In this document: positions 1 through 64,000 of the stretch, piece by piece | Numbering within the stretch: the first letter of the stretch is position 1 | Layout: every line of letters begins with the position of its first letter | Origin: an uncultured Spirochaetota bacterium | GTDB lineage: Bacteria > Spirochaetota > Brachyspiria > Brachyspirales > Brachyspiraceae | Reading direction: 5' to 3' | DNA: 64,000 nt | Assembly (NCBI GenBank): GCA_944390575.1 | Contig: CALXQJ010000002.1 | Location: 248,001 to 312,000 of the forward strand | Position numbers and translations under genes: made by a program | The notes under the pieces: generated by a model | What the model was told of the DNA's origin: nothing | What the model saw: only the letters and a program-made list of their open reading frames with translations | Database searches by the model: none

Positions 1-188
1 CCATAAACGCCTCTAAGTATAAGAGAATCATTTTTCGCAGAATAAACCTCACCAAGATCAAAATTATAAAATTGACAAGTTTTTTCTAAAAAAAAGTCTA
101 CAACATTATCTATTTCATTTGTATTTACAGCAGATAGTAGCCCTTTAGATAGTTCTACAAAAAAAGATTCTCTAGATTTATTTTGCAT
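1..188 (-). CDS. GAF-like protein, N-terminal fragment (partial)
   Basis: This reading frame starts at an ATG at 188 and runs off the left edge without a stop, giving about 62 residues beginning MQNKSRESFFVELSKGLL. The pattern of an amphipathic helix followed by a helix with a conserved Cys and an FDLGEVY strand resembles the beginning of a GAF sensor domain, as found at the N-terminus of cyclic-nucleotide, phosphatase or kinase signalling proteins. The effector domain would lie outside the window, so no function can be assigned. No strong ribosome binding site is visible upstream. It is divergent from the receiver-like gene at 360. Confidence 0.55.
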   Translation of the reverse strand, partial: MQNKSRESFFVELSKGLLSAVNTNEIDNVVDFFLEKTCQFYNFDLGEVYSAKNDSLILRGVY

Positions 189-283
189 AATTATTTTTTA
201 TAACTTAATAATATTAATAAAGTATATACTATATATTATATAATAATTTTCTAAAAAACAATATAATTAGAAAATAAATTTAA

Positions 284-312
284 TTGATGAAAACTATTTT
301 TTGTATTATAAT
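284..312 (+). promoter_or_regulatory. Predicted sigma-70 promoter of the receiver/PilZ-like gene
   Basis: TTGATG at 284-289 and a perfect TATAAT at 307-312 are separated by 17 bases. Transcription would start near 319, leaving a leader of about 40 bases before the ATG at 360. Confidence 0.5.
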
Positions 313-359
313 CGCTTAGTTATATATAAAAAATATTTTTCTGGATAAATTGTATAATT

Positions 360-1064
360 ATGAGAATATTAATATATGAGCCTAATTCTCTAATAAGAGA
401 TGGTCTTATTACAGTATTTATAGTTGCTGGTTATGAGATAGTGATAGTTCGAGATAAGAGACTTATTTTGAGTATGCTTGGTAAGCGTCCTTTTGTTGTG
501 GCGATATTGGATGTTGTTAATGATGATGAGGATATGATGAATATTTTAAGAACTATTCATAGTGATGTTAGGTATAGTAATGTTAAGGTTATGGCACATA
601 TTCTTGATCCTACAAAAGAAAGTATGAGTGAAATGCTTAAGATAGGTGTATTTGCATTTTTATTTAAGCCGTTTATAGAGAAAGATTTTTTATCTCGCTT
701 TGAGCTTATTTTACAAAAAAATAATTTAATGCCAAAGAGAAAGTGTCATACTGTTATCAATAATATTAATCTCTCTTTAAGTTTTAGAAATGATGAGACA
801 AGGCAGATGCTTAATGCTCGGGTTGTAGAGCTTTCTACTATTAGTATGCGTTTTGTACCTGGATATGAGAATACATCTATTAGTGTGGGTAATACTATTA
901 ATAATGCTTCTTTAAGTGTTGCTGGTACTAATGTTCAATTGTCTGTTACTGTTGTTGGTAAGGACGGTCCTGAATACATTGCGAATATTACAGATATTAC
1001 TTCTTTTAATATGAAGTTACTTTGTAAGATTATTTATGATAAATATATAGAGTTGTTAAAATAA
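360..1064 (+). CDS. Receiver-like and PilZ-like two-domain protein
   Basis: The 234-residue product has an N-terminal CheY-type receiver fold (about residues 1-118) and a C-terminal beta-rich part (about 130-234) resembling a PilZ domain. In the receiver the phospho-acceptor Asp is present in AILDVV (about D51) and the conserved Lys in LFKPF, but the usual acidic pair near the N-terminus is reduced to one Glu in IYEPN, and the Ser/Thr switch residue seems replaced by Ala. The PilZ-like part has an ELSTISMRF segment where the DxSxxG strand is expected but lacks an obvious RxxxR motif, so c-di-GMP binding is uncertain. It is followed within 25 bases by thiD, likely in one transcript. The domain calls are by eye. 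Confidence 0.6.
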   Translation: MRILIYEPNSLIRDGLITVFIVAGYEIVIVRDKRLILSMLGKRPFVVAILDVVNDDEDMMNILRTIHSDVRYSNVKVMAHILDPTKESMSEMLKIGVFAFLFKPFIEKDFLSRFELILQKNNLMPKRKCHTVINNINLSLSFRNDETRQMLNARVVELSTISMRFVPGYENTSISVGNTINNASLSVAGTNVQLSVTVVGKDGPEYIANITDITSFNMKLLCKIIYDKYIELLK

Positions 1065-1085
1065 ATATTTTTGGAGTTTTATATT

Positions 1086-1886
1086 ATGCTAAAGGCTTTA
1101 ACTATAGCTGGTTTTGATGGTTCTGGTGGAGCTGGGATACAGGCTGATTTAAAAACTTTTTCTGCTTTAGGTTGTTATGGTATGTCTGTTTTAACTGCTT
1201 TACCTGTTCAAAATACTCAGGGTGTTATAAGTTGTTATGAGATAGAGCTTAAGGCTATAGAAGAACAGCTTAATGCTATTTTTGATGATATTATACCTGA
1301 TGCTATTAAGATAGGTATGCTTTTTAATAGTGATATAATAAAGTTGGTTGCTAATTTTTTGTATAAAAATGCTAAAAATATTCCTATTATAGTAGATCCT
1401 GTTATGGTTGCTAAGAGTGGAGATAGGCTTTTACTTTCAAGTGCTGTTGAGAGTTTAAAAGAATATATACTACCTATTGCAAGAGTTGTAACTCCTAATA
1501 TACCAGAGGCTTGCGATTTGGTTGGAGTAAAGAGCATTAATACAGATGATGATATGCTTAAAGTTGCTTCTACAATATTAGATATGGGTGCTTATAGTGT
1601 TATACTTAAAGGAGGGCATTTAGATTCTAATATTGCGAGGGACTTATTTTTAAGTAAAGAAACTAAAGAGTTTATGGATGCTAAAAAAATAGAGACTAAA
1701 AATACTCATGGCACTGGATGTACATTATCTGCTGCTATTTGTAGCTATATTGCTCGTGGGTATAGTGAACTTGAGGCTTGTAAACTTGCTAAGGAGTATC
1801 TATTTAATGCTTTACTTGCTGCTAAAAGCAATAGCGTTGGTAAAGGTGCTGGTCCTGTTCATCATTTTTACTCTATATGGGATTAG
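1086..1886 (+). CDS. thiD: Hydroxymethylpyrimidine/phosphomethylpyrimidine kinase
   Basis: This is a ribokinase-fold kinase of the ThiD/PdxK family, which phosphorylates HMP and HMP-phosphate in thiamine synthesis or pyridoxal-type substrates in salvage. Family marks are AGFDGSGGAGIQADLKTF at the N-terminus, IVDPVMVAKSG in the middle and the anion-hole/catalytic motif THGTGCTLSAAI near the C-terminus. At 266 residues it has the usual length. The ATG at 1086 is chosen because GGAG at 1072-1075 sits correctly upstream; a TTG five codons earlier overlaps that site. No other thiamine gene is adjacent, so salvage of HMP or vitamin B6 is as likely as de novo synthesis. Confidence 0.88.
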   Translation: MLKALTIAGFDGSGGAGIQADLKTFSALGCYGMSVLTALPVQNTQGVISCYEIELKAIEEQLNAIFDDIIPDAIKIGMLFNSDIIKLVANFLYKNAKNIPIIVDPVMVAKSGDRLLLSSAVESLKEYILPIARVVTPNIPEACDLVGVKSINTDDDMLKVASTILDMGAYSVILKGGHLDSNIARDLFLSKETKEFMDAKKIETKNTHGTGCTLSAAICSYIARGYSELEACKLAKEYLFNALLAAKSNSVGKGAGPVHHFYSIWD

Positions 1887-1930
1887 CTATAGTATATAAT
1901 TTTTATAGATAGTGTAAGAAAATAAAATAC

Positions 1931-1959
1931 TTGAGTTTTATATATTTTTATTATATCAT
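1931..1959 (+). promoter_or_regulatory. Possible promoter of lolA
   Basis: TTGAGT at 1931-1936 and TATCAT at 1954-1959 have a 17-base spacer in the AT-rich gap between thiD and lolA. The match is moderate and the region is so AT-rich that chance matches are likely. Confidence 0.3.
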
Positions 1960-2011
1960 TTATGGTAAATAAAGCATTTTTTATTATCTTACTGTTTAAG
2001 AGTTTTATAAA

Positions 2012-2743
2012 ATGATTAAATATTTATTATCAATATTATTTTCTGTGCTTTGTATTTTTAATAATGCATATTCCCAAATAATGACTCCTGATAGAGTAGT
2101 TGCTATGATATCAAATAGATTTGCTTCTATAGATAGCTACTATGCTACATTTGTAGAGCGTAGCGGTAGAAATATTAAAAATGGTAATTTAATATCTAAA
2201 AATCCTAATCTTTTTAAATTAGAATATTCAAGAGGTACTAATGATCAGCAAATATATTCTGATGGTAAAACTTTATGGATTATAATACCTCAGAAAAATG
2301 TAGTTGCAGAACAAAAATTAGACTATGGCTCTGTTGGAGCTATTTACACTAAAGAAGGTATTTTAAGACTTACATCTAAATATAATATAGATTTTTATAA
2401 TGAAAGAGAGTTAAAGCCTATTAGTAGCTTTGATGGTAGGGCATTAAATATCGCAGGTTATGATAGTTCTTCTTATACTTCTGGCGATAATAGATTGGCA
2501 TATCATTTGCTTCTCACACCTAAACAGGCTAATGTAAGTAGAACAGGTTTTCCAAGTATACATTTATGGGTTGGTCAAGATGGTATGATTTTAAGAATTC
2601 TTGGAATATCTACAGTAAATGTACCAGTTGAGTATTTGTTTACTTCTTTTAGGTATAATATTAATCTAAATGATAGGGCTTTTGTCCCTTATATACCAGA
2701 GGAGATGCAGGTATTAAAAGATGGACTTGTGCCTAAAAGTTGA
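2012..2743 (+). CDS. lolA: Outer-membrane lipoprotein carrier protein LolA-like
   Basis: The 243-residue protein starts with a clear signal peptide (Lys at residue 3, hydrophobic core, likely cleavage after AYS) and continues with the LolA-type half-barrel pattern: an early helix ending in SIDSYYATFVERS, the strand NLFKLEYS, and the YSDGKTLWIIIPQKNVV hairpin. LolA carries lipoproteins through the periplasm to the outer membrane, which fits a diderm spirochaete with many lipoproteins. The gene precedes rodZ by about 30 bases and is probably co-transcribed with it. LolB and LolCDE are not in this window. Confidence 0.8.
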   Translation: MIKYLLSILFSVLCIFNNAYSQIMTPDRVVAMISNRFASIDSYYATFVERSGRNIKNGNLISKNPNLFKLEYSRGTNDQQIYSDGKTLWIIIPQKNVVAEQKLDYGSVGAIYTKEGILRLTSKYNIDFYNERELKPISSFDGRALNIAGYDSSSYTSGDNRLAYHLLLTPKQANVSRTGFPSIHLWVGQDGMILRILGISTVNVPVEYLFTSFRYNINLNDRAFVPYIPEEMQVLKDGLVPKS

Positions 2744-2776
2744 TTTGTAGTAATTTGTGTATATTGAAGGAATATT

Positions 2777-4177
2777 ATGGAAACTATAGGACAAATATTA
2801 AGAAATGCTCGAGAAAAACGAGGATTAAGTATAGAAGATCTTGAAGAGTCTACACATATAGTTGCAAAGTTTATAAGAGCTTTAGAAAATGAGGACTTTG
2901 CTTCTTTACCTGGTGAAATATATGTTAAAGGTTTTATTAAGAATCTTAGTGATAAATTATCTTTAGATTCTCAACTTGTTTTAGAGCGTTATAATTTACA
3001 GAAAAATGGGTTTAAGTTTGAAGAGGATATGTCTAAAAACTCTAAACACTTTAAACATATAAAGAAAAAAGAAAATAAAAAAGAAGAGAATAATCCTCTT
3101 TTAAATATAATAGAAAACTCTGAAAAAGAAATAAAAGAATCTAAGAAATCTTTAGAACTTAAAGCAGAAAAAGAAACTAAAGAGGCTATAGATAAAAATA
3201 TTAATAATACAGAAGTTTCTGCAGATAAGGTGAATACTGCGATAAAGAATAAGGCTAAAGTTAATAAGGAAATGGGTACAAGTAGTGCTGAGGCAGATTT
3301 ACTTTTTATGGATAGAAAGGAGCTTAATAGGCTTAGAGGGGGTAGAACTATTCCTGTTATTCCCATTATTGTTATTGTTGCTGTTTTAGTATCTATTGCT
3401 GTTTTATTTGTTAATAGAAATAATATATTAGACTTTTTCTTTAAGAGTAATAGAAAGAGAAGCGATGTTGAGATTGCTCGTAATATTGTTAATAGTAAAT
3501 CAAAACAAAATGTTAAAGTTGGTGATGTAATTTACTTTAAACCTCTTGGTGTTTCTGCTACTATTAAGTTTACATCTATTGGTAATGTTGTACATCTTAC
3601 TATTAATGGTCAAGAATTATCTTTTTCTAAGAATAATCCTATTATTTTAGACTTGAATGGAAATAATATTAATGATTTTAAGATTTCTATTGTTGATGTT
3701 TATGATAATTTGGCTACAGTTGAGATGGAAAAACTTGAAGAAAATCAGTTTATTAATAATGCTTATGATGTAGAAGTGAGTGAAGAGGATATTAGTAATA
3801 ATGCTTTATTATTATCAAATGCTAATACTTATACTGAATCTTTAGAGGTTATTAATGGCGATACTTATATAGAAAGCAATATTGAAAGATCTAGTATTAG
3901 AGTAGAGATTACAGCTAAGCATTTTGTTTATGTTAGATATTTTATAGATTCTGATGGTCCTGCTACTACAAATCTTTTAAGTGGTAAAACTATTGTTTTA
4001 GAGGCTCGTGATGTTATTATGCTTACTATTGGTAATGCTGGTGAGGTTGTTGTTAAGGTTAATGGTAAGGTTATTAATGTTGGTGCTAATGGTGAGACTG
4101 TGAATAAGACTATAAAGTGGATAAAAAATCTTAATGATTCTACTAAGTATAATTTGATTATGTCTGATACTAAGTAG
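2777..4177 (+). CDS. rodZ: RodZ-like cytoskeletal membrane protein
   Basis: The 466-residue product has the RodZ order: an N-terminal helix-turn-helix (residues about 1-72, containing GQILRNAREKRGLSIEDL), a charged Lys/Glu-rich linker, one transmembrane helix (about 191-212, PVIPIIVIVAVLVSIAVLFV) and an extracytoplasmic beta domain ending in a DUF4115-like segment with FVYVRYFIDSDG. RodZ links MreB to the cell-elongation machinery. AAGGA lies just before the ATG. The linker and the region between the TM and DUF4115 are longer than in E. coli RodZ. Its position between lolA and rimO fits a cell-envelope gene. Confidence 0.78.
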   Translation: METIGQILRNAREKRGLSIEDLEESTHIVAKFIRALENEDFASLPGEIYVKGFIKNLSDKLSLDSQLVLERYNLQKNGFKFEEDMSKNSKHFKHIKKKENKKEENNPLLNIIENSEKEIKESKKSLELKAEKETKEAIDKNINNTEVSADKVNTAIKNKAKVNKEMGTSSAEADLLFMDRKELNRLRGGRTIPVIPIIVIVAVLVSIAVLFVNRNNILDFFFKSNRKRSDVEIARNIVNSKSKQNVKVGDVIYFKPLGVSATIKFTSIGNVVHLTINGQELSFSKNNPIILDLNGNNINDFKISIVDVYDNLATVEMEKLEENQFINNAYDVEVSEEDISNNALLLSNANTYTESLEVINGDTYIESNIERSSIRVEITAKHFVYVRYFIDSDGPATTNLLSGKTIVLEARDVIMLTIGNAGEVVVKVNGKVINVGANGETVNKTIKWIKNLNDSTKYNLIMSDTK

Positions 4178-4225
4178 GCACTATTATTTGTTTAAATCAA
4201 AGTTCTATTTTTTAAGGATATTAAT

Positions 4226-5545
4226 TTGCAAAATATATATTTACATAGTTTAGGTTGTGAAAAGAATACTGTTGATGGAGAGCATATTTTAGCTATTGCA
4301 GAGCGTAATGGATATAATGTTACAAATGATGCTAATGATGCTGACATTATAGTTATTAATACATGTGCTTTTATTGAAGATTCTAAAAAGGAATCTATTG
4401 ATGCTATTTTTAATCATACAGCTTTTAGAAAGTATGGTAAGTGTAAACGTCTTATAGTATCTGGTTGTTTGAGTGAGAGATATAAAAAAGACTTTATGGA
4501 TATGTTTGAAGAGGTTGATGCTGCTATGGGCATTCATGACTTGGAGAATATATTAAAGGCTATTGAAAAAGATGGCTTTCATGATGCTGATGATAATGTT
4601 ACTTATAAAGAGTATGTTGATAGGGTTAATACTGGAAGTAAGCATAGTGTTTATATAAGAATATCTGATGGTTGTCATGCTAATTGTAGTTTTTGTGCTA
4701 TTCCAAAGATTCGTGGTAATCATAGAAGTAGAAAGATAGAGGATATTGTTAAAGAAGCTAAGAATTATGCTCTTAATGGTGCTAAAGAAATTAACTTAAT
4801 AGCTCATGAAACTACATTTTATGGTTATGATTTATATAATAAAATGTCTTTACCTAGTCTTTTAGAAGAATTATCTAAAATTGATGGTATTGAGTGGATT
4901 AGAGTATTATATCAAAATCCTATTATTATAGATGATAATGTTATAGAGTCTATGTTTAAGATTAAGAAGGTAGTTCCTTATTTTGATATACCTATGCAAC
5001 ATGTTGATAAAGATATTTTACTTGATATGAATAGAGGAAATAGGGGTGAAGAGTTTTATAAGAATATGATTAATAAGATTCGTCAGTTTGATGAGAATGC
5101 TGTTATTCGTACTTCTTTTATAGTTGGCTTTCCTGGTGAGACACCTGAGAGTTTTAAGAAATTGGTAAAATTTGTTCGTGATACTAGACTTGATAGGGTT
5201 GGGGTATTTACTTATTCTAAAGAGGATAATACTGATGCTTTGAATGTTGATAAGAAGCAATTAAGTCGTCAGAGAAAAGAAATTTTAAGAGAAAAATTAA
5301 TGCGTGTTGCTATTGATGTTTCTGAGGAGAGATTATCTCGTTTTATAGGTAAGACTTTAGATGTATTAATTGAAAAAGAGGAAGATGGTAAACTTATAGG
5401 TAGAACTAAATATGATGCTCCTGATGTAGATGGGTATGTAGAAGTATATAATGATACTGATGATTCTCTTAAAGAAGGGGATATCGTTAAAGTTAATATT
5501 ACCCATAATACTGAGTATGATTTAATTGGTAATTATGTTAAATAG
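4226..5545 (+). CDS. rimO: Ribosomal protein S12 methylthiotransferase RimO
   Basis: This radical-SAM methylthiotransferase (439 residues) adds a methylthio group to an aspartate of ribosomal protein S12. It has the N-terminal domain with LGCEKNTVDGE, typical of RimO rather than MiaB, further cluster cysteines in NTCAF and SGCLSE, the radical-SAM motif CHANCSFC, and a C-terminal TRAM domain. The start is a TTG at 4226, supported by AAGGA at 4214-4218 and by the methionine position expected for the family. A paralogous MiaB lies at 33577-34884. Confidence 0.9.
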   Translation: MQNIYLHSLGCEKNTVDGEHILAIAERNGYNVTNDANDADIIVINTCAFIEDSKKESIDAIFNHTAFRKYGKCKRLIVSGCLSERYKKDFMDMFEEVDAAMGIHDLENILKAIEKDGFHDADDNVTYKEYVDRVNTGSKHSVYIRISDGCHANCSFCAIPKIRGNHRSRKIEDIVKEAKNYALNGAKEINLIAHETTFYGYDLYNKMSLPSLLEELSKIDGIEWIRVLYQNPIIIDDNVIESMFKIKKVVPYFDIPMQHVDKDILLDMNRGNRGEEFYKNMINKIRQFDENAVIRTSFIVGFPGETPESFKKLVKFVRDTRLDRVGVFTYSKEDNTDALNVDKKQLSRQRKEILREKLMRVAIDVSEERLSRFIGKTLDVLIEKEEDGKLIGRTKYDAPDVDGYVEVYNDTDDSLKEGDIVKVNITHNTEYDLIGNYVK

Positions 5546-5565
5546 TTTTTTTGGTTTTTAATATT

Positions 5566-7374
5566 ATGAAAGAAAAAAAAAGTAGTAAGATAGATAATAA
5601 AAAAAATAGGTCTGATATTTTTAAGGACTATTTTGAGGTTATTGTTAAGATTGTCTATACTCTTAACTTAATTTCTGATAAAAATGATATGAGTAGACGA
5701 CTATCTTCTAATTTTGATAGAGTTTTTACTTATGAGGAAGATATTATAAGTGATGATAAAAATAATAATATATCTGAACTTGAGTTTCTTCAAAAATCTC
5801 TTAATGCTGATATAAAAAAGGCTTTAAGTTTTAAGAAATATAATTTTAATATTGATAGGTTTATAGAAGAAGAAGGTTTATCATTAGATGAAAGATTAAT
5901 TCTATATTCTATATTGACATATACCATTTATGGTGATTCTATGTCTTCTATTTCTATTAGAAGGCTTTTAGAGCTCATTACCATTGATGGTGATATTTAT
6001 ATTAATAAATATCATTATTTTGACTCAGAAAGTAAGCTTGTATCTTCTGGAATATTAGCATTATCTCAAGAACCATATCCTACTGTAGGTATATTTGAAA
6101 TATCAAATACTTTAGTTTCTTTTTCTAATACTAAAATAGTGTTTTCATTTTTAGAAAAAGAAAGTTATGATACATTTTTGTATGTTAGAGATACTCTTTT
6201 AAATAGTTTTGAAGAAGAGCAAGTAGAGATATCTACATCTAATAAAAAAAGTAAAAAACAAAATAATATATTAACCCCAAAAGAGATTGTATCAGAGCTT
6301 AATAAGCTGGTTATAGGGCAGGAAGAAGCTAAGAGAACTTTAGCGGTTCACGGTTATATGCATTGTTTAAGAGTGAGTGGAAATATTAATGTTCCTTTTC
6401 GCTCTAATATAATGATGATAGGTTCTACTGGAGTTGGTAAAACTTATCTTGTAAAATCTCTTGCTGATATTTTGGGACTTCCTTTTGCACGTGCTGATGT
6501 TACCACTTTAACAGAAACTGGATATGTTGGTGATGATGTTGAGATGGTTCTTTATAACTTATATAGAAAGGCTAATGGCAATCTTGATAGGGCTAAGTAT
6601 GGTATTGTTTTTTTAGATGAGGTTGATAAAATTGCTAAGGCGGATGCACATCAGTCTACTACTGGCAATCCTTCTGATAAGGCTGTTCAGGAGGCTTTAC
6701 TTTCTATGCTTAATGGAGAGGATATACGTATACCTGAATTTGGCGATAGAAGAATGATGCATTTTAATAATGGTATTGTTATGAATACTAAAAATATTTT
6801 ATTTATTTTTGGTGGTGCTTTTGTTGGACTTGATGAGATTATTAAGATGCGTCTTAAGGGTGAGAGTAGTTTGGGATTTGGTTCTAATGTGGTTATTAAT
6901 AAGCTTAAGAAAGACAGAATATTATCTCAAGTTGATGTTAAGGATATAGAGAAATTTGGTATGATACCTGAGTTTATAGGTAGAATTCCTATTGTTGTAA
7001 CATTAAATGATTTAACTAAAGATAATCTTAAAGATATTTTATTAAAAGCTCAAGATTCTCCTATATTAAAATACTATACATTCTTTGAAAGTATTGGAAA
7101 GAAGTTAGTATTTACTGATGATGCTATAGATTTTATAGCTTCTCGTGCAGTTGGTATGAATATGGGAGCTCGTTCTTTAAAATCTATAGTAGAAACTTCT
7201 ATGGTTAATGTATTATTTAATTTGGATGGTATTAAGAGTAATACTTTAACACTCACTAAAAAAGATTTAGAAAAAATATTTGAAGAAAGAGATAATTCTA
7301 TAGCAGAGAGTATCGATAATAGAAATAAGATAGATACTAAAAATAATAAAGATAATAAAAAATATATGGCTTAA
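5566..7374 (+). CDS. ClpX-type AAA+ unfoldase with atypical N-terminal domain
   Basis: The C-terminal two thirds of this 602-residue protein is a ClpX AAA+ module: a VIGQEEAKRTLAVHGY lead-in, Walker A GSTGVGKT (about 286-293), pore loop TGYVGDD, Walker B IVFLDEVDKIA, and sensor-2 GARSLKSIVE. A GESSLGFGS segment matches the LGF/IGF tripeptide by which ClpX docks on ClpP. The first 235 or so residues contain no cysteine, so the ClpX zinc-binding domain is absent; a helix-rich region is there instead, loosely like a winged-helix domain. The ClpX RKH loop region reads FGDRRMMHFNN. The ATG at 5566 is preferred over an in-frame TTG 15 bases earlier, though the ribosome binding site is weak. A canonical ClpX may be encoded elsewhere. 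Confidence 0.8.
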   Translation: MKEKKSSKIDNKKNRSDIFKDYFEVIVKIVYTLNLISDKNDMSRRLSSNFDRVFTYEEDIISDDKNNNISELEFLQKSLNADIKKALSFKKYNFNIDRFIEEEGLSLDERLILYSILTYTIYGDSMSSISIRRLLELITIDGDIYINKYHYFDSESKLVSSGILALSQEPYPTVGIFEISNTLVSFSNTKIVFSFLEKESYDTFLYVRDTLLNSFEEEQVEISTSNKKSKKQNNILTPKEIVSELNKLVIGQEEAKRTLAVHGYMHCLRVSGNINVPFRSNIMMIGSTGVGKTYLVKSLADILGLPFARADVTTLTETGYVGDDVEMVLYNLYRKANGNLDRAKYGIVFLDEVDKIAKADAHQSTTGNPSDKAVQEALLSMLNGEDIRIPEFGDRRMMHFNNGIVMNTKNILFIFGGAFVGLDEIIKMRLKGESSLGFGSNVVINKLKKDRILSQVDVKDIEKFGMIPEFIGRIPIVVTLNDLTKDNLKDILLKAQDSPILKYYTFFESIGKKLVFTDDAIDFIASRAVGMNMGARSLKSIVETSMVNVLFNLDGIKSNTLTLTKKDLEKIFEERDNSIAESIDNRNKIDTKNNKDNKKYMA

Positions 7375-7463
7375 ATTTTTTACTACTACATACTTTATTT
7401 TGTTATTATATAAGTAAGATGAAAGAGAGTTTTCAGATATTGTAGTAAAGGGGGATTTAAATC

Positions 7464-8042
7464 ATGACAGATAAGTCTATTAAAGAAAAAGAATTACTCA
7501 AAGACTGTGAACTTATAGAAGCTCATAAAAATGGCGACCCTAATGCTCTTGAAATTTTGTTAAGTAGATATAAAAATTATATATTTAATACTTCATATCG
7601 ATTTATGCATAATTATGAAGATTCTATGGATCTCACTCAAGATGTATTAATTAGAGTTTATAAGGCTATAGATAGATATGAAGATAGAAATTATTTTAAA
7701 GGTTGGCTTTATAGAATTATTAGTAATACTGCTATTAATACATATTCTAAAGCATATAGACGTGAGTCTCCATACTTAGAGAAGTTAGAAATAGTAGATG
7801 ATAAAAGATATGATACAGAAAAAGAGTATGAACGTATATATTTGCAAGAAAAAATATATAATGCTTCAAGAAAATTAAAGGGAAAACAAAGGGATGTGTT
7901 TATCTTAAGATATTATGAGAATTATTCTTATAAAGAGATAGCGAGTATATTAAATATTTCTAGTGATTCTGCTAAGAGTAATTATTCATATGCACTAAAA
8001 AAGATGAAAATCTTATTAGATAAGGAGAAAACTCTATTATGA
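7464..8042 (+). CDS. ECF-type RNA polymerase sigma factor
   Basis: The 192-residue protein has sigma region 2 (about 25-95, with NGDPNALEILLSRYKNYIF and DLTQDVLIRVYKAI) and region 4 (about 130-185, with LKGKQRDVFILRYYENYSYKEIASILN followed by a recognition helix), joined by a short linker, as in extracytoplasmic-function sigma factors. AAGGGGGA precedes the ATG. Its stop overlaps the start of the next gene in ATGA, so the two are translationally coupled, the common layout for a sigma factor and its anti-sigma factor. The target promoters cannot be read from the window. Confidence 0.85.
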   Translation: MTDKSIKEKELLKDCELIEAHKNGDPNALEILLSRYKNYIFNTSYRFMHNYEDSMDLTQDVLIRVYKAIDRYEDRNYFKGWLYRIISNTAINTYSKAYRRESPYLEKLEIVDDKRYDTEKEYERIYLQEKIYNASRKLKGKQRDVFILRYYENYSYKEIASILNISSDSAKSNYSYALKKMKILLDKEKTLL

Positions 8043-8395
8043 AATTGCACGAGTTTGTACAATTTAAAAACAAGATAGAGAAAAAAAGAAATCTTTTTGA
8101 CTTACCTTCTTTGCCAGATTCTGAGTGGGAATATATGTTGCAAAGAGCTAAGAATATGAAAGAGATTGAAGTAACTAAAACTTATAGCTTTTTTACTTTA
8201 TTTACTTCTTTTATGTGTTCAAAGAAGATGTCTTTTGCACTTTCTATGGCTATAATTGTCGCATTAGTAATTTCTTTATTTAATATGGAGTTTATGGAGG
8301 AATATAATGCTTTCAAAGAGGAAGGTAATTCTTCACATCAAACTCATAGGGTTAATGTACCTGTAATAAATGTATCTGATAATAGTTTTATATAG
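8039..8395 (+). CDS. Single-TM protein, candidate anti-sigma factor
   Basis: The product is 118 residues: a charged cytoplasmic part (1-65), one membrane helix (about 66-84, MSFALSMAIIVALVISLF) and a short tail. It overlaps the sigma gene by four bases and, by position and topology, is a candidate membrane anti-sigma factor. It lacks the HxxxCxxC zinc anti-sigma motif (only one Cys, next to the membrane) and I recognise no family. The anti-sigma role is inferred from context only. Confidence 0.55.
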   Translation: MKLHEFVQFKNKIEKKRNLFDLPSLPDSEWEYMLQRAKNMKEIEVTKTYSFFTLFTSFMCSKKMSFALSMAIIVALVISLFNMEFMEEYNAFKEEGNSSHQTHRVNVPVINVSDNSFI

Positions 8396-8423
8396 TTGAA
8401 TAAATATTATTATGATATATAAT
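8396..8423 (+). promoter_or_regulatory. Predicted clpC promoter
   Basis: TTGAAT at 8396-8401 and TATAAT at 8418-8423 are 16 bases apart, just after the stop of the preceding gene. The start site would be near 8430, leaving a leader of about 85 bases that holds the inverted repeat at 8439-8483. Confidence 0.45.
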
Positions 8424-8438
8424 ACTTAAAAGTTCTTG

Positions 8439-8483
8439 GATTATACTTTTTTACTTTTTCTTATAGAGTTTAATAGTATAATC
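8439..8483. promoter_or_regulatory. Inverted repeat in the clpC leader
   Basis: GATTATACT (8439-8447) and AGTATAATC (8475-8483) are perfect 9-base inverted repeats 27 bases apart. They could be an operator or an RNA stem. They match neither CIRCE (TTAGCACTC) nor the CtsR site (GGTCAAA). The second arm contains a TATAAT, so it may also mask a second promoter. Confidence 0.35.
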
Positions 8484-8515
8484 TATTATTTTATAATTTT
8501 ACATTAGGATAAAAT

Positions 8516-11005
8516 ATGATGCATCCTTTTCATTTGACTCATAAGGCTAAAGTTGTATTAGAGTTATATGCTCAAGAAGAAGCAAGAAGATTAAATCATG
8601 ATATGGTAACACCAGAACATGTGCTTCTTGGTCTTTTAAGAGAATCTGATGCTTTAGCTACTAAGGCTTTAAAAAAATTAAATATAGATTTAGATAAATT
8701 AAAAGTAGAATTAGAATCTACTATGATAAAGTCTTCTTCTACTACAAGAATATTTGGTACAGTACCCACTTCACCACGTATTCATAAACTTATTACAATT
8801 TCAGCAGAAGAGGCAAAATCTTTAGGGCATAATTATATAGGTACAGAGCATTTATTACTTGGTTTGTTAAGAGAAGAGAGTGGTGTTGCTTTTAATGTAC
8901 TTACTAATTTAGATATAGAAATTAATATGCTTAGAAATCAAATAATGAAACTTATGGGTATTTCTGATAGTATTAATCAGGCTACAGAAAATACTAATGG
9001 TACAGAAGAGGTTGTTCGAAAGATAAAAACTCCTACATTAGATCAGTTTGCTCGGGATTTAACTAAATTAGCAAAAGATAAAATGCTTGATAAGGTTGTT
9101 GGTCGTGAAGCAGAGGTTATGAGAGTTATTCAAATACTTGCACGTCGTAAGAAGAATAATCCTATACTACTTGGAGAGCCTGGAGTTGGTAAGACTGCTA
9201 TTGTTGAGGGGTTAGCTGATAAGATAGTTTCTGCTGATGTTCCTGATATACTTTTAAAAAAGAGGGTTTTAAGTTTAGATTTATCATCTGTTGTTGCTGG
9301 TACTAAATATAGGGGAGAATTTGAGGAGCGTATCAAGAATATTGTTTTAGAGATTAAGAAGTCTGGAAATATTATAGTTTTTATAGATGAACTTCATACT
9401 TTAATAGGTGCTGGTGGAGCTGAGGGGGCTTTGGATGCTGCTAATATGCTTAAACCTGCATTATCTCGTGCTGAGATACAGTGTATTGGTGCTACTACAC
9501 TTGATGAGTATAAAAAATATATAGAGAAAGATGGTGCTTTAGTTAGACGTTTTCAACCTATTAATGTAGAAGAACCTAATGTAGAAGATACTATTTCTAT
9601 ATTAAATGGTATAAAATCTAAGTATGAAGAACATCATAAGGTACGCTATACTGATGAAGCTATTAATGCAGCTGCTACATTAAGTAAGAGATATATATTT
9701 GATAGACATTTACCAGATAAGGCTATAGACTTAATAGATGAAGCTGGTTCTCGTGCTAAGCTTATGAATATGAGTAGACCTGATGAGCTTAAAGCTATAG
9801 ATAAGAAAATAGAAGAACTTGATAGAGAGAAAACTTCTGTACTTGAGGGTGAGCATTATTTAGAGGCTGCTAAGATTAGAGATGAGATTAAGGACTTAAA
9901 AGAAGAGCTTGCTAAGAAAGAAGAAGAGTGGAGAGCTGAGAGAGATAGTATAGAAACTTTAATAGATGAAGATGATATAAGACATGTTATTTCAGAAATC
10001 ACAAATATTCCATTAAAGAGATTATTAGATACAGAAACAAAACGCTTAATAGAAATGGAAAATGAGCTTCATAAAAAAGTTATAGGGCAAGATGAGGCTA
10101 TATCTTCTATTTCAAGAGCTATTAGAAGAAGTAGTGCTGGACTTAAAACATCTAAGCGTCCTTTGGGTAGTTTTATATTTTTAGGTCCTACTGGTGTTGG
10201 TAAAACTGCTTTAGCTAAAGTTTTAGCTGAGTTTATGTTTGGAGATAAAGAATCTCTTATTCGTGTTGATATGAGTGAGTTTATGGAGAAGTTTGCAGTT
10301 AGTAGACTTATAGGAGCTCCTCCTGGATATGTTGGATTTGAGGAAGGTGGCGGACTTACTGAGAAAGTAAGAAGAAAACCTTATTCTTTGATTTTATTTG
10401 ATGAGATAGAAAAAGCACATCCTGATATTACTAATATACTTTTACAGGTGCTTGATGAGGGACAGCTTACGGATAATTATGGTAGAAAAGTAGATTTTTC
10501 TAATACTATTATTATTATTACAAGCAATTTAGGTGCTCGTGATATTGTTAAGGGTAGTTCTTTAGGGTTTAATGTTATTGGTAGTGATAAGGATTCTGCT
10601 GATGTTAAGCGTGTTGCTCTTGAGGAGCTTAAACAAACTTTTAATCCTGAGTTTTTAAATAGAATAGATGATATTATAGTATTTGACACTCTATCTAAAG
10701 ACAACCTAAAAGAGATTATTGATATCATGATTTATGAAATTAATGATGCTATAAAAGAGAGAAATATAACTATACACTTATCTGATGAGGCTAAGGAATC
10801 TATAATAGATAAGGGCTTTGATAGAAAATATGGTGCAAGAAGTTTGAGACGTGCTATACAAAAGGAGATTGAAGATTATATTAGTAGTGAAATATTGTAT
10901 GGTAATGTGAAAGATGGTGACACTATTAATATAGATGCTAATGATGGTGAATTAGTATTTAACTATGTTAAGGCTAAAAAAGAGAAAGAATTATCAAAGA
11001 GATAA
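8516..11005 (+). CDS. clpC: ATP-dependent unfoldase ClpC
   Basis: The 829-residue Hsp100 protein has two N-terminal Clp_N repeats (HVLLGLLRE near 35 and HLLLGLLRE near 110), a first AAA+ ring with Walker A GEPGVGKT and Walker [10 protein letters not shown], a UVR-like middle segment ([20 protein letters not shown]), and a second ring with Walker A GPTGVGKT and [10 protein letters not shown]. The UVR-like segment and the short middle domain mark it as ClpC rather than ClpB, and SSLGFNV is the expected ClpP-docking loop. It unfolds damaged or tagged proteins for ClpP. AGGA sits seven bases before the ATG. No ctsR or mcsAB gene is next to it. Confidence 0.92.
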
Positions 11006-11030
11006 ATAGTATTATTTTTTTGATTCTATC

Positions 11031-11069
11031 AGACGTTTCTTAAATAATTTTTAGGTAACGTCTTTTTTA
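11031..11069 (+). terminator. Terminator after clpC
   Basis: AGACGTT (11031-11037) pairs with AACGTCT (11057-11063) and is followed by a run of six T. The 19-base loop is long, but the position right after clpC supports termination. Confidence 0.6.
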
Positions 11070-11094
11070 TATTTGTTTTAGGAGTTTATAATTT

Positions 11095-11769
11095 ATGGAA
11101 ATTCTTATTATTTTGATTGTATTATTTATAATAATTATTATAGCATTTATATTACACAGATTAGAACAATCAAATAAGAGAGATGATAGCTATAAAGTTT
11201 CTCTCGATGAGGCTATAGAAAATCTTTATAGGTATAATCATAAAAGAAGATATAAAGATCGTAAGTGGTTTTATTATAATAGAAAGAAGAATAAAAGAGA
11301 TATATCAGAGATAAGACTCGATGCTATGGAAAGTGGTAGTATAGCAATAAAAAAAATAATGAATATGGAAGAGAGTAAAATATATTATGCACTAATAAAA
11401 GTATTTAAGAATTATAATATTAATACACAAGTTTCATTTAAAGCATTTTTAAAAGCAGAAGAAGATACAGAAGCTTGGAAAACATTTAGAGATTTTTATG
11501 CTGATTTTTTAATTACATATAGAAGTGGTTCTAAGATGAATGAACCTTTTGCTATTATAGAGTATCATGGCGGTGGTCATTATGGAGATAGTGAAGTTTC
11601 TAGAAGACGTGTTGAGGATAATGATTATATTAGAGAGAAGCTTTTTAATAAGGTTGGTATAAAATACTTTATTATTAAGGGTGATGATATAAAGTCTAAT
11701 AGTAAGTTTATAGATAATAATAAGCTTTATTCTTATTTGCACGATATTTTAAAAGTTTGTGAGGCTTAA
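11095..11769 (+). CDS. Membrane-anchored DUF2726-like protein
   Basis: The 224-residue protein begins with one transmembrane helix (residues 2-22) and ends in a domain (about 105-215) resembling DUF2726, a restriction-endonuclease-like fold: PFAIIEYHGGGHYG, then a charged helix and VGIKYFIIKGDD, matching the family pattern of a Glu strand, a His, and a later strand. DUF2726 proteins are of unknown function. AGGAG precedes the ATG, and the terminator after clpC separates it from that gene. It may be a free-standing gene or the first of the PTS cluster, 66 bases away. Confidence 0.55.
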   Translation: MEILIILIVLFIIIIIAFILHRLEQSNKRDDSYKVSLDEAIENLYRYNHKRRYKDRKWFYYNRKKNKRDISEIRLDAMESGSIAIKKIMNMEESKIYYALIKVFKNYNINTQVSFKAFLKAEEDTEAWKTFRDFYADFLITYRSGSKMNEPFAIIEYHGGGHYGDSEVSRRRVEDNDYIREKLFNKVGIKYFIIKGDDIKSNSKFIDNNKLYSYLHDILKVCEA

Positions 11770-11835
11770 TTTTATTATTGATAAATATGTAAAAATATGA
11801 TAGATTTAATCAAATAATATGGAGGTTTATTTTTT

Positions 11836-12153
11836 ATGAGTTTATCTATCGAAGAAGTTGCTATGACATTAATAGGGAATTCAGGAGAGGCACGTAGTTT
11901 GGCTTTTGAGGCCTTAAGAGAGGCTAAAAGCGGTAATTATGATAATGCTAAGGATTGTCTTGATAAGGCTAAAGAGAGAAGTCTTGCTGCACATAGTATG
12001 CAGACTGAACTTATTTGTAATGAGGCTGATGGTAAGGGTGTTGAGATGAATTTATTAATGGTTCATGCTCAAGATCATTTAATGACTTCTATTCTTGCTA
12101 GAGAATTAATATCAGAAATTATAGAGTTATATAAGAAATTAGAAGATAAGTAA
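11836..12153 (+). CDS. PTS lactose/cellobiose-family IIA component
   Basis: This 105-residue all-helical protein matches the Lac-family EIIA. The motif VHAQDHLMTS contains the phosphorylated His (about H77) and the Asp/His pair (D80, H81) that bind the structural metal in the trimer. It receives phosphate from HPr and passes it to the IIB protein encoded at 14504. GGAGG stands upstream of the ATG. The gene opens a cluster with IIC and IIB, but instead of a phospho-beta-glycosidase the cluster has a glycosylasparaginase. Confidence 0.9.
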   Translation: MSLSIEEVAMTLIGNSGEARSLAFEALREAKSGNYDNAKDCLDKAKERSLAAHSMQTELICNEADGKGVEMNLLMVHAQDHLMTSILARELISEIIELYKKLEDK

Positions 12154-12183
12154 AATATATTAAATTCAACAAAAGGAATAATG

Positions 12184-13146
12184 ATGAATAACAAATGGGC
12201 TATGATAGCTACTTGGCGTATGGCTTGTGATGCTGTTGCTTTTGGTGCTGATTTACTTAAAAATGGAGGAAAGTGTCAGGATGCTGTAGAAAAGTCTATT
12301 ATGATAGTTGAGGATTATCCTTTTTATAAGTCTGTAGGTTTTGGTGGTCTTCCTAATGAAGATTGCGTAGTAGAACTTGATGCTGCTTTTATGGATGGAA
12401 AGACTTTATCTATTGGAGCTGTTGCTGGTATTCGTGATTATAAAAATCCTGTATCTATTGCGAGAAAACTTAGCTCTGATACTTTTAATGTTTTTTTAGT
12501 TGGTGATGGTGCTGAGAATTATGCTCATAATAATGGGTTTGTTCGTCAGAATATGCTTACAGATAGGGCTAAGAAGACTTGGGAAAAGAGAAAAAAAGAG
12601 ATGTATGAGAATAATCTTTCGGCTTATGATGGGCATGATACTGTTTGTATGATTGCTCTTGATAAAGATGATGATATGGCTGTTGCTACTTCTACTTCTG
12701 GTTTATTTATGAAGCGTAGAGGTAGAGTTGGAGATTCTCCTTTATCTGGTTCTGGTTTTTATGTTAATAATGACATTGGAGGGGCTGCTGCTACTGGTGT
12801 TGGTGAAGAGATTATGAAAGGATGTATTTCATATGAAGTTGTACAGAGAATGAAAAGAGGTGAAAGTCCACAAGAAGCTGCACAAAATGCTGTTATGGAT
12901 TTTTCTATGGAGCTTACAAAGAAAAGAGGTAAAGCACTTGCTATATCTGTTATTGCATTAAATAATAAAGGTGAGTGGGGTATTGGTACGAATGTTGAGT
13001 TTACATTTGTAGCTTCAAACTTTGAGAGAGAATGTCATGTTTATATAGCAAATCCTATAGAAGGAAGTAGAGATGTGAAGATAGAGATAGCTTCTAAGGA
13101 GTATATTGAGGAATATAAAAGAAGTATTCAAAAACCTATAGAATAG
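12184..13146 (+). CDS. Cytoplasmic glycosylasparaginase (N4-(beta-GlcNAc)-L-asparaginase)
   Basis: This Ntn-hydrolase of the asparaginase-2 family (about 320 residues) matches glycosylasparaginase, which splits GlcNAc-asparagine into aspartate and 1-amino-GlcNAc. Signature parts are TWRMACDAVAFGADLLKNGG, YKSVGFGGLPNEDCVVELDA, and GHDTVCMIALD, in which the Thr (about T153) is the autocatalytic cleavage site and nucleophile; NDIGGAAATGVGEEIMK holds the substrate-binding residues. There is no signal peptide, unlike the secreted Flavobacterium enzyme, so it should act in the cytoplasm. The second of two tandem ATGs is best spaced from AAGGA. It lies between PTS IIA and IIC genes, which suggests that the PTS imports its substrate. 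Confidence 0.85.
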   Translation: MNNKWAMIATWRMACDAVAFGADLLKNGGKCQDAVEKSIMIVEDYPFYKSVGFGGLPNEDCVVELDAAFMDGKTLSIGAVAGIRDYKNPVSIARKLSSDTFNVFLVGDGAENYAHNNGFVRQNMLTDRAKKTWEKRKKEMYENNLSAYDGHDTVCMIALDKDDDMAVATSTSGLFMKRRGRVGDSPLSGSGFYVNNDIGGAAATGVGEEIMKGCISYEVVQRMKRGESPQEAAQNAVMDFSMELTKKRGKALAISVIALNNKGEWGIGTNVEFTFVASNFERECHVYIANPIEGSRDVKIEIASKEYIEEYKRSIQKPIE

Positions 13147-13185
13147 TGTGATATTTAATAGTATTTTAATAATGATGGAGGAATG

Positions 13186-14469
13186 ATGAATAAGATTATA
13201 ACTATATTAGAAGAAAAATTAGTTCCTGTTGCTGCTTGGATACAAAAAAATAAGTATATTAATGGTATAAGAAGGGCGTTTATTATGGTTATGCCTCTTC
13301 TTATGATAGGCTCTCTTTTTTTAATGATACAAGCTTTTCCATTACCTGAATATCAGAATATGATGAGCTCACTTATGGGGGAAAATTGGAAAGATGTATT
13401 TGATATTCCAGTATTAGCTACATTTTCAATGCTTGGTCTTTATGTTTCTTTTTTAGTAGGGCAACAATTAGCAAAACAGTTTGAGATGGATAGTGTATCA
13501 GTAGGTTTTTTATCATTAGTCTCTTTTTTGATATTAACTCCATTATCAAAGACTACAGAATATGGCAATGTACTTACTTTTGATTGGCTTGGTAGTAAGG
13601 GTATGTTTATTGCTATTATTATAGGGCTTGTAACTACTTTAATATTTAGATTTTTTATAGAGAAAAAGATAATGATAAAAATGCCTGAAGGTGTTCCACC
13701 AGAGGTTATTCGTTCTTTTGAGGCACTTATACCTGGAGCTGTTGTTCTTACTTTAGCTTTAATAGTTAGAGTATTAGTTGCTAAAACTTCTTTTGGTACT
13801 GTTCATGATTTTGTTTATACTGTTTTAGCATTACCGTTAAAAAGTTTAGGTACTTCATTTATAGGGGCATTATTTACTGTTTTATCTATATCTGTACTTT
13901 GGTCTGTTGGTATAAATAGTGGTTCTATGGTTAATGGTATAGTTCGTCCTTTTTGGCTTGAAAATCAAATTCAAAATATAGAAGCTGTAAAAGCAGGTAC
14001 TGAGCTTCCACATATTATTACAGAGCAATTTTTTGATATGATATGGATGGGTGGTGCCGGTGCTACTTTGTCATTATTAATTGCTATTTTGCTTTTTGCA
14101 AGAAGCAAGCATATTAAAACTATAGGACAAATTTCTGTAGCTCCTGGAATATTTAATATTAATGAGCCTATATTATTTGGACTTCCTATTATCTTAAACC
14201 CTATTATGCTTATTCCATTTAATATTATTCCACTTGTAATGGTGACAGTTCAATATATAGCTATGAGTATAGGTCTTGTTTCAAAACCTCTTGGTATTGC
14301 TTTTCCTTGGCCTACACCTGCTATTATTAGCGGTTTTCTTACTGTTGGAGATATATCTGGTTCTATTATACAGATTGTTAATTTATTAATTGGTGCTATG
14401 ATTTATTTACCTTTTTTAAGGATTATAGATAAGGCTTCTAAGCTTGCTGAGTCTGAAGAAAATTCTTAA
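13186..14469 (+). CDS. PTS lactose/cellobiose-family IIC permease
   Basis: The 427-residue membrane protein is an EIIC of the lactose/N,N'-diacetylchitobiose/cellobiose family, with about ten hydrophobic segments and the family stretch SVAPGIFNINEPILFGLPIILNP (given here as SVAPGIFNINEPILFGLP), where the conserved NEP motif lines the sugar site. It moves a sugar or glycoside across the membrane while IIB phosphorylates it. GGAGG at 13177-13181 is too close to the first ATG (13183), so the second ATG at 13186 is preferred. Family members carry beta-linked disaccharides and GlcNAc-type sugars; the actual substrate is not readable from sequence. Confidence 0.9.
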   Translation: MNKIITILEEKLVPVAAWIQKNKYINGIRRAFIMVMPLLMIGSLFLMIQAFPLPEYQNMMSSLMGENWKDVFDIPVLATFSMLGLYVSFLVGQQLAKQFEMDSVSVGFLSLVSFLILTPLSKTTEYGNVLTFDWLGSKGMFIAIIIGLVTTLIFRFFIEKKIMIKMPEGVPPEVIRSFEALIPGAVVLTLALIVRVLVAKTSFGTVHDFVYTVLALPLKSLGTSFIGALFTVLSISVLWSVGINSGSMVNGIVRPFWLENQIQNIEAVKAGTELPHIITEQFFDMIWMGGAGATLSLLIAILLFARSKHIKTIGQISVAPGIFNINEPILFGLPIILNPIMLIPFNIIPLVMVTVQYIAMSIGLVSKPLGIAFPWPTPAIISGFLTVGDISGSIIQIVNLLIGAMIYLPFLRIIDKASKLAESEENS

Positions 14470-14503
14470 AAATTATAAAAATATAAAAAGGAGTATATTC
14501 ATA

Positions 14504-14809
14504 ATGAAAAAAATATTATTACTTTGTGATGCTGGTATGTCTACTAGTATGATGGTTAAGAAAATGAAAGAGGCTGCTGAGAAGAAGGGTATTGAGGCTG
14601 AGATTGATGCTATTGGTATTGATAAGTTTCAAGATAATTTAGATAAGTATGATGTATTTTTATTAGGACCTCAGGTTAAGTATAAAAAGCCTGAATTAGA
14701 AAAGATTGCTTCTGGGGTTGGTAAGAAGATAGATGTTATTAATACTATGGATTATGGTATGATGAAAGGAGATAAGGTTTTAGACTTTGCTCTTGAACTT
14801 ATTGGATAA
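14504..14809 (+). CDS. PTS lactose/cellobiose-family IIB component
   Basis: The 101-residue product begins MKKILLLCDAGMSTSMMV, the phospho-cysteine loop of Lac-family EIIB (Cys8), followed by a small alpha/beta fold. It transfers phosphate from IIA to the incoming sugar. The ATG at 14504 has AGGAG upstream; a longer in-frame reading from 14444 overlaps the end of IIC and is not needed. With separate A, B and C chains the system is complete here. Confidence 0.9.
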   Translation: MKKILLLCDAGMSTSMMVKKMKEAAEKKGIEAEIDAIGIDKFQDNLDKYDVFLLGPQVKYKKPELEKIASGVGKKIDVINTMDYGMMKGDKVLDFALELIG

Positions 14810-14872
14810 GATAAATTAATTTTTATTATATTTGGGTAGCAGGAATGTTACCCTTTTATTTTAGGATTTTTT

Positions 14873-16264
14873 ATGACTATAAAAGAATATATAGATTCTA
14901 ATTTTTCTACTATTTTAGATGATATTATTAGCATTATAAAAATTAAGAGTGTTAAGAGTGATGCTACAGTTAATGCTCCTTTTGGTGAGGATATAAAAAG
15001 ATGTTTAGATAGCACTTTAGATCTTGCTAAGAGGCTTGGATTTAGGGTTAAAAACTTAGATAATTATATAGGTTATGCTGAAATAGGAGAAGGGGAGGAG
15101 TATATTGCTATACTTGGGCATTTAGATGTTGTGCCTGAGGGAGATATTAGTAAGTGGACAGTTCATCCTTATAGTGGAAGTATTATTAATAATTGTTTAG
15201 TTTCAAGAGGTGCTATTGATAATAAGTCTCCTATTATATCTTCTCTTCATTCTATTAAGGCTCTATTAGCTCAATATCCTAATTTTAATAAGAGAGTTAG
15301 AATAATTTTTGGTACTAATGAAGAAAGTGGAGATGAGGATATTAAGTATTATTTAGAGAGAGAGAAAGTTCCAAAATATGCTTTTACTCCTGATGGTCGT
15401 TTTCCTGTTATATTTTCTGAGAAGGGTATTTATACTTTTTCTTTTAGGAGTAAAATTGATTTTGAGAATAGTTGTATTTTAAAAATAGAGTCTGGTAGTA
15501 GGTCTAATGTTGTACCTGAGCTTGCTAAAGTTTTTCTTAAAAAATCTTTATTAGATAAGGTTCAAAGTGTTATAAGCAGTATTAAGTCAGATTGTACTTT
15601 TAATATGTCAGAGTTTGATGATTATTTATGTGTAGATATTAATGGAAAATCTGCCCATGCAAGTTCACCTCATAAGGGTATTAATGCACTTTTGGGAATG
15701 TATATTTTTTTGGATATGGTTTTAGATGATAATGATTCTTGTAAGAAGTTTGTATCTTTTATTTCTAAAAATATTTCTGATACTACAGATGGTAAGTTGT
15801 TAGGAATATATGCTCAAAATGAAGAAGTTGGAGATTTAACTATTTCTGCTGGTATTACTCATATAGTTAATGATGATGAGATTTTTGTTAAGTTTAATGT
15901 GCGATATCCTATATCTATTACTGAAAGCTTTTTAGATGAGACTTTAAATAATAAGGCTAATGAAAATGGGGTATTATTTAAAAAAGAAAATCATAATCCT
16001 CCATTATATTTTCCTAAGGATTCTATATTAGTTAGAACTTTGCAGAATGTTTATAAGGATGTTACTAATAGAGAAGAAGAGCCTGCTTCTTTGGGTGGAG
16101 GAACTTATGCAAAGCTTATGCCTAATACTGTTGCCTTTGGACCTAATTACAAGGAGTTTAATGGTAATGCTCATAGCTTTGATGAGTGTATAGATTTAGA
16201 TATGCTTAAAGTTGGTATAGAGATTTATGCTAAGAGTATATTAAGTCTTAGTGAATATATTTAA
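14873..16264 (+). CDS. M20-family dipeptidase, PepV-like
   Basis: The 463-residue protein is a di-zinc peptidase of the PepV/Xaa-His dipeptidase group. Metal and catalytic residues are visible: LGHLDVVPEG (H83, D85), RGAIDNKSP (D116), FGTNEESGDED (E150/E151), a TPDGRFPVIFSEKG segment and a C-terminal NAHSFDE His. GGGTYAKLMPNTVAFGP is typical of PepV. It likely splits dipeptides in the cytoplasm. It follows the PTS genes by about 60 bases with its own AGGA site, and may help process short (glyco)peptides; that link is inference. Confidence 0.85.
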   Translation: MTIKEYIDSNFSTILDDIISIIKIKSVKSDATVNAPFGEDIKRCLDSTLDLAKRLGFRVKNLDNYIGYAEIGEGEEYIAILGHLDVVPEGDISKWTVHPYSGSIINNCLVSRGAIDNKSPIISSLHSIKALLAQYPNFNKRVRIIFGTNEESGDEDIKYYLEREKVPKYAFTPDGRFPVIFSEKGIYTFSFRSKIDFENSCILKIESGSRSNVVPELAKVFLKKSLLDKVQSVISSIKSDCTFNMSEFDDYLCVDINGKSAHASSPHKGINALLGMYIFLDMVLDDNDSCKKFVSFISKNISDTTDGKLLGIYAQNEEVGDLTISAGITHIVNDDEIFVKFNVRYPISITESFLDETLNNKANENGVLFKKENHNPPLYFPKDSILVRTLQNVYKDVTNREEEPASLGGGTYAKLMPNTVAFGPNYKEFNGNAHSFDECIDLDMLKVGIEIYAKSILSLSEYI

Positions 16265-16285
16265 TATAAAAGGAGTTTTTTTGTT

Positions 16286-16894
16286 ATGATAAGAGAGAAG
16301 TGTATTGGTAGTTATTTAGAGGCTATAGAAGCAGAGGAACTTGGGGCGGAACGTGTTGAACTTTGTGATAATTTATATGAGGGTGGTACTACTCCTTCTT
16401 ATGGTACTATAAAAAAGGTTGTAGAGAAATTGAGTATACCTGTTTTTGTCATTATACGTCCTCGTGGAGGGGATTTCTTTTATAATGAAGATGAGATTGA
16501 GATTATGAAAGAAGATATAAGAGTTTGTAAGTCTTTAGGGGTTTCTGGAGTTGTTATAGGTGCTTTAAATACTAATAAGAGTATTAATTATGATGTTATA
16601 AAAGAGATGGTTGATTTAGCTAAACCTATGAGTGTTACTTTTCATAAGGCTATAGATGAGTTAGAAAATCCAGTTATAGAAGTTCAGAAATTGGCAAAAA
16701 TAGGTGTTAATAGAATACTCACTTCAGGAACTAAAGAGACTGCTTTGGAAGGAAAAGATATTATAAATGATATGATAAAAGAAGCTAAAGATGATATTAT
16801 AATAGTTGTTGCAGGAAAAGTTATAAAAGATAATTTAGAAGAAATATCAAAGCTTATACCTTCAAAAGAATATCACGGAAAAAAGATAGTTTAA
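16286..16894 (+). CDS. cutC: CutC-family TIM-barrel protein
   Basis: This 202-residue protein belongs to the CutC family (PF03932): EAIEAEELGAERVELCDNL, the PVFVIIRPRGGDFFY segment, VSGVVIGALN and VTFHKAIDEL follow the family in order. The family was named for copper homeostasis in E. coli, but that role is disputed and no copper-binding motif is evident. It is about 40 residues shorter than E. coli CutC but reaches the conserved C-terminal YHG. It starts 21 bases after the dipeptidase with a strong AAGGAG, so it appears to be the last gene of the PTS cluster. Confidence 0.82.
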   Translation: MIREKCIGSYLEAIEAEELGAERVELCDNLYEGGTTPSYGTIKKVVEKLSIPVFVIIRPRGGDFFYNEDEIEIMKEDIRVCKSLGVSGVVIGALNTNKSINYDVIKEMVDLAKPMSVTFHKAIDELENPVIEVQKLAKIGVNRILTSGTKETALEGKDIINDMIKEAKDDIIIVVAGKVIKDNLEEISKLIPSKEYHGKKIV

Positions 16895-16915
16895 TATATT
16901 TTTTTTATAAAAAAT

Positions 16916-16947
16916 AAAGAGGCTTAAGTTTATCTTAAACCTCTTTT
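16916..16947. terminator. Bidirectional terminator between cutC and hppA
   Basis: AAGAGG-C-TTAAG pairs with CTTAA-A-CCTCTT (one internal mismatch, short loop), flanked by T-rich DNA on the right and A-rich DNA on the left. It can serve both convergent genes. Confidence 0.65.
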
Positions 16948-16964
16948 TTATTTTTAATTAATTA

Positions 16965-19361
16965 TTATTTATTAATTATTTTTTCAGCAATGCCAAGAAT
17001 CTCTTGAATCTTTGGAGAGAAAGTAATTACAGTTCCTGCAAATACAACACTTATTAAACTCATTAATTTAATAAGAATATTAATAGAAGGACCAGAAGTA
17101 TCTTTGAAAGGATCACCAACAGTATCACCTATAACAGCAGCAGCATGATTAGGGTTTACTATTTTCTCACCAGTTTTCTCATCAACAATTTTTTTACCGC
17201 CTAAATTACCAGCTTCAATATATTTCTTAGCATTATCCCAAGAACCACCAGCATTAGACATCATAACTGCCATAGCAAAACCAGCAGTAAGACCACCAAC
17301 AAGCATACCAATAACACCAGCAATTCCAAATACTAAACCAACAATAACAGGTACAACAATAGCAAGTACAGCAGGAGCAATCATCTCTTTCTGAGCAGAT
17401 TTAGTACAAATCTCAACAGCCTTAGCATAGTCAGCCTTAACACCAGGTTCACCAGCTAAAAGACCCTTAATCTCTCTAAACTGTCTTCTAACTTCCTCAA
17501 CAACACCAGCAGCCGCACGACCAACAGCATTCATAGTTAAAGCACAGAAGAAGAATACTAACATAGCACCAACAAATACTCCAACTAATACCTTAGGATT
17601 CATTAAGTGAATATTGAAAGAGTTCATAAAGTCATTCATATTAATGCTATATACTATTTTATTATAAAGTTCAGAAGAAGTCTCAGCAGTATAATCAACA
17701 GCACCAAGTCTTATAGAAGTTAAATTACCAGCTTTAATAGTTCTACCAAGAGCAGTTTTAATTTCTTCAATATAAGAAGCAATTAATGCCATAGCAGTTA
17801 AAGCAGCAGAACAAATAGCAAATCCCTTACCAGTAGCAGCAGTAGTGTTTCCTAAAGAATCTAAAGCATCAGTACGCTCTCTAACTTCTTCAGGTAATCC
17901 AGACATTTCAGCATTACCACCAGCATTATCAGCAATAGGACCATAAGCATCAGTAGCAAGTGTAATTCCAAGAGTAGATAACATACCAACAGAAGCAAGT
18001 GCAATACCATATAAACCCTGAGAGAAAGCACCAGCATTAGCACCAAAACCACCAGCAAATCCAAAAGAAAGGATAATAGAAACAACAACTGTTACAACAG
18101 GAATTAATGTAGATTGCATACCAATAGCAAGTCCACCAATAATAACAGTAGCAGGACCAGTTTTAGATTGTTCAGCTACCCATTGAGTAGGTCTAAACTC
18201 AGCAGCTGTATAATATTCAGTGAAGTATCCAACAACATTACCAGCAATAAGTCCAACTATTATAGAAACAAATAATCCTAAGTGAGTAGGAAGAAGTGTT
18301 TTTACAAGTAAGAAAGCAACAACTATGATAATAGCACTACTTACATAAACACCAACTCTTAAAGACTTTAATAATTCACCCATAGTAGCTTTTTCTTTAG
18401 TTTTAATAAAGAATACACCAAGTATAGAAGCAAGAGTACCAATAGCAGCTAATATCATAGGAAGAGCTACTGCATAAATAGGACTAATTTCAGGATTAAT
18501 ATATCCAAAAGCAGCAGAACCAAGACTCATAGCAGCAAGTATAGAACCAGCATAAGACTCATAAAGATCAGCACCCATACCAGCAACGTCACCAACATTG
18601 TCTCCAACGTTATCAGCAATAGTAGCAGGGTTTCTAGGATCGTCTTCAGGTATACCAGCTTCTACTTTTCCAACTAAGTCAGCACCAACATCAGCAGCCT
18701 TAGTAAAAATACCACCACCAACACGAGCAAATAATGCTTGGAAAGAAGCACCAACACCAAATGATAACATAGTTGTAGTTATAAAATGCATTTTTGCAGA
18801 TATATATTCAGAAGAATCACGAGCTATAGTAGCACCAAGCCCTAAGAAATCTGTGTTAAACCAGCTATTATCTAACCATAAGTTTAATACAATAAACCAT
18901 AAAGATATATCAAATAAAGCAAGACCAACAACAGTAAGTCCCATAACAGCACCAGAACGGAAAGCAACAGTTAAACCTTGATTTAATGATTTACTAGCAG
19001 CATTTGCAGTTCTTGCAGAAGCATAAGTAGCTGTTTTCATACCTAAGAAACCTGATAAAGTAGAGAAGAAACCACCAGTTAAGAAACCTATAGGTATGAA
19101 TGGATTTTGTACCTTTAAGGCATAAGAGAGAATTGCAAATAAAATAAAAGCACCTGCAAAGAAAAAAGCAATAACTTTATATTGTTGCTTTAAATATGCT
19201 ATTGCTCCTGCACGTACGTGAGAAGCTATTTCTCTCATTTTTTCATTACCTTCATCTTGTTTACGCATCCACTTGTAGAAATAAAGAGCGAATGCTAAAG
19301 TTAATATTGCTGCTGATATTGTAAACCAGCGAGCATTTTGAGCTAATACTTCGTAATTCAT
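16965..19361 (-). CDS. hppA: K+-dependent membrane-bound pyrophosphatase
   Basis: This 798-residue protein with about 16 membrane helices uses pyrophosphate hydrolysis to pump H+ and/or Na+. The substrate site is seen in [33 protein letters not shown] and the C-terminal [14 protein letters not shown]. The segment [14 protein letters not shown] has Ala where K+-independent enzymes carry Lys, so the enzyme belongs to the K+-dependent class. The ATG at 19361 has GGTGAG upstream. Whether it pumps Na+, H+ or both needs residue-level comparison. In an energy-limited anaerobe it would conserve energy from biosynthetic pyrophosphate. Confidence 0.95.
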
Positions 19362-19417
19362 ATACTCACCCTAAATTTTGTATTTTTTGTAAAATTTAAA
19401 AAAATCTTAGTATTTTC

Positions 19418-19446
19418 ATTGTATCATACAATATATACTCTGTCAA
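19418..19446 (-). promoter_or_regulatory. Strong predicted promoter of hppA
   Basis: On the minus strand TTGACA (19446-19441) and TACAAT (19423-19418) are separated by 17 bases, the best -35 match in this part of the window. The leader is about 50 bases. Confidence 0.6.
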
Positions 19447-19567
19447 TAAATTATACAAATTTAGCTATATTATTAATAGTATGTAATTTTTAATTAATAT
19501 TGATTTTTTTTATATATAATCATATATTATACTATGAATTAATCTTTATATTTTGGTGTACTATATA

Positions 19568-20872
19568 ATGAGGAAAATATTTTTACTTGTTTTTATTTTT
19601 ACAGCTATTGTGTTTTCGCAAGAAGCGGATAATCTTATAAAAGAGGCTACTAAAAACTCTAATGAAAGAGTAAATAGTGGTGTTATATTTGATTTTATAG
19701 ATGCTAATAATATATCAGAGATAAAAGAATTATTTTTACTTGAAAAGTTTAATATCAATATTAGAGCAAGAAATACTGGAGATACTCCTTTAATATATGC
19801 TACTAAACAACGTAAATTGGATATAGTTAATCTTTTATTGGAGCATAAAGCTAGGGTTAATATAAAAAATATGGAAGGTCTTACAGCTGCACATTATGCT
19901 TTTAAGAATTCTTATACTGATATTTTTATAAGATTACTTGAGGCTGGTGTAGATCCTGATTTTATATTAGATGATGATGGAAATACTCCTGTAATGATGT
20001 CTGCTTTTAATAATGATTTAAAAATGCTTGAAGCTTTGGTAAAGCATAATGCTAATATTAATGCTAAAAATAAACATGGATTTAATCCTTTGATATTTGC
20101 TGCTTATAATGGAAGTGAGGCTGCTGTAAAATTTCTTATTAGTAATAATGCTTTTCTTAATGATAGTGATGGAAAGAGTAATACTGCTTTGATGTATGCT
20201 GCTTATAATAATAATACTAATATTATAAAGCTTTTAGTAGATGCTGGTGCTGATATAGAAAAAAAGAAAAGAAATGGTGTTCGTGCTTTAACTATGGCGG
20301 TTTACAATAATGCTTCTTCAGCAGTAGAAGCTTTATTAAATTATGGAGCTAGTATAGATGCACAAGATAATTTGGGCAATACTGCTTTAATGTATGCCGC
20401 TTATTATGATAAAGTTCAATCTTTAAGAATATTATTAAGTCGTGGTGCTAATGTTAATTTAGAAAATAAAGTTGGTAGAACTGCACTTACTTTAGCTACT
20501 TTAAATAAGTCTAAAAACTCAATTAGTGTACTCATATCTACAAATGTTAATGCTAATATTAATACTGTAGATAGTGATGGTAATACCCCTTTAATGTACT
20601 CTATTTATGATAGCGATTATGAATTAGTGAATACTTTATTAAAAGATAATACAGATCTTAATATTCAAAATAAAAATGGATATACAGCTTTAATGATAGC
20701 CACTATGAATGGTAATGAAAAATTAGTAAGACAACTTTTACTTGCTAAAGCAAATACAGAAATAACAGACAGAAAAGGTAAAACAGCTATTAATCATGCT
20801 GAGGAGAGAGGTTTTACTACTATTGTTAAGATGATAAACTCGGCTGGTAGAAAGAATGTTATAATATATTAA
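19568..20872 (+). CDS. Exported ankyrin-repeat protein
   Basis: The 434-residue product has an N-terminal signal peptide (MRKIFLLVFIFTAIVFSQ) and then about eleven ankyrin repeats of about 33 residues, each showing the GxTALMxAxxxxxxxxVxxLLxxGA pattern, for example NTALMYAAYNNNTNIIKLL. Ankyrin repeats bind other proteins; no enzymatic domain is present. The ATG at 19568 is chosen because it gives the signal peptide; an upstream TTG in frame is unlikely. It is probably periplasmic. Its last bases overlap the convergent amidase gene by four. Confidence 0.85.
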   Translation: MRKIFLLVFIFTAIVFSQEADNLIKEATKNSNERVNSGVIFDFIDANNISEIKELFLLEKFNINIRARNTGDTPLIYATKQRKLDIVNLLLEHKARVNIKNMEGLTAAHYAFKNSYTDIFIRLLEAGVDPDFILDDDGNTPVMMSAFNNDLKMLEALVKHNANINAKNKHGFNPLIFAAYNGSEAAVKFLISNNAFLNDSDGKSNTALMYAAYNNNTNIIKLLVDAGADIEKKKRNGVRALTMAVYNNASSAVEALLNYGASIDAQDNLGNTALMYAAYYDKVQSLRILLSRGANVNLENKVGRTALTLATLNKSKNSISVLISTNVNANINTVDSDGNTPLMYSIYDSDYELVNTLLKDNTDLNIQNKNGYTALMIATMNGNEKLVRQLLLAKANTEITDRKGKTAINHAEERGFTTIVKMINSAGRKNVIIY

Positions 20873-21789
20873 TTTAATAGTGTATTATCTATCTTTTCTG
20901 TATAGGTTTTTATTGCTTTTGCCATAGATTTTACTAGCTTTATTCTTGTATCTTTTGTAGTTAGGAATTTAGCATCATCAGGATTTGTTATAAATCCAAG
21001 TTCTACTAATACAGCAGGCATAAGTGCTCCTTTTAATACATAAAATAAAGCATTAACAACAGGTTTACTTCTATGATAAACTCCATTAACTTTATAAGCT
21101 TCTTTAACTATTTCTTCTGCTAATAGTCTACTCTCTCTTTGATATTGTTCTATTAACATATAATTATGTGTTACTTGTGATGAAGATTCTTTATATTTAT
21201 ATGGATTAAGTCCACTAAATTTTACTATAGTTTCATTTTCAAATAAACTAACCGATCTTGCATATTCACTTGATTCTTGTGATGTGAGAAAATATACTTC
21301 AAATCCTTTAGCTTTTGAGTTTAATGATGCATTTGCGTGAATACTTATAAATATAGTATTATCTGATTTTTCTTTATCTATATTTGCATTCTTATTTGCA
21401 TCTTTATATCTTTCTTCTAAAGTAGGGTATGTATCCCCATCTCTAGTTAATACTATTTCTTTGTCTGGTAATATCTTTTTTAATTCATCTCTTAATTCTA
21501 TTGAAAAAGATAAAACAACATCCTTTTCTTTTATCTTATTTACACCAATAGATCCAGGATCTTTTCCACCATGTCCAGGATCTATTATGATTTTTTTTAT
21601 TTTACTATCTTTAAATTTCTTAACAGCAGGATTAAAAACAGCTTTTAATTCTTCTATATTAACATCAACATTTTCTATTTTTATATTTTCACCATATAAA
21701 AATGTATTTGTAAGAATTAATACAAATATAGAAATAAAAACTATTCTTCTTCTATAGCCTCTGAATAGGCACAATCTTCCTTGATACAA
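20869..21789 (-). CDS. N-acetylmuramoyl-L-alanine amidase (Amidase_3)
   Basis: This zinc amidase cleaves the peptide stem from peptidoglycan. The Amidase_3 marks are IIIDPGHGGKDPG (first zinc His), a Glu in the IKEKDVVL region, ISIHANAS (second His) and VLVELGFITNPDDA (catalytic Glu). An Arg-rich then hydrophobic N-terminus (RRRIVFISIFVLILTNTFLYG) is a signal peptide, so it acts in the periplasm. The start is uncertain: TTG codons at 21789 and 21774 are possible, and AAGGA lies three bases before the second. Both fall inside the end of topA, implying translational coupling in the operon TPR lipoprotein-dprA-topA-amidase. Confidence 0.85.
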   Translation of the reverse strand: MYQGRLCLFRGYRRRIVFISIFVLILTNTFLYGENIKIENVDVNIEELKAVFNPAVKKFKDSKIKKIIIDPGHGGKDPGSIGVNKIKEKDVVLSFSIELRDELKKILPDKEIVLTRDGDTYPTLEERYKDANKNANIDKEKSDNTIFISIHANASLNSKAKGFEVYFLTSQESSEYARSVSLFENETIVKFSGLNPYKYKESSSQVTHNYMLIEQYQRESRLLAEEIVKEAYKVNGVYHRSKPVVNALFYVLKGALMPAVLVELGFITNPDDAKFLTTKDTRIKLVKSMAKAIKTYTEKIDNTLLN

Positions 21790-23867
21790 ACTTTAAACAA
21801 TCCTTTGTTTTTTATTTGTTTTTCAACCATAAGTCCATTACACTTAGGACAAGGCTCCATTAAAGGTTTATCCCAGCTAACAAAATCACATTTAGGGTAG
21901 TTAGAACATCCATAAAACTCCCTACCACGCTTAGAACGTTTTAATGTAATTTCTCCACTACACTTAGGACATATTCCAAATGAAATACCTTTAGTATTTT
22001 TACACTCAGGAAATCCTTCACAAGCAATGAAGTATCCATAACGTCCTAATTTTTTTATCATTTTCTTACCACATTTTTCGCAAGTGAAATCAGTCTCTTC
22101 ATTAAAGAAGTCTTTCATATTATTAATATTTTCAGTTGCTGTTTTTAATGTATCTAAGAAATGAGGGTAGAAATCCTTTAATATTTTATTCCATTCTATA
22201 TTATCGTCTTCTATTTTATCAAGTTTACTTTCCATATCAGCAGTAAAGTTTATATTAACAAGTTCTGGGAAGTTTTCGCTTATAAGTTCATTTACAAGCT
22301 TACCAAGTTCTGTTGGTACTAATTGCTTGCCTTTTCTTTGTACATAATGTCTTGAAATAATAGTTTTTATAGTTGGAGCATAAGTAGAAGGGCGTCCTAT
22401 TCCTGATTCTTCTAATATTTTTACTAAAGAGGCATCTGTATATCTTGGTGGTGGAGTTGTAAAGTGTTGATTAGGATTATGCTTTACAAAATCACAATTT
22501 TCACCTTCTGTTAAAGTTGGTATTTTTGAAGCTTTCTCTTTTTCTTCTTTATCTATAGTTAGAACTTTTAAAAATCCATCAAACTCTATTTTAGAAGAAC
22601 TTATTGAAAACTCACATTCTCCAGCACTTATAATAGCTCTTGTATTTTTCATCTTAGCAGGAAGCATTTGAGATGAAATAAATCTTTCCCATATAAGTTT
22701 ATAAAGTTTATATTGTTCAGGTTTTAAGTATTCTTTTATACTATCTGGTGTAAAAAATACATTTGTAGGACGAATAGCTTCGTGTGCATTTTGTGCATTT
22801 TTTTTCAGAGAATAATTTGGAGCAACATCTGGAAGATATTTATCTCCAAACTCTTTTTTAATAAAATCTCTTGCTTGCTCTTGTGCTACAGGAGATATTC
22901 TTACACTATCTGTACGCATATATGTAATTAATCCTGTAGACTCTCCTGCTATAGATACTCCTTCATATAGAGTTTGTGCTATTTGCATTGTTTTAGAAGA
23001 ATTGTAGTTTAAGTATGTGCTTGCTGCTTGCTGTAATTTACTTGTAGTATAAGGCGCTATTGGATTTCTTGTTCTATCTTTTATTTCTATAGAAGATACT
23101 TTATATTCTTTATCTTTTAAGTGCTCTATAATATTATCTACATCTTCTTTTGTTTTTAAATCTACTTTTTCGTTTTTATATTTATTAAGCTCTGCTAAAA
23201 ATTCTTTATTTTTATAATTTAAATATACTCCAAAAGTCCAATATTCTACAGGTATAAATGTTTCTATTTCACCTTCTCTATTACATATAATAAGTAAAGC
23301 AACATTCTGAACACGACCAGCTGATAAACCTCTTTTTATTTTATCCCAAAGTAAAGGACTTAAATTATATCCTATAAGTCTATCTAATACCCTTCTTGCC
23401 TTTTGAGCATTTACTTTTGCTATATCTAAATCTCTTGGTTTGTCTATAGCTTCATTTAATGCATCCTTTGTAATTTCGTGAAATACTATTCTTTTTATAG
23501 GTACAGCTGAGTTTGATTCTCTAATTTTATTTCCTATATGCCAAGCAATACTCTCTCCCTCTCTATCATCATCGGCAGCAAGTAGTACCTCATCAGCTTT
23601 CTTAGCTTCTTTTTTAAGCTCATTTAAAATCTTAGCACGACCACGAATTGTAATATACTCAGGTTCAAAATCATCAGAAACATTAATAGCAAGTCTACTC
23701 TTTGGTAGATCTATTAAATGCCCCATAGAAGATAATACAATATAGTTTGCTCCTAAGTATCTATTGATAGTTTTTGCCTTTGCTGGAGACTCTACTATTA
23801 CTAATTTTTTCTTTTTAGATTGTTTAGACTTATTTTCTAATTTTGTTTTTTTTGCTGTTGTAGACAT
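21741..23867 (-). CDS. topA: DNA topoisomerase I
   Basis: The 708-residue type IA topoisomerase relaxes negative supercoils. It has the Toprim domain (KKLVIVESPAKAKTI and LAADDDREGESIAWH), the SAGRVQNVA segment, the active-site Tyr in GLITYMRTDSVRIS, and three C-terminal four-Cys zinc ribbons starting CEKCGKK, CPKCSGE and CPKCNGL. A Lys-rich N-terminal extension precedes the Toprim domain. It sits directly downstream of dprA, a dprA-topA order common in many bacteria, and overlaps the amidase start. Confidence 0.95.
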   Translation of the reverse strand: MSTTAKKTKLENKSKQSKKKKLVIVESPAKAKTINRYLGANYIVLSSMGHLIDLPKSRLAINVSDDFEPEYITIRGRAKILNELKKEAKKADEVLLAADDDREGESIAWHIGNKIRESNSAVPIKRIVFHEITKDALNEAIDKPRDLDIAKVNAQKARRVLDRLIGYNLSPLLWDKIKRGLSAGRVQNVALLIICNREGEIETFIPVEYWTFGVYLNYKNKEFLAELNKYKNEKVDLKTKEDVDNIIEHLKDKEYKVSSIEIKDRTRNPIAPYTTSKLQQAASTYLNYNSSKTMQIAQTLYEGVSIAGESTGLITYMRTDSVRISPVAQEQARDFIKKEFGDKYLPDVAPNYSLKKNAQNAHEAIRPTNVFFTPDSIKEYLKPEQYKLYKLIWERFISSQMLPAKMKNTRAIISAGECEFSISSSKIEFDGFLKVLTIDKEEKEKASKIPTLTEGENCDFVKHNPNQHFTTPPPRYTDASLVKILEESGIGRPSTYAPTIKTIISRHYVQRKGKQLVPTELGKLVNELISENFPELVNINFTADMESKLDKIEDDNIEWNKILKDFYPHFLDTLKTATENINNMKDFFNEETDFTCEKCGKKMIKKLGRYGYFIACEGFPECKNTKGISFGICPKCSGEITLKRSKRGREFYGCSNYPKCDFVSWDKPLMEPCPKCNGLMVEKQIKNKGLFKVCIKEDCAYSEAIEEE

Positions 23868-23885
23868 TATATTTATACCCCAAGT

Positions 23886-25133
23886 TTATTTTTCTATACT
23901 GTAATATTTTCCTGCTGTTTGTTTTATAATACCATTAATTTCTAATTGCATTAAGATTGAAGTTGCAGTGTTTATTTTTATTTTACTTTCTTCTATAATA
24001 TCATCTATATGTATTTTTTCAAATTTACTGATAATATTATATAATTCTTCTTCATCTTTATTTAAATTTAGATTTTCTTTTTTATTTATTTCTTTTGTAT
24101 TTTTCTTTTCTATTTTTATACTTTCATTTGCTTTTATATTTTTATTATTTATTAATAGATCATTATTTTTCTTTATATTATTTTTTCTAATATTTCCACC
24201 TTCAAAGTATTTGAATTTCATTTTTACATATTCATCATCATTAGAAAATATATCATCAAAATCATCTAATATATCTAATATATTATGAGCAATTTTTGCC
24301 CCATCCTTATAAAGCTTATGATTTCCATAGTATTCTTTCATTTTTTCATTATAAGGAGCTATATAAACATCTCTACCTTGATTTAGTGCATAATCAACAG
24401 TTATTAATGCACCCGATTTGCTTGAAGCTTCTACCATTATTGTTGCATACGACAAACCTGCTATTATTCTATTTCTTCTTGGAAAATTTGTTTTATCTGG
24501 ATTTTTACCAACTTCATATTCACTGATAATAAGTCCATTTTCAGATAATTTATTATATATATTAAGGTTTTCTGCAGGATATACTTTATCTATACCGCTT
24601 CCAAGAACTGCTATAGTATTTACAAGGGAAGATATAGCTCCTAAATGTGCTTCTTTGTCTATACCCTTAGCCATACCAGATACTACTGTAATATTTAAAG
24701 CTGATAATTTTGATGCTAAGTCAAATGCATACTTTCTGCTTTCAGAGGTAGGTTCTCTTGTTCCAACTATTGCTATAGCATTTCTTCTTAATTTTTTTAT
24801 ATCCCCTTTGTAGTATAGTATATATGGTGGATTATCTATTTGTTTAAGATTAAAAGGATATTCATCATCAAATAGGCTTAATATTTTTATATTATGTTCT
24901 TTTGATTTCTCTATAATTTTTTCAGCTTTTTCTAATACTTCATTTTTATTGAAATTTCCTATTTTATATTTAAATTTATTTTCTAATACTTCTTTTATAT
25001 TTTTTTCTGTATCTTCAAATATATTTTCAATGCTTTCATAATGATTAATTAAAGCAGATATTCTCTTATCTCCAACTTTTTCTATATTATTTAGTGCTAT
25101 TAGATATTTATGTATATTAAAATTTTCTTTCAC
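23886..25133 (-). CDS. dprA: DNA processing protein DprA
   Basis: This 415-residue protein has an N-terminal helical region and the Rossmann-like DprA core (about 80-290) with VGTREPTSESRKYA, VVSGMAKGIDKEAHLGA, TIAVLGSGIDKVYPAEN and FPRRNRIIAGLS. A Lys/Asn-rich linker leads to a C-terminal winged helix. DprA loads RecA onto incoming single-stranded DNA in competent bacteria, but is also widespread without competence. The start is a GTG at 25133 with AGGA upstream. The linker is unusually long and low in complexity. Confidence 0.9.
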   Translation of the reverse strand: MKENFNIHKYLIALNNIEKVGDKRISALINHYESIENIFEDTEKNIKEVLENKFKYKIGNFNKNEVLEKAEKIIEKSKEHNIKILSLFDDEYPFNLKQIDNPPYILYYKGDIKKLRRNAIAIVGTREPTSESRKYAFDLASKLSALNITVVSGMAKGIDKEAHLGAISSLVNTIAVLGSGIDKVYPAENLNIYNKLSENGLIISEYEVGKNPDKTNFPRRNRIIAGLSYATIMVEASSKSGALITVDYALNQGRDVYIAPYNEKMKEYYGNHKLYKDGAKIAHNILDILDDFDDIFSNDDEYVKMKFKYFEGGNIRKNNIKKNNDLLINNKNIKANESIKIEKKNTKEINKKENLNLNKDEEELYNIISKFEKIHIDDIIEESKIKINTATSILMQLEINGIIKQTAGKYYSIEK

Positions 25134-25153
25134 GAATATTACTTCCTAATTTA

Positions 25154-25870
25154 TTATTTAATATATTGCCCTTTAATTATTCTATCAGCATTTTGTAATG
25201 CAGCTCTTTTTACTGCTTCTGTTTTTGCACTATTTGCTATTATTCTATATGTTTCTATTGCTTTTTGATCATTACCCATAGAGTATTGTATTTTTGCTAA
25301 TATAAATAAATAGTCTGTATTATTTGGAGATATTTCTACTGATTTTAATATTAACTCTAAAGCTTCATCATATCTTTGTTGTTGAAATGCTCTTAATGAG
25401 GCTAATGCTGCATAGTAGTTTGGATTTTTTTCATCTTTTGATATTGCAAACTTTATATTTTTTTCTGCTCTCTCTATAAAATTCTTTTTTTGCTCATCTG
25501 TATCAGCACTTTCTGATAAATTAGCATAAGAAAGACCAAGACCATATCTTAAATATGGACTATTTGGTAATATTTTTAATGCTTCTGTAAAATATTTTGC
25601 TGAATAGGCATATTGAGATTTTGCTAAACTTCTTTCTCCTAATGCTCTATATACTGCTGCTTGTCTTTCTTGTGCGTATATTTTTTGATTTATTATATCA
25701 TTATATGTTTTTGTTACATCTAATAGGGCTTTATCATCATCTTCATTTTTACCTTTTTCATATAATGTAAATGCTTTGTCTAATCTAAATTTATTTGTTA
25801 TTACTTGTCCACAAGAGATTGTGATTGTTGTGATTATAGTTAAAAAAAATAGGATAAAAATCTTTTTCAT
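25154..25870 (-). CDS. TPR-repeat lipoprotein
   Basis: From the ATG at 25870 the product is 238 residues, with a lipoprotein signal peptide MKKIFILFFLTIITTITISC whose Cys lies in an ISCG lipobox, followed by four to five tetratricopeptide repeats, for example SLAKSQYAYSAKYFTEALKI and DYLFILAKIQYSMGNDQKAI. A longer reading from 25894 adds eight residues that would spoil the signal peptide. TPR lipoproteins usually scaffold envelope complexes. It is the first gene of the operon with dprA, with a gap of about 20 bases. Confidence 0.8.
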   Translation of the reverse strand: MKKIFILFFLTIITTITISCGQVITNKFRLDKAFTLYEKGKNEDDDKALLDVTKTYNDIINQKIYAQERQAAVYRALGERSLAKSQYAYSAKYFTEALKILPNSPYLRYGLGLSYANLSESADTDEQKKNFIERAEKNIKFAISKDEKNPNYYAALASLRAFQQQRYDEALELILKSVEISPNNTDYLFILAKIQYSMGNDQKAIETYRIIANSAKTEAVKRAALQNADRIIKGQYIK

Positions 25871-25989
25871 AAAAAATGTTCCTAATAATAGCATTTACTT
25901 ATTATATTTATTACTATATATTATAGTAAAAAAAAGTAAAGAAATTCTTTTTACAAAAATATATTAAGTATATGTAGAGGTAAAATATT

Positions 25990-27054
25990 GTGTATAGTCG
26001 TTATCTAAAAATAGAGGGGAACAGTAGAGAAAGAGGAATAAAGATAGGAGAGAATATAAAGGATAGAATAGATGTTTATTATGTTAATTTGATAAAATAC
26101 TCAAAGACAGAACTTAATATAGATTTTAATGAGTTTGCAAATAGATGTATAGATTTTATGCCTTATATAGAAAAATATGCACCAAATACAAAAGAAGAAA
26201 TATATGGAATTGTAGAAGGTTCTAAGCATTCTATAAATAAAGTTTTAGCTTTGAGTGTTGCTTATGACCTTACTATGGAGAATTGCCCTATAATGCATTC
26301 TGATAAGTGTACTGCTTTTTCTGTTTTTTCTAATACTACTTTAGACAATATGGTAATATGTGGTCAAACTAATGATGAGTCTTTTCAGAATTGGCCTTCT
26401 GAGCTTGATATGGTTTTTCATCATAAAGATATTAGTGGTTTAGAGACTATAATATATACTCATCCTGGTGTTGTTGCATATATGGGTATGAATAATGCTG
26501 GTATATCTATTTTATGGACTTATATTGATAATGGTGAGAGACAAATAGGACTTCCTACAAATATTATTATTAGAGAAATGCTTACTATGCGTAGTTTAGA
26601 AGAGATAGAGGACTATTTAAAAAGTATTCCGCATTCTGTACCAAATAATTTTATTGTTACTCATAAAAGTGGCAAATCTATATCATTTGAATGTTTTCCA
26701 AATAAAGTGTATACATATACAAATTCTAATTATATAACTCATACAAACCATAACTTATTTTCAGATGAAGAAGAAGATAAATCAGCTTCTTGGAGTTCTA
26801 AAGATAGAATTAGCGTTATAGAAGAGTTAATAAAAGAAAATTATGGTTCTATAAACATAGATATTGCAAAAGATTTTCTTCGTAGTCATAGACGATTTCC
26901 AGCTTCTATATGTTCGCATCCAAATATTAATAGACCATTATACAAAACATTATGTTCTATGATTTTTGATCTTACTAATCTTGAGGCACATATTGCTTTT
27001 GGTAATGCTTGTGAGTGGCCTTATAATTTATATAAATTTGATAGTACTATTTAA
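25990..27054 (+). CDS. C45-family acyltransferase/hydrolase
   Basis: The 354-residue protein resembles the C45 Ntn-hydrolases (acyl-CoA:6-aminopenicillanate acyltransferase-like). KCTAFSVFSNTT carries the Cys that would become the nucleophile after self-cleavage (about C105), followed by a GQTNDES turn and GVVAYMGMNNAGISI, as expected for this fold. No signal peptide is seen. The start is a GTG at 25990 with AGAGG upstream. Natural substrates of bacterial C45 proteins are mostly unknown; bile-salt or penicillin amide bonds belong to related families, so activity should not be assumed. Confidence 0.75.
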   Translation: MYSRYLKIEGNSRERGIKIGENIKDRIDVYYVNLIKYSKTELNIDFNEFANRCIDFMPYIEKYAPNTKEEIYGIVEGSKHSINKVLALSVAYDLTMENCPIMHSDKCTAFSVFSNTTLDNMVICGQTNDESFQNWPSELDMVFHHKDISGLETIIYTHPGVVAYMGMNNAGISILWTYIDNGERQIGLPTNIIIREMLTMRSLEEIEDYLKSIPHSVPNNFIVTHKSGKSISFECFPNKVYTYTNSNYITHTNHNLFSDEEEDKSASWSSKDRISVIEELIKENYGSINIDIAKDFLRSHRRFPASICSHPNINRPLYKTLCSMIFDLTNLEAHIAFGNACEWPYNLYKFDSTI

Positions 27055-27069
27055 TAATGTTATATTTAA

Positions 27070-27098
27070 TTGATATTTTGATTGTTATATTATATAAT
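27070..27098 (+). promoter_or_regulatory. Predicted lepB promoter
   Basis: TTGATA (27070-27075) and TATAAT (27093-27098) are 17 bases apart. A start near 27105 gives a leader of about 30 bases before lepB. Confidence 0.5.
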
Positions 27099-27133
27099 CT
27101 ATTTTAATTTTGTTAACTATAAGGTGTCTTGTT

Positions 27134-28186
27134 ATGGAAAATCCCATAAAAAATATTACTGAAAGTATATTAGGAGAATGTAGAAATTTTAAGCATACTA
27201 TAAAAGAAATTTTATACGCTATATTAATAGTATTTATAATCAACACTTTTTTAATTCAAAATTATCAAATACCAACAGGTTCTATGATACCAGTTATAAT
27301 GCCAGGTGATAGACTGTTTGCAAATAGATTCGTTTATGGAGTAAAGCTTCCATTTACAGATGGACTTTTAGGATATAGACTTCCTAAAATAAAATCACCT
27401 AAAAGGGGAGATTTAGTTGTTTTTAGAGCACCTGCTTCATCTACTTTTGGTTGTGAATCATCTCTTCCTTATTATGAACCTTCACCTATTGTACAATTTT
27501 TTAAGCTACCTGTTTTAATATTTTCTATAACTCCATTTACATGGGATCCTCGATTTTTGATTGCTGATTGGTTTGCTGATAAGATAACAGGTGGTACTCA
27601 TCTTGCACCTTTACCATTATTTTTAGGACTTAAGGCTGTTGATTTAGATCCGCGTAAGGAGTTTGTTAAGCGTGTTATTGCTACTGCTGGTGAGACTGTA
27701 CAATTAAGAGAGAAAAAGATTTATATTAATGGTAGTGAGATAGAGGATAAATGGGGATATTTCTTTTATGGGGAGAGAGAGTTTGTTGATATTATAGATA
27801 ATTATGGTCCTATTTATGTTCCTAAAAAAGGAGATGTTATATTTTTCAAAAAGATATTTGATAGACCTGATTATTATAATGATTTAACTTCTTTTGAGGT
27901 TTATATTAATGATAAGATAGTAAGCGATGATATTAAGCTTTGGTATTGGATGAATATTTATATACCGCAAACTAAAAATAAAGAAGTAGATGAGTTTGTC
28001 TTCAATGTTGAGGAAGATTATTTCTTTGTGATGGGAGATAATAGAGATCAAAGTTGTGATAGTAGAATGTGGGGATTAGTTCCTTATAGACTTATTAAAG
28101 GACAACCTATGATAGCTTGGATACAGGCTCCTCGTCCTGATGATGTAGAGAAAAAGGGATATTTTAATTATTTTATTATTAGATAA
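27134..28186 (+). CDS. lepB: Signal peptidase I
   Basis: The 350-residue protein has an N-terminal membrane helix (about 26-40), the nucleophile in PTGSMIPVIMPGD (S50), the general-base Lys in FVKRVIATAGE (K179) and the terminal GDNRDQSCDSR box. It removes signal peptides from exported proteins. AAGGTG sits before the ATG at 27134. Between the Ser and Lys boxes there is an insertion of about 60 residues beyond the minimal enzyme, including a hydrophobic FFKLPVLIF stretch. It leads an apparent operon with the Helicase_C_3-like gene and queA. Confidence 0.93.
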   Translation: MENPIKNITESILGECRNFKHTIKEILYAILIVFIINTFLIQNYQIPTGSMIPVIMPGDRLFANRFVYGVKLPFTDGLLGYRLPKIKSPKRGDLVVFRAPASSTFGCESSLPYYEPSPIVQFFKLPVLIFSITPFTWDPRFLIADWFADKITGGTHLAPLPLFLGLKAVDLDPRKEFVKRVIATAGETVQLREKKIYINGSEIEDKWGYFFYGEREFVDIIDNYGPIYVPKKGDVIFFKKIFDRPDYYNDLTSFEVYINDKIVSDDIKLWYWMNIYIPQTKNKEVDEFVFNVEEDYFFVMGDNRDQSCDSRMWGLVPYRLIKGQPMIAWIQAPRPDDVEKKGYFNYFIIR

Positions 28187-28226
28187 TAGTAATTTATTTT
28201 GAAAAGTATAGAAGTAGTTATTAATT

Positions 28227-29840
28227 ATGTATGAACAGATATCAGAAGATACTCTTAAAGAGTTATTTAAAATTTGGAAAGTAAAAGATAGGGATTCTTT
28301 ATATTTAAAGTCTACAAATATATATATTATTTCTTATAAAATATATAAGCTTAGTTATGATGCTAAGAAAATATTAAAATTTTTATTAAATAACAATAAT
28401 AAAGATTTAAGTTCTATTGATATTGCATATTCTCTTAAATATACTCAAAAGCAGATTCCTGATTTTTTTGATTGTATAGAGGAATTAAAAAAAACTGGGC
28501 TTTTATATGTTAAAATGAAAAGAAGAAAATTAAATTCTTCTGAAGATACTTTATTTTTTCTTGATGATGTAGAGAGTATAATAAAAAAATTATTGGTTGA
28601 TAATAGTAGCTTTAATATTGATTTTGATTTTAAGTATTCTACTTCTATTTATAAAAAATATTTGAAAGATATTTTATTTTTATATGAGAATGGTTGTATT
28701 TTAGATATTGAAAAGATAAAGCTTGAAGATAGTGATTTGCTTAAACTTTGTGAGGGTAATATTTTTTGCTTTTATTTTAATGAGAAAAATTTTAATCCTT
28801 ATGTATCTATTTGTAATAATAGTGTTATTAAGCAAATAGAGAAAAGTTTGGAGACTAATTTGAAGTCTTCTACTTTTATATATAATCATCTTAATATACT
28901 CAATGATATAGAAAAATTAATTTATGAGGCAGATATAAAAAATATAAATGTTGATGATATTAATATCAACTTTATAAGTAAAAATCTTAGTATTACTTTA
29001 TTACTTGATATTTGTACTAAAATTAATTTGATTAGCATTGATTCTAAAGGTAATATTGTATTAGACAATTATAAAATTAAAGATTATATAAAACTTTCTT
29101 TAGAAGAAAAAAAGAAATTGATATTTGATAGTGTTTATAAGGGGTATGATAAATATTTTAAAAAGATATTAGATATTCTTGAAAATAGTGATAGTATAGA
29201 TAAAACTCAGTTATTTCTTATTCTTAAAGACTTTATTAATATAGAGTTGTTTAATAAGGTATTGAGTATTATGTACTTATTTGGTGTTGTGGAAGTAGCT
29301 TTTTATGAGAACACTATAATTGCTATACGTAGCCTTAATCATAAATTAGATAATAAGAAGTGTTTTATTAATGGAAATTTTGAGATAACTTTAATTAATC
29401 ATAATTTATTTTCTAATGAATTTATTTATATGTGTAATTTATACTGTCATATAGATGCACAAGAGAATGTATATACTTATAAAATAACAGAAGATAGTAT
29501 ACATAGTGCTAAAACTATAATTAGTGATGATACATCTCATTATAGTTTTAATAGCTTTTTAAATATATTAAAAACTATGTTAGAAGATATACCTAGAAAT
29601 GTGGAGACTACAATTAAGCGTTGGTATGATAGGGGAGTGATATCTACTATATATCAAGATATTATTCTTATAACTTTTAAAGATAGTGCTAAGTTTGAAG
29701 AAATAATTATAGATGCAAACAAGAAAGGAATAAAAATAATAAAACTTAATGATGAATATGGTATTATACATTCTTCTTCTACAAGTAAGAGAGCATTGGT
29801 TAAATTTTTAAGACAAAGAAAAGTAATAGTTAGTTTTTAA
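28227..29840 (+). CDS. Free-standing Helicase_C_3 (XPB/Ssl2-like C-terminal) protein
   Basis: This 537-residue protein has no ATPase motor motifs. Its N-terminal third looks like winged helices (IYKLSYDAKKILKFLL; SSIDIAYSLKYTQKQI). The C-terminal part (about 385-537) follows the Helicase_C_3 pattern: CFINGNFEITLINHN, then YTYKITEDSIHSAK, then SFNSFLNILKTMLED, IPRNVETTIKRWYDRG and a closing hairpin. In other proteins this domain is fused to helicases or WYL-type regulators. A DNA-binding or regulatory role is possible but not shown. It lies between lepB and queA, six bases before queA. Confidence 0.55.
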   Translation: MYEQISEDTLKELFKIWKVKDRDSLYLKSTNIYIISYKIYKLSYDAKKILKFLLNNNNKDLSSIDIAYSLKYTQKQIPDFFDCIEELKKTGLLYVKMKRRKLNSSEDTLFFLDDVESIIKKLLVDNSSFNIDFDFKYSTSIYKKYLKDILFLYENGCILDIEKIKLEDSDLLKLCEGNIFCFYFNEKNFNPYVSICNNSVIKQIEKSLETNLKSSTFIYNHLNILNDIEKLIYEADIKNINVDDININFISKNLSITLLLDICTKINLISIDSKGNIVLDNYKIKDYIKLSLEEKKKLIFDSVYKGYDKYFKKILDILENSDSIDKTQLFLILKDFINIELFNKVLSIMYLFGVVEVAFYENTIIAIRSLNHKLDNKKCFINGNFEITLINHNLFSNEFIYMCNLYCHIDAQENVYTYKITEDSIHSAKTIISDDTSHYSFNSFLNILKTMLEDIPRNVETTIKRWYDRGVISTIYQDIILITFKDSAKFEEIIIDANKKGIKIIKLNDEYGIIHSSSTSKRALVKFLRQRKVIVSF

Positions 29841-29846
29841 TTTTTT

Positions 29847-30893
29847 ATGATAGATTACTTAAATAAAGAAACATATAACTTCAATCTACCAGAAGAACTT
29901 ATTGCAACTCATCCTACAGATAAAAGAGATCATTGTAAACTTATGATTATGAATAGGGATGATGGACAAATTGAGCATAAAAACTTTTTTGATATAGTTT
30001 CTTATTTTAAGAAAGGGGATGTTTTAGTTTTTAATGATTCTAAGGTTATTCCTGCTCGAGTATTTTTTAAAAAAGAGACTGGTGGTATTGTAGAAGTTCT
30101 TTTTTTAAAAAGAATAGATGATTATACTTGGGAGTGTTTACTTAAGGGTAGAAAGTTAAAGGTTAATGATAAGTTATTTTTAGATGATATATATGCAACT
30201 ATTATAGAAGATAATATTACAAGTAAAAAACTTAAGTTTTCTAAACAATTAACAAATGAATTATTAAATATAATAGGTAATATTCCTCTTCCTCCTTATA
30301 TTATACAAAGTAGAAAAAAAAATAATGAAGATGAGATTATAGAAGATGATAAAATAGTATATCAAAATGTATTTGCAAAAAGAGAAGGTAGTATAGCTTC
30401 TCCTACATCTGGACTTCATTTTACTAATGAACTTATAGAAAAAATAAAGTCTATAGGTGTTGAAGTTTTATATATAACATTACATGTTGGGTTTGCTACT
30501 TTTAATCCTATAAAAGAAAATGATTTAAGAAAACATATAATGCATTTTGAGGAGTTTTATATAGACCAATCTGTTGTTAATATTATAATTAATGCTAAAA
30601 AAGATAATAGAAGAATTATTGCTTGTGGCACTACAGTATCAAGAGTTTTAGAAAGTGAATATGATAATTTTTCTTTTAAGAGGCTTTCTGGAGAAACTAA
30701 TATTTTTATATATCCTCCTTATAAGTTTAAATGTGTAGATGCTATGATTACAAACTTTCATACTCCACATTCTACATTACTTGCTATGGTAAGTGCTTTT
30801 TCTGATTATAATCATATTATGAATGCATATAATATAGCTATAGAAAATAAATATAGATTCTTCTCTTATGGTGATGCTATGTTTATGTTATAA
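29847..30893 (+). CDS. queA: tRNA preQ1(34) S-adenosylmethionine ribosyltransferase-isomerase
   Basis: QueA transfers the ribosyl part of SAM to preQ1 in tRNA to make epoxyqueuosine. The 348-residue protein shows DYLNKETYNFNLPEELIATHP, GDVLVFNDSKVIPAR, ERKG-like NVFAKREGSIASPTSGLHFT, LHVGFATFNPI and TNFHTPHSTLLAMVSAF, all in family order. It is close to the usual length. The start codon has no clear ribosome binding site and lies six bases after the preceding stop, so coupling is likely. Its end overlaps the convergent dipeptidase gene by six bases. Confidence 0.93.
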   Translation: MIDYLNKETYNFNLPEELIATHPTDKRDHCKLMIMNRDDGQIEHKNFFDIVSYFKKGDVLVFNDSKVIPARVFFKKETGGIVEVLFLKRIDDYTWECLLKGRKLKVNDKLFLDDIYATIIEDNITSKKLKFSKQLTNELLNIIGNIPLPPYIIQSRKKNNEDEIIEDDKIVYQNVFAKREGSIASPTSGLHFTNELIEKIKSIGVEVLYITLHVGFATFNPIKENDLRKHIMHFEEFYIDQSVVNIIINAKKDNRRIIACGTTVSRVLESEYDNFSFKRLSGETNIFIYPPYKFKCVDAMITNFHTPHSTLLAMVSAFSDYNHIMNAYNIAIENKYRFFSYGDAMFML

Positions 30894-31835
30894 TATTTCT
30901 TTTATAATTCTATGAAAATTTTTATATGCAATTTTTTCTATCTCTTCTTTATTAAAGCCATTTTTTTCTAATTTTTCTATAATAGAGTATGACTTTGAAG
31001 CATTTTCAAGACCTTCTATAAATGGTGTATCATCATCATCTAAATATTCATTATAATCAAATCCAAGTCCTATATGATCAACTCCAATTTTTTCTGCTAT
31101 ATATTTAATATGATCTATAGCTCTATCTATATTTTGTTTTGTTTTATCAGAGTCTATAAACTCCTTATAAGAGTTTAATCCTACAACGCCATTTAAATCT
31201 CTTATAGCTTTTAATTGTTCATCTGTTAAGTTTCTCATATGATTACACAATTTTCTACTATTAGAGTGAGATGCTATAATAGGTTTTTCTGTTGTGTCTA
31301 AACAATCAAAAAAGGATTTATCATTTAAATGAGATACATCCATAATAATACCATTATCATTCATTTTCTTTATAGCTTTTTTACCAAGTGCAGTAAGCCC
31401 TCTATTAGAATCACCTCTAATACCTGTAGCAAGACTATTTTCTTCATTCCAAGTTAAACTTGCATGTCTAATGCCATATTCGTAGTAGTTATCTATAATA
31501 TCTAAGTTATCACCAATAGATATTAAACCTTCAAATCCAAGAATAATGTATATTTTATTTTCTTTTTTTGCCTCAATAATTTCATCATAGCTTTTTACTA
31601 TCTTTATAACATCATTACAATATTCTAATTCTTTTTTTAAAGATGATTGTATCTCTTTTACTCTATCAACAGCTCTATTATAGTTTTCTTTTTCTACCCA
31701 AATAACAAAAATAGAACCTTCTATTTTTCCTTTTATAAAATTCTGATAATGATATTTTTTAAATATATTATTTTCACCTTTTAATATTTTGTTCGTAAAA
31801 TCTGTTAAAGTATCAGAATGTGCATCAAATATCAT
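30888..31835 (-). CDS. M19 membrane-dipeptidase family protein
   Basis: The 315-residue protein is an amidohydrolase-fold dipeptidase of the M19 (renal dipeptidase) family. It shows the HxD zinc motif at the N-terminus (FDAHSDTL), the bridging Glu in LGFEGL, DVSHLNDKSF, PIIASHSNSRKLCNHMRNL, and HIGLGFDYNE. There is no signal peptide, so it is cytoplasmic despite the family name. Bacterial members often act on D-amino-acid dipeptides. It has no obvious operon partner. Confidence 0.88.
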   Translation of the reverse strand: MIFDAHSDTLTDFTNKILKGENNIFKKYHYQNFIKGKIEGSIFVIWVEKENYNRAVDRVKEIQSSLKKELEYCNDVIKIVKSYDEIIEAKKENKIYIILGFEGLISIGDNLDIIDNYYEYGIRHASLTWNEENSLATGIRGDSNRGLTALGKKAIKKMNDNGIIMDVSHLNDKSFFDCLDTTEKPIIASHSNSRKLCNHMRNLTDEQLKAIRDLNGVVGLNSYKEFIDSDKTKQNIDRAIDHIKYIAEKIGVDHIGLGFDYNEYLDDDDTPFIEGLENASKSYSIIEKLEKNGFNKEEIEKIAYKNFHRIIKEIL

Positions 31836-31930
31836 AATAACTACCCTTTATTTATTAAGTTATTTTATAAATACTATATTTAATATACAAAAAATGCAAT
31901 AAATATACATATTTTAATAATTGTTCATTA

Positions 31931-31958
31931 TTGACAAAACATACTATTTATTTATAAT
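31931..31958 (+). promoter_or_regulatory. Predicted promoter of the glycosyltransferase gene
   Basis: TTGACA (31931-31936) and TATAAT (31953-31958), both perfect, are 16 bases apart and end about 38 bases before the ATG. Confidence 0.6.
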
Positions 31959-31996
31959 ATCTTTACAATACTATATTCTATGGGGATTATACTAAT

Positions 31997-33112
31997 ATGA
32001 AAAAAATTCTTATTATATCATCAGAATATACAGGACATGGTCATAAAAGTGTACATACATCATTATTACAAGGTTTTGAAAAATTGTATAATGAAAAAAT
32101 AGAATGTAAAGTTGTTAATGGGTTTAAATTAGGTGGTGCTGATTTAAGAGCTTCTGAGAGGCTTTATAATGCTTGTGTTAAATATTGGCCTGATATGTGG
32201 AATAGATTATTTAGGTTTTCAGTTAAGAGAAGAGACTTTATTAATAGAAAAACATCTATAGATTTAAAAATTAGATTTTTAAGATTAATTAAAAATTATA
32301 ATCCAGATATTATTGTTAATATACATCCATTATTTAGTGGTAGTTTACTTAATATTATTAGAAAAAGAAATATAAATATTAAATTTTTTATTTTGATAAC
32401 TGATTTAATCACAATAAATAAATTATGGTTTGATAATAGAGCTGATAAAATTATAAGTCCATCATTAGAAGCTACAGATTATATGATAAAGCATGGTGTT
32501 GATGAAGAAAAAATAGTAACTTTTGGGCTTCCAATTAGAGATGGTTTTGAAGCTCCTATATTAGCAAGAGAAGAAATAAAAGAAAAAACAAATACTAATA
32601 AAAAACTTAATATATTAATATTAAATAATTCTGAAAGAACTAAAAGGCTTATTCATATTATTAATAATTTAAACTCTAAATATAATTGTAATGTAACTAT
32701 AGTTTGTGGTAGAAATAGAAATACTTTTGAGAAGCTTAGTAAGTATTACGAATCTCGTACATATAGTCCTAATATAATAGGCTATACAACAGAATTACCA
32801 AAACTTCTTAAAGAAAATGATATATTAATAACACGTTCTGGTCCTACTGCAATAATAGAAGCTGTTAATTGTTTAATACCTATAGTTTCTATGGGTGCTT
32901 TACCTGGACAAGAAGAAGAAAATCCCATATTTTTAAATAGAAATGGACTTGGATTTAATACTGTTTCTACTGATGATATATTTGAGAAGATTGATTTATT
33001 ATTAGAAAATAATAGAGAAAATCTTGTAAAGATGCGTGAGGCTCAGTTTGATTATAAAGGGCGTGATGTTAGAGATACTGTTGTGCATTATATTGCAAAT
33101 GAGATTTTATGA
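31997..33112 (+). CDS. Diacylglycerol glycosyltransferase, MGDG-synthase/UgtP-like
   Basis: The 371-residue protein is a GT-B glycosyltransferase of family GT28: the N-terminal acceptor part starts KILIISSEYTGHGHKSVH, the Gly-loop of MGDG synthase/UgtP, and the C-terminal donor part has TRSGPTAIIEAVNCLIPIV and GQEEENPIFL. It would add sugar(s) to diacylglycerol to make membrane glycolipids, at the cytoplasmic face. Brachyspira are known to contain glycosyl diacylglycerols, which fits. The sugar and processivity cannot be read. GGGGA precedes the ATG and the next gene overlaps its stop. Confidence 0.82.
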   Translation: MKKILIISSEYTGHGHKSVHTSLLQGFEKLYNEKIECKVVNGFKLGGADLRASERLYNACVKYWPDMWNRLFRFSVKRRDFINRKTSIDLKIRFLRLIKNYNPDIIVNIHPLFSGSLLNIIRKRNINIKFFILITDLITINKLWFDNRADKIISPSLEATDYMIKHGVDEEKIVTFGLPIRDGFEAPILAREEIKEKTNTNKKLNILILNNSERTKRLIHIINNLNSKYNCNVTIVCGRNRNTFEKLSKYYESRTYSPNIIGYTTELPKLLKENDILITRSGPTAIIEAVNCLIPIVSMGALPGQEEENPIFLNRNGLGFNTVSTDDIFEKIDLLLENNRENLVKMREAQFDYKGRDVRDTVVHYIANEIL

Positions 33113-33576
33113 TATTGTATAATCTTAAAATGAAAGAGTTGCTTAGCAGTATAGATATTGATTCTATAATTTCTAATAAGAATTATTACTCTGTTATAGA
33201 AAAAACTAATAATCTAAATGAGTTATATTATATAATACAAGAAGAAGCCACTTGCTATGTAGAGCATACTTCAGCCTCTGGGAGTGATTTATCAGATTTT
33301 GAGTATAATAAAAATGAGATTTATATTCAAAATAATATCAATATTATTTATGTATTAACTTTATCTATAAAGATATTAAAATCTATAAAAAATATTTTAG
33401 AAGAAAATTATAAAAATACAAAGTTTGACTTAATTCTTGTAATAGAAGAATATGATAACTTACCAAGAGCAACAATAAGAATGTATTCAATACGTGATAA
33501 TTATAGAATTATTCAATTAGATGAGCTTGATAATTATAAAAATGAATACATTCTAATTGATAGAGTAAATCAATAA
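33109..33576 (+). CDS. Hypothetical protein coupled to the glycosyltransferase
   Basis: This 155-residue protein overlaps the glycosyltransferase stop in ATGA, so its translation is coupled. No family is recognised. It is acidic, with no signal peptide or membrane helix, and looks alpha/beta: a central helix VLTLSIKILKSIKNILEENY and strands FDLILVIEEYD and ATIRMYSI. The tight coupling suggests it works with the glycosyltransferase or its lipid product, but this is inference. It ends back-to-back with miaB. Confidence 0.6.
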   Translation: MILYNLKMKELLSSIDIDSIISNKNYYSVIEKTNNLNELYYIIQEEATCYVEHTSASGSDLSDFEYNKNEIYIQNNINIIYVLTLSIKILKSIKNILEENYKNTKFDLILVIEEYDNLPRATIRMYSIRDNYRIIQLDELDNYKNEYILIDRVNQ

Positions 33577-34884
33577 TTAAATTATTTCACCTATTAAAGT
33601 ATGATTTTTTATTTCATTAACTTTAACATTATGTATAGAACCTATTTTTAATTCATCACTTTTTGGAACTAAAATAATTCTGTTTTCATAGCTTCTACAT
33701 AAATAGTGCATATTATCTTTTGCAATATCATCTATCATAACTTTTGCATTTTTACCTACTTGTTTAGCTAATAATTTTTGAGATAATTCTCTTTGAAAAT
33801 TTACTAATTTAGTAAGTCTCTCTGCCCCAACTTTCTCATCATACTTAACACCTTTTCTATGAGCAATAGTTCCTTCTCTTTCAGAATATTTGTATAGATA
33901 AGCCTCTTCAAAACCAATTTCCTCAAGTAAGTCTAATGTTTCCTTATATTCGTCTTCAGTTTCATCAGCATATCCAACTATAATATCTGTAGAAATAGGA
34001 AAATCATCAGCATATTCTCTAAGGTATGATATTTTTTTTCTATACTCATCTTTAGTGTATTTTCTATTCATTATATCAAGCATTCTATCCGATCCACTTT
34101 GAAAAGGTAGATGAATTTGATTACAAATACTTTTAAGATTCCAAATAGCATCTGCTAAATCTTTGTCGAAGTCTTTAGGGTGTGAAGTTAAAAATCTCAC
34201 CCATACATCATCATTGGAGTTTTTTTGTACTACCTTATCTACCATATAAAGAAGTTTTGTAAAATCAACCTCATCTTTTTTATCCCACCCATAAGAATTA
34301 ACATTCTGCCCTAGTAGTGTAATCTCTTTTGCACCATCATCTATTAATCTCTTTACTTCTTCTACTATTTCACTTGAAGGACGGCTAATTAGTTTTCCAC
34401 GAGTATGAGGAACAATACAGTAAGTACACCAATTACTACAGCCATTAGATATTGCAACAAATGCTTTATGTGGCTTATCTTCATCTACGTAAGATTTATG
34501 GAATTTATATTCTCCGTTAAATTTTTCCACAAAAACTTCATCATCATTAAGATAATCAATAATAACCATCTCATTATAAACATCAAATACCTTGTCAGCA
34601 CCAAAGCTTATAAGTGTATCCTTAGAAGTTTGTGCCATACATCCCATAACAACTATTTTTGTATCTTTTTTATTTTTTCTTCTATTAGCATTAAAAAGTT
34701 TTACACGAGCAAATACTCTATCTTCAGCATGTTGACGTACACTACAAGTATTTATAATAATATTATCAGCATTTTCATAATTATCAGTTTGTATAAAACC
34801 ATCTTGCATTAATGAGTTTATCAAACTATTAGAATCTGCCTTATTCATCTGACAGCCATAATTTTCTAAATAAAAATTTTTCAT
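33577..34884 (-). CDS. miaB: tRNA-2-methylthio-N6-dimethylallyladenosine synthase MiaB
   Basis: This radical-SAM enzyme (435 residues) adds a methylthio group to i6A37 of tRNAs. It has the MiaB-type start NYGCQMNKADS, NTCSVRQHAEDR, the radical-SAM cluster CSNWCTYC followed by IVPHTRGKLISRP, LGQNVNSYGWD and the C-terminal TRAM domain. It follows coaD by 15 bases on the minus strand. Its paralogue RimO is at 4226. Confidence 0.94.
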   Translation of the reverse strand: MKNFYLENYGCQMNKADSNSLINSLMQDGFIQTDNYENADNIIINTCSVRQHAEDRVFARVKLFNANRRKNKKDTKIVVMGCMAQTSKDTLISFGADKVFDVYNEMVIIDYLNDDEVFVEKFNGEYKFHKSYVDEDKPHKAFVAISNGCSNWCTYCIVPHTRGKLISRPSSEIVEEVKRLIDDGAKEITLLGQNVNSYGWDKKDEVDFTKLLYMVDKVVQKNSNDDVWVRFLTSHPKDFDKDLADAIWNLKSICNQIHLPFQSGSDRMLDIMNRKYTKDEYRKKISYLREYADDFPISTDIIVGYADETEDEYKETLDLLEEIGFEEAYLYKYSEREGTIAHRKGVKYDEKVGAERLTKLVNFQRELSQKLLAKQVGKNAKVMIDDIAKDNMHYLCRSYENRIILVPKSDELKIGSIHNVKVNEIKNHTLIGEII

Positions 34885-34899
34885 ATTACTACCTATATA

Positions 34900-35394
34900 T
34901 TAGTTTTTTATAAATTTGTTTTTAATATCTTCAACTAAAATAGAAGGTACAAGTCCATCAATAGGTCCATTAAATTTAAGAATTTCTTTTATTAAAGAAG
35001 AGCTAATATAAGCATAATTTTCAGAAGTATGTAAAAATATAGTGTCCATCTCTGGATATAGTAGTTTATTCATTCGAGACATTTTAAGTTCATAGTATAA
35101 ATCTTCACTATCTCTAATGCCTCTTGCTAATACTTTAATATTATTATTTTTCATATATTCTGTAACAAGTCCAGATATAGTAATTACTTCAATATTTTTT
35201 TTACTACTTTCACTCAATACTTTTTGAATCATAACCTTACGCTCATCAATAGTAAAAGTAGGAAGTTTTTCTAAATTAACAGCAATAGATATATATACTT
35301 TATCAAAAATATCAGCTAATCTTAGTGAAACATCCAAATGCCCTAAAGTGAAAGGATCAAAAGTTCCAGGAAATATTACCTTCGTATTTTTCAT
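34900..35394 (-). CDS. coaD: Phosphopantetheine adenylyltransferase
   Basis: CoaD makes dephospho-CoA from 4'-phosphopantetheine and ATP. The 164-residue protein begins [19 protein letters not shown], with the TxxH nucleotidyltransferase site, and has [21 protein letters not shown] and SSLIKEI in the expected places. The ATG at 35394 is chosen because it gives the family's normal N-terminus; an upstream in-frame start adds twelve unlikely residues. It is co-transcribed with miaB. Confidence 0.93.
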
Positions 35395-35454
35395 AGTGCT
35401 TATTATATAGTGAAATGTTAGAAGTATCAATATTAATATTTAATAAAAAAATGC

Positions 35455-35483
35455 TTGACTATATGTGTATGAATGTGTATTAT
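35455..35483 (+). promoter_or_regulatory. Predicted hicAB promoter
   Basis: TTGACT (35455-35460) and TATTAT (35478-35483) are 17 bases apart. HicB proteins often bind their own promoter, but I see no clear operator palindrome here. Confidence 0.5.
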
Positions 35484-35551
35484 AAACTGTATTTTAATAA
35501 TAATTAAGTGAGGTACAAAAATGGATAAAACTTTATTTAAAAGGAATGTTT

Positions 35552-35743
35552 ATGACATCAAAAGAAGTAATTGCAGTTTTAAAGAAAGATGGTTGGTATC
35601 TTGTATCTCAGAAAGGTAGCCATAAGCAATTTAAACATACTGTAAAAAAAGGTAGGGTGACTGTTTCGGTTCATGGTAATTCTGATTTACATATAAGTGT
35701 TATAAAAAGTATAGAGAAACAGGCTGGTATAAAATTATTATAG
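35552..35743 (+). CDS. hicA: HicA-type toxin (mRNA interferase)
   Basis: The 63-residue protein has the HicA double-stranded-RNA-binding-like fold: SKEVIAVLKKDGWYLVSQKGSHKQFKH, with the catalytic His in GSHKQF, and VSVHGNSDLHISVIKSIEKQAG. It would cut mRNA when free of HicB. The ATG at 35552 is spaced correctly from AAAGGA; an ATG six bases earlier touches that site. It is followed by hicB after 15 bases. A separate short frame with its own ribosome binding site starts at 35521 and overlaps it. Confidence 0.88.
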   Translation: MTSKEVIAVLKKDGWYLVSQKGSHKQFKHTVKKGRVTVSVHGNSDLHISVIKSIEKQAGIKLL

Positions 35744-35758
35744 TAAAGAGATATAATA

Positions 35759-36160
35759 ATGAAAAATAATATAAGTTTTTATGTTGCAGATTTATTTAGA
35801 GTAAAATCTGGGTATGATGTTATATTTCATGATTTTGCTGGGTGCGTTACTCATGGTAAAACTATAGATGATGCTATAAAAAATGCTAAAATAGCATTAC
35901 AAATACATATTGATGGAATGTTTGAAGATGGAGAGAAAATTCCTAAACCATCTTCTTTAGAAAAAGTTATTAAAGACTCTGAATATTCTCCAGATATTCG
36001 AGTTCTTATAGAAGTTAAATTATTAAAAGAAAAAAAGAAAAGAATAGATATTACATTAGATGAAAATTTGATAAGTATGATAGATAATATATCTTCTAAT
36101 AGAAGTGAGTTTATTACTTCAGCTACAAAAGAATATTTGAAGACACATTATAATTTTTAA
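35759..36160 (+). CDS. hicB: HicB-type antitoxin
   Basis: The 133-residue partner of HicA has the HicB partial RNase-H fold (FHDFAGCVTHGKTIDDAIKNAKIALQIHIDGM, cited here by its FHDFAGCVTHGKTIDDAI core) and a C-terminal ribbon-helix-helix (RIDITLDENLISMIDNI, then NRSEFITSATKEYL) for DNA binding. It neutralises HicA and probably represses the operon. The next gene, ispD, starts 14 bases later, so ispD may be partly read from the hicAB promoter. Confidence 0.88.
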   Translation: MKNNISFYVADLFRVKSGYDVIFHDFAGCVTHGKTIDDAIKNAKIALQIHIDGMFEDGEKIPKPSSLEKVIKDSEYSPDIRVLIEVKLLKEKKKRIDITLDENLISMIDNISSNRSEFITSATKEYLKTHYNF

Positions 36161-36174
36161 TGTAAGTAAAAAAT

Positions 36175-36870
36175 ATGAATAGTAAAAATATAGCAGTTGT
36201 GCTTGCTGGTGGAGTTGGTAGTAGAACTGGTTTTGAAACTCCTAAGCAATTTTTGAAGATTAATAATAAAACTATTTTGGAATATAGTTTGGATATTTTT
36301 GATAGTCATAAATGTATAGATGAAGTTTGTATAGTTGCAAGAGAAGAGTATCATAATTATATTTTTGATATTATAAAAAGAGTAGGTTATAAAAAAATAA
36401 AAGCTGTATTAAATGCTGGTAATGAGCGTTATGAATCTACTTTATCTGCACTTGATTATTATAAAGATTATGAAGATAGTAATTTAATTATTCATGACTC
36501 GGCACGTCCTTTAATAACTTCTGATATAATAGATAGTTGTATAGAGGCGTTAAAAAAATATAATGCTATAACAGTTGCAATACCTGTTTCTGATACTATT
36601 GTTGAGATAGAGGATAATTATATAGAAAATATGCCAAATAGAGAAATAATGTATGCGAATCAAACTCCTCAGTGTTTTAGAGTATCTATTTTAAAAGTGG
36701 CTTATAAAAAGGCTTTGAGTGATAAAAATTTTAAATCTACAGATGATTGTAAAGTTGTACATCAATATTTAGATAATGAAAAGGTTTATATAGTTAAAGG
36801 CTCTACAAAGAATATTAAGTTTACAAATAGGGAAGATTTACAAATTATAGAGTTATTAATGAAGCTATAA
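36175..36870 (+). CDS. ispD: 2-C-methyl-D-erythritol 4-phosphate cytidylyltransferase
   Basis: IspD makes CDP-ME in the non-mevalonate isoprenoid pathway. The 231-residue protein starts AVVLAGGVGSRTGFETPKQF, the nucleotide-binding loop, and has IIHDSARPLIT, AIPVSDTIVE and NQTPQCFRVSIL as in the family. It is of normal length. A toxin-antitoxin pair lies directly upstream. Its last six bases overlap the end of the convergent selB gene. Confidence 0.92.
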   Translation: MNSKNIAVVLAGGVGSRTGFETPKQFLKINNKTILEYSLDIFDSHKCIDEVCIVAREEYHNYIFDIIKRVGYKKIKAVLNAGNERYESTLSALDYYKDYEDSNLIIHDSARPLITSDIIDSCIEALKKYNAITVAIPVSDTIVEIEDNYIENMPNREIMYANQTPQCFRVSILKVAYKKALSDKNFKSTDDCKVVHQYLDNEKVYIVKGSTKNIKFTNREDLQIIELLMKL

Positions 36871-38655
36871 TACTTCTCTATCGTTTCCAACTCTTTTTAA
36901 AATTTTTTCTCTTTCTAATGCATTTAGAATTGGTATTGTATATTTTCTTGAAAGACCTGTTTTATCTTTTACATAGGCTATGGTTATTATATCTTTTGAT
37001 TTTAATCCTTTCATTATAATATCTTTTATTTTTTTGTATGTATCTATATGATAATATATACCCTCATCCAAATACATAGCTTGTTTTAATGTTACTAATG
37101 TTTTTATATCTTTAATGGCATTTGGTATTGTTTTTAAATACTTTTCATCAATACCATTTAACTCTTCTTTTTTTAGCTTTTCTAATATAGTTTTTTGAGA
37201 GTTTGTAAGACTTACGTTTTCTACATATTTTTTATAAATACCATTAAATGTCATAATTATTTTTTTATTAATTAAATATTCTATTATAATTTTAGTAAAC
37301 TCATTATCTATATTATAATAATTTCTTATATCATCAAAAGTTATATTATCTTTTTTAAATAGTATTAATTTGTTAATAGTAGAGTCTACTTTTTCTAAGT
37401 ATTTTTTTGATACTAAAAAGTCATTTATTTTTATCGCATTTTCTGTATTATGATTATGATAATTAATATATCCTTTTATAGACAAACTTAAATCAATAAA
37501 TCTACTACTATCAATATTATCACCTAAAAAGTCACCCGCATTTTCTAAAAGAGCAGTTCTCATATTATTATTAGTCTCATCTCCAAAGAAAATATAACCA
37601 CTTCCAATAATCTTACTTCCACCATGACTAATAAGTATACCCCTATCTTTCCAAAATACATTAATAGCTTCTTTAAATTTTAATCTTATAAATCTATTAT
37701 CTATTTCTTTATCATTATTATTTTTCTTTTTGTATATAGGTATAATTTCAGCTATTAAACACTCAGTTCCAATTGCAAACTCAGCATTCTTAATTTTTTT
37801 TAAATATTCTATATCATTTAATTCTTCAATTAATTCTAAAATAATTTCTGTAGTAGAAAATAAAGTTTCTTTTTTTGTTGCAAGTAAATGCCCTCTTCTT
37901 ATTTCCGATTTTTCAAGTCCTCTTAAATTTAATGCAACTCTTGATGTAGATTCTACAATATCTCTATCTTTATGATATGATTGTATATTTCTAATTGATA
38001 TTTCTTTTTTAGTAGGGTAGTGTATTAAAGTATCTTCCTTTTCTATCTTACCATCTACTATACTTCCTGTAATTGTAAGTCCAGCACCTTTTACTGAAAA
38101 AACTCTATCTACGTATATATGAGTATTGTCTTTTTTTGCTATTTTATTTTTAGTTATAATTTCTGTTATTCTATTTTTTAAATGATCTATATTATCTCCA
38201 TTTGTAGAAGATACTTTTATAGTCTCTATTTCTATTTTAAATATTCTATTTAAATTTTGTTTTATATTCTCTTCTTGTATTATTAAATTATCTGAATCTA
38301 CTAAATCTATTTTATTTATAACACAAATAATATTTTTTATCCCCAAAGCATATGCTACTTTAGAATGCTCTTCAGTCATATTCATCCATCCTTCATTAGC
38401 ACATACTACTATCATAACTAAATCAAGACTCCACATTCCAGCAACCATATTACGTATAAAGCGTTCATGTCCAGGTACATCTATAACACCAATATTAATA
38501 TTTTCTGAAGGACTAAAATACCCAAATCCAAGATCTATAGTCATACCTCTTTTTTGCTCTTCAGGTAGACGCATCATAGACATTCCTGTTAATGCTTTTA
38601 TAAGTGTAGATTTACCATGATCAACATGTCCTGCTGTTCCTATTATACTATTCAC
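36865..38655 (-). CDS. selB: Selenocysteine-specific elongation factor SelB
   Basis: SelB brings Sec-tRNA to UGA codons marked by a SECIS hairpin. The 596-residue protein has a translation-GTPase domain (GTAGHVDHGKSTLIKALTG, DVPGHERFIRNM, INKIDLVD), EF-Tu-like beta barrels, and a C-terminal series of winged helices that bind SECIS RNA. The order GMTIDLGFGYF is typical of SelB. It is the last gene of the tRNA-Sec-selA-selB unit, 20 bases after selA. Confidence 0.93.
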   Translation of the reverse strand: MNSIIGTAGHVDHGKSTLIKALTGMSMMRLPEEQKRGMTIDLGFGYFSPSENINIGVIDVPGHERFIRNMVAGMWSLDLVMIVVCANEGWMNMTEEHSKVAYALGIKNIICVINKIDLVDSDNLIIQEENIKQNLNRIFKIEIETIKVSSTNGDNIDHLKNRITEIITKNKIAKKDNTHIYVDRVFSVKGAGLTITGSIVDGKIEKEDTLIHYPTKKEISIRNIQSYHKDRDIVESTSRVALNLRGLEKSEIRRGHLLATKKETLFSTTEIILELIEELNDIEYLKKIKNAEFAIGTECLIAEIIPIYKKKNNNDKEIDNRFIRLKFKEAINVFWKDRGILISHGGSKIIGSGYIFFGDETNNNMRTALLENAGDFLGDNIDSSRFIDLSLSIKGYINYHNHNTENAIKINDFLVSKKYLEKVDSTINKLILFKKDNITFDDIRNYYNIDNEFTKIIIEYLINKKIIMTFNGIYKKYVENVSLTNSQKTILEKLKKEELNGIDEKYLKTIPNAIKDIKTLVTLKQAMYLDEGIYYHIDTYKKIKDIIMKGLKSKDIITIAYVKDKTGLSRKYTIPILNALEREKILKRVGNDREVL

Positions 38656-38675
38656 TTTTATAGTCCTTATATATA

Positions 38676-40040
38676 TTATATTAAGTTGTTATCTATAATA
38701 CTTTGTAGAGATTTTGAAACATAATCTAAATCATTATCAAAAATAGTAATTGTATATATTAATATAAATTCTTTCTTTACTTTTGTAATAATTGGAATAT
38801 CTAAATTATGCATAAATGTAATTGTTTTTTTTATATCTTTGGGTTGGAATCTTATAGCATATGATTTGAAATATACATCTGCCATAGCACCACCACCAGT
38901 CTCTATTTCTTCTTCTACTATGCTAAAATATTTTTGAGCATTTTTTATATTTTTCAAAATATTTTCACATTTTGTTTTTATTACATCAGGATTTATACTT
39001 AATAGTCTTTCAGAGTATCCTTTAAATGTATTAGTTGAATTAAGTCTTTTAATAGCATACTTTTCTAAAATAGATAGTACAGTCTTTCCACATCTAAATG
39101 CTCTCATAAGTGGATTTTTATATATTTTTTCTATATATTCTTTTTTACCAACTATAATACCAGCTTGTACTGATGAGAACATTTTATCTCCAGAAAAGCA
39201 TACTAAGTCTATACCAGCTTTTATAGCACTCTTTATATGCTCATCTTCAGATATACGCTCATCTAATATACCAGCTCCCTCATCATATACTATAGGTATA
39301 TTTTTATCTATATTTTCTCTAAGTTCTTTTAGTGTTAGACTTTTTACAAATCCTCTTATTCTAAAGTTTGATGTATGCACTTTTAATATTAATGCTGTAT
39401 TTTCTGTTATAGCATTTTGATAGTCTTTTATATTTACAATATTTGTAGTTCCTATTTCTACTAATTTAGCTGTAGACTCTCTTAAAATATCAGGTATTCT
39501 AAAACCTCCACCAACCTGTACTTGCTCCCCACGAGATACTATTACTTCTTTGTCTGTGGCAAATGTTTTTAATATTAAAAATAAAGCAGCAGCATTATTA
39601 TTAACTACTAAAGCATCTTCAGCTCCAGTTAGTTTTGAAAGTAAAGTATATAAAAACTCACCTCTAATACCACGCCCCTCATCATTGATATTATATTCTA
39701 AATTATTACTATAAATATTAATATCTCTAACATTATCCCAAATATCTTCGTCTATAGGTGATCTTCCTAAATTGGTATGCATAATAGTACCAGTTGCATT
39801 TATAGTTTTTTTTATAGGTAGATTAGACTTCTTTTTTATATTTTTTTCGCATAGTATTATTATATCTTCTTTTGATATATAAAAATTTTTATTTTTTTTA
39901 TAATTTTCTCTTAACTTATTTAGTGTACTTCTTATTATATCTGTAACTATTGGTCTTGATAGAGTATTAAAATATTTTTTTATATTTTCATTTTCTAAGA
40001 TTGTATTTACTTGTATTAGATTAAAAGTTTTTTCTGACAT
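38676..40040 (-). CDS. selA: L-seryl-tRNA(Sec) selenium transferase
   Basis: SelA converts Ser-tRNA(Sec) to Sec-tRNA(Sec) using selenophosphate and PLP. The 454-residue protein has the N-terminal tRNA-binding region, INATGTIMHTNLGRSP, the aminotransferase core with VVNNNAAALFLIL and the PLP-lysine segment VCFSGDKMFSSVQAGIIVG. The ATG at 40040 (MSEKTFNLIQ) is the real start. A longer reading to 40145 exists only because the tRNA-Sec gene happens to be open in that frame. Confidence 0.93.
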   Translation of the reverse strand: MSEKTFNLIQVNTILENENIKKYFNTLSRPIVTDIIRSTLNKLRENYKKNKNFYISKEDIIILCEKNIKKKSNLPIKKTINATGTIMHTNLGRSPIDEDIWDNVRDINIYSNNLEYNINDEGRGIRGEFLYTLLSKLTGAEDALVVNNNAAALFLILKTFATDKEVIVSRGEQVQVGGGFRIPDILRESTAKLVEIGTTNIVNIKDYQNAITENTALILKVHTSNFRIRGFVKSLTLKELRENIDKNIPIVYDEGAGILDERISEDEHIKSAIKAGIDLVCFSGDKMFSSVQAGIIVGKKEYIEKIYKNPLMRAFRCGKTVLSILEKYAIKRLNSTNTFKGYSERLLSINPDVIKTKCENILKNIKNAQKYFSIVEEEIETGGGAMADVYFKSYAIRFQPKDIKKTITFMHNLDIPIITKVKKEFILIYTITIFDNDLDYVSKSLQSIIDNNLI

Positions 40041-40064
40041 TTTATAACACGCTCTTTTTATAAT

Positions 40065-40153
40065 CGGAAGAGGCAGGAGTTGAACCTGCCAATGTCGTTT
40101 TGACATCCAACGCTTTTGAAGAGCGCGGGAGACACCGGTCCCCATCTGCTTCC
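40065..40153 (-). tRNA. selC: tRNA-Sec (anticodon UCA)
   Basis: The 89-nt minus-strand gene begins GGAAGCAGATGGGGACC and ends CTCTTCCG. The anticodon loop CTTCAAA carries TCA, which reads UGA. The variable arm is long (a 5-6 bp stem around ATGTC/GACAT), and the T arm is GCAGG-TTCAACT-CCTGC. CCA is not encoded. In my hand fold the acceptor stem has five perfect pairs, then either two mismatches (C6-U, A7-C) or seven pairs with C6 bulged. It lies 24 bases before selA, so tRNA and mRNA probably share a transcript. Confidence 0.93.
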
Positions 40154-40173
40154 AAGGCTTTATTATGCGTGAA

Positions 40174-40202
40174 ATTATATATTATTTGTATTTATGTGTC
40201 AA
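40174..40202 (-). promoter_or_regulatory. Strong promoter of the selC-selA-selB unit
   Basis: On the minus strand a perfect TTGACA (40202-40197) and a perfect TATAAT (40179-40174) are 17 bases apart, with a start expected about 13 bases before the tRNA. Confidence 0.7.
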
Positions 40203-40311
40203 TTAATATTACAGTTTACTACAATATTTTTTTATAAAAAAGATATAGAAAAAACTTATCTTTTATGATAATATATTATGATAACTTAATAAAATATTAT
40301 ATGGTATTAAT

Positions 40312-41169
40312 ATGAAAAATAAAAATATTCTAAATAATGAAAAGGCACATTTTTCACATGTTTATTTCTATAAATTACTTTTTGAAAAGAAACCAAAATT
40401 ACCTAATATAGAAGTTATTAGAAAACATTTGAAAAAATTTTATAATGATGTTGATATAATTTCAAAAGAAGACAATATTTACAATATTGCTATTAATGAT
40501 TTAAAAGTTAAGTATGAAGATGATAAAGAAATACCAGCACAACTTTTAATGCCCGAATCTATTGAATTTGATTATACAAGCATTGATGATAAAGTATATT
40601 CTCAAATGTTTGATATTCGTAATCCTAAGGGTATTATAGAAAATTGTTCTTATGAAATTATGATTAGTGATTTTTTATCTGCAGGTCTTAATTATAAAGA
40701 TAGGGCTTCTCTTTTAAATAATTGGCTTATGGTTGCTTTGAAGCTTTTTGAAGATTGTATTGCTGTTTATAATGAACAAAGTGGAAAGTTATTACTTAGA
40801 TATCAAATACTTAATAATACTTATCCTAATAATTTAAGATTTTTATTTAGTGGTGTTAATATTCGTATATTTTCTGTTGAGAACTCTGATGATATTATAG
40901 TTGATACTCTTGGAATGTATGCTATTGGACTTCCTGATATACAGTATCATTTTAAAAATCTTGATATTAAAGATATAGTATCTCATGCACTTAATACTAT
41001 TGCTTATATATTTGATAATGGTGCGGTTATAAAGAGTGGGGATACTTTACGTGGTTTTTCTGATGATGTTGTTTGGAACTGTAGGTATGAGAATTCATTA
41101 TTAAAACCATATAGAGAAATACTCGATATTAATACATTAGAATATGCTGCTGGAAATAGAAAAAATTAA
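40312..41169 (+). CDS. DUF4261-like protein
   Basis: The 285-residue soluble protein has no signal peptide or membrane helix. Its order of blocks, including NWLMVALKLFEDCIAVYNEQSG, TLGMYAIGLPDIQYHF and a C-terminal GFSDDVVWNCRYENSLLKPYREILDI ending (quoted by its DDVVWNCRYENSLLKPYRE core), looks like DUF4261, a domain of unknown role. It is divergent from the selenocysteine locus and stands alone upstream of the small RNA unit. I would not assign a function. Confidence 0.5.
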   Translation: MKNKNILNNEKAHFSHVYFYKLLFEKKPKLPNIEVIRKHLKKFYNDVDIISKEDNIYNIAINDLKVKYEDDKEIPAQLLMPESIEFDYTSIDDKVYSQMFDIRNPKGIIENCSYEIMISDFLSAGLNYKDRASLLNNWLMVALKLFEDCIAVYNEQSGKLLLRYQILNNTYPNNLRFLFSGVNIRIFSVENSDDIIVDTLGMYAIGLPDIQYHFKNLDIKDIVSHALNTIAYIFDNGAVIKSGDTLRGFSDDVVWNCRYENSLLKPYREILDINTLEYAAGNRKN

Positions 41170-41198
41170 AAAAATGTTAGATATATCTAAAAATTTGC

Positions 41199-41226
41199 TT
41201 GACAAATATAGGCTATATGTTAGAAT
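41199..41226 (+). promoter_or_regulatory. Promoter of the candidate small RNA
   Basis: Perfect TTGACA (41199-41204), a 16-base spacer, and TAGAAT (41221-41226). It lies 30 bases after the DUF4261 gene, with no coding frame of normal size downstream on this strand before the terminator. Confidence 0.6.
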
Positions 41227-41231
41227 ATGCT

Positions 41232-41345
41232 AACAGTGATGATGAAAATGCCTATTATCATTGTTATTTAAATTTAAACCTTCATGTAATTAAACTGTTT
41301 TAAACATCCTTTCACTTTCCTTGTGAAAGGATGTTTATTTTTTTA
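41232..41345 (+). ncRNA. Candidate small RNA of unknown family
   Basis: Between the promoter and a strong terminator lies about 114 nt with two hairpins. The 5' stem pairs AACAGTGATGAT (41232-41243) with ATTATCATTGTT (41254-41265): twelve pairs, two of them G-U, with loop GAAAATGCCT. The 3' hairpin is the terminator. The middle (41266-41301) is AU-rich and single-stranded. It lacks the conserved features of SRP RNA and is too short for 6S RNA or RNase P. The only frame inside is about ten codons without a ribosome binding site. Confidence 0.5.
41302..41345 (+). terminator. Strong intrinsic terminator of the candidate small RNA
   Basis: AAACATCCTTTCAC (41302-41315) and GTGAAAGGATGTTT (41323-41336) form 14 perfect pairs around a 7-base loop, followed by an A and a T-run. 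It is the best terminator in the window. Confidence 0.85.
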
Positions 41346-41362
41346 TTATTTAACTTTAAAAT

Positions 41363-41392
41363 AAAAAAAAGCCCTAATAAATTAGAGCTTTT
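41363..41392 (-). terminator. Terminator of the minus-strand lipoprotein gene
   Basis: Read on the minus strand, AAAAGCTCTAAT and ATTAGGGCTTTT pair with one mismatch and are followed by a run of eight T, about 20 bases after the lipoprotein stop. Confidence 0.65.
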
Positions 41393-41413
41393 ATTATTTA
41401 TAAATATTTTATA

Positions 41414-42094
41414 TTAGTTTGCTGGTATTACTCTTATATATATAGGAAAAGCTTTTTTCAATTTATTACTATTAGAAGTAGGTGCTATAACTAAAGTTAA
41501 TTTTATTAAACCAATTCCATCTTTTATTTTATTATATAATTCAGGAAAGTCTACAATATTTACACTATATGTATTTTGAGAAGTAGATTTCAATTTTATA
41601 TTACTTGAATATATATCTACATCATATAAAGCAACAGCAGTTCCTATATAAGAGTTTTGTTCTGCCAATTGCTTACTTGTTCCTTCTATACTTATATCTG
41701 TAAATGTATATTTATTTTTACCATCAAGAGTTAGATAATTTACTTCTTCACCTTCAAAAGTTATAGTAGGAGCAGATGCAGTATTGCCATTTTTATCTAT
41801 AGTCATTGTAAGAGGAGATAGTCTATAATCAGTTATTGTGTTATCATCTTTTAAATTTATATAAATGTCTTCACTATTTGCTATATAAGATTCAATACTA
41901 AAATTATCACTATTTGATTGCTGAGCAGTATTTTCTAATTTTCTTGGATTAATCTTTTTTTCATTGATACCTGATTCATTTTTAGTAGTATTTGATTCTT
42001 CTTTATCATCTACACCTGTAGTATTAGTGTTGTTACAGCTTATTAGAAGTAGTAGTGTAGAGAGTATAATTGCTAATATAGATTTCTTATTCAT
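41414..42094 (-). CDS. Putative lipoprotein of unknown function
   Basis: The 226-residue product starts with a lipoprotein signal (ILSTLLLLISCNN, Cys at residue 20), followed by an Asn/Thr/Glu-rich tether and a beta-rich domain (about 65-226) with strands such as DIYINLKDDN and IGLIKLTLVIAPTS. No family is recognised. It ends with its own terminator and is divergent from rnr, so it is probably a single-gene unit. Confidence 0.75.
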   Translation of the reverse strand: MNKKSILAIILSTLLLLISCNNTNTTGVDDKEESNTTKNESGINEKKINPRKLENTAQQSNSDNFSIESYIANSEDIYINLKDDNTITDYRLSPLTMTIDKNGNTASAPTITFEGEEVNYLTLDGKNKYTFTDISIEGTSKQLAEQNSYIGTAVALYDVDIYSSNIKLKSTSQNTYSVNIVDFPELYNKIKDGIGLIKLTLVIAPTSNSNKLKKAFPIYIRVIPAN

Positions 42095-42178
42095 AATATT
42101 CCTCTTTTTATTAGTATATACTTATAATATACTAAAATCTTTATAAAAACAACAAATTTATTCTTATATTATGATTAA

Positions 42179-42207
42179 TTGACATTATAAATTATTATTG
42201 CTATAAT
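42179..42207 (+). promoter_or_regulatory. Strong promoter of rnr
   Basis: Perfect TTGACA (42179-42184) and TATAAT (42202-42207) with a 17-base spacer, ending 35 bases before the ATG. Confidence 0.65.
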
Positions 42208-42242
42208 CAAAAAAAATAAGTTAGGAAAATATAACATATATT

Positions 42243-44126
42243 ATGAAAATTCTTAAATTCTTAAAAAGAATAAATAATGAATTAAGTATAGATAATTATA
42301 AAAAAGAGTTTATACAAAGTAAAAAAGATAAATTAAAGTTTGAGAAAATACTCCATAAGACAACATCTATGGGGCTTATTATTAGAAAAAAAAATATATT
42401 AAAATTAACTCCAGAAGGTAGAAAATTTCTAAAGTCAGAATTACATAAAGATAGTAAGTTAAAAAAGAATGAGAAAGAAAGTAATAAAAAACAAGATATA
42501 AAGATAGATATTAATAATGCCAAAAAAGATGCTCAGTTAGTTGCAAAGTCTTATAATATACCTATAGATTTTCCAAAGAAGTGTTTACAAGAAGCAAAAC
42601 TACTTCCTGATAGTATGGAGAATGTCTCTTTAGAGTATGATAGAATTGATCTTAGAAATATTAAAACAGTAACTATTGATGGGGTAGATTCTAAAGATTT
42701 TGATGATGCTATTAGTGTTGAGAAGCTTGATAATGTGTATAAAATAGGAGTTCATATTGCTGATGTTAGTTATTTTGTACCTATTGGAAGTGCATTAGAT
42801 AGAGAAGCAAGAAAGCGTGGAAATAGTGTTTATTTAATAGATACTGTATATCCTATGTTTCCACATGAATTATCTAATGGTATATGCTCTTTAAATGAGG
42901 GTGTTAGTCGTTTTACTATGACTGTATTTACTACTATTGATAATGATGGAAATATTTTAGAGAGTAGTTTTCATAAATCTGTTATAAAGTCTAATAGAAG
43001 ATTAACTTATGATTATGCTCAAGATTTACTTGATGGGATTGATTATGATGATGATTGGCTTTTGGAACTACTTAATAATGCTAATGATGTAAAAAATATT
43101 TTATTAAAAAAGCGAATAGAGAATGGTAGTATTGAATTTGATTTAAATGAAAATAAAATTATTTTAGATAGAAGTGGTAATCCTAAAGATTTTTTCGTTG
43201 ATATTAGAAAGGAATCACATAAATTGATAGAAGAGTTTATGCTTCTTGCTAATTGTGAGGTTGCAAAGAAGTTGAGTCATATAAATGGAGCTATATATAG
43301 AGTACATGATGCTCCTGATAGTGATAAGCTTGATTATTTTATGCGTATTGCTTTTAATAGGGGATATAGAGTTATTAAAGATAGTAATGGTAATATAGAC
43401 TTTATATCTTTTATAGAGTCTATACACGGTAAGCCTGATGAGAAGCTTCTCCTTACACTATTATTACGCTCTATGAAGCAAGCTATTTATGATGTAAAAA
43501 ATATTGGTCATTTTGGACTTGGTTTTGAATATTATACACATTTTACTTCTCCTATAAGACGCTATACTGACTTACTTACTCATAGACTTTTAAAATTAGT
43601 TCTTGATGGAGAAAATAAATTAAAACCATCTATGGAAAAGATGTTTGTTAATTGTGCTGATTGGTGTTCTAAGACTGAGCGTGTTGCTGTTGATTGTGAG
43701 AGAAGTTTGGAGAAGATTAAAGCTACTCGTTTTATGAAAGATAAAATTGGCAATGAGTATGATGGTATTATTAGTGGTGTTACCAACTTTGGAATATTTG
43801 TAGAGATTGAAGATAGGGGTATAGAGGGATTAATTAGATATTCTACTTTGAAAAATAGATATACTTTTTATGAAGATGAATTATCTGCTTGTAGTGATAT
43901 TGATGAGATATGCTATACTCTTGGAGATAGAATTCGAGTTGTTGTATCTAATGTTTCTGTTGAAAATATGTTTATTGATTTTTTACCAGTAGGTGAAGTA
44001 GAAAATATAAAAATTAATAAAAAGTCTAATAAAAATAAGAAAGTAAAAAAGACAAAAAGTAGTAAAAAGTATAGTAAAGATAAAAAATTTAGACAAGAAG
44101 TAAAATATAAAAGAAACAAAAAATAG
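42243..44126 (+). CDS. rnr: RNase R-family 3'-5' exoribonuclease, lacking cold-shock domains
   Basis: The 627-residue protein contains a winged-helix start (residues 1-60, TSMGLIIRKKNILKLTPEGRKFL), a Lys-rich linker, the RNB catalytic domain with the Asp cluster DGVDSKDFDDAI, HIADVSYFVPIGSALDREA and YTHFTSPIRRYTDLL, and an S1 domain near the C-terminus (EYDGIISGVTNFGIFVEIED). The tail is very basic. RNase R normally has two cold-shock domains before RNB; here only about 65 residues separate the winged helix from RNB, so they seem to be absent. It degrades structured RNA. A weak AGGA lies rather far from the ATG. Confidence 0.88.
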   Translation: MKILKFLKRINNELSIDNYKKEFIQSKKDKLKFEKILHKTTSMGLIIRKKNILKLTPEGRKFLKSELHKDSKLKKNEKESNKKQDIKIDINNAKKDAQLVAKSYNIPIDFPKKCLQEAKLLPDSMENVSLEYDRIDLRNIKTVTIDGVDSKDFDDAISVEKLDNVYKIGVHIADVSYFVPIGSALDREARKRGNSVYLIDTVYPMFPHELSNGICSLNEGVSRFTMTVFTTIDNDGNILESSFHKSVIKSNRRLTYDYAQDLLDGIDYDDDWLLELLNNANDVKNILLKKRIENGSIEFDLNENKIILDRSGNPKDFFVDIRKESHKLIEEFMLLANCEVAKKLSHINGAIYRVHDAPDSDKLDYFMRIAFNRGYRVIKDSNGNIDFISFIESIHGKPDEKLLLTLLLRSMKQAIYDVKNIGHFGLGFEYYTHFTSPIRRYTDLLTHRLLKLVLDGENKLKPSMEKMFVNCADWCSKTERVAVDCERSLEKIKATRFMKDKIGNEYDGIISGVTNFGIFVEIEDRGIEGLIRYSTLKNRYTFYEDELSACSDIDEICYTLGDRIRVVVSNVSVENMFIDFLPVGEVENIKINKKSNKNKKVKKTKSSKKYSKDKKFRQEVKYKRNKK

Positions 44127-44148
44127 ATAGTATTATAGTACTATCTAT
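44118..44148 (-). terminator. Terminator of the TPR gene, overlapping the rnr stop
   Basis: ATAGATAGTA (44123-44132) and TACTATCTAT (44139-44148) pair perfectly around a 6-base loop. On the minus strand a run of six T follows, so it suits the TPR gene; on the plus strand the T-run is poor. Confidence 0.6.
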
Positions 44149-44171
44149 TTAATTACTTCATAATTTGTATA

Positions 44172-47100
44172 TTATTTTACATAGAACATATCAGTTGGAA
44201 TATAATCATCTATTATCACAGCATTTTTTAAATTTCTTCTAGATTGAACACTCATAACATTGTATGATCCTATACCAACATTTTGATTTTCTATTACAAC
44301 AGTTCTTTTCTCACTCAATTCTAAATCTATATTAGAAGTTCTAAGCTGATCAAAATATTCGCTAGCAAGAACAAAATACTTAAATGCTTCTTTTTCATTT
44401 TCTACAGTATTAGCTTCTACAGAGTTGTATGCGTAAGATACACCTATATTATTATAAAGGCTTGCTAAATAACTAACCAAAAAGAAGTCACTTTCTTTAC
44501 GCATTTCTAATCTTCCTTTTTGATCTCTCTTAGATAAAGCTAAGTTTAATGCATTTCTATAAAAACCATTAGCTAAATTAGCTCTGTCTAAATGTAAAAG
44601 AGCATTTCCAAGTGCATAAGATACTACACTATTATCTGGATTTTTCTGAAATAATGCATTAAATCCTTCAAATGCCTTATCATATTCTTTATCAGCATAG
44701 TATAGCCAAGATAAATTATATAATAATAATTCACTTCTAAGTTCAGGTGCTAAATTATCATAGGCTACCTTATAATGTTCTTTTGCTTTTTTATAGTTTT
44801 TCTCTTGATAAAAATATAAATTAGCTAAATTATAATTTGCATCTGGGTATACAGAGTTTATTTCTAATGCTTTATCAAAATTATTAATAGCATTAGCATA
44901 TTCTCCAACATTATAATATATTTGTCCAAGCATATTATATACAAACTCTTCTCCAGATTGTGCTCTATTATCTTGATAAATAGGTAATACATTATTAATT
45001 AATATTTCCTTAGCTTTATCATAATGTTTTAATCGCACTTCATAATCTGCATATCCTATTATAGATTCTAAGTTTCTAGGATATTTTTTTAATAATTTTT
45101 CAAATAAATTTCTTGCCTCATAAAACTTATCTTTATCTAAATAATATTTAGCCAATTTAGGGAAAATAAAATCATCAACATAATCTTTTTGCATTCTGTT
45201 AATTCTTTTTTCAAGTTCTACAACATTATTATAATTGTCTTTATATATATTTACGAGTAAAGCACCTTTTCTAGATATGATATTATCTCCATATTTATTA
45301 ATAATATCAGCATAAGTTTGAAGTGCATCATCATAATATGAAGGCATATTAAGATTTTTAGCTCTACTAACAAGTAAAGCACCTAAGTCTTCATATACTT
45401 TTATTACTTTTTTCTTTTTTGTAGTATATGATAGCATATCATTATATAATTCTTGCCCTTTTATATAATCTTCTTCAGATAATTGTGTTTCACCTTTTTT
45501 TCTATAATACATACCAAATAATATTCTTGTATCAAAGTTTCTTGGTTCTATATTTAAGGCTTTTTCTATTTTTTGATATGACTTATCAAATATTCCTTTG
45601 TCTAAGTATGCATTTGCATATTTATTGTACCATTTTATATTATTTGGAGTTAATTTATCTCCATGTGCAAAATTTCTTTCAGCTTCTTCAAAAGAATTAT
45701 CTTTTATATTAACAATTCCTTTTTCAAAGAATTTTTTAGCCATAATAGGCTTATATATAAACTGATAAGAAAGTAAAACAGTACCTAAAAATAATACTAA
45801 AGCAGCTGCAGATATTCTTATAATATCTGAGTAATCTTTTAATGCCTGTGGTACAGGAATGACATCTAATGCATTTTTCTTTATTTTTTCTGTTATATTA
45901 AGATTTAATTTTTCATTTATAAAGTTTGTTATAAATTTATTAGACTTTTTCTTTTCTAAATGACTTAAAAGATCTTTCATATCTTTTTCATCTAATTTTT
46001 CATTTAAAATAGAGTCTAATACATGATATCTTGTAATAGGAGATAATTCCTTTATTGTAGATATAATTTTATTATGATTTAATTTTTTATCTATATCACC
46101 ATATCTAGATTCACCTAAATTATTAGCTAATTCTGGTGGAGGAAGTCTATTTTCTGTGCTTTCTTGATTAGAATATATATTTTCATCTTCTAATATATTA
46201 TCTAGAGTAGGTACATCACTATCTAAATCATCTATTATATTATCAGAAGTATCTTCTTTATTTTCAATACTTTCTACTTTTGCTGCATTATTATTTTCTT
46301 CTGTTTCTGTGAGGCTACTATCTATATCATCTTCTAATATATCATCTAAAGGATTTTCATCTATTAAAGTATCATCATCTATCAAAGAGTTTGCATCTAT
46401 TAAAGTATCTTCTTTATTTTCTGTGTTTTCTATATTAGAATCTAAATTATCTTCTGTCTCTTCTTTTATATTTTCTAATTCTTGATTATCTTCTACTTCT
46501 TCTATAGTATCATTTTCTATATTATCATTATTATCTTCTAATATGTTATTTTCTTCTTCAGTAGTATTTTCTGTATTATCTTCATCATCTAATACACTTT
46601 CTAAACTATCTAAAGCATTATCTTCTATAGTATCATTTTCTATATTTTCTTCTTGAATATCATTTTCTTGAATAGCTTCTTCATTACTATCTTCTATAGT
46701 ATTTTCATCATTATCTATATTTTCTTCTTCATTATTATTATCATTTTCTATATCTTCTAAATCTATTAATGACTCAGGTACAGGTAATTCGTCCATTTCT
46801 GGAAGAGTTTCTATATTATCATTGGCATTTTTATTTTCTTCTTCTTGTAATTGTAAATTAAGTTCTTCTTCTAATTCTTTATCATCAGATAAATCTAAAT
46901 CACCAAGCTCTTCAAGCGCATTTTCATCTTCTATATTTTCAGACTTCTCTTCATTATTGATATTTTCTGCAATATCATTATTTTCTTTATTATTATCATC
47001 TAAATTATTATCATCTAATATACTTTCTAAATCATCTAAATTACTATCAGCCTCATCAACTACTTCTTCTATATTATCATCTAATATATTTTCTAAATTA

Positions 47101-47633
47101 TCTAAAGTATTATCTTCTTCTTTATTATCTATTTTATCATCATTTATATTTTCAACTATTTCATTATCACTTGTTTTATCATCATCTAATATATTTTCCA
47201 AGTCATCTAAAGTATTATCTTCATTTTCTTTATTTTCAACATCTTCTTTTACACTTTCTGTATCATCATTATCTAATATATTTTCTAAGTCATCTAAAGT
47301 GTTGTCTTCATTTTCTTTGTTTTCTGTTTCTTCTTTTACACTTTCTGTATCATCATTATCTAATATATTTTCCAAGTCATCTAAAGTGCTATCTTCATCT
47401 TCTTTGTTTTCTGTCTCTTCTTTTGCATTTTCTGTATTTTCTATATAATCCAAATTATCCAACTCATCTATAGAAGGTAAATTATTATCTTTCAAAGATT
47501 CTTCCATTAATTCATCAGTAAAAACTGACTTAAAAGCATCTAAATCATCCTGTGATAATTCTTTTGGTAAAGTTTTATTTCCTATAAGTAGGGCTAAACT
47601 ACCCAGTTTTTCTAAATCTTCTATATTAGGCAT
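44172..47633 (-). CDS. Large acidic TPR membrane protein with tandem repeats
   Basis: The 1153-residue protein has three parts. Residues about 30-500 are very rich in Asp, Glu and Asn, made of repeated units around LDDLENILDN. One hydrophobic helix (about 612-630, IRISAAALVLFLGTVLLSYQF) follows. The rest is about ten tetratricopeptide repeats such as EFVYNMLGQIYYNVGEYANAI and DANYNLANLYFYQEKNYKKA. With no signal peptide the acidic part is probably cytoplasmic and the TPR part outside. It could be a scaffold joining a cytoplasmic partner to an envelope complex; the function is unknown. Three of the acidic units are 87-bp tandem repeats. Confidence 0.8.
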   Translation of the reverse strand: MPNIEDLEKLGSLALLIGNKTLPKELSQDDLDAFKSVFTDELMEESLKDNNLPSIDELDNLDYIENTENAKEETENKEDEDSTLDDLENILDNDDTESVKEETENKENEDNTLDDLENILDNDDTESVKEDVENKENEDNTLDDLENILDDDKTSDNEIVENINDDKIDNKEEDNTLDNLENILDDNIEEVVDEADSNLDDLESILDDNNLDDNNKENNDIAENINNEEKSENIEDENALEELGDLDLSDDKELEEELNLQLQEEENKNANDNIETLPEMDELPVPESLIDLEDIENDNNNEEENIDNDENTIEDSNEEAIQENDIQEENIENDTIEDNALDSLESVLDDEDNTENTTEEENNILEDNNDNIENDTIEEVEDNQELENIKEETEDNLDSNIENTENKEDTLIDANSLIDDDTLIDENPLDDILEDDIDSSLTETEENNNAAKVESIENKEDTSDNIIDDLDSDVPTLDNILEDENIYSNQESTENRLPPPELANNLGESRYGDIDKKLNHNKIISTIKELSPITRYHVLDSILNEKLDEKDMKDLLSHLEKKKSNKFITNFINEKLNLNITEKIKKNALDVIPVPQALKDYSDIIRISAAALVLFLGTVLLSYQFIYKPIMAKKFFEKGIVNIKDNSFEEAERNFAHGDKLTPNNIKWYNKYANAYLDKGIFDKSYQKIEKALNIEPRNFDTRILFGMYYRKKGETQLSEEDYIKGQELYNDMLSYTTKKKKVIKVYEDLGALLVSRAKNLNMPSYYDDALQTYADIINKYGDNIISRKGALLVNIYKDNYNNVVELEKRINRMQKDYVDDFIFPKLAKYYLDKDKFYEARNLFEKLLKKYPRNLESIIGYADYEVRLKHYDKAKEILINNVLPIYQDNRAQSGEEFVYNMLGQIYYNVGEYANAINNFDKALEINSVYPDANYNLANLYFYQEKNYKKAKEHYKVAYDNLAPELRSELLLYNLSWLYYADKEYDKAFEGFNALFQKNPDNSVVSYALGNALLHLDRANLANGFYRNALNLALSKRDQKGRLEMRKESDFFLVSYLASLYNNIGVSYAYNSVEANTVENEKEAFKYFVLASEYFDQLRTSNIDLELSEKRTVVIENQNVGIGSYNVMSVQSRRNLKNAVIIDDYIPTDMFYVK
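47167..47427 (-). repeat. Three 87-bp tandem repeats in the TPR gene
   Basis: Copies lie at 47341-47427, 47254-47340 and 47167-47253. The first two are nearly identical; the third has drifted. Each encodes 29 residues around NTLDDLENILDNDD, and 87 is a multiple of three, so gain or loss of a copy keeps the frame. Confidence 0.85.
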
Positions 47634-47678
47634 ATTTCTTTTCTATATTTTTAGTATAAAATTATTTTTAGTTAACAT

Positions 47679-47706
47679 ATTCTATTATATATAAAAAATA
47701 TGTCAA
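47679..47706 (-). promoter_or_regulatory. Predicted promoter of the TPR gene
   Basis: On the minus strand TTGACA (47706-47701) and TAGAAT (47684-47679) are 16 bases apart, the same hexamers and spacing as the small RNA promoter. It lies between atpC and the TPR gene, so the latter can be transcribed on its own. Confidence 0.5.
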
Positions 47707-47760
47707 ATTAAGTCTCGGATTATAAAAAAAATACAATAGAATATTTTATTATAAAGTTTC

Positions 47761-48174
47761 TTATTTTAAAACTAATTCTAATTGCTTTTTGTATTTATCT
47801 AACTGTAGATGAATTCTCTTTGTTTCTTCAGAATTAATAGATCTTATTTGAGCTAATTCATTAATTTTTTGTTTAATATCATCAGCATTGATGTCTTTTG
47901 GTAGAGTAGCTTTTTCTACTAAAACAACTATAGTATTTTGTGACATCTCTGCAATACCACCTTCTACATACATATTAATCAAGTTCTTTTCTTCATCATA
48001 TATTTTAAGCTCCCCATAATTAATACTTATTATATAAGGGCAATGATTTGAGTATATAGATACATACCCAGTATGAGATGGAATTTCTATATGTTCTATT
48101 TTTAATGCTCTTATAATAGGACCTTCTTTAGTGATGACAGAACAATTTAATGGTTTTTTAGTAGTAGTAGACAT
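47761..48174 (-). CDS. atpC: F-type ATP synthase epsilon subunit
   Basis: The 137-residue protein matches the epsilon subunit: an N-terminal beta sandwich (LNCSVITKEGPIIRALKIEHIEIPSHTGYVSI, cited by EIPSHTGYVSIYSNHCPY, and GGIAEMSQNTIVVLVEKA) and a C-terminal helical hairpin. Epsilon couples and inhibits the rotor of F1. No other atp gene is next to it, whereas it usually ends the atp operon. It is 95 bases after a thioesterase gene. Either the operon has been split or this is an extra copy. Confidence 0.85.
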   Translation of the reverse strand: MSTTTKKPLNCSVITKEGPIIRALKIEHIEIPSHTGYVSIYSNHCPYIISINYGELKIYDEEKNLINMYVEGGIAEMSQNTIVVLVEKATLPKDINADDIKQKINELAQIRSINSEETKRIHLQLDKYKKQLELVLK

Positions 48175-48269
48175 TTTACTCTCTCACTTTTATGATTATA
48201 AATAAATTATCTCTTATTATTTTAGTATGATTAAAAAAAATATCAATAAAAATATTAATAATACAAAAA

Positions 48270-48677
48270 TTATTTTGCTTTTAATAAAATATTATAAATA
48301 TCATCATTAGGGCGTACTATTTTACCATTTCTATCTATAAATGGATGAAGAGTATATCCGCTAGAGTATATAATACTTTCATCTTCATTTTTTATTTCAT
48401 ATTTTAGTTTTATAGAAACATTTTTAAGTTCAGAAACTTGTGTATGTATAACAATTAAATCATCATACTTAATAGATACTCTATAATCTACAAAAGCCTC
48501 TTTAACTGGAAATAGTATTCCATATTCTTCTATTTTTTTATAAGACATTCCAAGTTCTCTTAAAAGTTCTGTTCTTCCTATTTCAAAATATTTTAAGTAG
48601 TTAGAATGATAAACAACTCCCATTTGATCTGTATCAGCATATATAACTCTTACTTTTGTTTTATTTATATGTGGCAT
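48270..48677 (-). CDS. YbgC/4-hydroxybenzoyl-CoA-type thioesterase
   Basis: The 135-residue hot-dog-fold protein contains VIYADTDQMGVVYHSNYLKYFEIGRTELL, quoted by its core YADTDQMGVVYHSNYLKYFE, with the catalytic Asp, and the central FVDYRVSIKYDDLIVI strands. It would hydrolyse acyl-CoA or acyl-ACP. In other bacteria ybgC sits with tol-pal genes; here it is followed by atpC, so its partner is unclear. Confidence 0.87.
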   Translation of the reverse strand: MPHINKTKVRVIYADTDQMGVVYHSNYLKYFEIGRTELLRELGMSYKKIEEYGILFPVKEAFVDYRVSIKYDDLIVIHTQVSELKNVSIKLKYEIKNEDESIIYSSGYTLHPFIDRNGKIVRPNDDIYNILLKAK

Positions 48678-48727
48678 AAATTATAGTCCTATTATTTTTT
48701 TATTATTATACTATATTAAAAAATATA

Positions 48728-48756
48728 TTGTAATAATATTAATATTATTTTATAAT
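48728..48756 (+). promoter_or_regulatory. Predicted guaB promoter
   Basis: TTGTAA (48728-48733) and TATAAT (48751-48756) with a 17-base spacer; the leader of about 45 bases is too short for a purine riboswitch and shows none. Confidence 0.45.
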
Positions 48757-48806
48757 AATGCTTTGAATTTTTTTATTATTAATTTTTTATTTATGAGGTG
48801 TATATT

Positions 48807-49940
48807 ATGTCTATACAAGCTAAAGAAGCCTTAACTTTTGATGATGTTTTATTAGTTCCACAAGAATCAGATATTCTACCTCATGATGTTTCATTAGAAA
48901 GTAAGTTAACAAGTAATATAACATTAAAAACACCGCTTATAAGCTCTCCAATGGATACAGTAACAGAATCTCAAATGGCTATTGCTATGGCATTATGTGG
49001 TGGACTTGGTGTTATTCATAAGAATATGCCTTTAGAGTTGCAGGCTAAGGAAGTTGAGATAGTAAAGTCATTTAGTGATTTTTCTTCTGTAGAAAATAAG
49101 GATAATATAAGTTTATCAAAAAAGGATGGTAAATTATTAGTTGCTGCTGCTATTGGTATATCTGAAGATAGATATGATAGAATAGAAGCTTTAATAAAAG
49201 CTGGAGTAGACGCTATAGTAATAGATACTGCACATGGACATTCTAAGAATGTTCTTGTTGCTATTAAGGAATTAAAGAATAATTATTCTCAAGTAGATGT
49301 TATAGCTGGTAATATAGCTACTAAGGATGGAGCTTTAGCTTTGATAGATTCTGGAGTAGATGCTATAAAAATAGGTATAGGTGCTGGTTCTATTTGTACT
49401 ACTCGTATTATAGCGGGTGTAGGGGTTCCACAACTTACTGCTGTTGCTGAGGCTTCTAAGGTTGCATCTGATAATAATGTTGGTGCTATTGCTGATGGTG
49501 GAATAAAATATTCTGGTGATATTGTTAAGGCTTTTGCTGTTGGGGCTAATGCTGTTATGGCTGGGGGGCTTTTTTCTTCTACTTATGAGACTCCTGGAGA
49601 GGTTATTGTTATTGATGGTAAGAAGTATAAACTCTATCGTGGTATGGGGTCTGTTGGTGCTATGATTTATGGTAGTAAGGATAGATATTTTCAGAGTAAG
49701 GTTGATGTTAAGTCTAAATTTGTACCTGAGGGTATAGAGGGTGTTACTGAGTATAAAGGTCATATTGCTGATGTTGTTTATCAATTAGTTGGTGGTATAC
49801 GTGCTGGTATGGGGTATGTTGGGGCTAAAGATTTAAAGGCTCTTAGAGATAAAGCTGAGTTTGTACGTATAACAAATCAAGGTTTAGCAGAAAGTCATGT
49901 ACATGATGTAAAGATTACTACTAAAGCTCCTAATTATTAA
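48807..49940 (+). CDS. guaB: IMP dehydrogenase lacking CBS domains
   Basis: GuaB oxidises IMP to XMP, the first step to GMP. The 377-residue protein has [33 protein letters not shown], the catalytic loop [11 protein letters not shown] with C197, and the flap region [17 protein letters not shown]. About 20 residues (88-106) stand where the two CBS domains (over 100 residues) would be, so the regulatory Bateman module is missing, as in Borrelia GuaB. AGGTG precedes the ATG at 48807. No guaA is adjacent. Confidence 0.93.
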
Positions 49941-49965
49941 AAAATCTATTTTTTTAGATATATAT

Positions 49966-51066
49966 TTATTTCTTTATTTTAAATATACAAATAGTAAAAT
50001 CATCATCAGGTGTTCTATATGATAAATATTCATAAAAGTCTTTCTTTATATTCTCTAATTGATGATGTACATCTAAGTTTTTAGATTTGTTAAATATATT
50101 TTTTAATCTATTAATACCATATATATCATATTTATTTTTAGATCTTGAGGCTTCTATTACTCCATCAGTAAAAAATAATATAGAATCATTAGCTTCTAAT
50201 TCTATACTTTCTTCTTCATAGTATGCTTTTGGAAAAAGTCCAACTATAGTTCCACCTTTACTACATTCTATAATTTGATTACTTTTTTGTATTAATAAAG
50301 GGGTATGAGAGGCATTAGAGTATGTTATTTTCTTATTTATTATATCTATCTCTGCTAATATCATTGTAAGATAATAATTAGGTGGAAATACATCTATTAA
50401 ATATTCATTAATATCATACATTAGACTTTTTATATTTTTATATGAAGAAGCTAAATTTCTAAAAGCAACTTTAAACATTGAAGTTATAATTCCAGCATCA
50501 ACACCATGTCCAGCAATATCAGCTATAACAAATAGTATTCTACTTCCTTCTTTGTTTAATTTAATATAATCAAAAAAATCCCCACCTATAACATCTAATG
50601 GTATATATAGAAAATCTGATGATATAAAAGAATTATTTAATTTCTTTTTCATAATCATAGATTCTTGTAATTTTCTAACCTTTTGCATTTCTTTATTATA
50701 ATTTTTTAATTTTGCGTATAATAGATTATATCTACCTATAATGTATTCATTTTTTTCTTTTAATGAAATAATGGCATTTTGATAGTCATTTATTAATGAG
50801 CTGTTTATTTTTACTTTTTTATATATAATTCCATTTTCTTCTTTTTCTTCTATTTCTTCTGTATCTATTATTGAATGAGAGTGAACTTTTACTTTGTATA
50901 ATAGGAAAATAGATATTATTATAATTATAAATAATATTAAAAGAGAAATAAAAATATTATTTTCTTTATATTTAAATATAGATGCAGTACAAATAAGAAT
51001 AAATGATATTATAATACCAACAGTTATAAACTTTAAAAAAATTAATATCTTCTCTTCTTTATTCAT
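49966..51066 (-). CDS. SpoIIE/RsbU-type PP2C phosphatase, membrane-anchored
   Basis: The 366-residue protein has two N-terminal membrane helices (about 9-28 and 36-57), a coiled-coil linker, and a PP2C-type serine phosphatase domain with the metal motifs DVIGGDFFDYI and ADIAGHGVDAGIITSMF, and FFTDGVIEASRSK near the C-terminus. Such phosphatases activate anti-anti-sigma proteins in partner-switching systems. No STAS or anti-sigma kinase gene is nearby. It is 14 bases after cvpA and likely co-transcribed with it. Confidence 0.85.
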   Translation of the reverse strand: MNKEEKILIFLKFITVGIIISFILICTASIFKYKENNIFISLLILFIIIIISIFLLYKVKVHSHSIIDTEEIEEKEENGIIYKKVKINSSLINDYQNAIISLKEKNEYIIGRYNLLYAKLKNYNKEMQKVRKLQESMIMKKKLNNSFISSDFLYIPLDVIGGDFFDYIKLNKEGSRILFVIADIAGHGVDAGIITSMFKVAFRNLASSYKNIKSLMYDINEYLIDVFPPNYYLTMILAEIDIINKKITYSNASHTPLLIQKSNQIIECSKGGTIVGLFPKAYYEEESIELEANDSILFFTDGVIEASRSKNKYDIYGINRLKNIFNKSKNLDVHHQLENIKKDFYEYLSYRTPDDDFTICIFKIKK

Positions 51067-51080
51067 AATTTATAAAACTC

Positions 51081-51518
51081 TTATAACCTTAAAATATCAT
51101 TAATAGTAATATACATATAATTTAATATTTTAGAGTTAATATTAATATTATTATTAAAAGTTAATGCTATATTAAAAACTATATATATAATGATACATAT
51201 AGAACTTATGGCAAATAGAGCCCCAAGTACTCTATCTACCCATCCTAAAAATATAACTTTTAATATCTTTTTGAAGCTTTTTTCTACTTTAGATAGTATA
51301 ATTCTGCTAATAGAGTATGTGGCTAAAAAAACTATAATTTTTAATATAAAAGAATGATCGAAGTATTTAGATGTATGATTATAAATAACAGGTCCAATAA
51401 TTATAGTTGCGATAATGGCTATTATAGGTACTGATAGTGTTATAATACCTTTGTAAAAACCATATAATAAACTAAAAGCTAAAATAACTAATAATGTTAA
51501 ATCTATTGTATTATACAT
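51081..51518 (-). CDS. CvpA-family membrane protein
   Basis: The 145-residue protein has four predicted membrane helices and follows CvpA: TIDLTLLVILAFSLLYGFYKG at the N-terminus and the GWVDRVLGALFAI segment before the last helix. CvpA homologues affect envelope stress resistance and, in E. coli, colicin V export; the molecular role is unclear. It is the first gene of a two-gene unit with the PP2C phosphatase. Confidence 0.78.
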   Translation of the reverse strand: MYNTIDLTLLVILAFSLLYGFYKGIITLSVPIIAIIATIIIGPVIYNHTSKYFDHSFILKIIVFLATYSISRIILSKVEKSFKKILKVIFLGWVDRVLGALFAISSICIIIYIVFNIALTFNNNININSKILNYMYITINDILRL

Positions 51519-51661
51519 ACACTATAAGCACTCACTTCTATATAAAGATAGTATTATAGATTATGATTTTAATATTTTCAATTATTTATTATTTTACTAT
51601 TTATTATTATGTATAATATATCAACTTTACTTATTTATTTTATAATAGTATAATTCTTTCT

Positions 51662-54415
51662 ATGAAAAAGCAATTTCTTATTATAGACGGTTTTGGTATT
51701 TTATACAGATACCATTTTATTTTTATGAAAAATCCTTTAATCAATTCTAAAGGACAAAATGTTTCTTCTATCAATGGTTTTTTGAGAACTTATTTTTCTT
51801 TAATAAATACATATCCATCTGATTATGTAGCTATAGCTCTTGATAGTTCTAAGAAAACTTTTAGAAATGAGATATATTCTGCTTATAAAGAAAATAGAGA
51901 AAGTATGCCTGATGATTTAAGAAGTCAGATACCAATACTTTATGAGCTTATAGATGCTCTTGGTATATCGAGACTTGTTTTAGAGAACTATGAAGCTGAT
52001 GATATAGTTGGTGCAGTATCTGAAAGTAATAAAAATAATAATATCAAAACTATAATTTATTCTCCAGATAAGGATATACTACAGTTGGTTTGTGATGATG
52101 TTTTTGTTATAACAAGTAATAAAGATAATGAACTTACTGAGTATGATACTCAAAAAGTAAAAGAAAAAAGAGGAGTATATCCAAATCAAATAGTAGACTT
52201 ACTATCTCTTATGGGGGATACTTCTGATAATATACCTGGTGTTAAGGGTATAGGTGAGAAAACTGCTATTAAGCTTTTAGATGAGTATTCTACTTTGGAT
52301 GGAATATATGATAATATAGATTCTATTAAAGGTAAATTACAAGAAAAATTAGTTGCTGATAGAGAAAATGCTTATATGAGTTATAAACTTGCAACTATAA
52401 AAAGAGATATAGAAAATTTTAATATAGATTATGCAAAGATAGAAGAAAATAAAATAAATATAGATGAAGTTAATAGAATATTAGATGATTTAGAGCTTAA
52501 GCAAATTAGAGAAAAAATCAATTCTTATGTAAAGAATGATGGTAAAACTACAAAGGATGATAAAGTAAAGATATCTGATAAAAATACTCAAGATGAGAAA
52601 AAAGAGATGTTAGTTCATAGTGCTAAAACATCTAAGGCTAATTATTATTTAATAGAAAATGAAATAGAGTTAGAGAATTTATTTAGAGATATAATAGCAA
52701 AAAAGATTGTATGTATAGATTTTGAGACTACAGGTCTTGATATATTTAATGATAGGATTATAGGTATATCTTTTTGTATAAAATCTAATGAGGCATTTTA
52801 TTTAGATTTAAGTGGTAGAACAAATATTGATATTAATAAATGTTTGTCTTTATTTTATGATTTAATAGAGAGAGAAGATATAAAAATAATAGGTCATAAT
52901 TTGAAGTATGAGTATAAAATGCTTAGAGCTATTAATAAGAATATTTCTAATATGTATTTTGATACTATGCTTGCTGCTTATATTATAAACTCTACTCGTT
53001 CTCGTTATAATATGGATGATCTTGCACTTGCTTATTTATCTTATAATACTATTAAGTATGATGATATAACTGATAATGCTAAAAAGACTTTACTTGATGT
53101 TGAGCTTGATACTGTTGTTGAGTATGCTTGTGAGGATGCTGATATAACATTTAAGCTTTATGAAGTTTTTATAAAAATAATAGAAGAGAGAAAACTTTCT
53201 GATTTATTTTTTAATGTAGAGATGCCTTTGATTCGAGTACTTGCTGATATGGAATTTGATGGTGTTTATATTAGTATAGATAGAATGAAAAAGTTATCAG
53301 ATGAGTATTCTTTATTATTAGATAAAACAAGAGATAGTATATATAAAGAAGCAGGTGAGGAGTTTAATATACAGTCCCCAAAACAGTTGGAGGCGATACT
53401 TATTAAAAAGGGTATTAAGCTTACTAAGAAAACAAAAACAGGTTATTCTACAGATGAAGAAGTATTAAATGATTTAGCATCAGAACATAAAATAGCAAGA
53501 GATTTGCTTGTATATAGAAAATATACAAAATTAAAAAATACATATTTAGATGTATTTCCAACATTGGTAAATAGTAAAACAGGTAGAATACATGCTTCTT
53601 TTAATCAAACAGTAACATCTACAGGTCGTTTATCTTCCTCAGAACCTAATTTACAAAATATACCTGCAAGAGGTTATGAAGGAAAAGATATTAGAAATAC
53701 ATTTATAGCAGAAGATGGCAATATGCTAATAGCTGCGGATTATTCTCAGATAGAGTTAAGATTATTAGCACATTTTAGTGAAGATAAAGCACTTTGTGAT
53801 GCATTCAAAAACAATGATGATATTCATAGAAAAACAGCTATGAAAATATATTCAGTAGCAAAAGAGCATGTTACATCTTCTATGCGTAATACTGCTAAAA
53901 TTATAAACTTCTCTATAATTTATGGTAAAACAGCTTTTGGACTTTCTAAAGAGCTTGGTATAAAAAGAAAAGAAGCTGATGATTTTATAAAGAGTTATTT
54001 TAGTACATATTCAAGAGTAAAACCATTTTGTGAAGAAGTAGTTGAAGATGTTCGTAAAAATGGTATTGTACGAACTATGCTTGGTCGAGTACGTGACTTT
54101 TCTAAAACTATAAACTCATCTAATGCTGTTGTACGTAATGAGGCAGAGAGAATGGCACTTAATACTCTTATTCAAGGTAGTGCTGCTGATATGATAAAAG
54201 TAGCTATGATAGCAATTCACAGAGAGTTTCAGAATCATTTTAAAACAGCTCGTATTGTTATGCAGGTTCATGATGAATTAGTAGTTGAAGTATCAAAGGA
54301 AGAAGTTGATAAGGCAATGGAAGTTATGAAAAGTATAATGGAGCATTCTGTTAAGGCTAATGTACCTATAGTTGTAGATATTCATAAAGGTAGTAGCTGG
54401 GGTGAGGTGCATTAA
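51662..54415 (+). CDS. polA: DNA polymerase I
   Basis: The 917-residue protein has all three activities. The 5' nuclease (1-290) shows YEADDIVGAV and the LMGDTSDNIPGVKGIGEKTA helix-hairpin-helix. The 3'-5' exonuclease appears active, with CIDFETTGLD, GHNLKYEYKML and YACEDADITF. The polymerase has ADYSQIELRLLAHFSED, RNTAKIINFSIIYGKTAFG and MQVHDELVVEV. It fills gaps in repair and removes Okazaki primers. It is divergent from cvpA and ends four bases from the convergent oppA-like gene. Confidence 0.95.
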   Translation: MKKQFLIIDGFGILYRYHFIFMKNPLINSKGQNVSSINGFLRTYFSLINTYPSDYVAIALDSSKKTFRNEIYSAYKENRESMPDDLRSQIPILYELIDALGISRLVLENYEADDIVGAVSESNKNNNIKTIIYSPDKDILQLVCDDVFVITSNKDNELTEYDTQKVKEKRGVYPNQIVDLLSLMGDTSDNIPGVKGIGEKTAIKLLDEYSTLDGIYDNIDSIKGKLQEKLVADRENAYMSYKLATIKRDIENFNIDYAKIEENKINIDEVNRILDDLELKQIREKINSYVKNDGKTTKDDKVKISDKNTQDEKKEMLVHSAKTSKANYYLIENEIELENLFRDIIAKKIVCIDFETTGLDIFNDRIIGISFCIKSNEAFYLDLSGRTNIDINKCLSLFYDLIEREDIKIIGHNLKYEYKMLRAINKNISNMYFDTMLAAYIINSTRSRYNMDDLALAYLSYNTIKYDDITDNAKKTLLDVELDTVVEYACEDADITFKLYEVFIKIIEERKLSDLFFNVEMPLIRVLADMEFDGVYISIDRMKKLSDEYSLLLDKTRDSIYKEAGEEFNIQSPKQLEAILIKKGIKLTKKTKTGYSTDEEVLNDLASEHKIARDLLVYRKYTKLKNTYLDVFPTLVNSKTGRIHASFNQTVTSTGRLSSSEPNLQNIPARGYEGKDIRNTFIAEDGNMLIAADYSQIELRLLAHFSEDKALCDAFKNNDDIHRKTAMKIYSVAKEHVTSSMRNTAKIINFSIIYGKTAFGLSKELGIKRKEADDFIKSYFSTYSRVKPFCEEVVEDVRKNGIVRTMLGRVRDFSKTINSSNAVVRNEAERMALNTLIQGSAADMIKVAMIAIHREFQNHFKTARIVMQVHDELVVEVSKEEVDKAMEVMKSIMEHSVKANVPIVVDIHKGSSWGEVH

Positions 54416-54418
54416 TTA

Positions 54419-56020
54419 TTACTTTTCTAAATAGGCATAAGAAAACTTATACTGTGCGAATGGTATATAATATACATCTTTTAATTTGGGATTTTTTAAT
54501 ACAGGTGGAGCATAGTAGTATATAGGTATTATTACTGCTTCTTCATCTATTAAGATTTTTTCTGCATTGTGTAGTGCTTGCATTCTTAATTTTTGATTTG
54601 TAGTTATTGCTGCTTCTTTTATATAACTATCAAATTTCGCATTGCTAAAGAGAGAATGATTTTTATATGAATAGCTTGTAAACATAGTTAAAAATGTTGT
54701 AGGGTCATTATAGCTTCCTGTCCAACTTATTCCTGCCATAGTGTAGTCTCTTTCTGTTTTTAGCTTTTGTATAAAAGGTGCAAACTCCATTTGAACAAGA
54801 CGAACATCTATGTTAAGATTTTCTTTCCACATACTTTGTATAGCTTCAAACATTGCTATATCAGAATTAAAACCTACTAAAAACTCTAATATAGGAAAAT
54901 TTATTCCATTACTATACCCAGCTTCAGACATAAGTTTTTTAGCTTCTAATACATTTTTATGATAGTCACTCTTATCTACACTAATATATTCACCAGCATT
55001 TTCTCTAAAATCACCTTCATAATCGCTAAGACCATAAGGTATAAAAGCACCAGCAGCTCTACCAGATTTTACAACATTTTCTATTATATAATTTCTATCT
55101 ATAGCCAGAGATAAAGCTTTTCTTACTCTCTTATCTTTTAAAACTTCATTTGTATTATTCAATGCATAATACTGAGTACCTATACGTGTTGCTATATCTA
55201 TAAAACCTTCCTCTTTTAAAGCATCAAAATCTTGCCAAGAAAAAGTATCTGAAAAATCTAAAGTTCCTTGCTTTATTCCAGCAACAGCAGTGGCAGAATT
55301 ATCCATAAGTACAAATGTAATATTTTCTGCTACTATTGTATCTTTATTCCAATAATTTGTATTTTTTGTAATAGTTATACTATCATCTATCTTTCTTTCT
55401 TTTAATACAAAAGGACCATTTCCAATACAAGTTTTAGGGTCTTTAGTCCAACTATCAGGATTTTTTTCTACTATGTCTTTTCTTACAGGACAAAATACAG
55501 GAAGATTAATAAGCTCTAAAAAGTATGGAGTAGGGTATTCTAACCTCACTTCTAATGTATAGTCATCAATAGCTTTAACACCAAACTCTTCTATAGGTAA
55601 CTCCCCATTATTTACTTTATTAAAATTTAATATAGGCTCAAATAAATAGCTAGGTTCAGATGCAGTATTAGGATCAACAACTCTCTTCCAAGAATACTCA
55701 AAGTCATAAGCGGTAACAATTTTACCATCCGACCATTTTGCATTTGTACGTAAATGAAATATATATGTTTTATAATCATCTGATATATCCCAATTTTCTG
55801 CAACACCTGGTTTTATTTCTATATCTTTATACTTAGTTACAAGACCTTCAAATAGATGAGTAATATATGTAGAACCTTGTAATGTTATATTTAATGCTGG
55901 GTCTATTGATTTTGGTTCTGTACCTAAGTTTATATAAATAGAATTATTATTTTTTTCTTTACTACTGCTACAAGATATAATAGTTAATATTATAAATGTA
56001 GTAATTAATTTTTTTATCAT
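54419..56020 (-). CDS. OppA-like oligopeptide-binding lipoprotein
   Basis: The 533-residue protein starts with a lipoprotein signal (TFIILTIISCSSSK) and is an SBP_bac_5 solute-binding protein: NLGTEPKSIDPALNITLQGS, AENWDISDDYKTYIFHLRTNAKWSDGK (quoted by its YIFHLRTNAKWSDG core), DYTLEVRLEYPTPYFLELI and KRVRKALSLAIDRN-like VRKALSLAIDRNYII. It would bind peptides for an ABC importer, but no permease or ATPase gene is nearby. It is the last gene of an operon behind two 7TM/MCP-like proteins and a MATE transporter. Confidence 0.87.
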   Translation of the reverse strand: MIKKLITTFIILTIISCSSSKEKNNNSIYINLGTEPKSIDPALNITLQGSTYITHLFEGLVTKYKDIEIKPGVAENWDISDDYKTYIFHLRTNAKWSDGKIVTAYDFEYSWKRVVDPNTASEPSYLFEPILNFNKVNNGELPIEEFGVKAIDDYTLEVRLEYPTPYFLELINLPVFCPVRKDIVEKNPDSWTKDPKTCIGNGPFVLKERKIDDSITITKNTNYWNKDTIVAENITFVLMDNSATAVAGIKQGTLDFSDTFSWQDFDALKEEGFIDIATRIGTQYYALNNTNEVLKDKRVRKALSLAIDRNYIIENVVKSGRAAGAFIPYGLSDYEGDFRENAGEYISVDKSDYHKNVLEAKKLMSEAGYSNGINFPILEFLVGFNSDIAMFEAIQSMWKENLNIDVRLVQMEFAPFIQKLKTERDYTMAGISWTGSYNDPTTFLTMFTSYSYKNHSLFSNAKFDSYIKEAAITTNQKLRMQALHNAEKILIDEEAVIIPIYYYAPPVLKNPKLKDVYYIPFAQYKFSYAYLEK

Positions 56021-56031
56021 ATTTTGAATTC

Positions 56032-57990
56032 CTATATTTTATTTTTAAAAGAGTCTATTAGATGAGAAAAAGCTAAACTACTTTTTTCTTTATGCTTACT
56101 TACAGTATCAAATAGAGTTTCTGAGTATGTGTGAAATGATGAAGAGTTTTTATTTATATCTTTTATTATTTCTGAAATTTCTTTTCTCACTTCTTTTATG
56201 CTATCTAATTCATTTATTATATTTTCTGTTTCTTTATTTTGTAATTTAATTCTAGAGTTTAATGTTTTTTGTATTCCTGTAATAGAATTTATATTTTCCT
56301 TTATAAAGCTAATTATTGTATCTTGCTTATTTGCTAAAGAATAAATCATAGCATTATACTTTTCTAAAGTTTTATAATTACTTTTTTTATTATAATTATT
56401 TTCTATAGTTCTTTCTATATTTTTTATGAGATTATCTATTTCTTCAACCTGACTTTGAATATCTTTTTCCATATATTCACAGTTTTCTTTTATAAATAAA
56501 GAATATTTTTCTAATACTATAATACTAGAGAATATTTCATTTAATATTTTTTCTATAGAATCTGTAATTCTTGAAATTTCAAAAGCTAAAGCTCCTATTT
56601 CTTTTGCTACTACAGAAAAACTTTTACCAAACATACCAGCTTTAGAAGCTTGTATTCCTGCATTAATAGAAAGTAGATTAGTTCTTTCAGTTACATTTTT
56701 AATATATATAATTGTATTTTTTATTTCTGTAGTTATTTGATTAACATTTTCTAAATTCTTAGATGATTCTAATATATGATTTAATAATGATATAGTTGTA
56801 TTTGAAAAAGAGTTTCTTATATTTTTTAGATTTTCATTTAAAGTAAAAATTTCTTCAGAAGAAGTATCTATTTCATTCATTTTTATTGTAGTTTGTTCTA
56901 ATATCTTACAGTTTTCTTTAATTTGTGATTTATACTTATCAAAAAATATAAAGTATGTATTTACAAACTGCATAAATTCACTTAGAGGGAAAGCATTATT
57001 TTCTCTAGACTTTCTTAAAGCTTCTATATCATTATTAAGTTCTTCAGTTTGTTTAGTAATAATATTTAATGCATCCTTATATTCATTATCTATTTCAAGT
57101 ACAAACTCAGAAGATTTCATAATATCTTTATCTATATTTTTTAATTCTTTTGATGTATTATCTATACTTTTTATAATTTTTAAGCTATGTTTTAACTTAT
57201 CATTTAGAATATTTTGATTTTTAATAGTTTCTAATGCATTTCTTGTAAAGTTAAAAAATGTTACTATAGATCCTACTAAATATGCTAATATAATAGCAAA
57301 ACCAGTTCTATCATAGCTAATATTCACAACCTTACTAAAAATTTGAATATCTTTTAATATTAAATATAATGCAAATATCATAATAAGTGCAAATATTATA
57401 TTTGCTTTTATATTATAGTTTATAATCATATCTAATATTATTGATATAAGAGATGCTAATATAACAAAAAATATTATATACATTTTATATAAATAAAATT
57501 TACCAAAAGGTAAAATAGTATATGAAGAACTTGATAATATATTATAATAATTTATAGTAACATAAAATGAAGTTTTGAAATTAATTATACTATATATAAT
57601 CAAAGTAGGTACAGTTATTATAGTTATAATTAAAATACTGTTGTTAAATATATTTATCGCTTTATTTTTTTTTATAAAGCTTTGAGTATTTATAGGAACT
57701 AATATTAGTATAATAAGTATTAATATATTATTATATACATATAATGTATTTGCAAGTCTTGATTTATCACCTTGTATCTCTAAAAATATGATAGTAAATA
57801 AAAATAAGTTGTATATAAATATTAATGCTAATGTTATAGTATAGAATATATATGTTTTATCTTTAGTTTTATTTGATAGAAGTATAAAGATTAGAACTAA
57901 AATAGGCATAATAGAAAGTCCTATAATAGGTACTAATAATTTAACAACAAGTATGTCAAAACTATATATGAAGTTATTAAGTATACTCAT
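56032..57990 (-). CDS. 7TM membrane protein with MCP-like signalling domain (paralogue 1)
   Basis: The 652-residue product begins with about seven to eight hydrophobic helices (residues 10-255) without a periplasmic ligand domain, then a long coiled coil (about 260-650) shaped like a chemoreceptor signalling domain. The hairpin tip reads ERTNLLSINAGIQASKAGMFGKSFSVVAKEIG (cited as NLLSINAGIQASKAGMFGK) and aligns with the MCP tip NLLALNAAIEAARAGExGRGFAVVAxEV, but both tip glutamates are replaced (Q and M). CheA/CheW coupling may therefore be altered. It lies 11 bases after its paralogue and 11 before the oppA-like gene. Confidence 0.72.
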   Translation of the reverse strand: MSILNNFIYSFDILVVKLLVPIIGLSIMPILVLIFILLSNKTKDKTYIFYTITLALIFIYNLFLFTIIFLEIQGDKSRLANTLYVYNNILILIILILVPINTQSFIKKNKAINIFNNSILIITIITVPTLIIYSIINFKTSFYVTINYYNILSSSSYTILPFGKFYLYKMYIIFFVILASLISIILDMIINYNIKANIIFALIMIFALYLILKDIQIFSKVVNISYDRTGFAIILAYLVGSIVTFFNFTRNALETIKNQNILNDKLKHSLKIIKSIDNTSKELKNIDKDIMKSSEFVLEIDNEYKDALNIITKQTEELNNDIEALRKSRENNAFPLSEFMQFVNTYFIFFDKYKSQIKENCKILEQTTIKMNEIDTSSEEIFTLNENLKNIRNSFSNTTISLLNHILESSKNLENVNQITTEIKNTIIYIKNVTERTNLLSINAGIQASKAGMFGKSFSVVAKEIGALAFEISRITDSIEKILNEIFSSIIVLEKYSLFIKENCEYMEKDIQSQVEEIDNLIKNIERTIENNYNKKSNYKTLEKYNAMIYSLANKQDTIISFIKENINSITGIQKTLNSRIKLQNKETENIINELDSIKEVRKEISEIIKDINKNSSSFHTYSETLFDTVSKHKEKSSLAFSHLIDSFKNKI

Positions 57991-58001
57991 ATTTTAAACC
58001 T

Positions 58002-59918
58002 TTATACTGTTCTATAGTATTCATTAATATTTTTCTGCAAATAGTTGGAATATTTAAGTAAATTGTCCTTATTATAATCTAATGTTTCTATAATATTTTC
58101 TAAATCATCAGATATAGCTAATAATTTATTTATATCTCTAATAAGACTTTTTACTTTATTATTATGCTTAAAAGTATTTTCAGATATATTATTTATATAG
58201 TTTATAAAGTCTTGTATTTTAGTTTTTATATTAATAAAATCATTTTTTTCATTTATAATAATATTTTCTACTAATGTTATAGTGCTACTAACTTTCTCTA
58301 TATTTTTTAATAGAGTCATATTATAGTCATTTTGTTTTTCCATTCCTTTATTAAATATATTAAGTCTTTCGTATGTATTACTTAATTCTTTAAATACATT
58401 TGAAACATTAACCTTAATACTTTCATTAGAAGAATCAAACTTTTTAAAAATATCTTCTATTTGATAAAGCAAGCTTCTCATTTTATCTGTGATAGATATA
58501 GTTTCAAATACAAGCTCATTAACTTCTTTAGATATTACAGTAAAATTATCCATCCACTTAGCAGACTTTGATGCTTGTATACTTGAGTTTACAGATAGAG
58601 TTTTTGTTTTATCTGATATTGTTATCATCAAAGATAATATTTTATTAATTTGGAATGTTAATTGATTAGTATTTAATGTTCTATTTAATTCTTTATTTAT
58701 AATTTCTCTTCTATCTTTAGAAAGATCTACGAACTTTTTAAAAGAAGATAGTATAGAAAAACTTTCAGACTGCAAACTATATATTTGAGAAATATTTTCT
58801 TCTAATACTTTTTTATTTTGATTTAGTAAATCTTTTTGCTTTTCTGTTTCTGATTCTAATAGAGGGTATAATTCTATAAATCCATCTATTTTTTCATTTG
58901 TAATACTTGCATCATTGACTTGGAAATTTTCTACAGCAACTATTTCATTTATAGATCTTATATTATTATTAATATACTCTTTTACTTTGTTTATAGTTTT
59001 ATTAGAATGATCTATATTAGATATTAAATTATAAATTTGTTTAATTAAATCTTCTTTAATTTCTAATAGTTTATCAGTAGTGATAGTGGCTTTATTTATA
59101 ATATAAGTATCTTCAGATTTTATATATGATAAATTATAATTATTATTTTTTTCTATGTATAAAGCAGATATAAACTCTTTTACAGAAAAATAAATCATAA
59201 ATATATTAAATAAAGTATAAGCAGTAGTAGTTCTAGAAAAACCAAACTCTTTTAATACAATATATGTTACATTAGGAGCTACGCCATTAAAGTTATCAAA
59301 GAATGCTAATATAATAAAAACATTAATAATAAAATATATAATTTTACTCTTATCTTTATTAGTAAACACTTCATATCCAAGAGCATATATTATAACTAAG
59401 TTTACTATAGACAAGAATAAATTTCTAAATATGAAAAAAGGTCTAATACTACCTCTACTTTTAATACTATTAACCATAGTAATATTTTCATTAGACATAG
59501 CAATATTTTCAGATAAAAATAGTTGTGGATATAATAAACCAATAGCTACTATTATTATAACAATGAATATGATTAGTATATATGATTTTTCTAATACATA
59601 TTTATATGTTCTGTTTAACACTAAATGATTTGTTATAAATTTATACCATGGAATAATTGTAATAGTTAAAATAAGTTCCTCTAATTTATAGAAAAATAAA
59701 GCTTCTTTAGTATTTTTCTGATTAATAGATATTAAAGTATTTGAGAACTCGCAAGCAGAAAATAATAAAGATAAAATACCAAGAGTTAGTATAATAGCCT
59801 GTATATCTTCATATAGTTTAAAATACATATACGCATATATAATAACCGATACAGTAGCAATAAGCATAGATACTGTAGGTACTCCAAGTTCCACTAATAT
59901 ATTAGTAAAATTATTCAT
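58002..59918 (-). CDS. 7TM membrane protein with degenerate MCP-like domain (paralogue 2)
   Basis: The 638-residue protein has about seven membrane helices (residues 10-260), like the 7TM input regions of some histidine kinases, and a long cytoplasmic coiled coil. The expected MCP tip is recognisable but eroded: KTKTLSVNSSIQASKSAKW then DNFTVISKEVNELVFE. Glutamates and the Gly hinge of the consensus are lost. It is clearly related to paralogue 1 in layout but diverged. It starts eight bases after the MATE gene. Confidence 0.68.
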   Translation of the reverse strand: MNNFTNILVELGVPTVSMLIATVSVIIYAYMYFKLYEDIQAIILTLGILSLLFSACEFSNTLISINQKNTKEALFFYKLEELILTITIIPWYKFITNHLVLNRTYKYVLEKSYILIIFIVIIIVAIGLLYPQLFLSENIAMSNENITMVNSIKSRGSIRPFFIFRNLFLSIVNLVIIYALGYEVFTNKDKSKIIYFIINVFIILAFFDNFNGVAPNVTYIVLKEFGFSRTTTAYTLFNIFMIYFSVKEFISALYIEKNNNYNLSYIKSEDTYIINKATITTDKLLEIKEDLIKQIYNLISNIDHSNKTINKVKEYINNNIRSINEIVAVENFQVNDASITNEKIDGFIELYPLLESETEKQKDLLNQNKKVLEENISQIYSLQSESFSILSSFKKFVDLSKDRREIINKELNRTLNTNQLTFQINKILSLMITISDKTKTLSVNSSIQASKSAKWMDNFTVISKEVNELVFETISITDKMRSLLYQIEDIFKKFDSSNESIKVNVSNVFKELSNTYERLNIFNKGMEKQNDYNMTLLKNIEKVSSTITLVENIIINEKNDFINIKTKIQDFINYINNISENTFKHNNKVKSLIRDINKLLAISDDLENIIETLDYNKDNLLKYSNYLQKNINEYYRTV

Positions 59919-59926
59919 TAAAAATA

Positions 59927-61312
59927 CTAAACCTCACTATGACTATCTGTTAATTTTTGAACCCATCTTTCTTTTTTTAGCATAATAAAACCAATAGCTA
60001 CTTTAGCAAAATCACTTAGTTTAGATATTCCAAACATAGCAACAGGCCCTACATTTGTATATTTATATAAAATCAAAGCTATAGGAGCAAATATAAATAA
60101 TGAAACAGGAATATCAACAGCTACACCAAAAATAGCATCCCCACCAGCACGTGAAACAGCAAATTGAGCATTAATATAGCTCCAAAGAGGCATATAGCAA
60201 GATATAAGAATAACTAAATTCCTAGTTATAACTTGAGCTGAGTTTGTAAGCTGAGAGAATACCAAAGGAATCATAAATATAGAAGACATTTCTACAAAAC
60301 ATATAACACTTCCAGCAATAAAAGAACCATTTAATATCCACTTAGCTTTATCTTTAGCATCCTCAAGTTCTCCACGTCCTAAAGTACCACCAACAACTAC
60401 CATAGTAGCTACAGCTATACCTTGAAACACTAAAAAGAAAATATTTGCAATAGTAAATCCAGCGGCCATACCAGCTACAGTTTCAGCTCCGCCACGACTA
60501 TTATATAAAGCAGTCATAAACATTTCACTTAAAGCCCAGCTAATTTCGCTAAAAAATATTAAGCTTGATTTATTAATCATCTCATAAAATTTCTTTATTT
60601 TAATTTTTAGTATATCCCTAGTACGAACATAAAACTTTTCTTTATGCATTTTCATATATACGATAAATATTATCATTTCAGCGAGTCTTGCTATAAGAGT
60701 AGCAATAGCAGCTCCTTTTTCTTCTAATCTAGGTGCTCCTAAGTATCCGTATATAAGTATAATATTTCCAAATGTATTTATTAAAGTAGCTATTACTGAT
60801 ATTATTAATGTTATTTTAGGCTTTCCTATTTCTCTATATGATGATGCTATAGCTCCTGATATTGCAGTTGGTATAAAAGATAGGGCTAAAATAGTCATAT
60901 ATTTTGCACTTGCATCTAATATTTCAGCTTGAGATGAGTTTCCGTGAGTGAGTAGAGATATAAAAAACTTAGGATCTATAAATATAGCTATCATATATAA
61001 AGTAGATATGATAACAGGAAGTATAACTTTAAATCTAAAAGCCTCTTGCATTCCATTTTGATTATTAGCACCGCTATTTTGTGCCATATAAATACCACCA
61101 GCCCCATAACAAGTATTTAAAACTACAAGATACATAAAGTTAAGCTGATTCGATACATTTACAGCAGCCAATTTTACATCTCCAAGTCCAGCCACCATAA
61201 AATTATCTATTAATGAAACAAGCCCCATTATTAATTGTTGTAGCATTACAGGTACTGCTATATATATGCAAGACTTATAAAAATTCCAACTTCCAAATAC
61301 GCGATTCGTCAT
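59927..61312 (-). CDS. MATE-family efflux transporter
   Basis: The 461-residue protein has twelve membrane helices in two halves, beginning YIAVPVMLQQLIMGLVSLIDNFMVAGLG, cited by PVMLQQLIMGLVSLIDNFMV, the MATE signature, with a matching LIFFSEISWALSEMFMTALYN start of the second half. MATE proteins export drugs or metabolites against Na+ or H+. It is the first gene of the operon with two 7TM/MCP-like proteins and an OppA-like protein. Confidence 0.9.
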   Translation of the reverse strand: MTNRVFGSWNFYKSCIYIAVPVMLQQLIMGLVSLIDNFMVAGLGDVKLAAVNVSNQLNFMYLVVLNTCYGAGGIYMAQNSGANNQNGMQEAFRFKVILPVIISTLYMIAIFIDPKFFISLLTHGNSSQAEILDASAKYMTILALSFIPTAISGAIASSYREIGKPKITLIISVIATLINTFGNIILIYGYLGAPRLEEKGAAIATLIARLAEMIIFIVYMKMHKEKFYVRTRDILKIKIKKFYEMINKSSLIFFSEISWALSEMFMTALYNSRGGAETVAGMAAGFTIANIFFLVFQGIAVATMVVVGGTLGRGELEDAKDKAKWILNGSFIAGSVICFVEMSSIFMIPLVFSQLTNSAQVITRNLVILISCYMPLWSYINAQFAVSRAGGDAIFGVAVDIPVSLFIFAPIALILYKYTNVGPVAMFGISKLSDFAKVAIGFIMLKKERWVQKLTDSHSEV

Positions 61313-61352
61313 AAATATTATAAACTTTAAACAAAAAATGTATTTTTTTAAT

Positions 61353-61381
61353 ATACTATAATATTATCATAAATTAGTCAA
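61353..61381 (-). promoter_or_regulatory. Predicted promoter of the MATE operon
   Basis: On the minus strand TTGACT (61381-61376) and TAGTAT (61358-61353) are 17 bases apart, about 40 bases before the MATE start. Confidence 0.4.
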
Positions 61382-61413
61382 CATAATTGACATTGAATAA
61401 TATTTCTTATAAC

Positions 61414-61442
61414 TTGATAATAAGAAAAAATTAAAGTATACT
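61414..61442 (+). promoter_or_regulatory. Predicted pyrH promoter
   Basis: TTGATA (61414-61419) and TATACT (61437-61442) with a 17-base spacer, about 35 bases before pyrH. A second option, TTGACA at 61387 with TAACTT at 61410, is weaker at -10. Confidence 0.4.
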
Positions 61443-61481
61443 TAAGCAAATATTAGATTACTTAAGAGGGTTTAGTTAATA

Positions 61482-62189
61482 ATGATGAAGAAAAGAGTTC
61501 TTTTAAAAATATCTGGAGAGGCATTGCTTGGAGAACAAGATTACGGTATTGATAATAAAGTTGTAGATAAAATAGCTCAAGAAATAAAAAATGTAGGTAA
61601 TAATGTAGAAATAGCAATAGTAGTTGGTGGTGGTAATATTTTTAGAGGTATGGAATTATCTAACTCTACTGGTATGACAAGAGCTACAGCTGATTCTATG
61701 GGTATGCTTGCTACGATTATGAATGCAATAGCATTAAAAGATAGATTTATGTTATCTGGAATACAAACTCAGATATTATCTGCTTTTAGTATATATAGTA
61801 TGATAGAAGGCTTTGAACGTGACAAGGCTATACGAATATTAAATAATGGAAATGTTTTGATAATAGCAGGCGGAACATCTCTTCCATATTTTACTACAGA
61901 TAGTACAGCTGTTTTAAGGGCTTTAGAGGTTGGTGCTTCTGTTGTACTTAAGGCTACTAATGTTGATGGTATTTATGATAAGGATCCTCGTAAACATTCT
62001 GATGCAGTTATGTATGATAGTATATCTTTTACTGAAGCTATTAATAGAAATCTTCGTGTTATGGATATGACGGCTTTTGCTATGGCTAATGATAATAATA
62101 TGCCTATTAAGGTATTTAATATGAATACTCAAGGTAATATTACAAAAGCTATATTAGGTGAGAATATAGGTACATTTGTTCATAATTAA
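61482..62189 (+). CDS. pyrH: Uridylate kinase
   Basis: PyrH phosphorylates UMP to UDP. The 235-residue hexameric-type kinase has [59 protein letters not shown] and [14 protein letters not shown] in family order. GAGGG precedes two tandem ATGs, the second of which (61485) is also possible. It is usually found with tsf and frr, but here it is followed by floA. Confidence 0.95.
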
Positions 62190-62227
62190 TTTTTATAAAA
62201 AAAATTTTGATTAGGAGACTAAATATA

Positions 62228-63244
62228 ATGTTTGATTTCTTATTTTATGGTGGTTATATTCCATTTTTTATTTTTATAGTTATTGTACTTGCTTTAGTTT
62301 TATTATTTTTTCGTTTTTTCCCTATAGGTCTTTGGGTTACAGCATTATTTTCTGGTGTTAGAATAAGTATTATTACACTTTTGACTATGCGTCTTAGAAG
62401 AGTTAATCCTTCTTTGATAGTATTAAATCAAATAAAACTATGGAAAGCTGGTTTACAAATAACATCAAATGAGCTTGAGGCACATTATTTAGCTGGTGGC
62501 AATCCTACTGCTGTTGCTGATGCTTTAATTGCTGCTGATAAGGCTTCTTTGGATTTATCATTCGAGCGTGCTGCTGCTATAGACTTAGCTGGTCGTGATT
62601 TAGTAGATGCTATTAGAACTTCTGTGTCACCTCGTGTTATTGCTACTCCATTAATTGCTGCTGTTGCTAAGGATGGTATTCAGGTTAAGGCTACTGCACG
62701 TGTTACTGTTCGTACTAATATTAATAGGCTTGTTGGTGGTGCTGGAGAGGAGACTATTATTGCGAGAGTAGGTGAGGGTATTGTTACAACTATTGGTAGT
62801 GCTTCTTCGCATAAGGAAGTTTTAGAAAATCCTGATAGAATATCTCAGGTTGTACTTTCAAAGGGGCTTGATTCTGGTACTGCTTTTGAGATACTTTCTA
62901 TTGATATTGCTGATGTTGATGTTGGTTCTAATATTGGGGCAGTATTACAGATTGATCAAGCTGAGGCTGATAAGAAAATTGCTCAGGCTAAGGCTGAAGA
63001 GAGACGTGTTATGGCTATTGCTCGTGAGCAGGAGATGAAGGCACAAGTTGAGGAGATGAAAGCTAAGGTTGTAGAAGCTGAGTCTAAATTGCCACTTGCT
63101 ATTGCTAATGCTTTGGAGAAGGGTAATATCGGTGTACTTGACTATTATAATATGAAAAATATTATGGCAGATACTGAGATGCGTTATAGTATATCTGGAC
63201 TTGATTCTACTTCTAAAGGTGATAATAGTATTACAGATAAATAG
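62228..63244 (+). CDS. floA: Flotillin-like protein FloA
   Basis: The 338-residue protein is a FloA (YqfA) homologue: a hydrophobic membrane hairpin (about 5-40), [41 protein letters not shown], the SPHH-like [15 protein letters not shown] domain, [16 protein letters not shown], and a C-terminal Ala/Glu/Lys coiled coil. Flotillins organise membrane microdomains. The ATG at 62228 follows AGGAG; a TTG at 62207 in frame lies before that site. It is about 40 bases after pyrH and may be co-transcribed with it. Confidence 0.93.
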
Positions 63245-63266
63245 TTTTTATATATTTTTATAAAAG

Positions 63267-63294
63267 AGCAATGCTTTTTAAGTGTTGCTTTTTT
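63267..63294 (+). terminator. Terminator after floA
   Basis: AGCAATGC (63267-63274) pairs with GTGTTGCT (63282-63289), with two G-U pairs and a 7-base loop, followed by a T-run. Confidence 0.65.
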
Positions 63295-64000
63295 ATAAGA
63301 AAATAATATCTTCAATTTCTTTTTCTATTTTAATAGTTTTATTTATAATAGTAATAATTTTTTGAAAATGCTCAATATCAAGCTCTTCATCTTTATGCGA
63401 CTTGATGTATTTATCTAAAACTTTATAACCCCCTATTTTATACTCCCAAACATCTTTATTTATATCTATAAAATGTAGAGTATCATTAACAAATATTTTA
63501 TTTTCATTTTCTATGTATATAGGCTTTTTAATTTTATTGTTTTTTTCATTTAAGTATCTTCCATTGTCTATTTGTAGATTATCTTCTTTCATAAGATGTA
63601 GATTATAAAGCTCTTGTCCTAATTTGCTTAACATTTTAAACTTTTCTATATCGTCAGTAAAAGGAATACGAGGGAAGTCAATTTTTAAGAAGTCTATATA
63701 TTTTTTTCTATATGTTTTTGAAAATAGTATAGCGTATATATATCCAAGAATCTCTTCTGGTGAAAAATGATGATTGTATTTCTTATCTATAAAGTTTCTA
63801 AAATTTTGTGTAAGGTTCTCTATTTTATTTTTATTCTCAAATGGGTTTTCTATAGTTTGTTTGAATAGAGGTTGTTCTTTATCATCATTTTGATTATTAA
63901 TCATTTTCCTAACACTTGGCGTATCATATAGATATAGTGGAAATATGTAATTCCCTTCTCTTGTTTTATTTGAAATATAACACATCTCCATTAATTTATT
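63293..64000 (-). CDS. Type ISP-like restriction-modification enzyme, C-terminal part (partial)
   Basis: The frame is open to the right edge (codons before the ATG at 63991 read NKL), so this is the 3' end of a larger gene, about 235 residues seen. It resembles the C-terminal target-recognition part of Type ISP enzymes: REGNYIFPLYLYDT, HFSPEEILGYIYAILFS, the block FLKIDFPRIPFTDDIEKF, and VWEYKIGGYKVLDKYIKS. In such enzymes nuclease, helicase and methyltransferase domains precede this part. Whether the full gene is intact cannot be judged here. Confidence 0.7.
   Translation of the reverse strand, partial: NKLMEMCYISNKTREGNYIFPLYLYDTPSVRKMINNQNDDKEQPLFKQTIENPFENKNKIENLTQNFRNFIDKKYNHHFSPEEILGYIYAILFSKTYRKKYIDFLKIDFPRIPFTDDIEKFKMLSKLGQELYNLHLMKEDNLQIDNGRYLNEKNNKIKKPIYIENENKIFVNDTLHFIDINKDVWEYKIGGYKVLDKYIKSHKDEELDIEHFQKIITIINKTIKIEKEIEDIIFL

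What the first reader, a model, noticed from the sequence alone, without database searches (positions are those of the whole stretch)
11836..16894. PTS plus cytoplasmic glycosylasparaginase: a possible GlcNAc-asparagine uptake and cleavage pathway
Complete Lac-family PTS genes (IIA, IIC, IIB) surround a glycosylasparaginase gene where a phospho-beta-glycosidase would be expected. The enzyme lacks a signal peptide, so its substrate must enter the cell. This family's EIIC often carries GlcNAc-type glycosides. Import of GlcNAc-Asn from host mucin or glycoprotein turnover with phosphorylation at the sugar, followed by amidase cleavage to aspartate and a GlcNAc-6-P derivative, would explain the cluster. 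The dipeptidase and CutC-family genes follow with short gaps and may complete peptide or sugar processing. The enzyme acting on a phosphorylated substrate would be new to me.
Basis: partly seen in the sequence, partly recalled or inferred. Interest (0 to 1): 0.62.

Follow-up and report, generated by a model that had tools for sequence, protein, structure and literature searches.

The report
GlcNAc-asparagine import-and-cleavage operon (PTS type)
This bacterium has most likely acquired, from a Fusobacterium, a six-gene operon that takes up the sugar-amino acid left over from digested host glycoproteins (GlcNAc-asparagine), phosphorylates it on entry and splits it inside the cell; the core pathway is already known in Enterococcus, but here a gene labelled 'copper homeostasis', cutC, travels with it and turns out to be a neighbour of the splitting enzyme in many bacteria.

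Summary
Window 11836-16894 holds IIA-AGA-IIC-IIB-PepV-CutC, and the AGA is a cytoplasmic glycosylasparaginase by sequence (autoproteolytic HDT and substrate residues present, no signal peptide). The exact six-gene order recurs in Fusobacteriales (67-83% identity). AGA and orthologous IIC and PepV are absent from the congeners sampled, and the window AGA nests inside Fusobacteriaceae, so the module came by horizontal transfer. The genome has a fused NagB-NagA, enzyme I and HPr to finish the pathway. (1) All 31 AGA-linked IICs carry Asn where 21 of 22 other Lac-family IICs in the final comparison have His (His250 of 3qnq), a candidate specificity signature. (2) cutC lies beside AGA in Fusobacteria, Clostridia and 43 of 90 Bacteroidia stretches, so it is probably an amino-sugar enzyme, perhaps acting on the glycosylamine AGA releases. 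Cleavage of the 6-phosphate form follows from PTS chemistry but was not tested here.

The parts
11836..12153 (+). PTS EIIA, lactose/cellobiose family (active-site His in VHAQDHLM, H77)
   Evidence: PF02255 4e-35; 79-83% identical to IIA of the nearest Fusobacterium loci; His by reading the sequence
12181..13146 (+). Cytoplasmic glycosylasparaginase (AGA), EC 3.5.1.26 type; predicted autoproteolysis between D153 and T154
   Evidence: PF01112 3e-67; best PDB match EmAGA 1p4k; W12, T154, R182, D185, G206, G208 invariant in 17 AGAs = EmAGA W11, T152, R180, D183, G204, G206 (PMC13204146)
13183..14469 (+). PTS EIIC, lactose/cellobiose family, with N245 in place of the usual His
   Evidence: PF02378, TIGR00410; best PDB match 3qnq; N in 31/31 AGA-linked IICs, H in 21/22 others in the final set
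14504..14809 (+). PTS EIIB, lactose/cellobiose family (phospho-acceptor Cys8 in LLLCDAGMST)
   Evidence: PF02302 6e-25; 77-82% identical in the nearest Fusobacterium loci; Cys by reading the sequence
14834..14863 (+). Terminator-like hairpin with T-rich tail between IIB and PepV; position, not sequence, shared with Fusobacterium loci
   Evidence: intergenic sequences of L002, L113, L114, L118
14873..16264 (+). M20-family dipeptidase, PepV/Sapep group; probably trims GlcNAc-Asn-containing glycopeptides
   Evidence: TIGR01887 2e-125; linked to AGA in Fusobacteriales, Clostridia, Enterococcus and Latilactobacillus
16286..16894 (+). CutC family protein ('copper homeostasis'), here part of the AGA module; short fusobacterial type
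   Evidence: PF03932 4e-60; 80% identical to F. mortiferum CutC, against 34-40% to the congeners' own CutC
16916..16946 (.). Terminator-like hairpin between cutC and the convergent gene at 16965-19361 (membrane pyrophosphatase-like)

Best explanation
The cluster is a horizontally acquired catabolic operon for GlcNAc-asparagine, the stub left when N-glycoproteins are digested by glycosidases and proteases. The Lac-family PTS (IIA, IIB, IIC) imports GlcNAc-Asn and phosphorylates the 6-OH of the GlcNAc (inferred). AGA, after self-cleavage at Thr154, hydrolyses the amide in the cytoplasm to aspartate and 1-amino-GlcNAc-6-P (inferred from family chemistry). That product loses ammonia, spontaneously or with help from CutC (speculative), to give GlcNAc-6-P. 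The genome's fused NagB-NagA protein then yields fructose-6-P and a second ammonia (genes shown, flux inferred). PepV probably releases GlcNAc-Asn from small glycopeptides (inferred). The module came from a Fusobacterium mortiferum-like donor.
For: AGA identity and residues. Conserved order: IIA-AGA-IIC-IIB-PepV in Fusobacterium and Cetobacterium; the full six genes in L113, L114 and L118 at 63-83% identity. GntR-PepV-AGA-IIB-IIC-IIA in E. raffinosus and E. gilvus, much like the E. faecalis ega locus, which the title of Combret 2024 ties to GlcNAc-L-Asn use. L. casei AsnA2 cleaves GlcNAc-Asn, and also 6-O-fucosylated GlcNAc-Asn at about 1% of the rate, and pepV is linked (PMC6960285), so a substituent on O6 is tolerated. 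AGA, the orthologous IIC and PepV are missing from the congeners sampled; window AGA groups with F. mortiferum-type AGAs (98/92) inside Fusobacteriaceae (100/98). NagB-NagA fusion, a second NagB, EI and HPr in the genome. Other Lac-PTS IICs of this genome have His at the signature position, and one sits beside GH1, GH4 and MupG hydrolases. N245 signature.
Against: No biochemistry here. Phosphorylation of GlcNAc-Asn by this PTS and AGA activity on the 6-phosphate are inferred; Combret 2024 could not be read. No AGA residue cleanly separates PTS-linked from other cytoplasmic AGAs (R13 is in many but not all). Two origins of N245 are favoured by the tree but one origin is not rejected (AU p = 0.066). 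The regulator and GrdB-like gene of the ega-type loci are absent at this locus.
Confidence: 0.85

Rival explanations
1. The PTS imports a different compound of similar size (core-fucosylated GlcNAc-Asn, chitobiosyl-Asn or a small GlcNAc-glycopeptide) and AGA acts after trimming by other enzymes.
For: L. casei alf-2 imports Fuc-GlcNAc-Asn (PMC6960285); PepV in the module suggests peptide-bearing substrates.
Against: No fucosidase or hexosaminidase gene lies in the module, and none is annotated beside AGA in the Enterococcus and Latilactobacillus loci; E. faecalis with the related locus uses GlcNAc-Asn (title of Combret 2024, cited in PMC12502629 and PMC11160706).
Confidence: 0.1
2. The Ntn-hydrolase is an isoaspartyl peptidase or plain L-asparaginase and the PTS is an unrelated cellobiose/chitobiose transporter that happens to be adjacent.
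For: The PF01112 family includes isoaspartyl peptidases; the IIC scores just over the TIGR00359 'cellobiose' model cut-off.
Against: AGA-type W12 and closest PDB match; the association recurs in several phyla; IIC position 245 differs from all cellobiose/chitobiose IICs examined; no phospho-glycosidase in the operon.
Confidence: 0.04
3. AGA acts only on unphosphorylated GlcNAc-Asn, either imported by another route or dephosphorylated first.
For: Characterised AGAs (EmAGA, L. casei AsnA2) were assayed on unphosphorylated substrate.
Against: Lac-family PTS transport is coupled to phosphorylation (established knowledge); no phosphatase gene is seen in the module.
Confidence: 0.08

Closest known systems
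Enterococcus faecalis ega locus (EgaG glycosylasparaginase + Lac/cellobiose PTS + GntR + dipeptidase), Combret et al. 2024
   Same: AGA, Lac-family PTS and dipeptidase together; the title ties it to GlcNAc-L-Asn use
   Different: Gene order differs; no GntR and no GrdB-like gene here; CutC present here; the IIC falls in another clade of the Lac family than the Enterococcus raffinosus IIC
Lacticaseibacillus casei alf-2 cluster (alfHC, asdA, alfR2, pepV, asnA2, sugK), mBio 2020 PMC6960285
   Same: Cytoplasmic AGA (AsnA2) linked to pepV; N-glycan-derived glyco-amino acid
   Different: MFS permease and kinase instead of a PTS; transport needs the fucosylated substrate, and a fucosidase is part of the cluster
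Fusobacterium mortiferum-type IIA-AGA-IIC-IIB-PepV-CutC locus (L002/L143, L113, L114, L118)
   Same: Same genes in the same order, 63-83% identity each; probable donor lineage
   Different: Fusobacteria have a divergent gene with a Rep3_C domain upstream, absent in the window; in F. mortiferum an IS element probably splits pepV and cutC
Elizabethkingia meningoseptica glycosylasparaginase (EmAGA)
   Same: Family, autoproteolytic HDT site and substrate residues
   Different: EmAGA is exported; the window enzyme is cytoplasmic and a distant homologue (5e-60)
E. coli ChbBCA / B. cereus 3qnq-type PTS
   Same: Lac-family PTS, IIC fold, conserved NINE motif
   Different: His at position 250 of 3qnq against Asn here; usual partner enzymes are phospho-glycosidases

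Membership tests
Glycosylasparaginase (EC 3.5.1.26) | Autoproteolytic His-Asp-Thr site with nucleophilic Thr | tested here: met
   H152-D153-T154; D and T invariant in 17 AGAs, H nearly so; cleavage itself not assayed
Glycosylasparaginase (EC 3.5.1.26) | Active-site Trp and Asn-binding Arg/Asp/Gly (EmAGA W11, R180, D183, G204) | tested here: met
   W12, R182, D185, G206
Glycosylasparaginase (EC 3.5.1.26) | Hydrolysis of GlcNAc-Asn | not testable with these tools
   needs enzyme assay
Lactose/cellobiose-family PTS | IIA (PF02255), IIB (PF02302) and IIC (PF02378/TIGR00410) all present | tested here: met
Lactose/cellobiose-family PTS | Phosphorylation residues (IIA His, IIB Cys) and IIC Glu of the NINE motif | tested here: met
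   IIA H77, IIB C8, IIC Glu of NINEP by reading the sequence and by alignment
Chitobiose or cellobiose PTS (ChbC/3qnq type) | His at IIC position 250 (3qnq), present in the chitobiose/cellobiose members examined | tested here: not met
   N245 in window and all AGA-linked IICs; that this His defines the specificity is my inference
E. faecalis ega-type GlcNAc-Asn PTS locus | AGA + Lac-family PTS + dipeptidase in one cluster | tested here: met
E. faecalis ega-type GlcNAc-Asn PTS locus | GntR regulator and GrdB-like gene | tested here: not met
   Neither gene seen among the ORFs of 7464-19361; upstream neighbour is DUF2726
E. faecalis ega-type GlcNAc-Asn PTS locus | PTS-dependent GlcNAc-Asn uptake | not testable with these tools
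   needs growth and phosphorylation assays
L. casei alf-2 type pathway | MFS permease AlfH, fucosidase AlfC, kinase SugK | tested here: not met
   none in the cluster

The most novel reading that the evidence does not exclude
CutC proteins, annotated as copper homeostasis factors in bacteria and humans, are amino-sugar enzymes; in AGA-linked operons CutC hydrolyses the glycosylamine released by glycosylasparaginase (1-amino-GlcNAc or its 6-phosphate) to GlcNAc(-6-P) and ammonia, a step now assumed to be spontaneous.
Probability: 0.3. Interest if true: 0.8.

Novelty: new variant of a known kind. Interest (0 to 1): 0.5.

Why it matters
It shows that the GlcNAc-Asn PTS pathway, reported for E. 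faecalis, is a module shared between Fusobacteria, Clostridia, lactic acid bacteria and the window's lineage, mobile between phyla, and it offers a sequence signature in IIC for finding more. More broadly, the recurrent AGA-cutC neighbourhood gives a testable biochemical role for a conserved family whose 'copper' name rests on weak evidence (own knowledge).

Tried and rejected
AGA residues specific to a 6-phosphate substrate: R13 and the K/R-rich stretch before GRVGDS looked promising but are not confined to PTS-linked AGAs, nor R13 present in all of them. An AlphaFold model of AGA from seven sequences reached only pLDDT 63 and was not used. Foreign base composition as evidence of transfer: the module is only slightly richer in G+C than other window genes and the donor type is also low in G+C, so uninformative. 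Finding the empty insertion site in congeners: the DUF2726 and pyrophosphatase loci of congeners are not syntenic with the window. Combret 2024 is not held. Papers joining CutC with glycosylasparaginase or N-glycans: none relevant found; absence from this library is not proof. The native CutC loci of congeners show no recognised amino-sugar neighbours (by eye), which weakens the claim that all CutCs do the same thing.
Full report
What is there. Six genes on the + strand, 11836-16894: PTS IIA, a PF01112 hydrolase, PTS IIC, PTS IIB, an M20 dipeptidase of the PepV/Sapep group and a CutC protein. The hydrolase matches Elizabethkingia glycosylasparaginase best (5e-60) and isoaspartyl peptidases much less well (1e-38). 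It starts where mature EmAGA starts, so it has no signal peptide. Positions W12, T154, R182, D185, G206 and G208 are invariant across 17 AGAs and correspond to EmAGA W11, T152, R180, D183, G204 and G206, listed as key residues in PMC13204146. It is the only PF01112 protein in the genome.

Is the cluster conserved? Yes. IIA-AGA-IIC-IIB-PepV is found in F. mortiferum, other Fusobacterium-type genomes and Cetobacterium, and three Fusobacteriales loci have all six genes in the same order. In F. mortiferum itself cutC (80% identical) lies at the start of another contig after what reads as the tail of an IS605-type transposase gene, so pepV-cutC is probably split by an insertion sequence there. Other Fusobacteriales have IIB-IIC-GrdB-AGA-PepV; one clostridial locus has IIA-IIB-IIC-GrdB-AGA-PepV-CutC; Enterococcus raffinosus and E. 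gilvus have GntR-PepV-AGA-IIB-IIC-IIA; Latilactobacillus curvatus has AGA-GntR-GrdB-IIC-PepV. AGA occurs in 26 of 96 Fusobacteriales and 6 of 391 Clostridia sampled at the thresholds used.

Origin. AGA is absent from all 25 congeners and the 3 other members of the family searched. The best congener IIC is only 37% identical, PepV has no full-length ortholog among the 17 congeners searched, and the congeners' CutC is a different type, mostly 35-38% identical, while the window genome has only the fusobacterial type. The window AGA groups with the F. mortiferum-type loci (98/92) inside Fusobacteriaceae (100/98). I conclude horizontal acquisition of the whole module from a Fusobacterium. Base composition neither supports nor opposes this.

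Mechanism. The PTS has its phosphorylation residues (IIA H77, IIB C8, IIC Glu of NINEP, read from the sequence). IIC aligns end to end with 3qnq. At the position of 3qnq His250, a residue I recall as lying by the sugar C6 hydroxyl (own knowledge), all 31 AGA-linked IICs have Asn against His in 16 of 16 other IICs of the genus; in the final non-redundant set 21 of 22 other Lac-family IICs have His, including E. coli ChbC, the Borrelia IIC, 3qnq and the others of this genome, and LacE has Gln. With that column removed the AGA-linked IICs fall in two clades, one of them sister to a His-bearing Niallia IIC, suggesting the change arose twice; a single origin is not rejected (AU p = 0.066). One of this genome's other Lac-PTS IICs sits beside GH1 and GH4 hydrolases and MupG, the usual arrangement; here AGA takes that place. 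Downstream, the genome has a fused NagB-NagA, a separate NagB, enzyme I and HPr. The most likely route is GlcNAc-Asn in by PTS as the 6-phosphate, AGA to aspartate and 1-amino-GlcNAc-6-P, loss of ammonia to GlcNAc-6-P, then NagA and NagB. L. casei AsnA2 accepts a 6-O-fucosylated substrate at about 1% of the rate of GlcNAc-Asn (0.26 against 20.9 umol per mg per min, PMC6960285), so substitution at O6 is not excluded by the fold. Every catalytic step in this organism is inference.

What is known. PMC11160706 describes the enterococcal glycosylasparaginase locus ega: EgaG, EIIB and EIIC of a lactose/cellobiose PTS, a GntR regulator and a dipeptidase, citing Combret et al. 2024, whose title states that GlcNAc-L-Asn use depends on the catabolic and transport enzymes of that locus. 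I could not read that paper, so I do not know whether it tested the 6-phosphate. PMC6960285 independently links pepV and asnA2 and proposes PepV for glycopeptide trimming, although a pepV mutant grew normally on the glyco-amino acid.

CutC. In Bacteroidia, 43 of 90 AGA stretches examined carry cutC, 38 of them downstream on the same strand; three Hymenobacter plasmids have AGA-cutC with a four-base overlap, near GH92, ROK or nagB genes in part. Acidaminobacter and a clostridial MAG have AGA-cutC with no PTS beside it. Related genomes share some of these arrangements by descent, but gene orders differ between phyla, and chance placement of one gene among several thousand would give almost none. 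Many Bacteroidia AGAs carry Tat-like signals and CutC does not, so CutC acts on something in the cytoplasm. A glycosylamine hydrolase is one candidate, because AGA releases 1-amino-GlcNAc, whose hydrolysis PMC6960285 describes as non-enzymatic and favoured by acid. The native CutC genes of congeners lack recognised amino-sugar neighbours, so the role may not be universal.

Regulation. A terminator-like hairpin lies between IIB and PepV in the window, and hairpins of different sequence with T-rich tails lie at the same place in four Fusobacterium loci, so PepV-CutC may be expressed by read-through or separately. No dedicated regulator is adjacent; the Fusobacterium loci have a divergent gene with a Rep3_C domain that the window lacks.

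Verdict. Observation confirmed, interpretation supported; a new variant of a known pathway, with the cutC association and the IIC signature as the parts worth following.

Noticed in passing
window 16286-16894; L005, L006, L113, L114, L118, L152, L153, L159, L160, L166, L173-L262: cutC is a recurrent neighbour of glycosylasparaginase: Fusobacteria, Clostridia, and 43 of 90 Bacteroidia stretches (38 downstream on the same strand). In Bacteroidia many AGAs start with Tat-like twin-arginine signals while CutC has none.
   Followed up: partly
L163, L164, L167: Other plasmid-borne cutC genes sit beside MurQ/ROK, ROK/M81/peptide ABC, or a BadF-type kinase, again suggesting sugar or amino-sugar metabolism.
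   Followed up: no
window 36865-40153 (-): Selenocysteine cluster: selB, selA and tRNA-Sec; the tRNA-Sec gene overlaps the mechanical 5' end of the selA ORF.
   Followed up: no
L135:7837-9801 (own genome, contig C7): A single 654-aa protein fuses NagB (1-250) and NagA (267-637), which would convert GlcNAc-6-P to fructose-6-P in one polypeptide.
   Followed up: partly
L138:7808-13021 (own genome): Another Lac-family IIC lies in a run with MupG-like 6-phospho-N-acetylmuramidase, GH1 and GH4 genes.
   Followed up: no
L002 end and L143:1-280 (F. mortiferum): pepV and cutC lie at contig ends; the cutC contig begins with what reads as the tail of an IS605-type tnpB, so an insertion sequence probably separates them.
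   Followed up: partly
L132 (G089): The AGA gene of one Fusobacteriales genome is split into two overlapping ORFs, a probable frameshift.
   Followed up: no
L125-L131, L133, L134, L152, L153, L070: A GrdB-like (glycine/sarcosine/betaine reductase selenoprotein B family) gene accompanies AGA and IIC in other lineages; its role is unknown.
   Followed up: no
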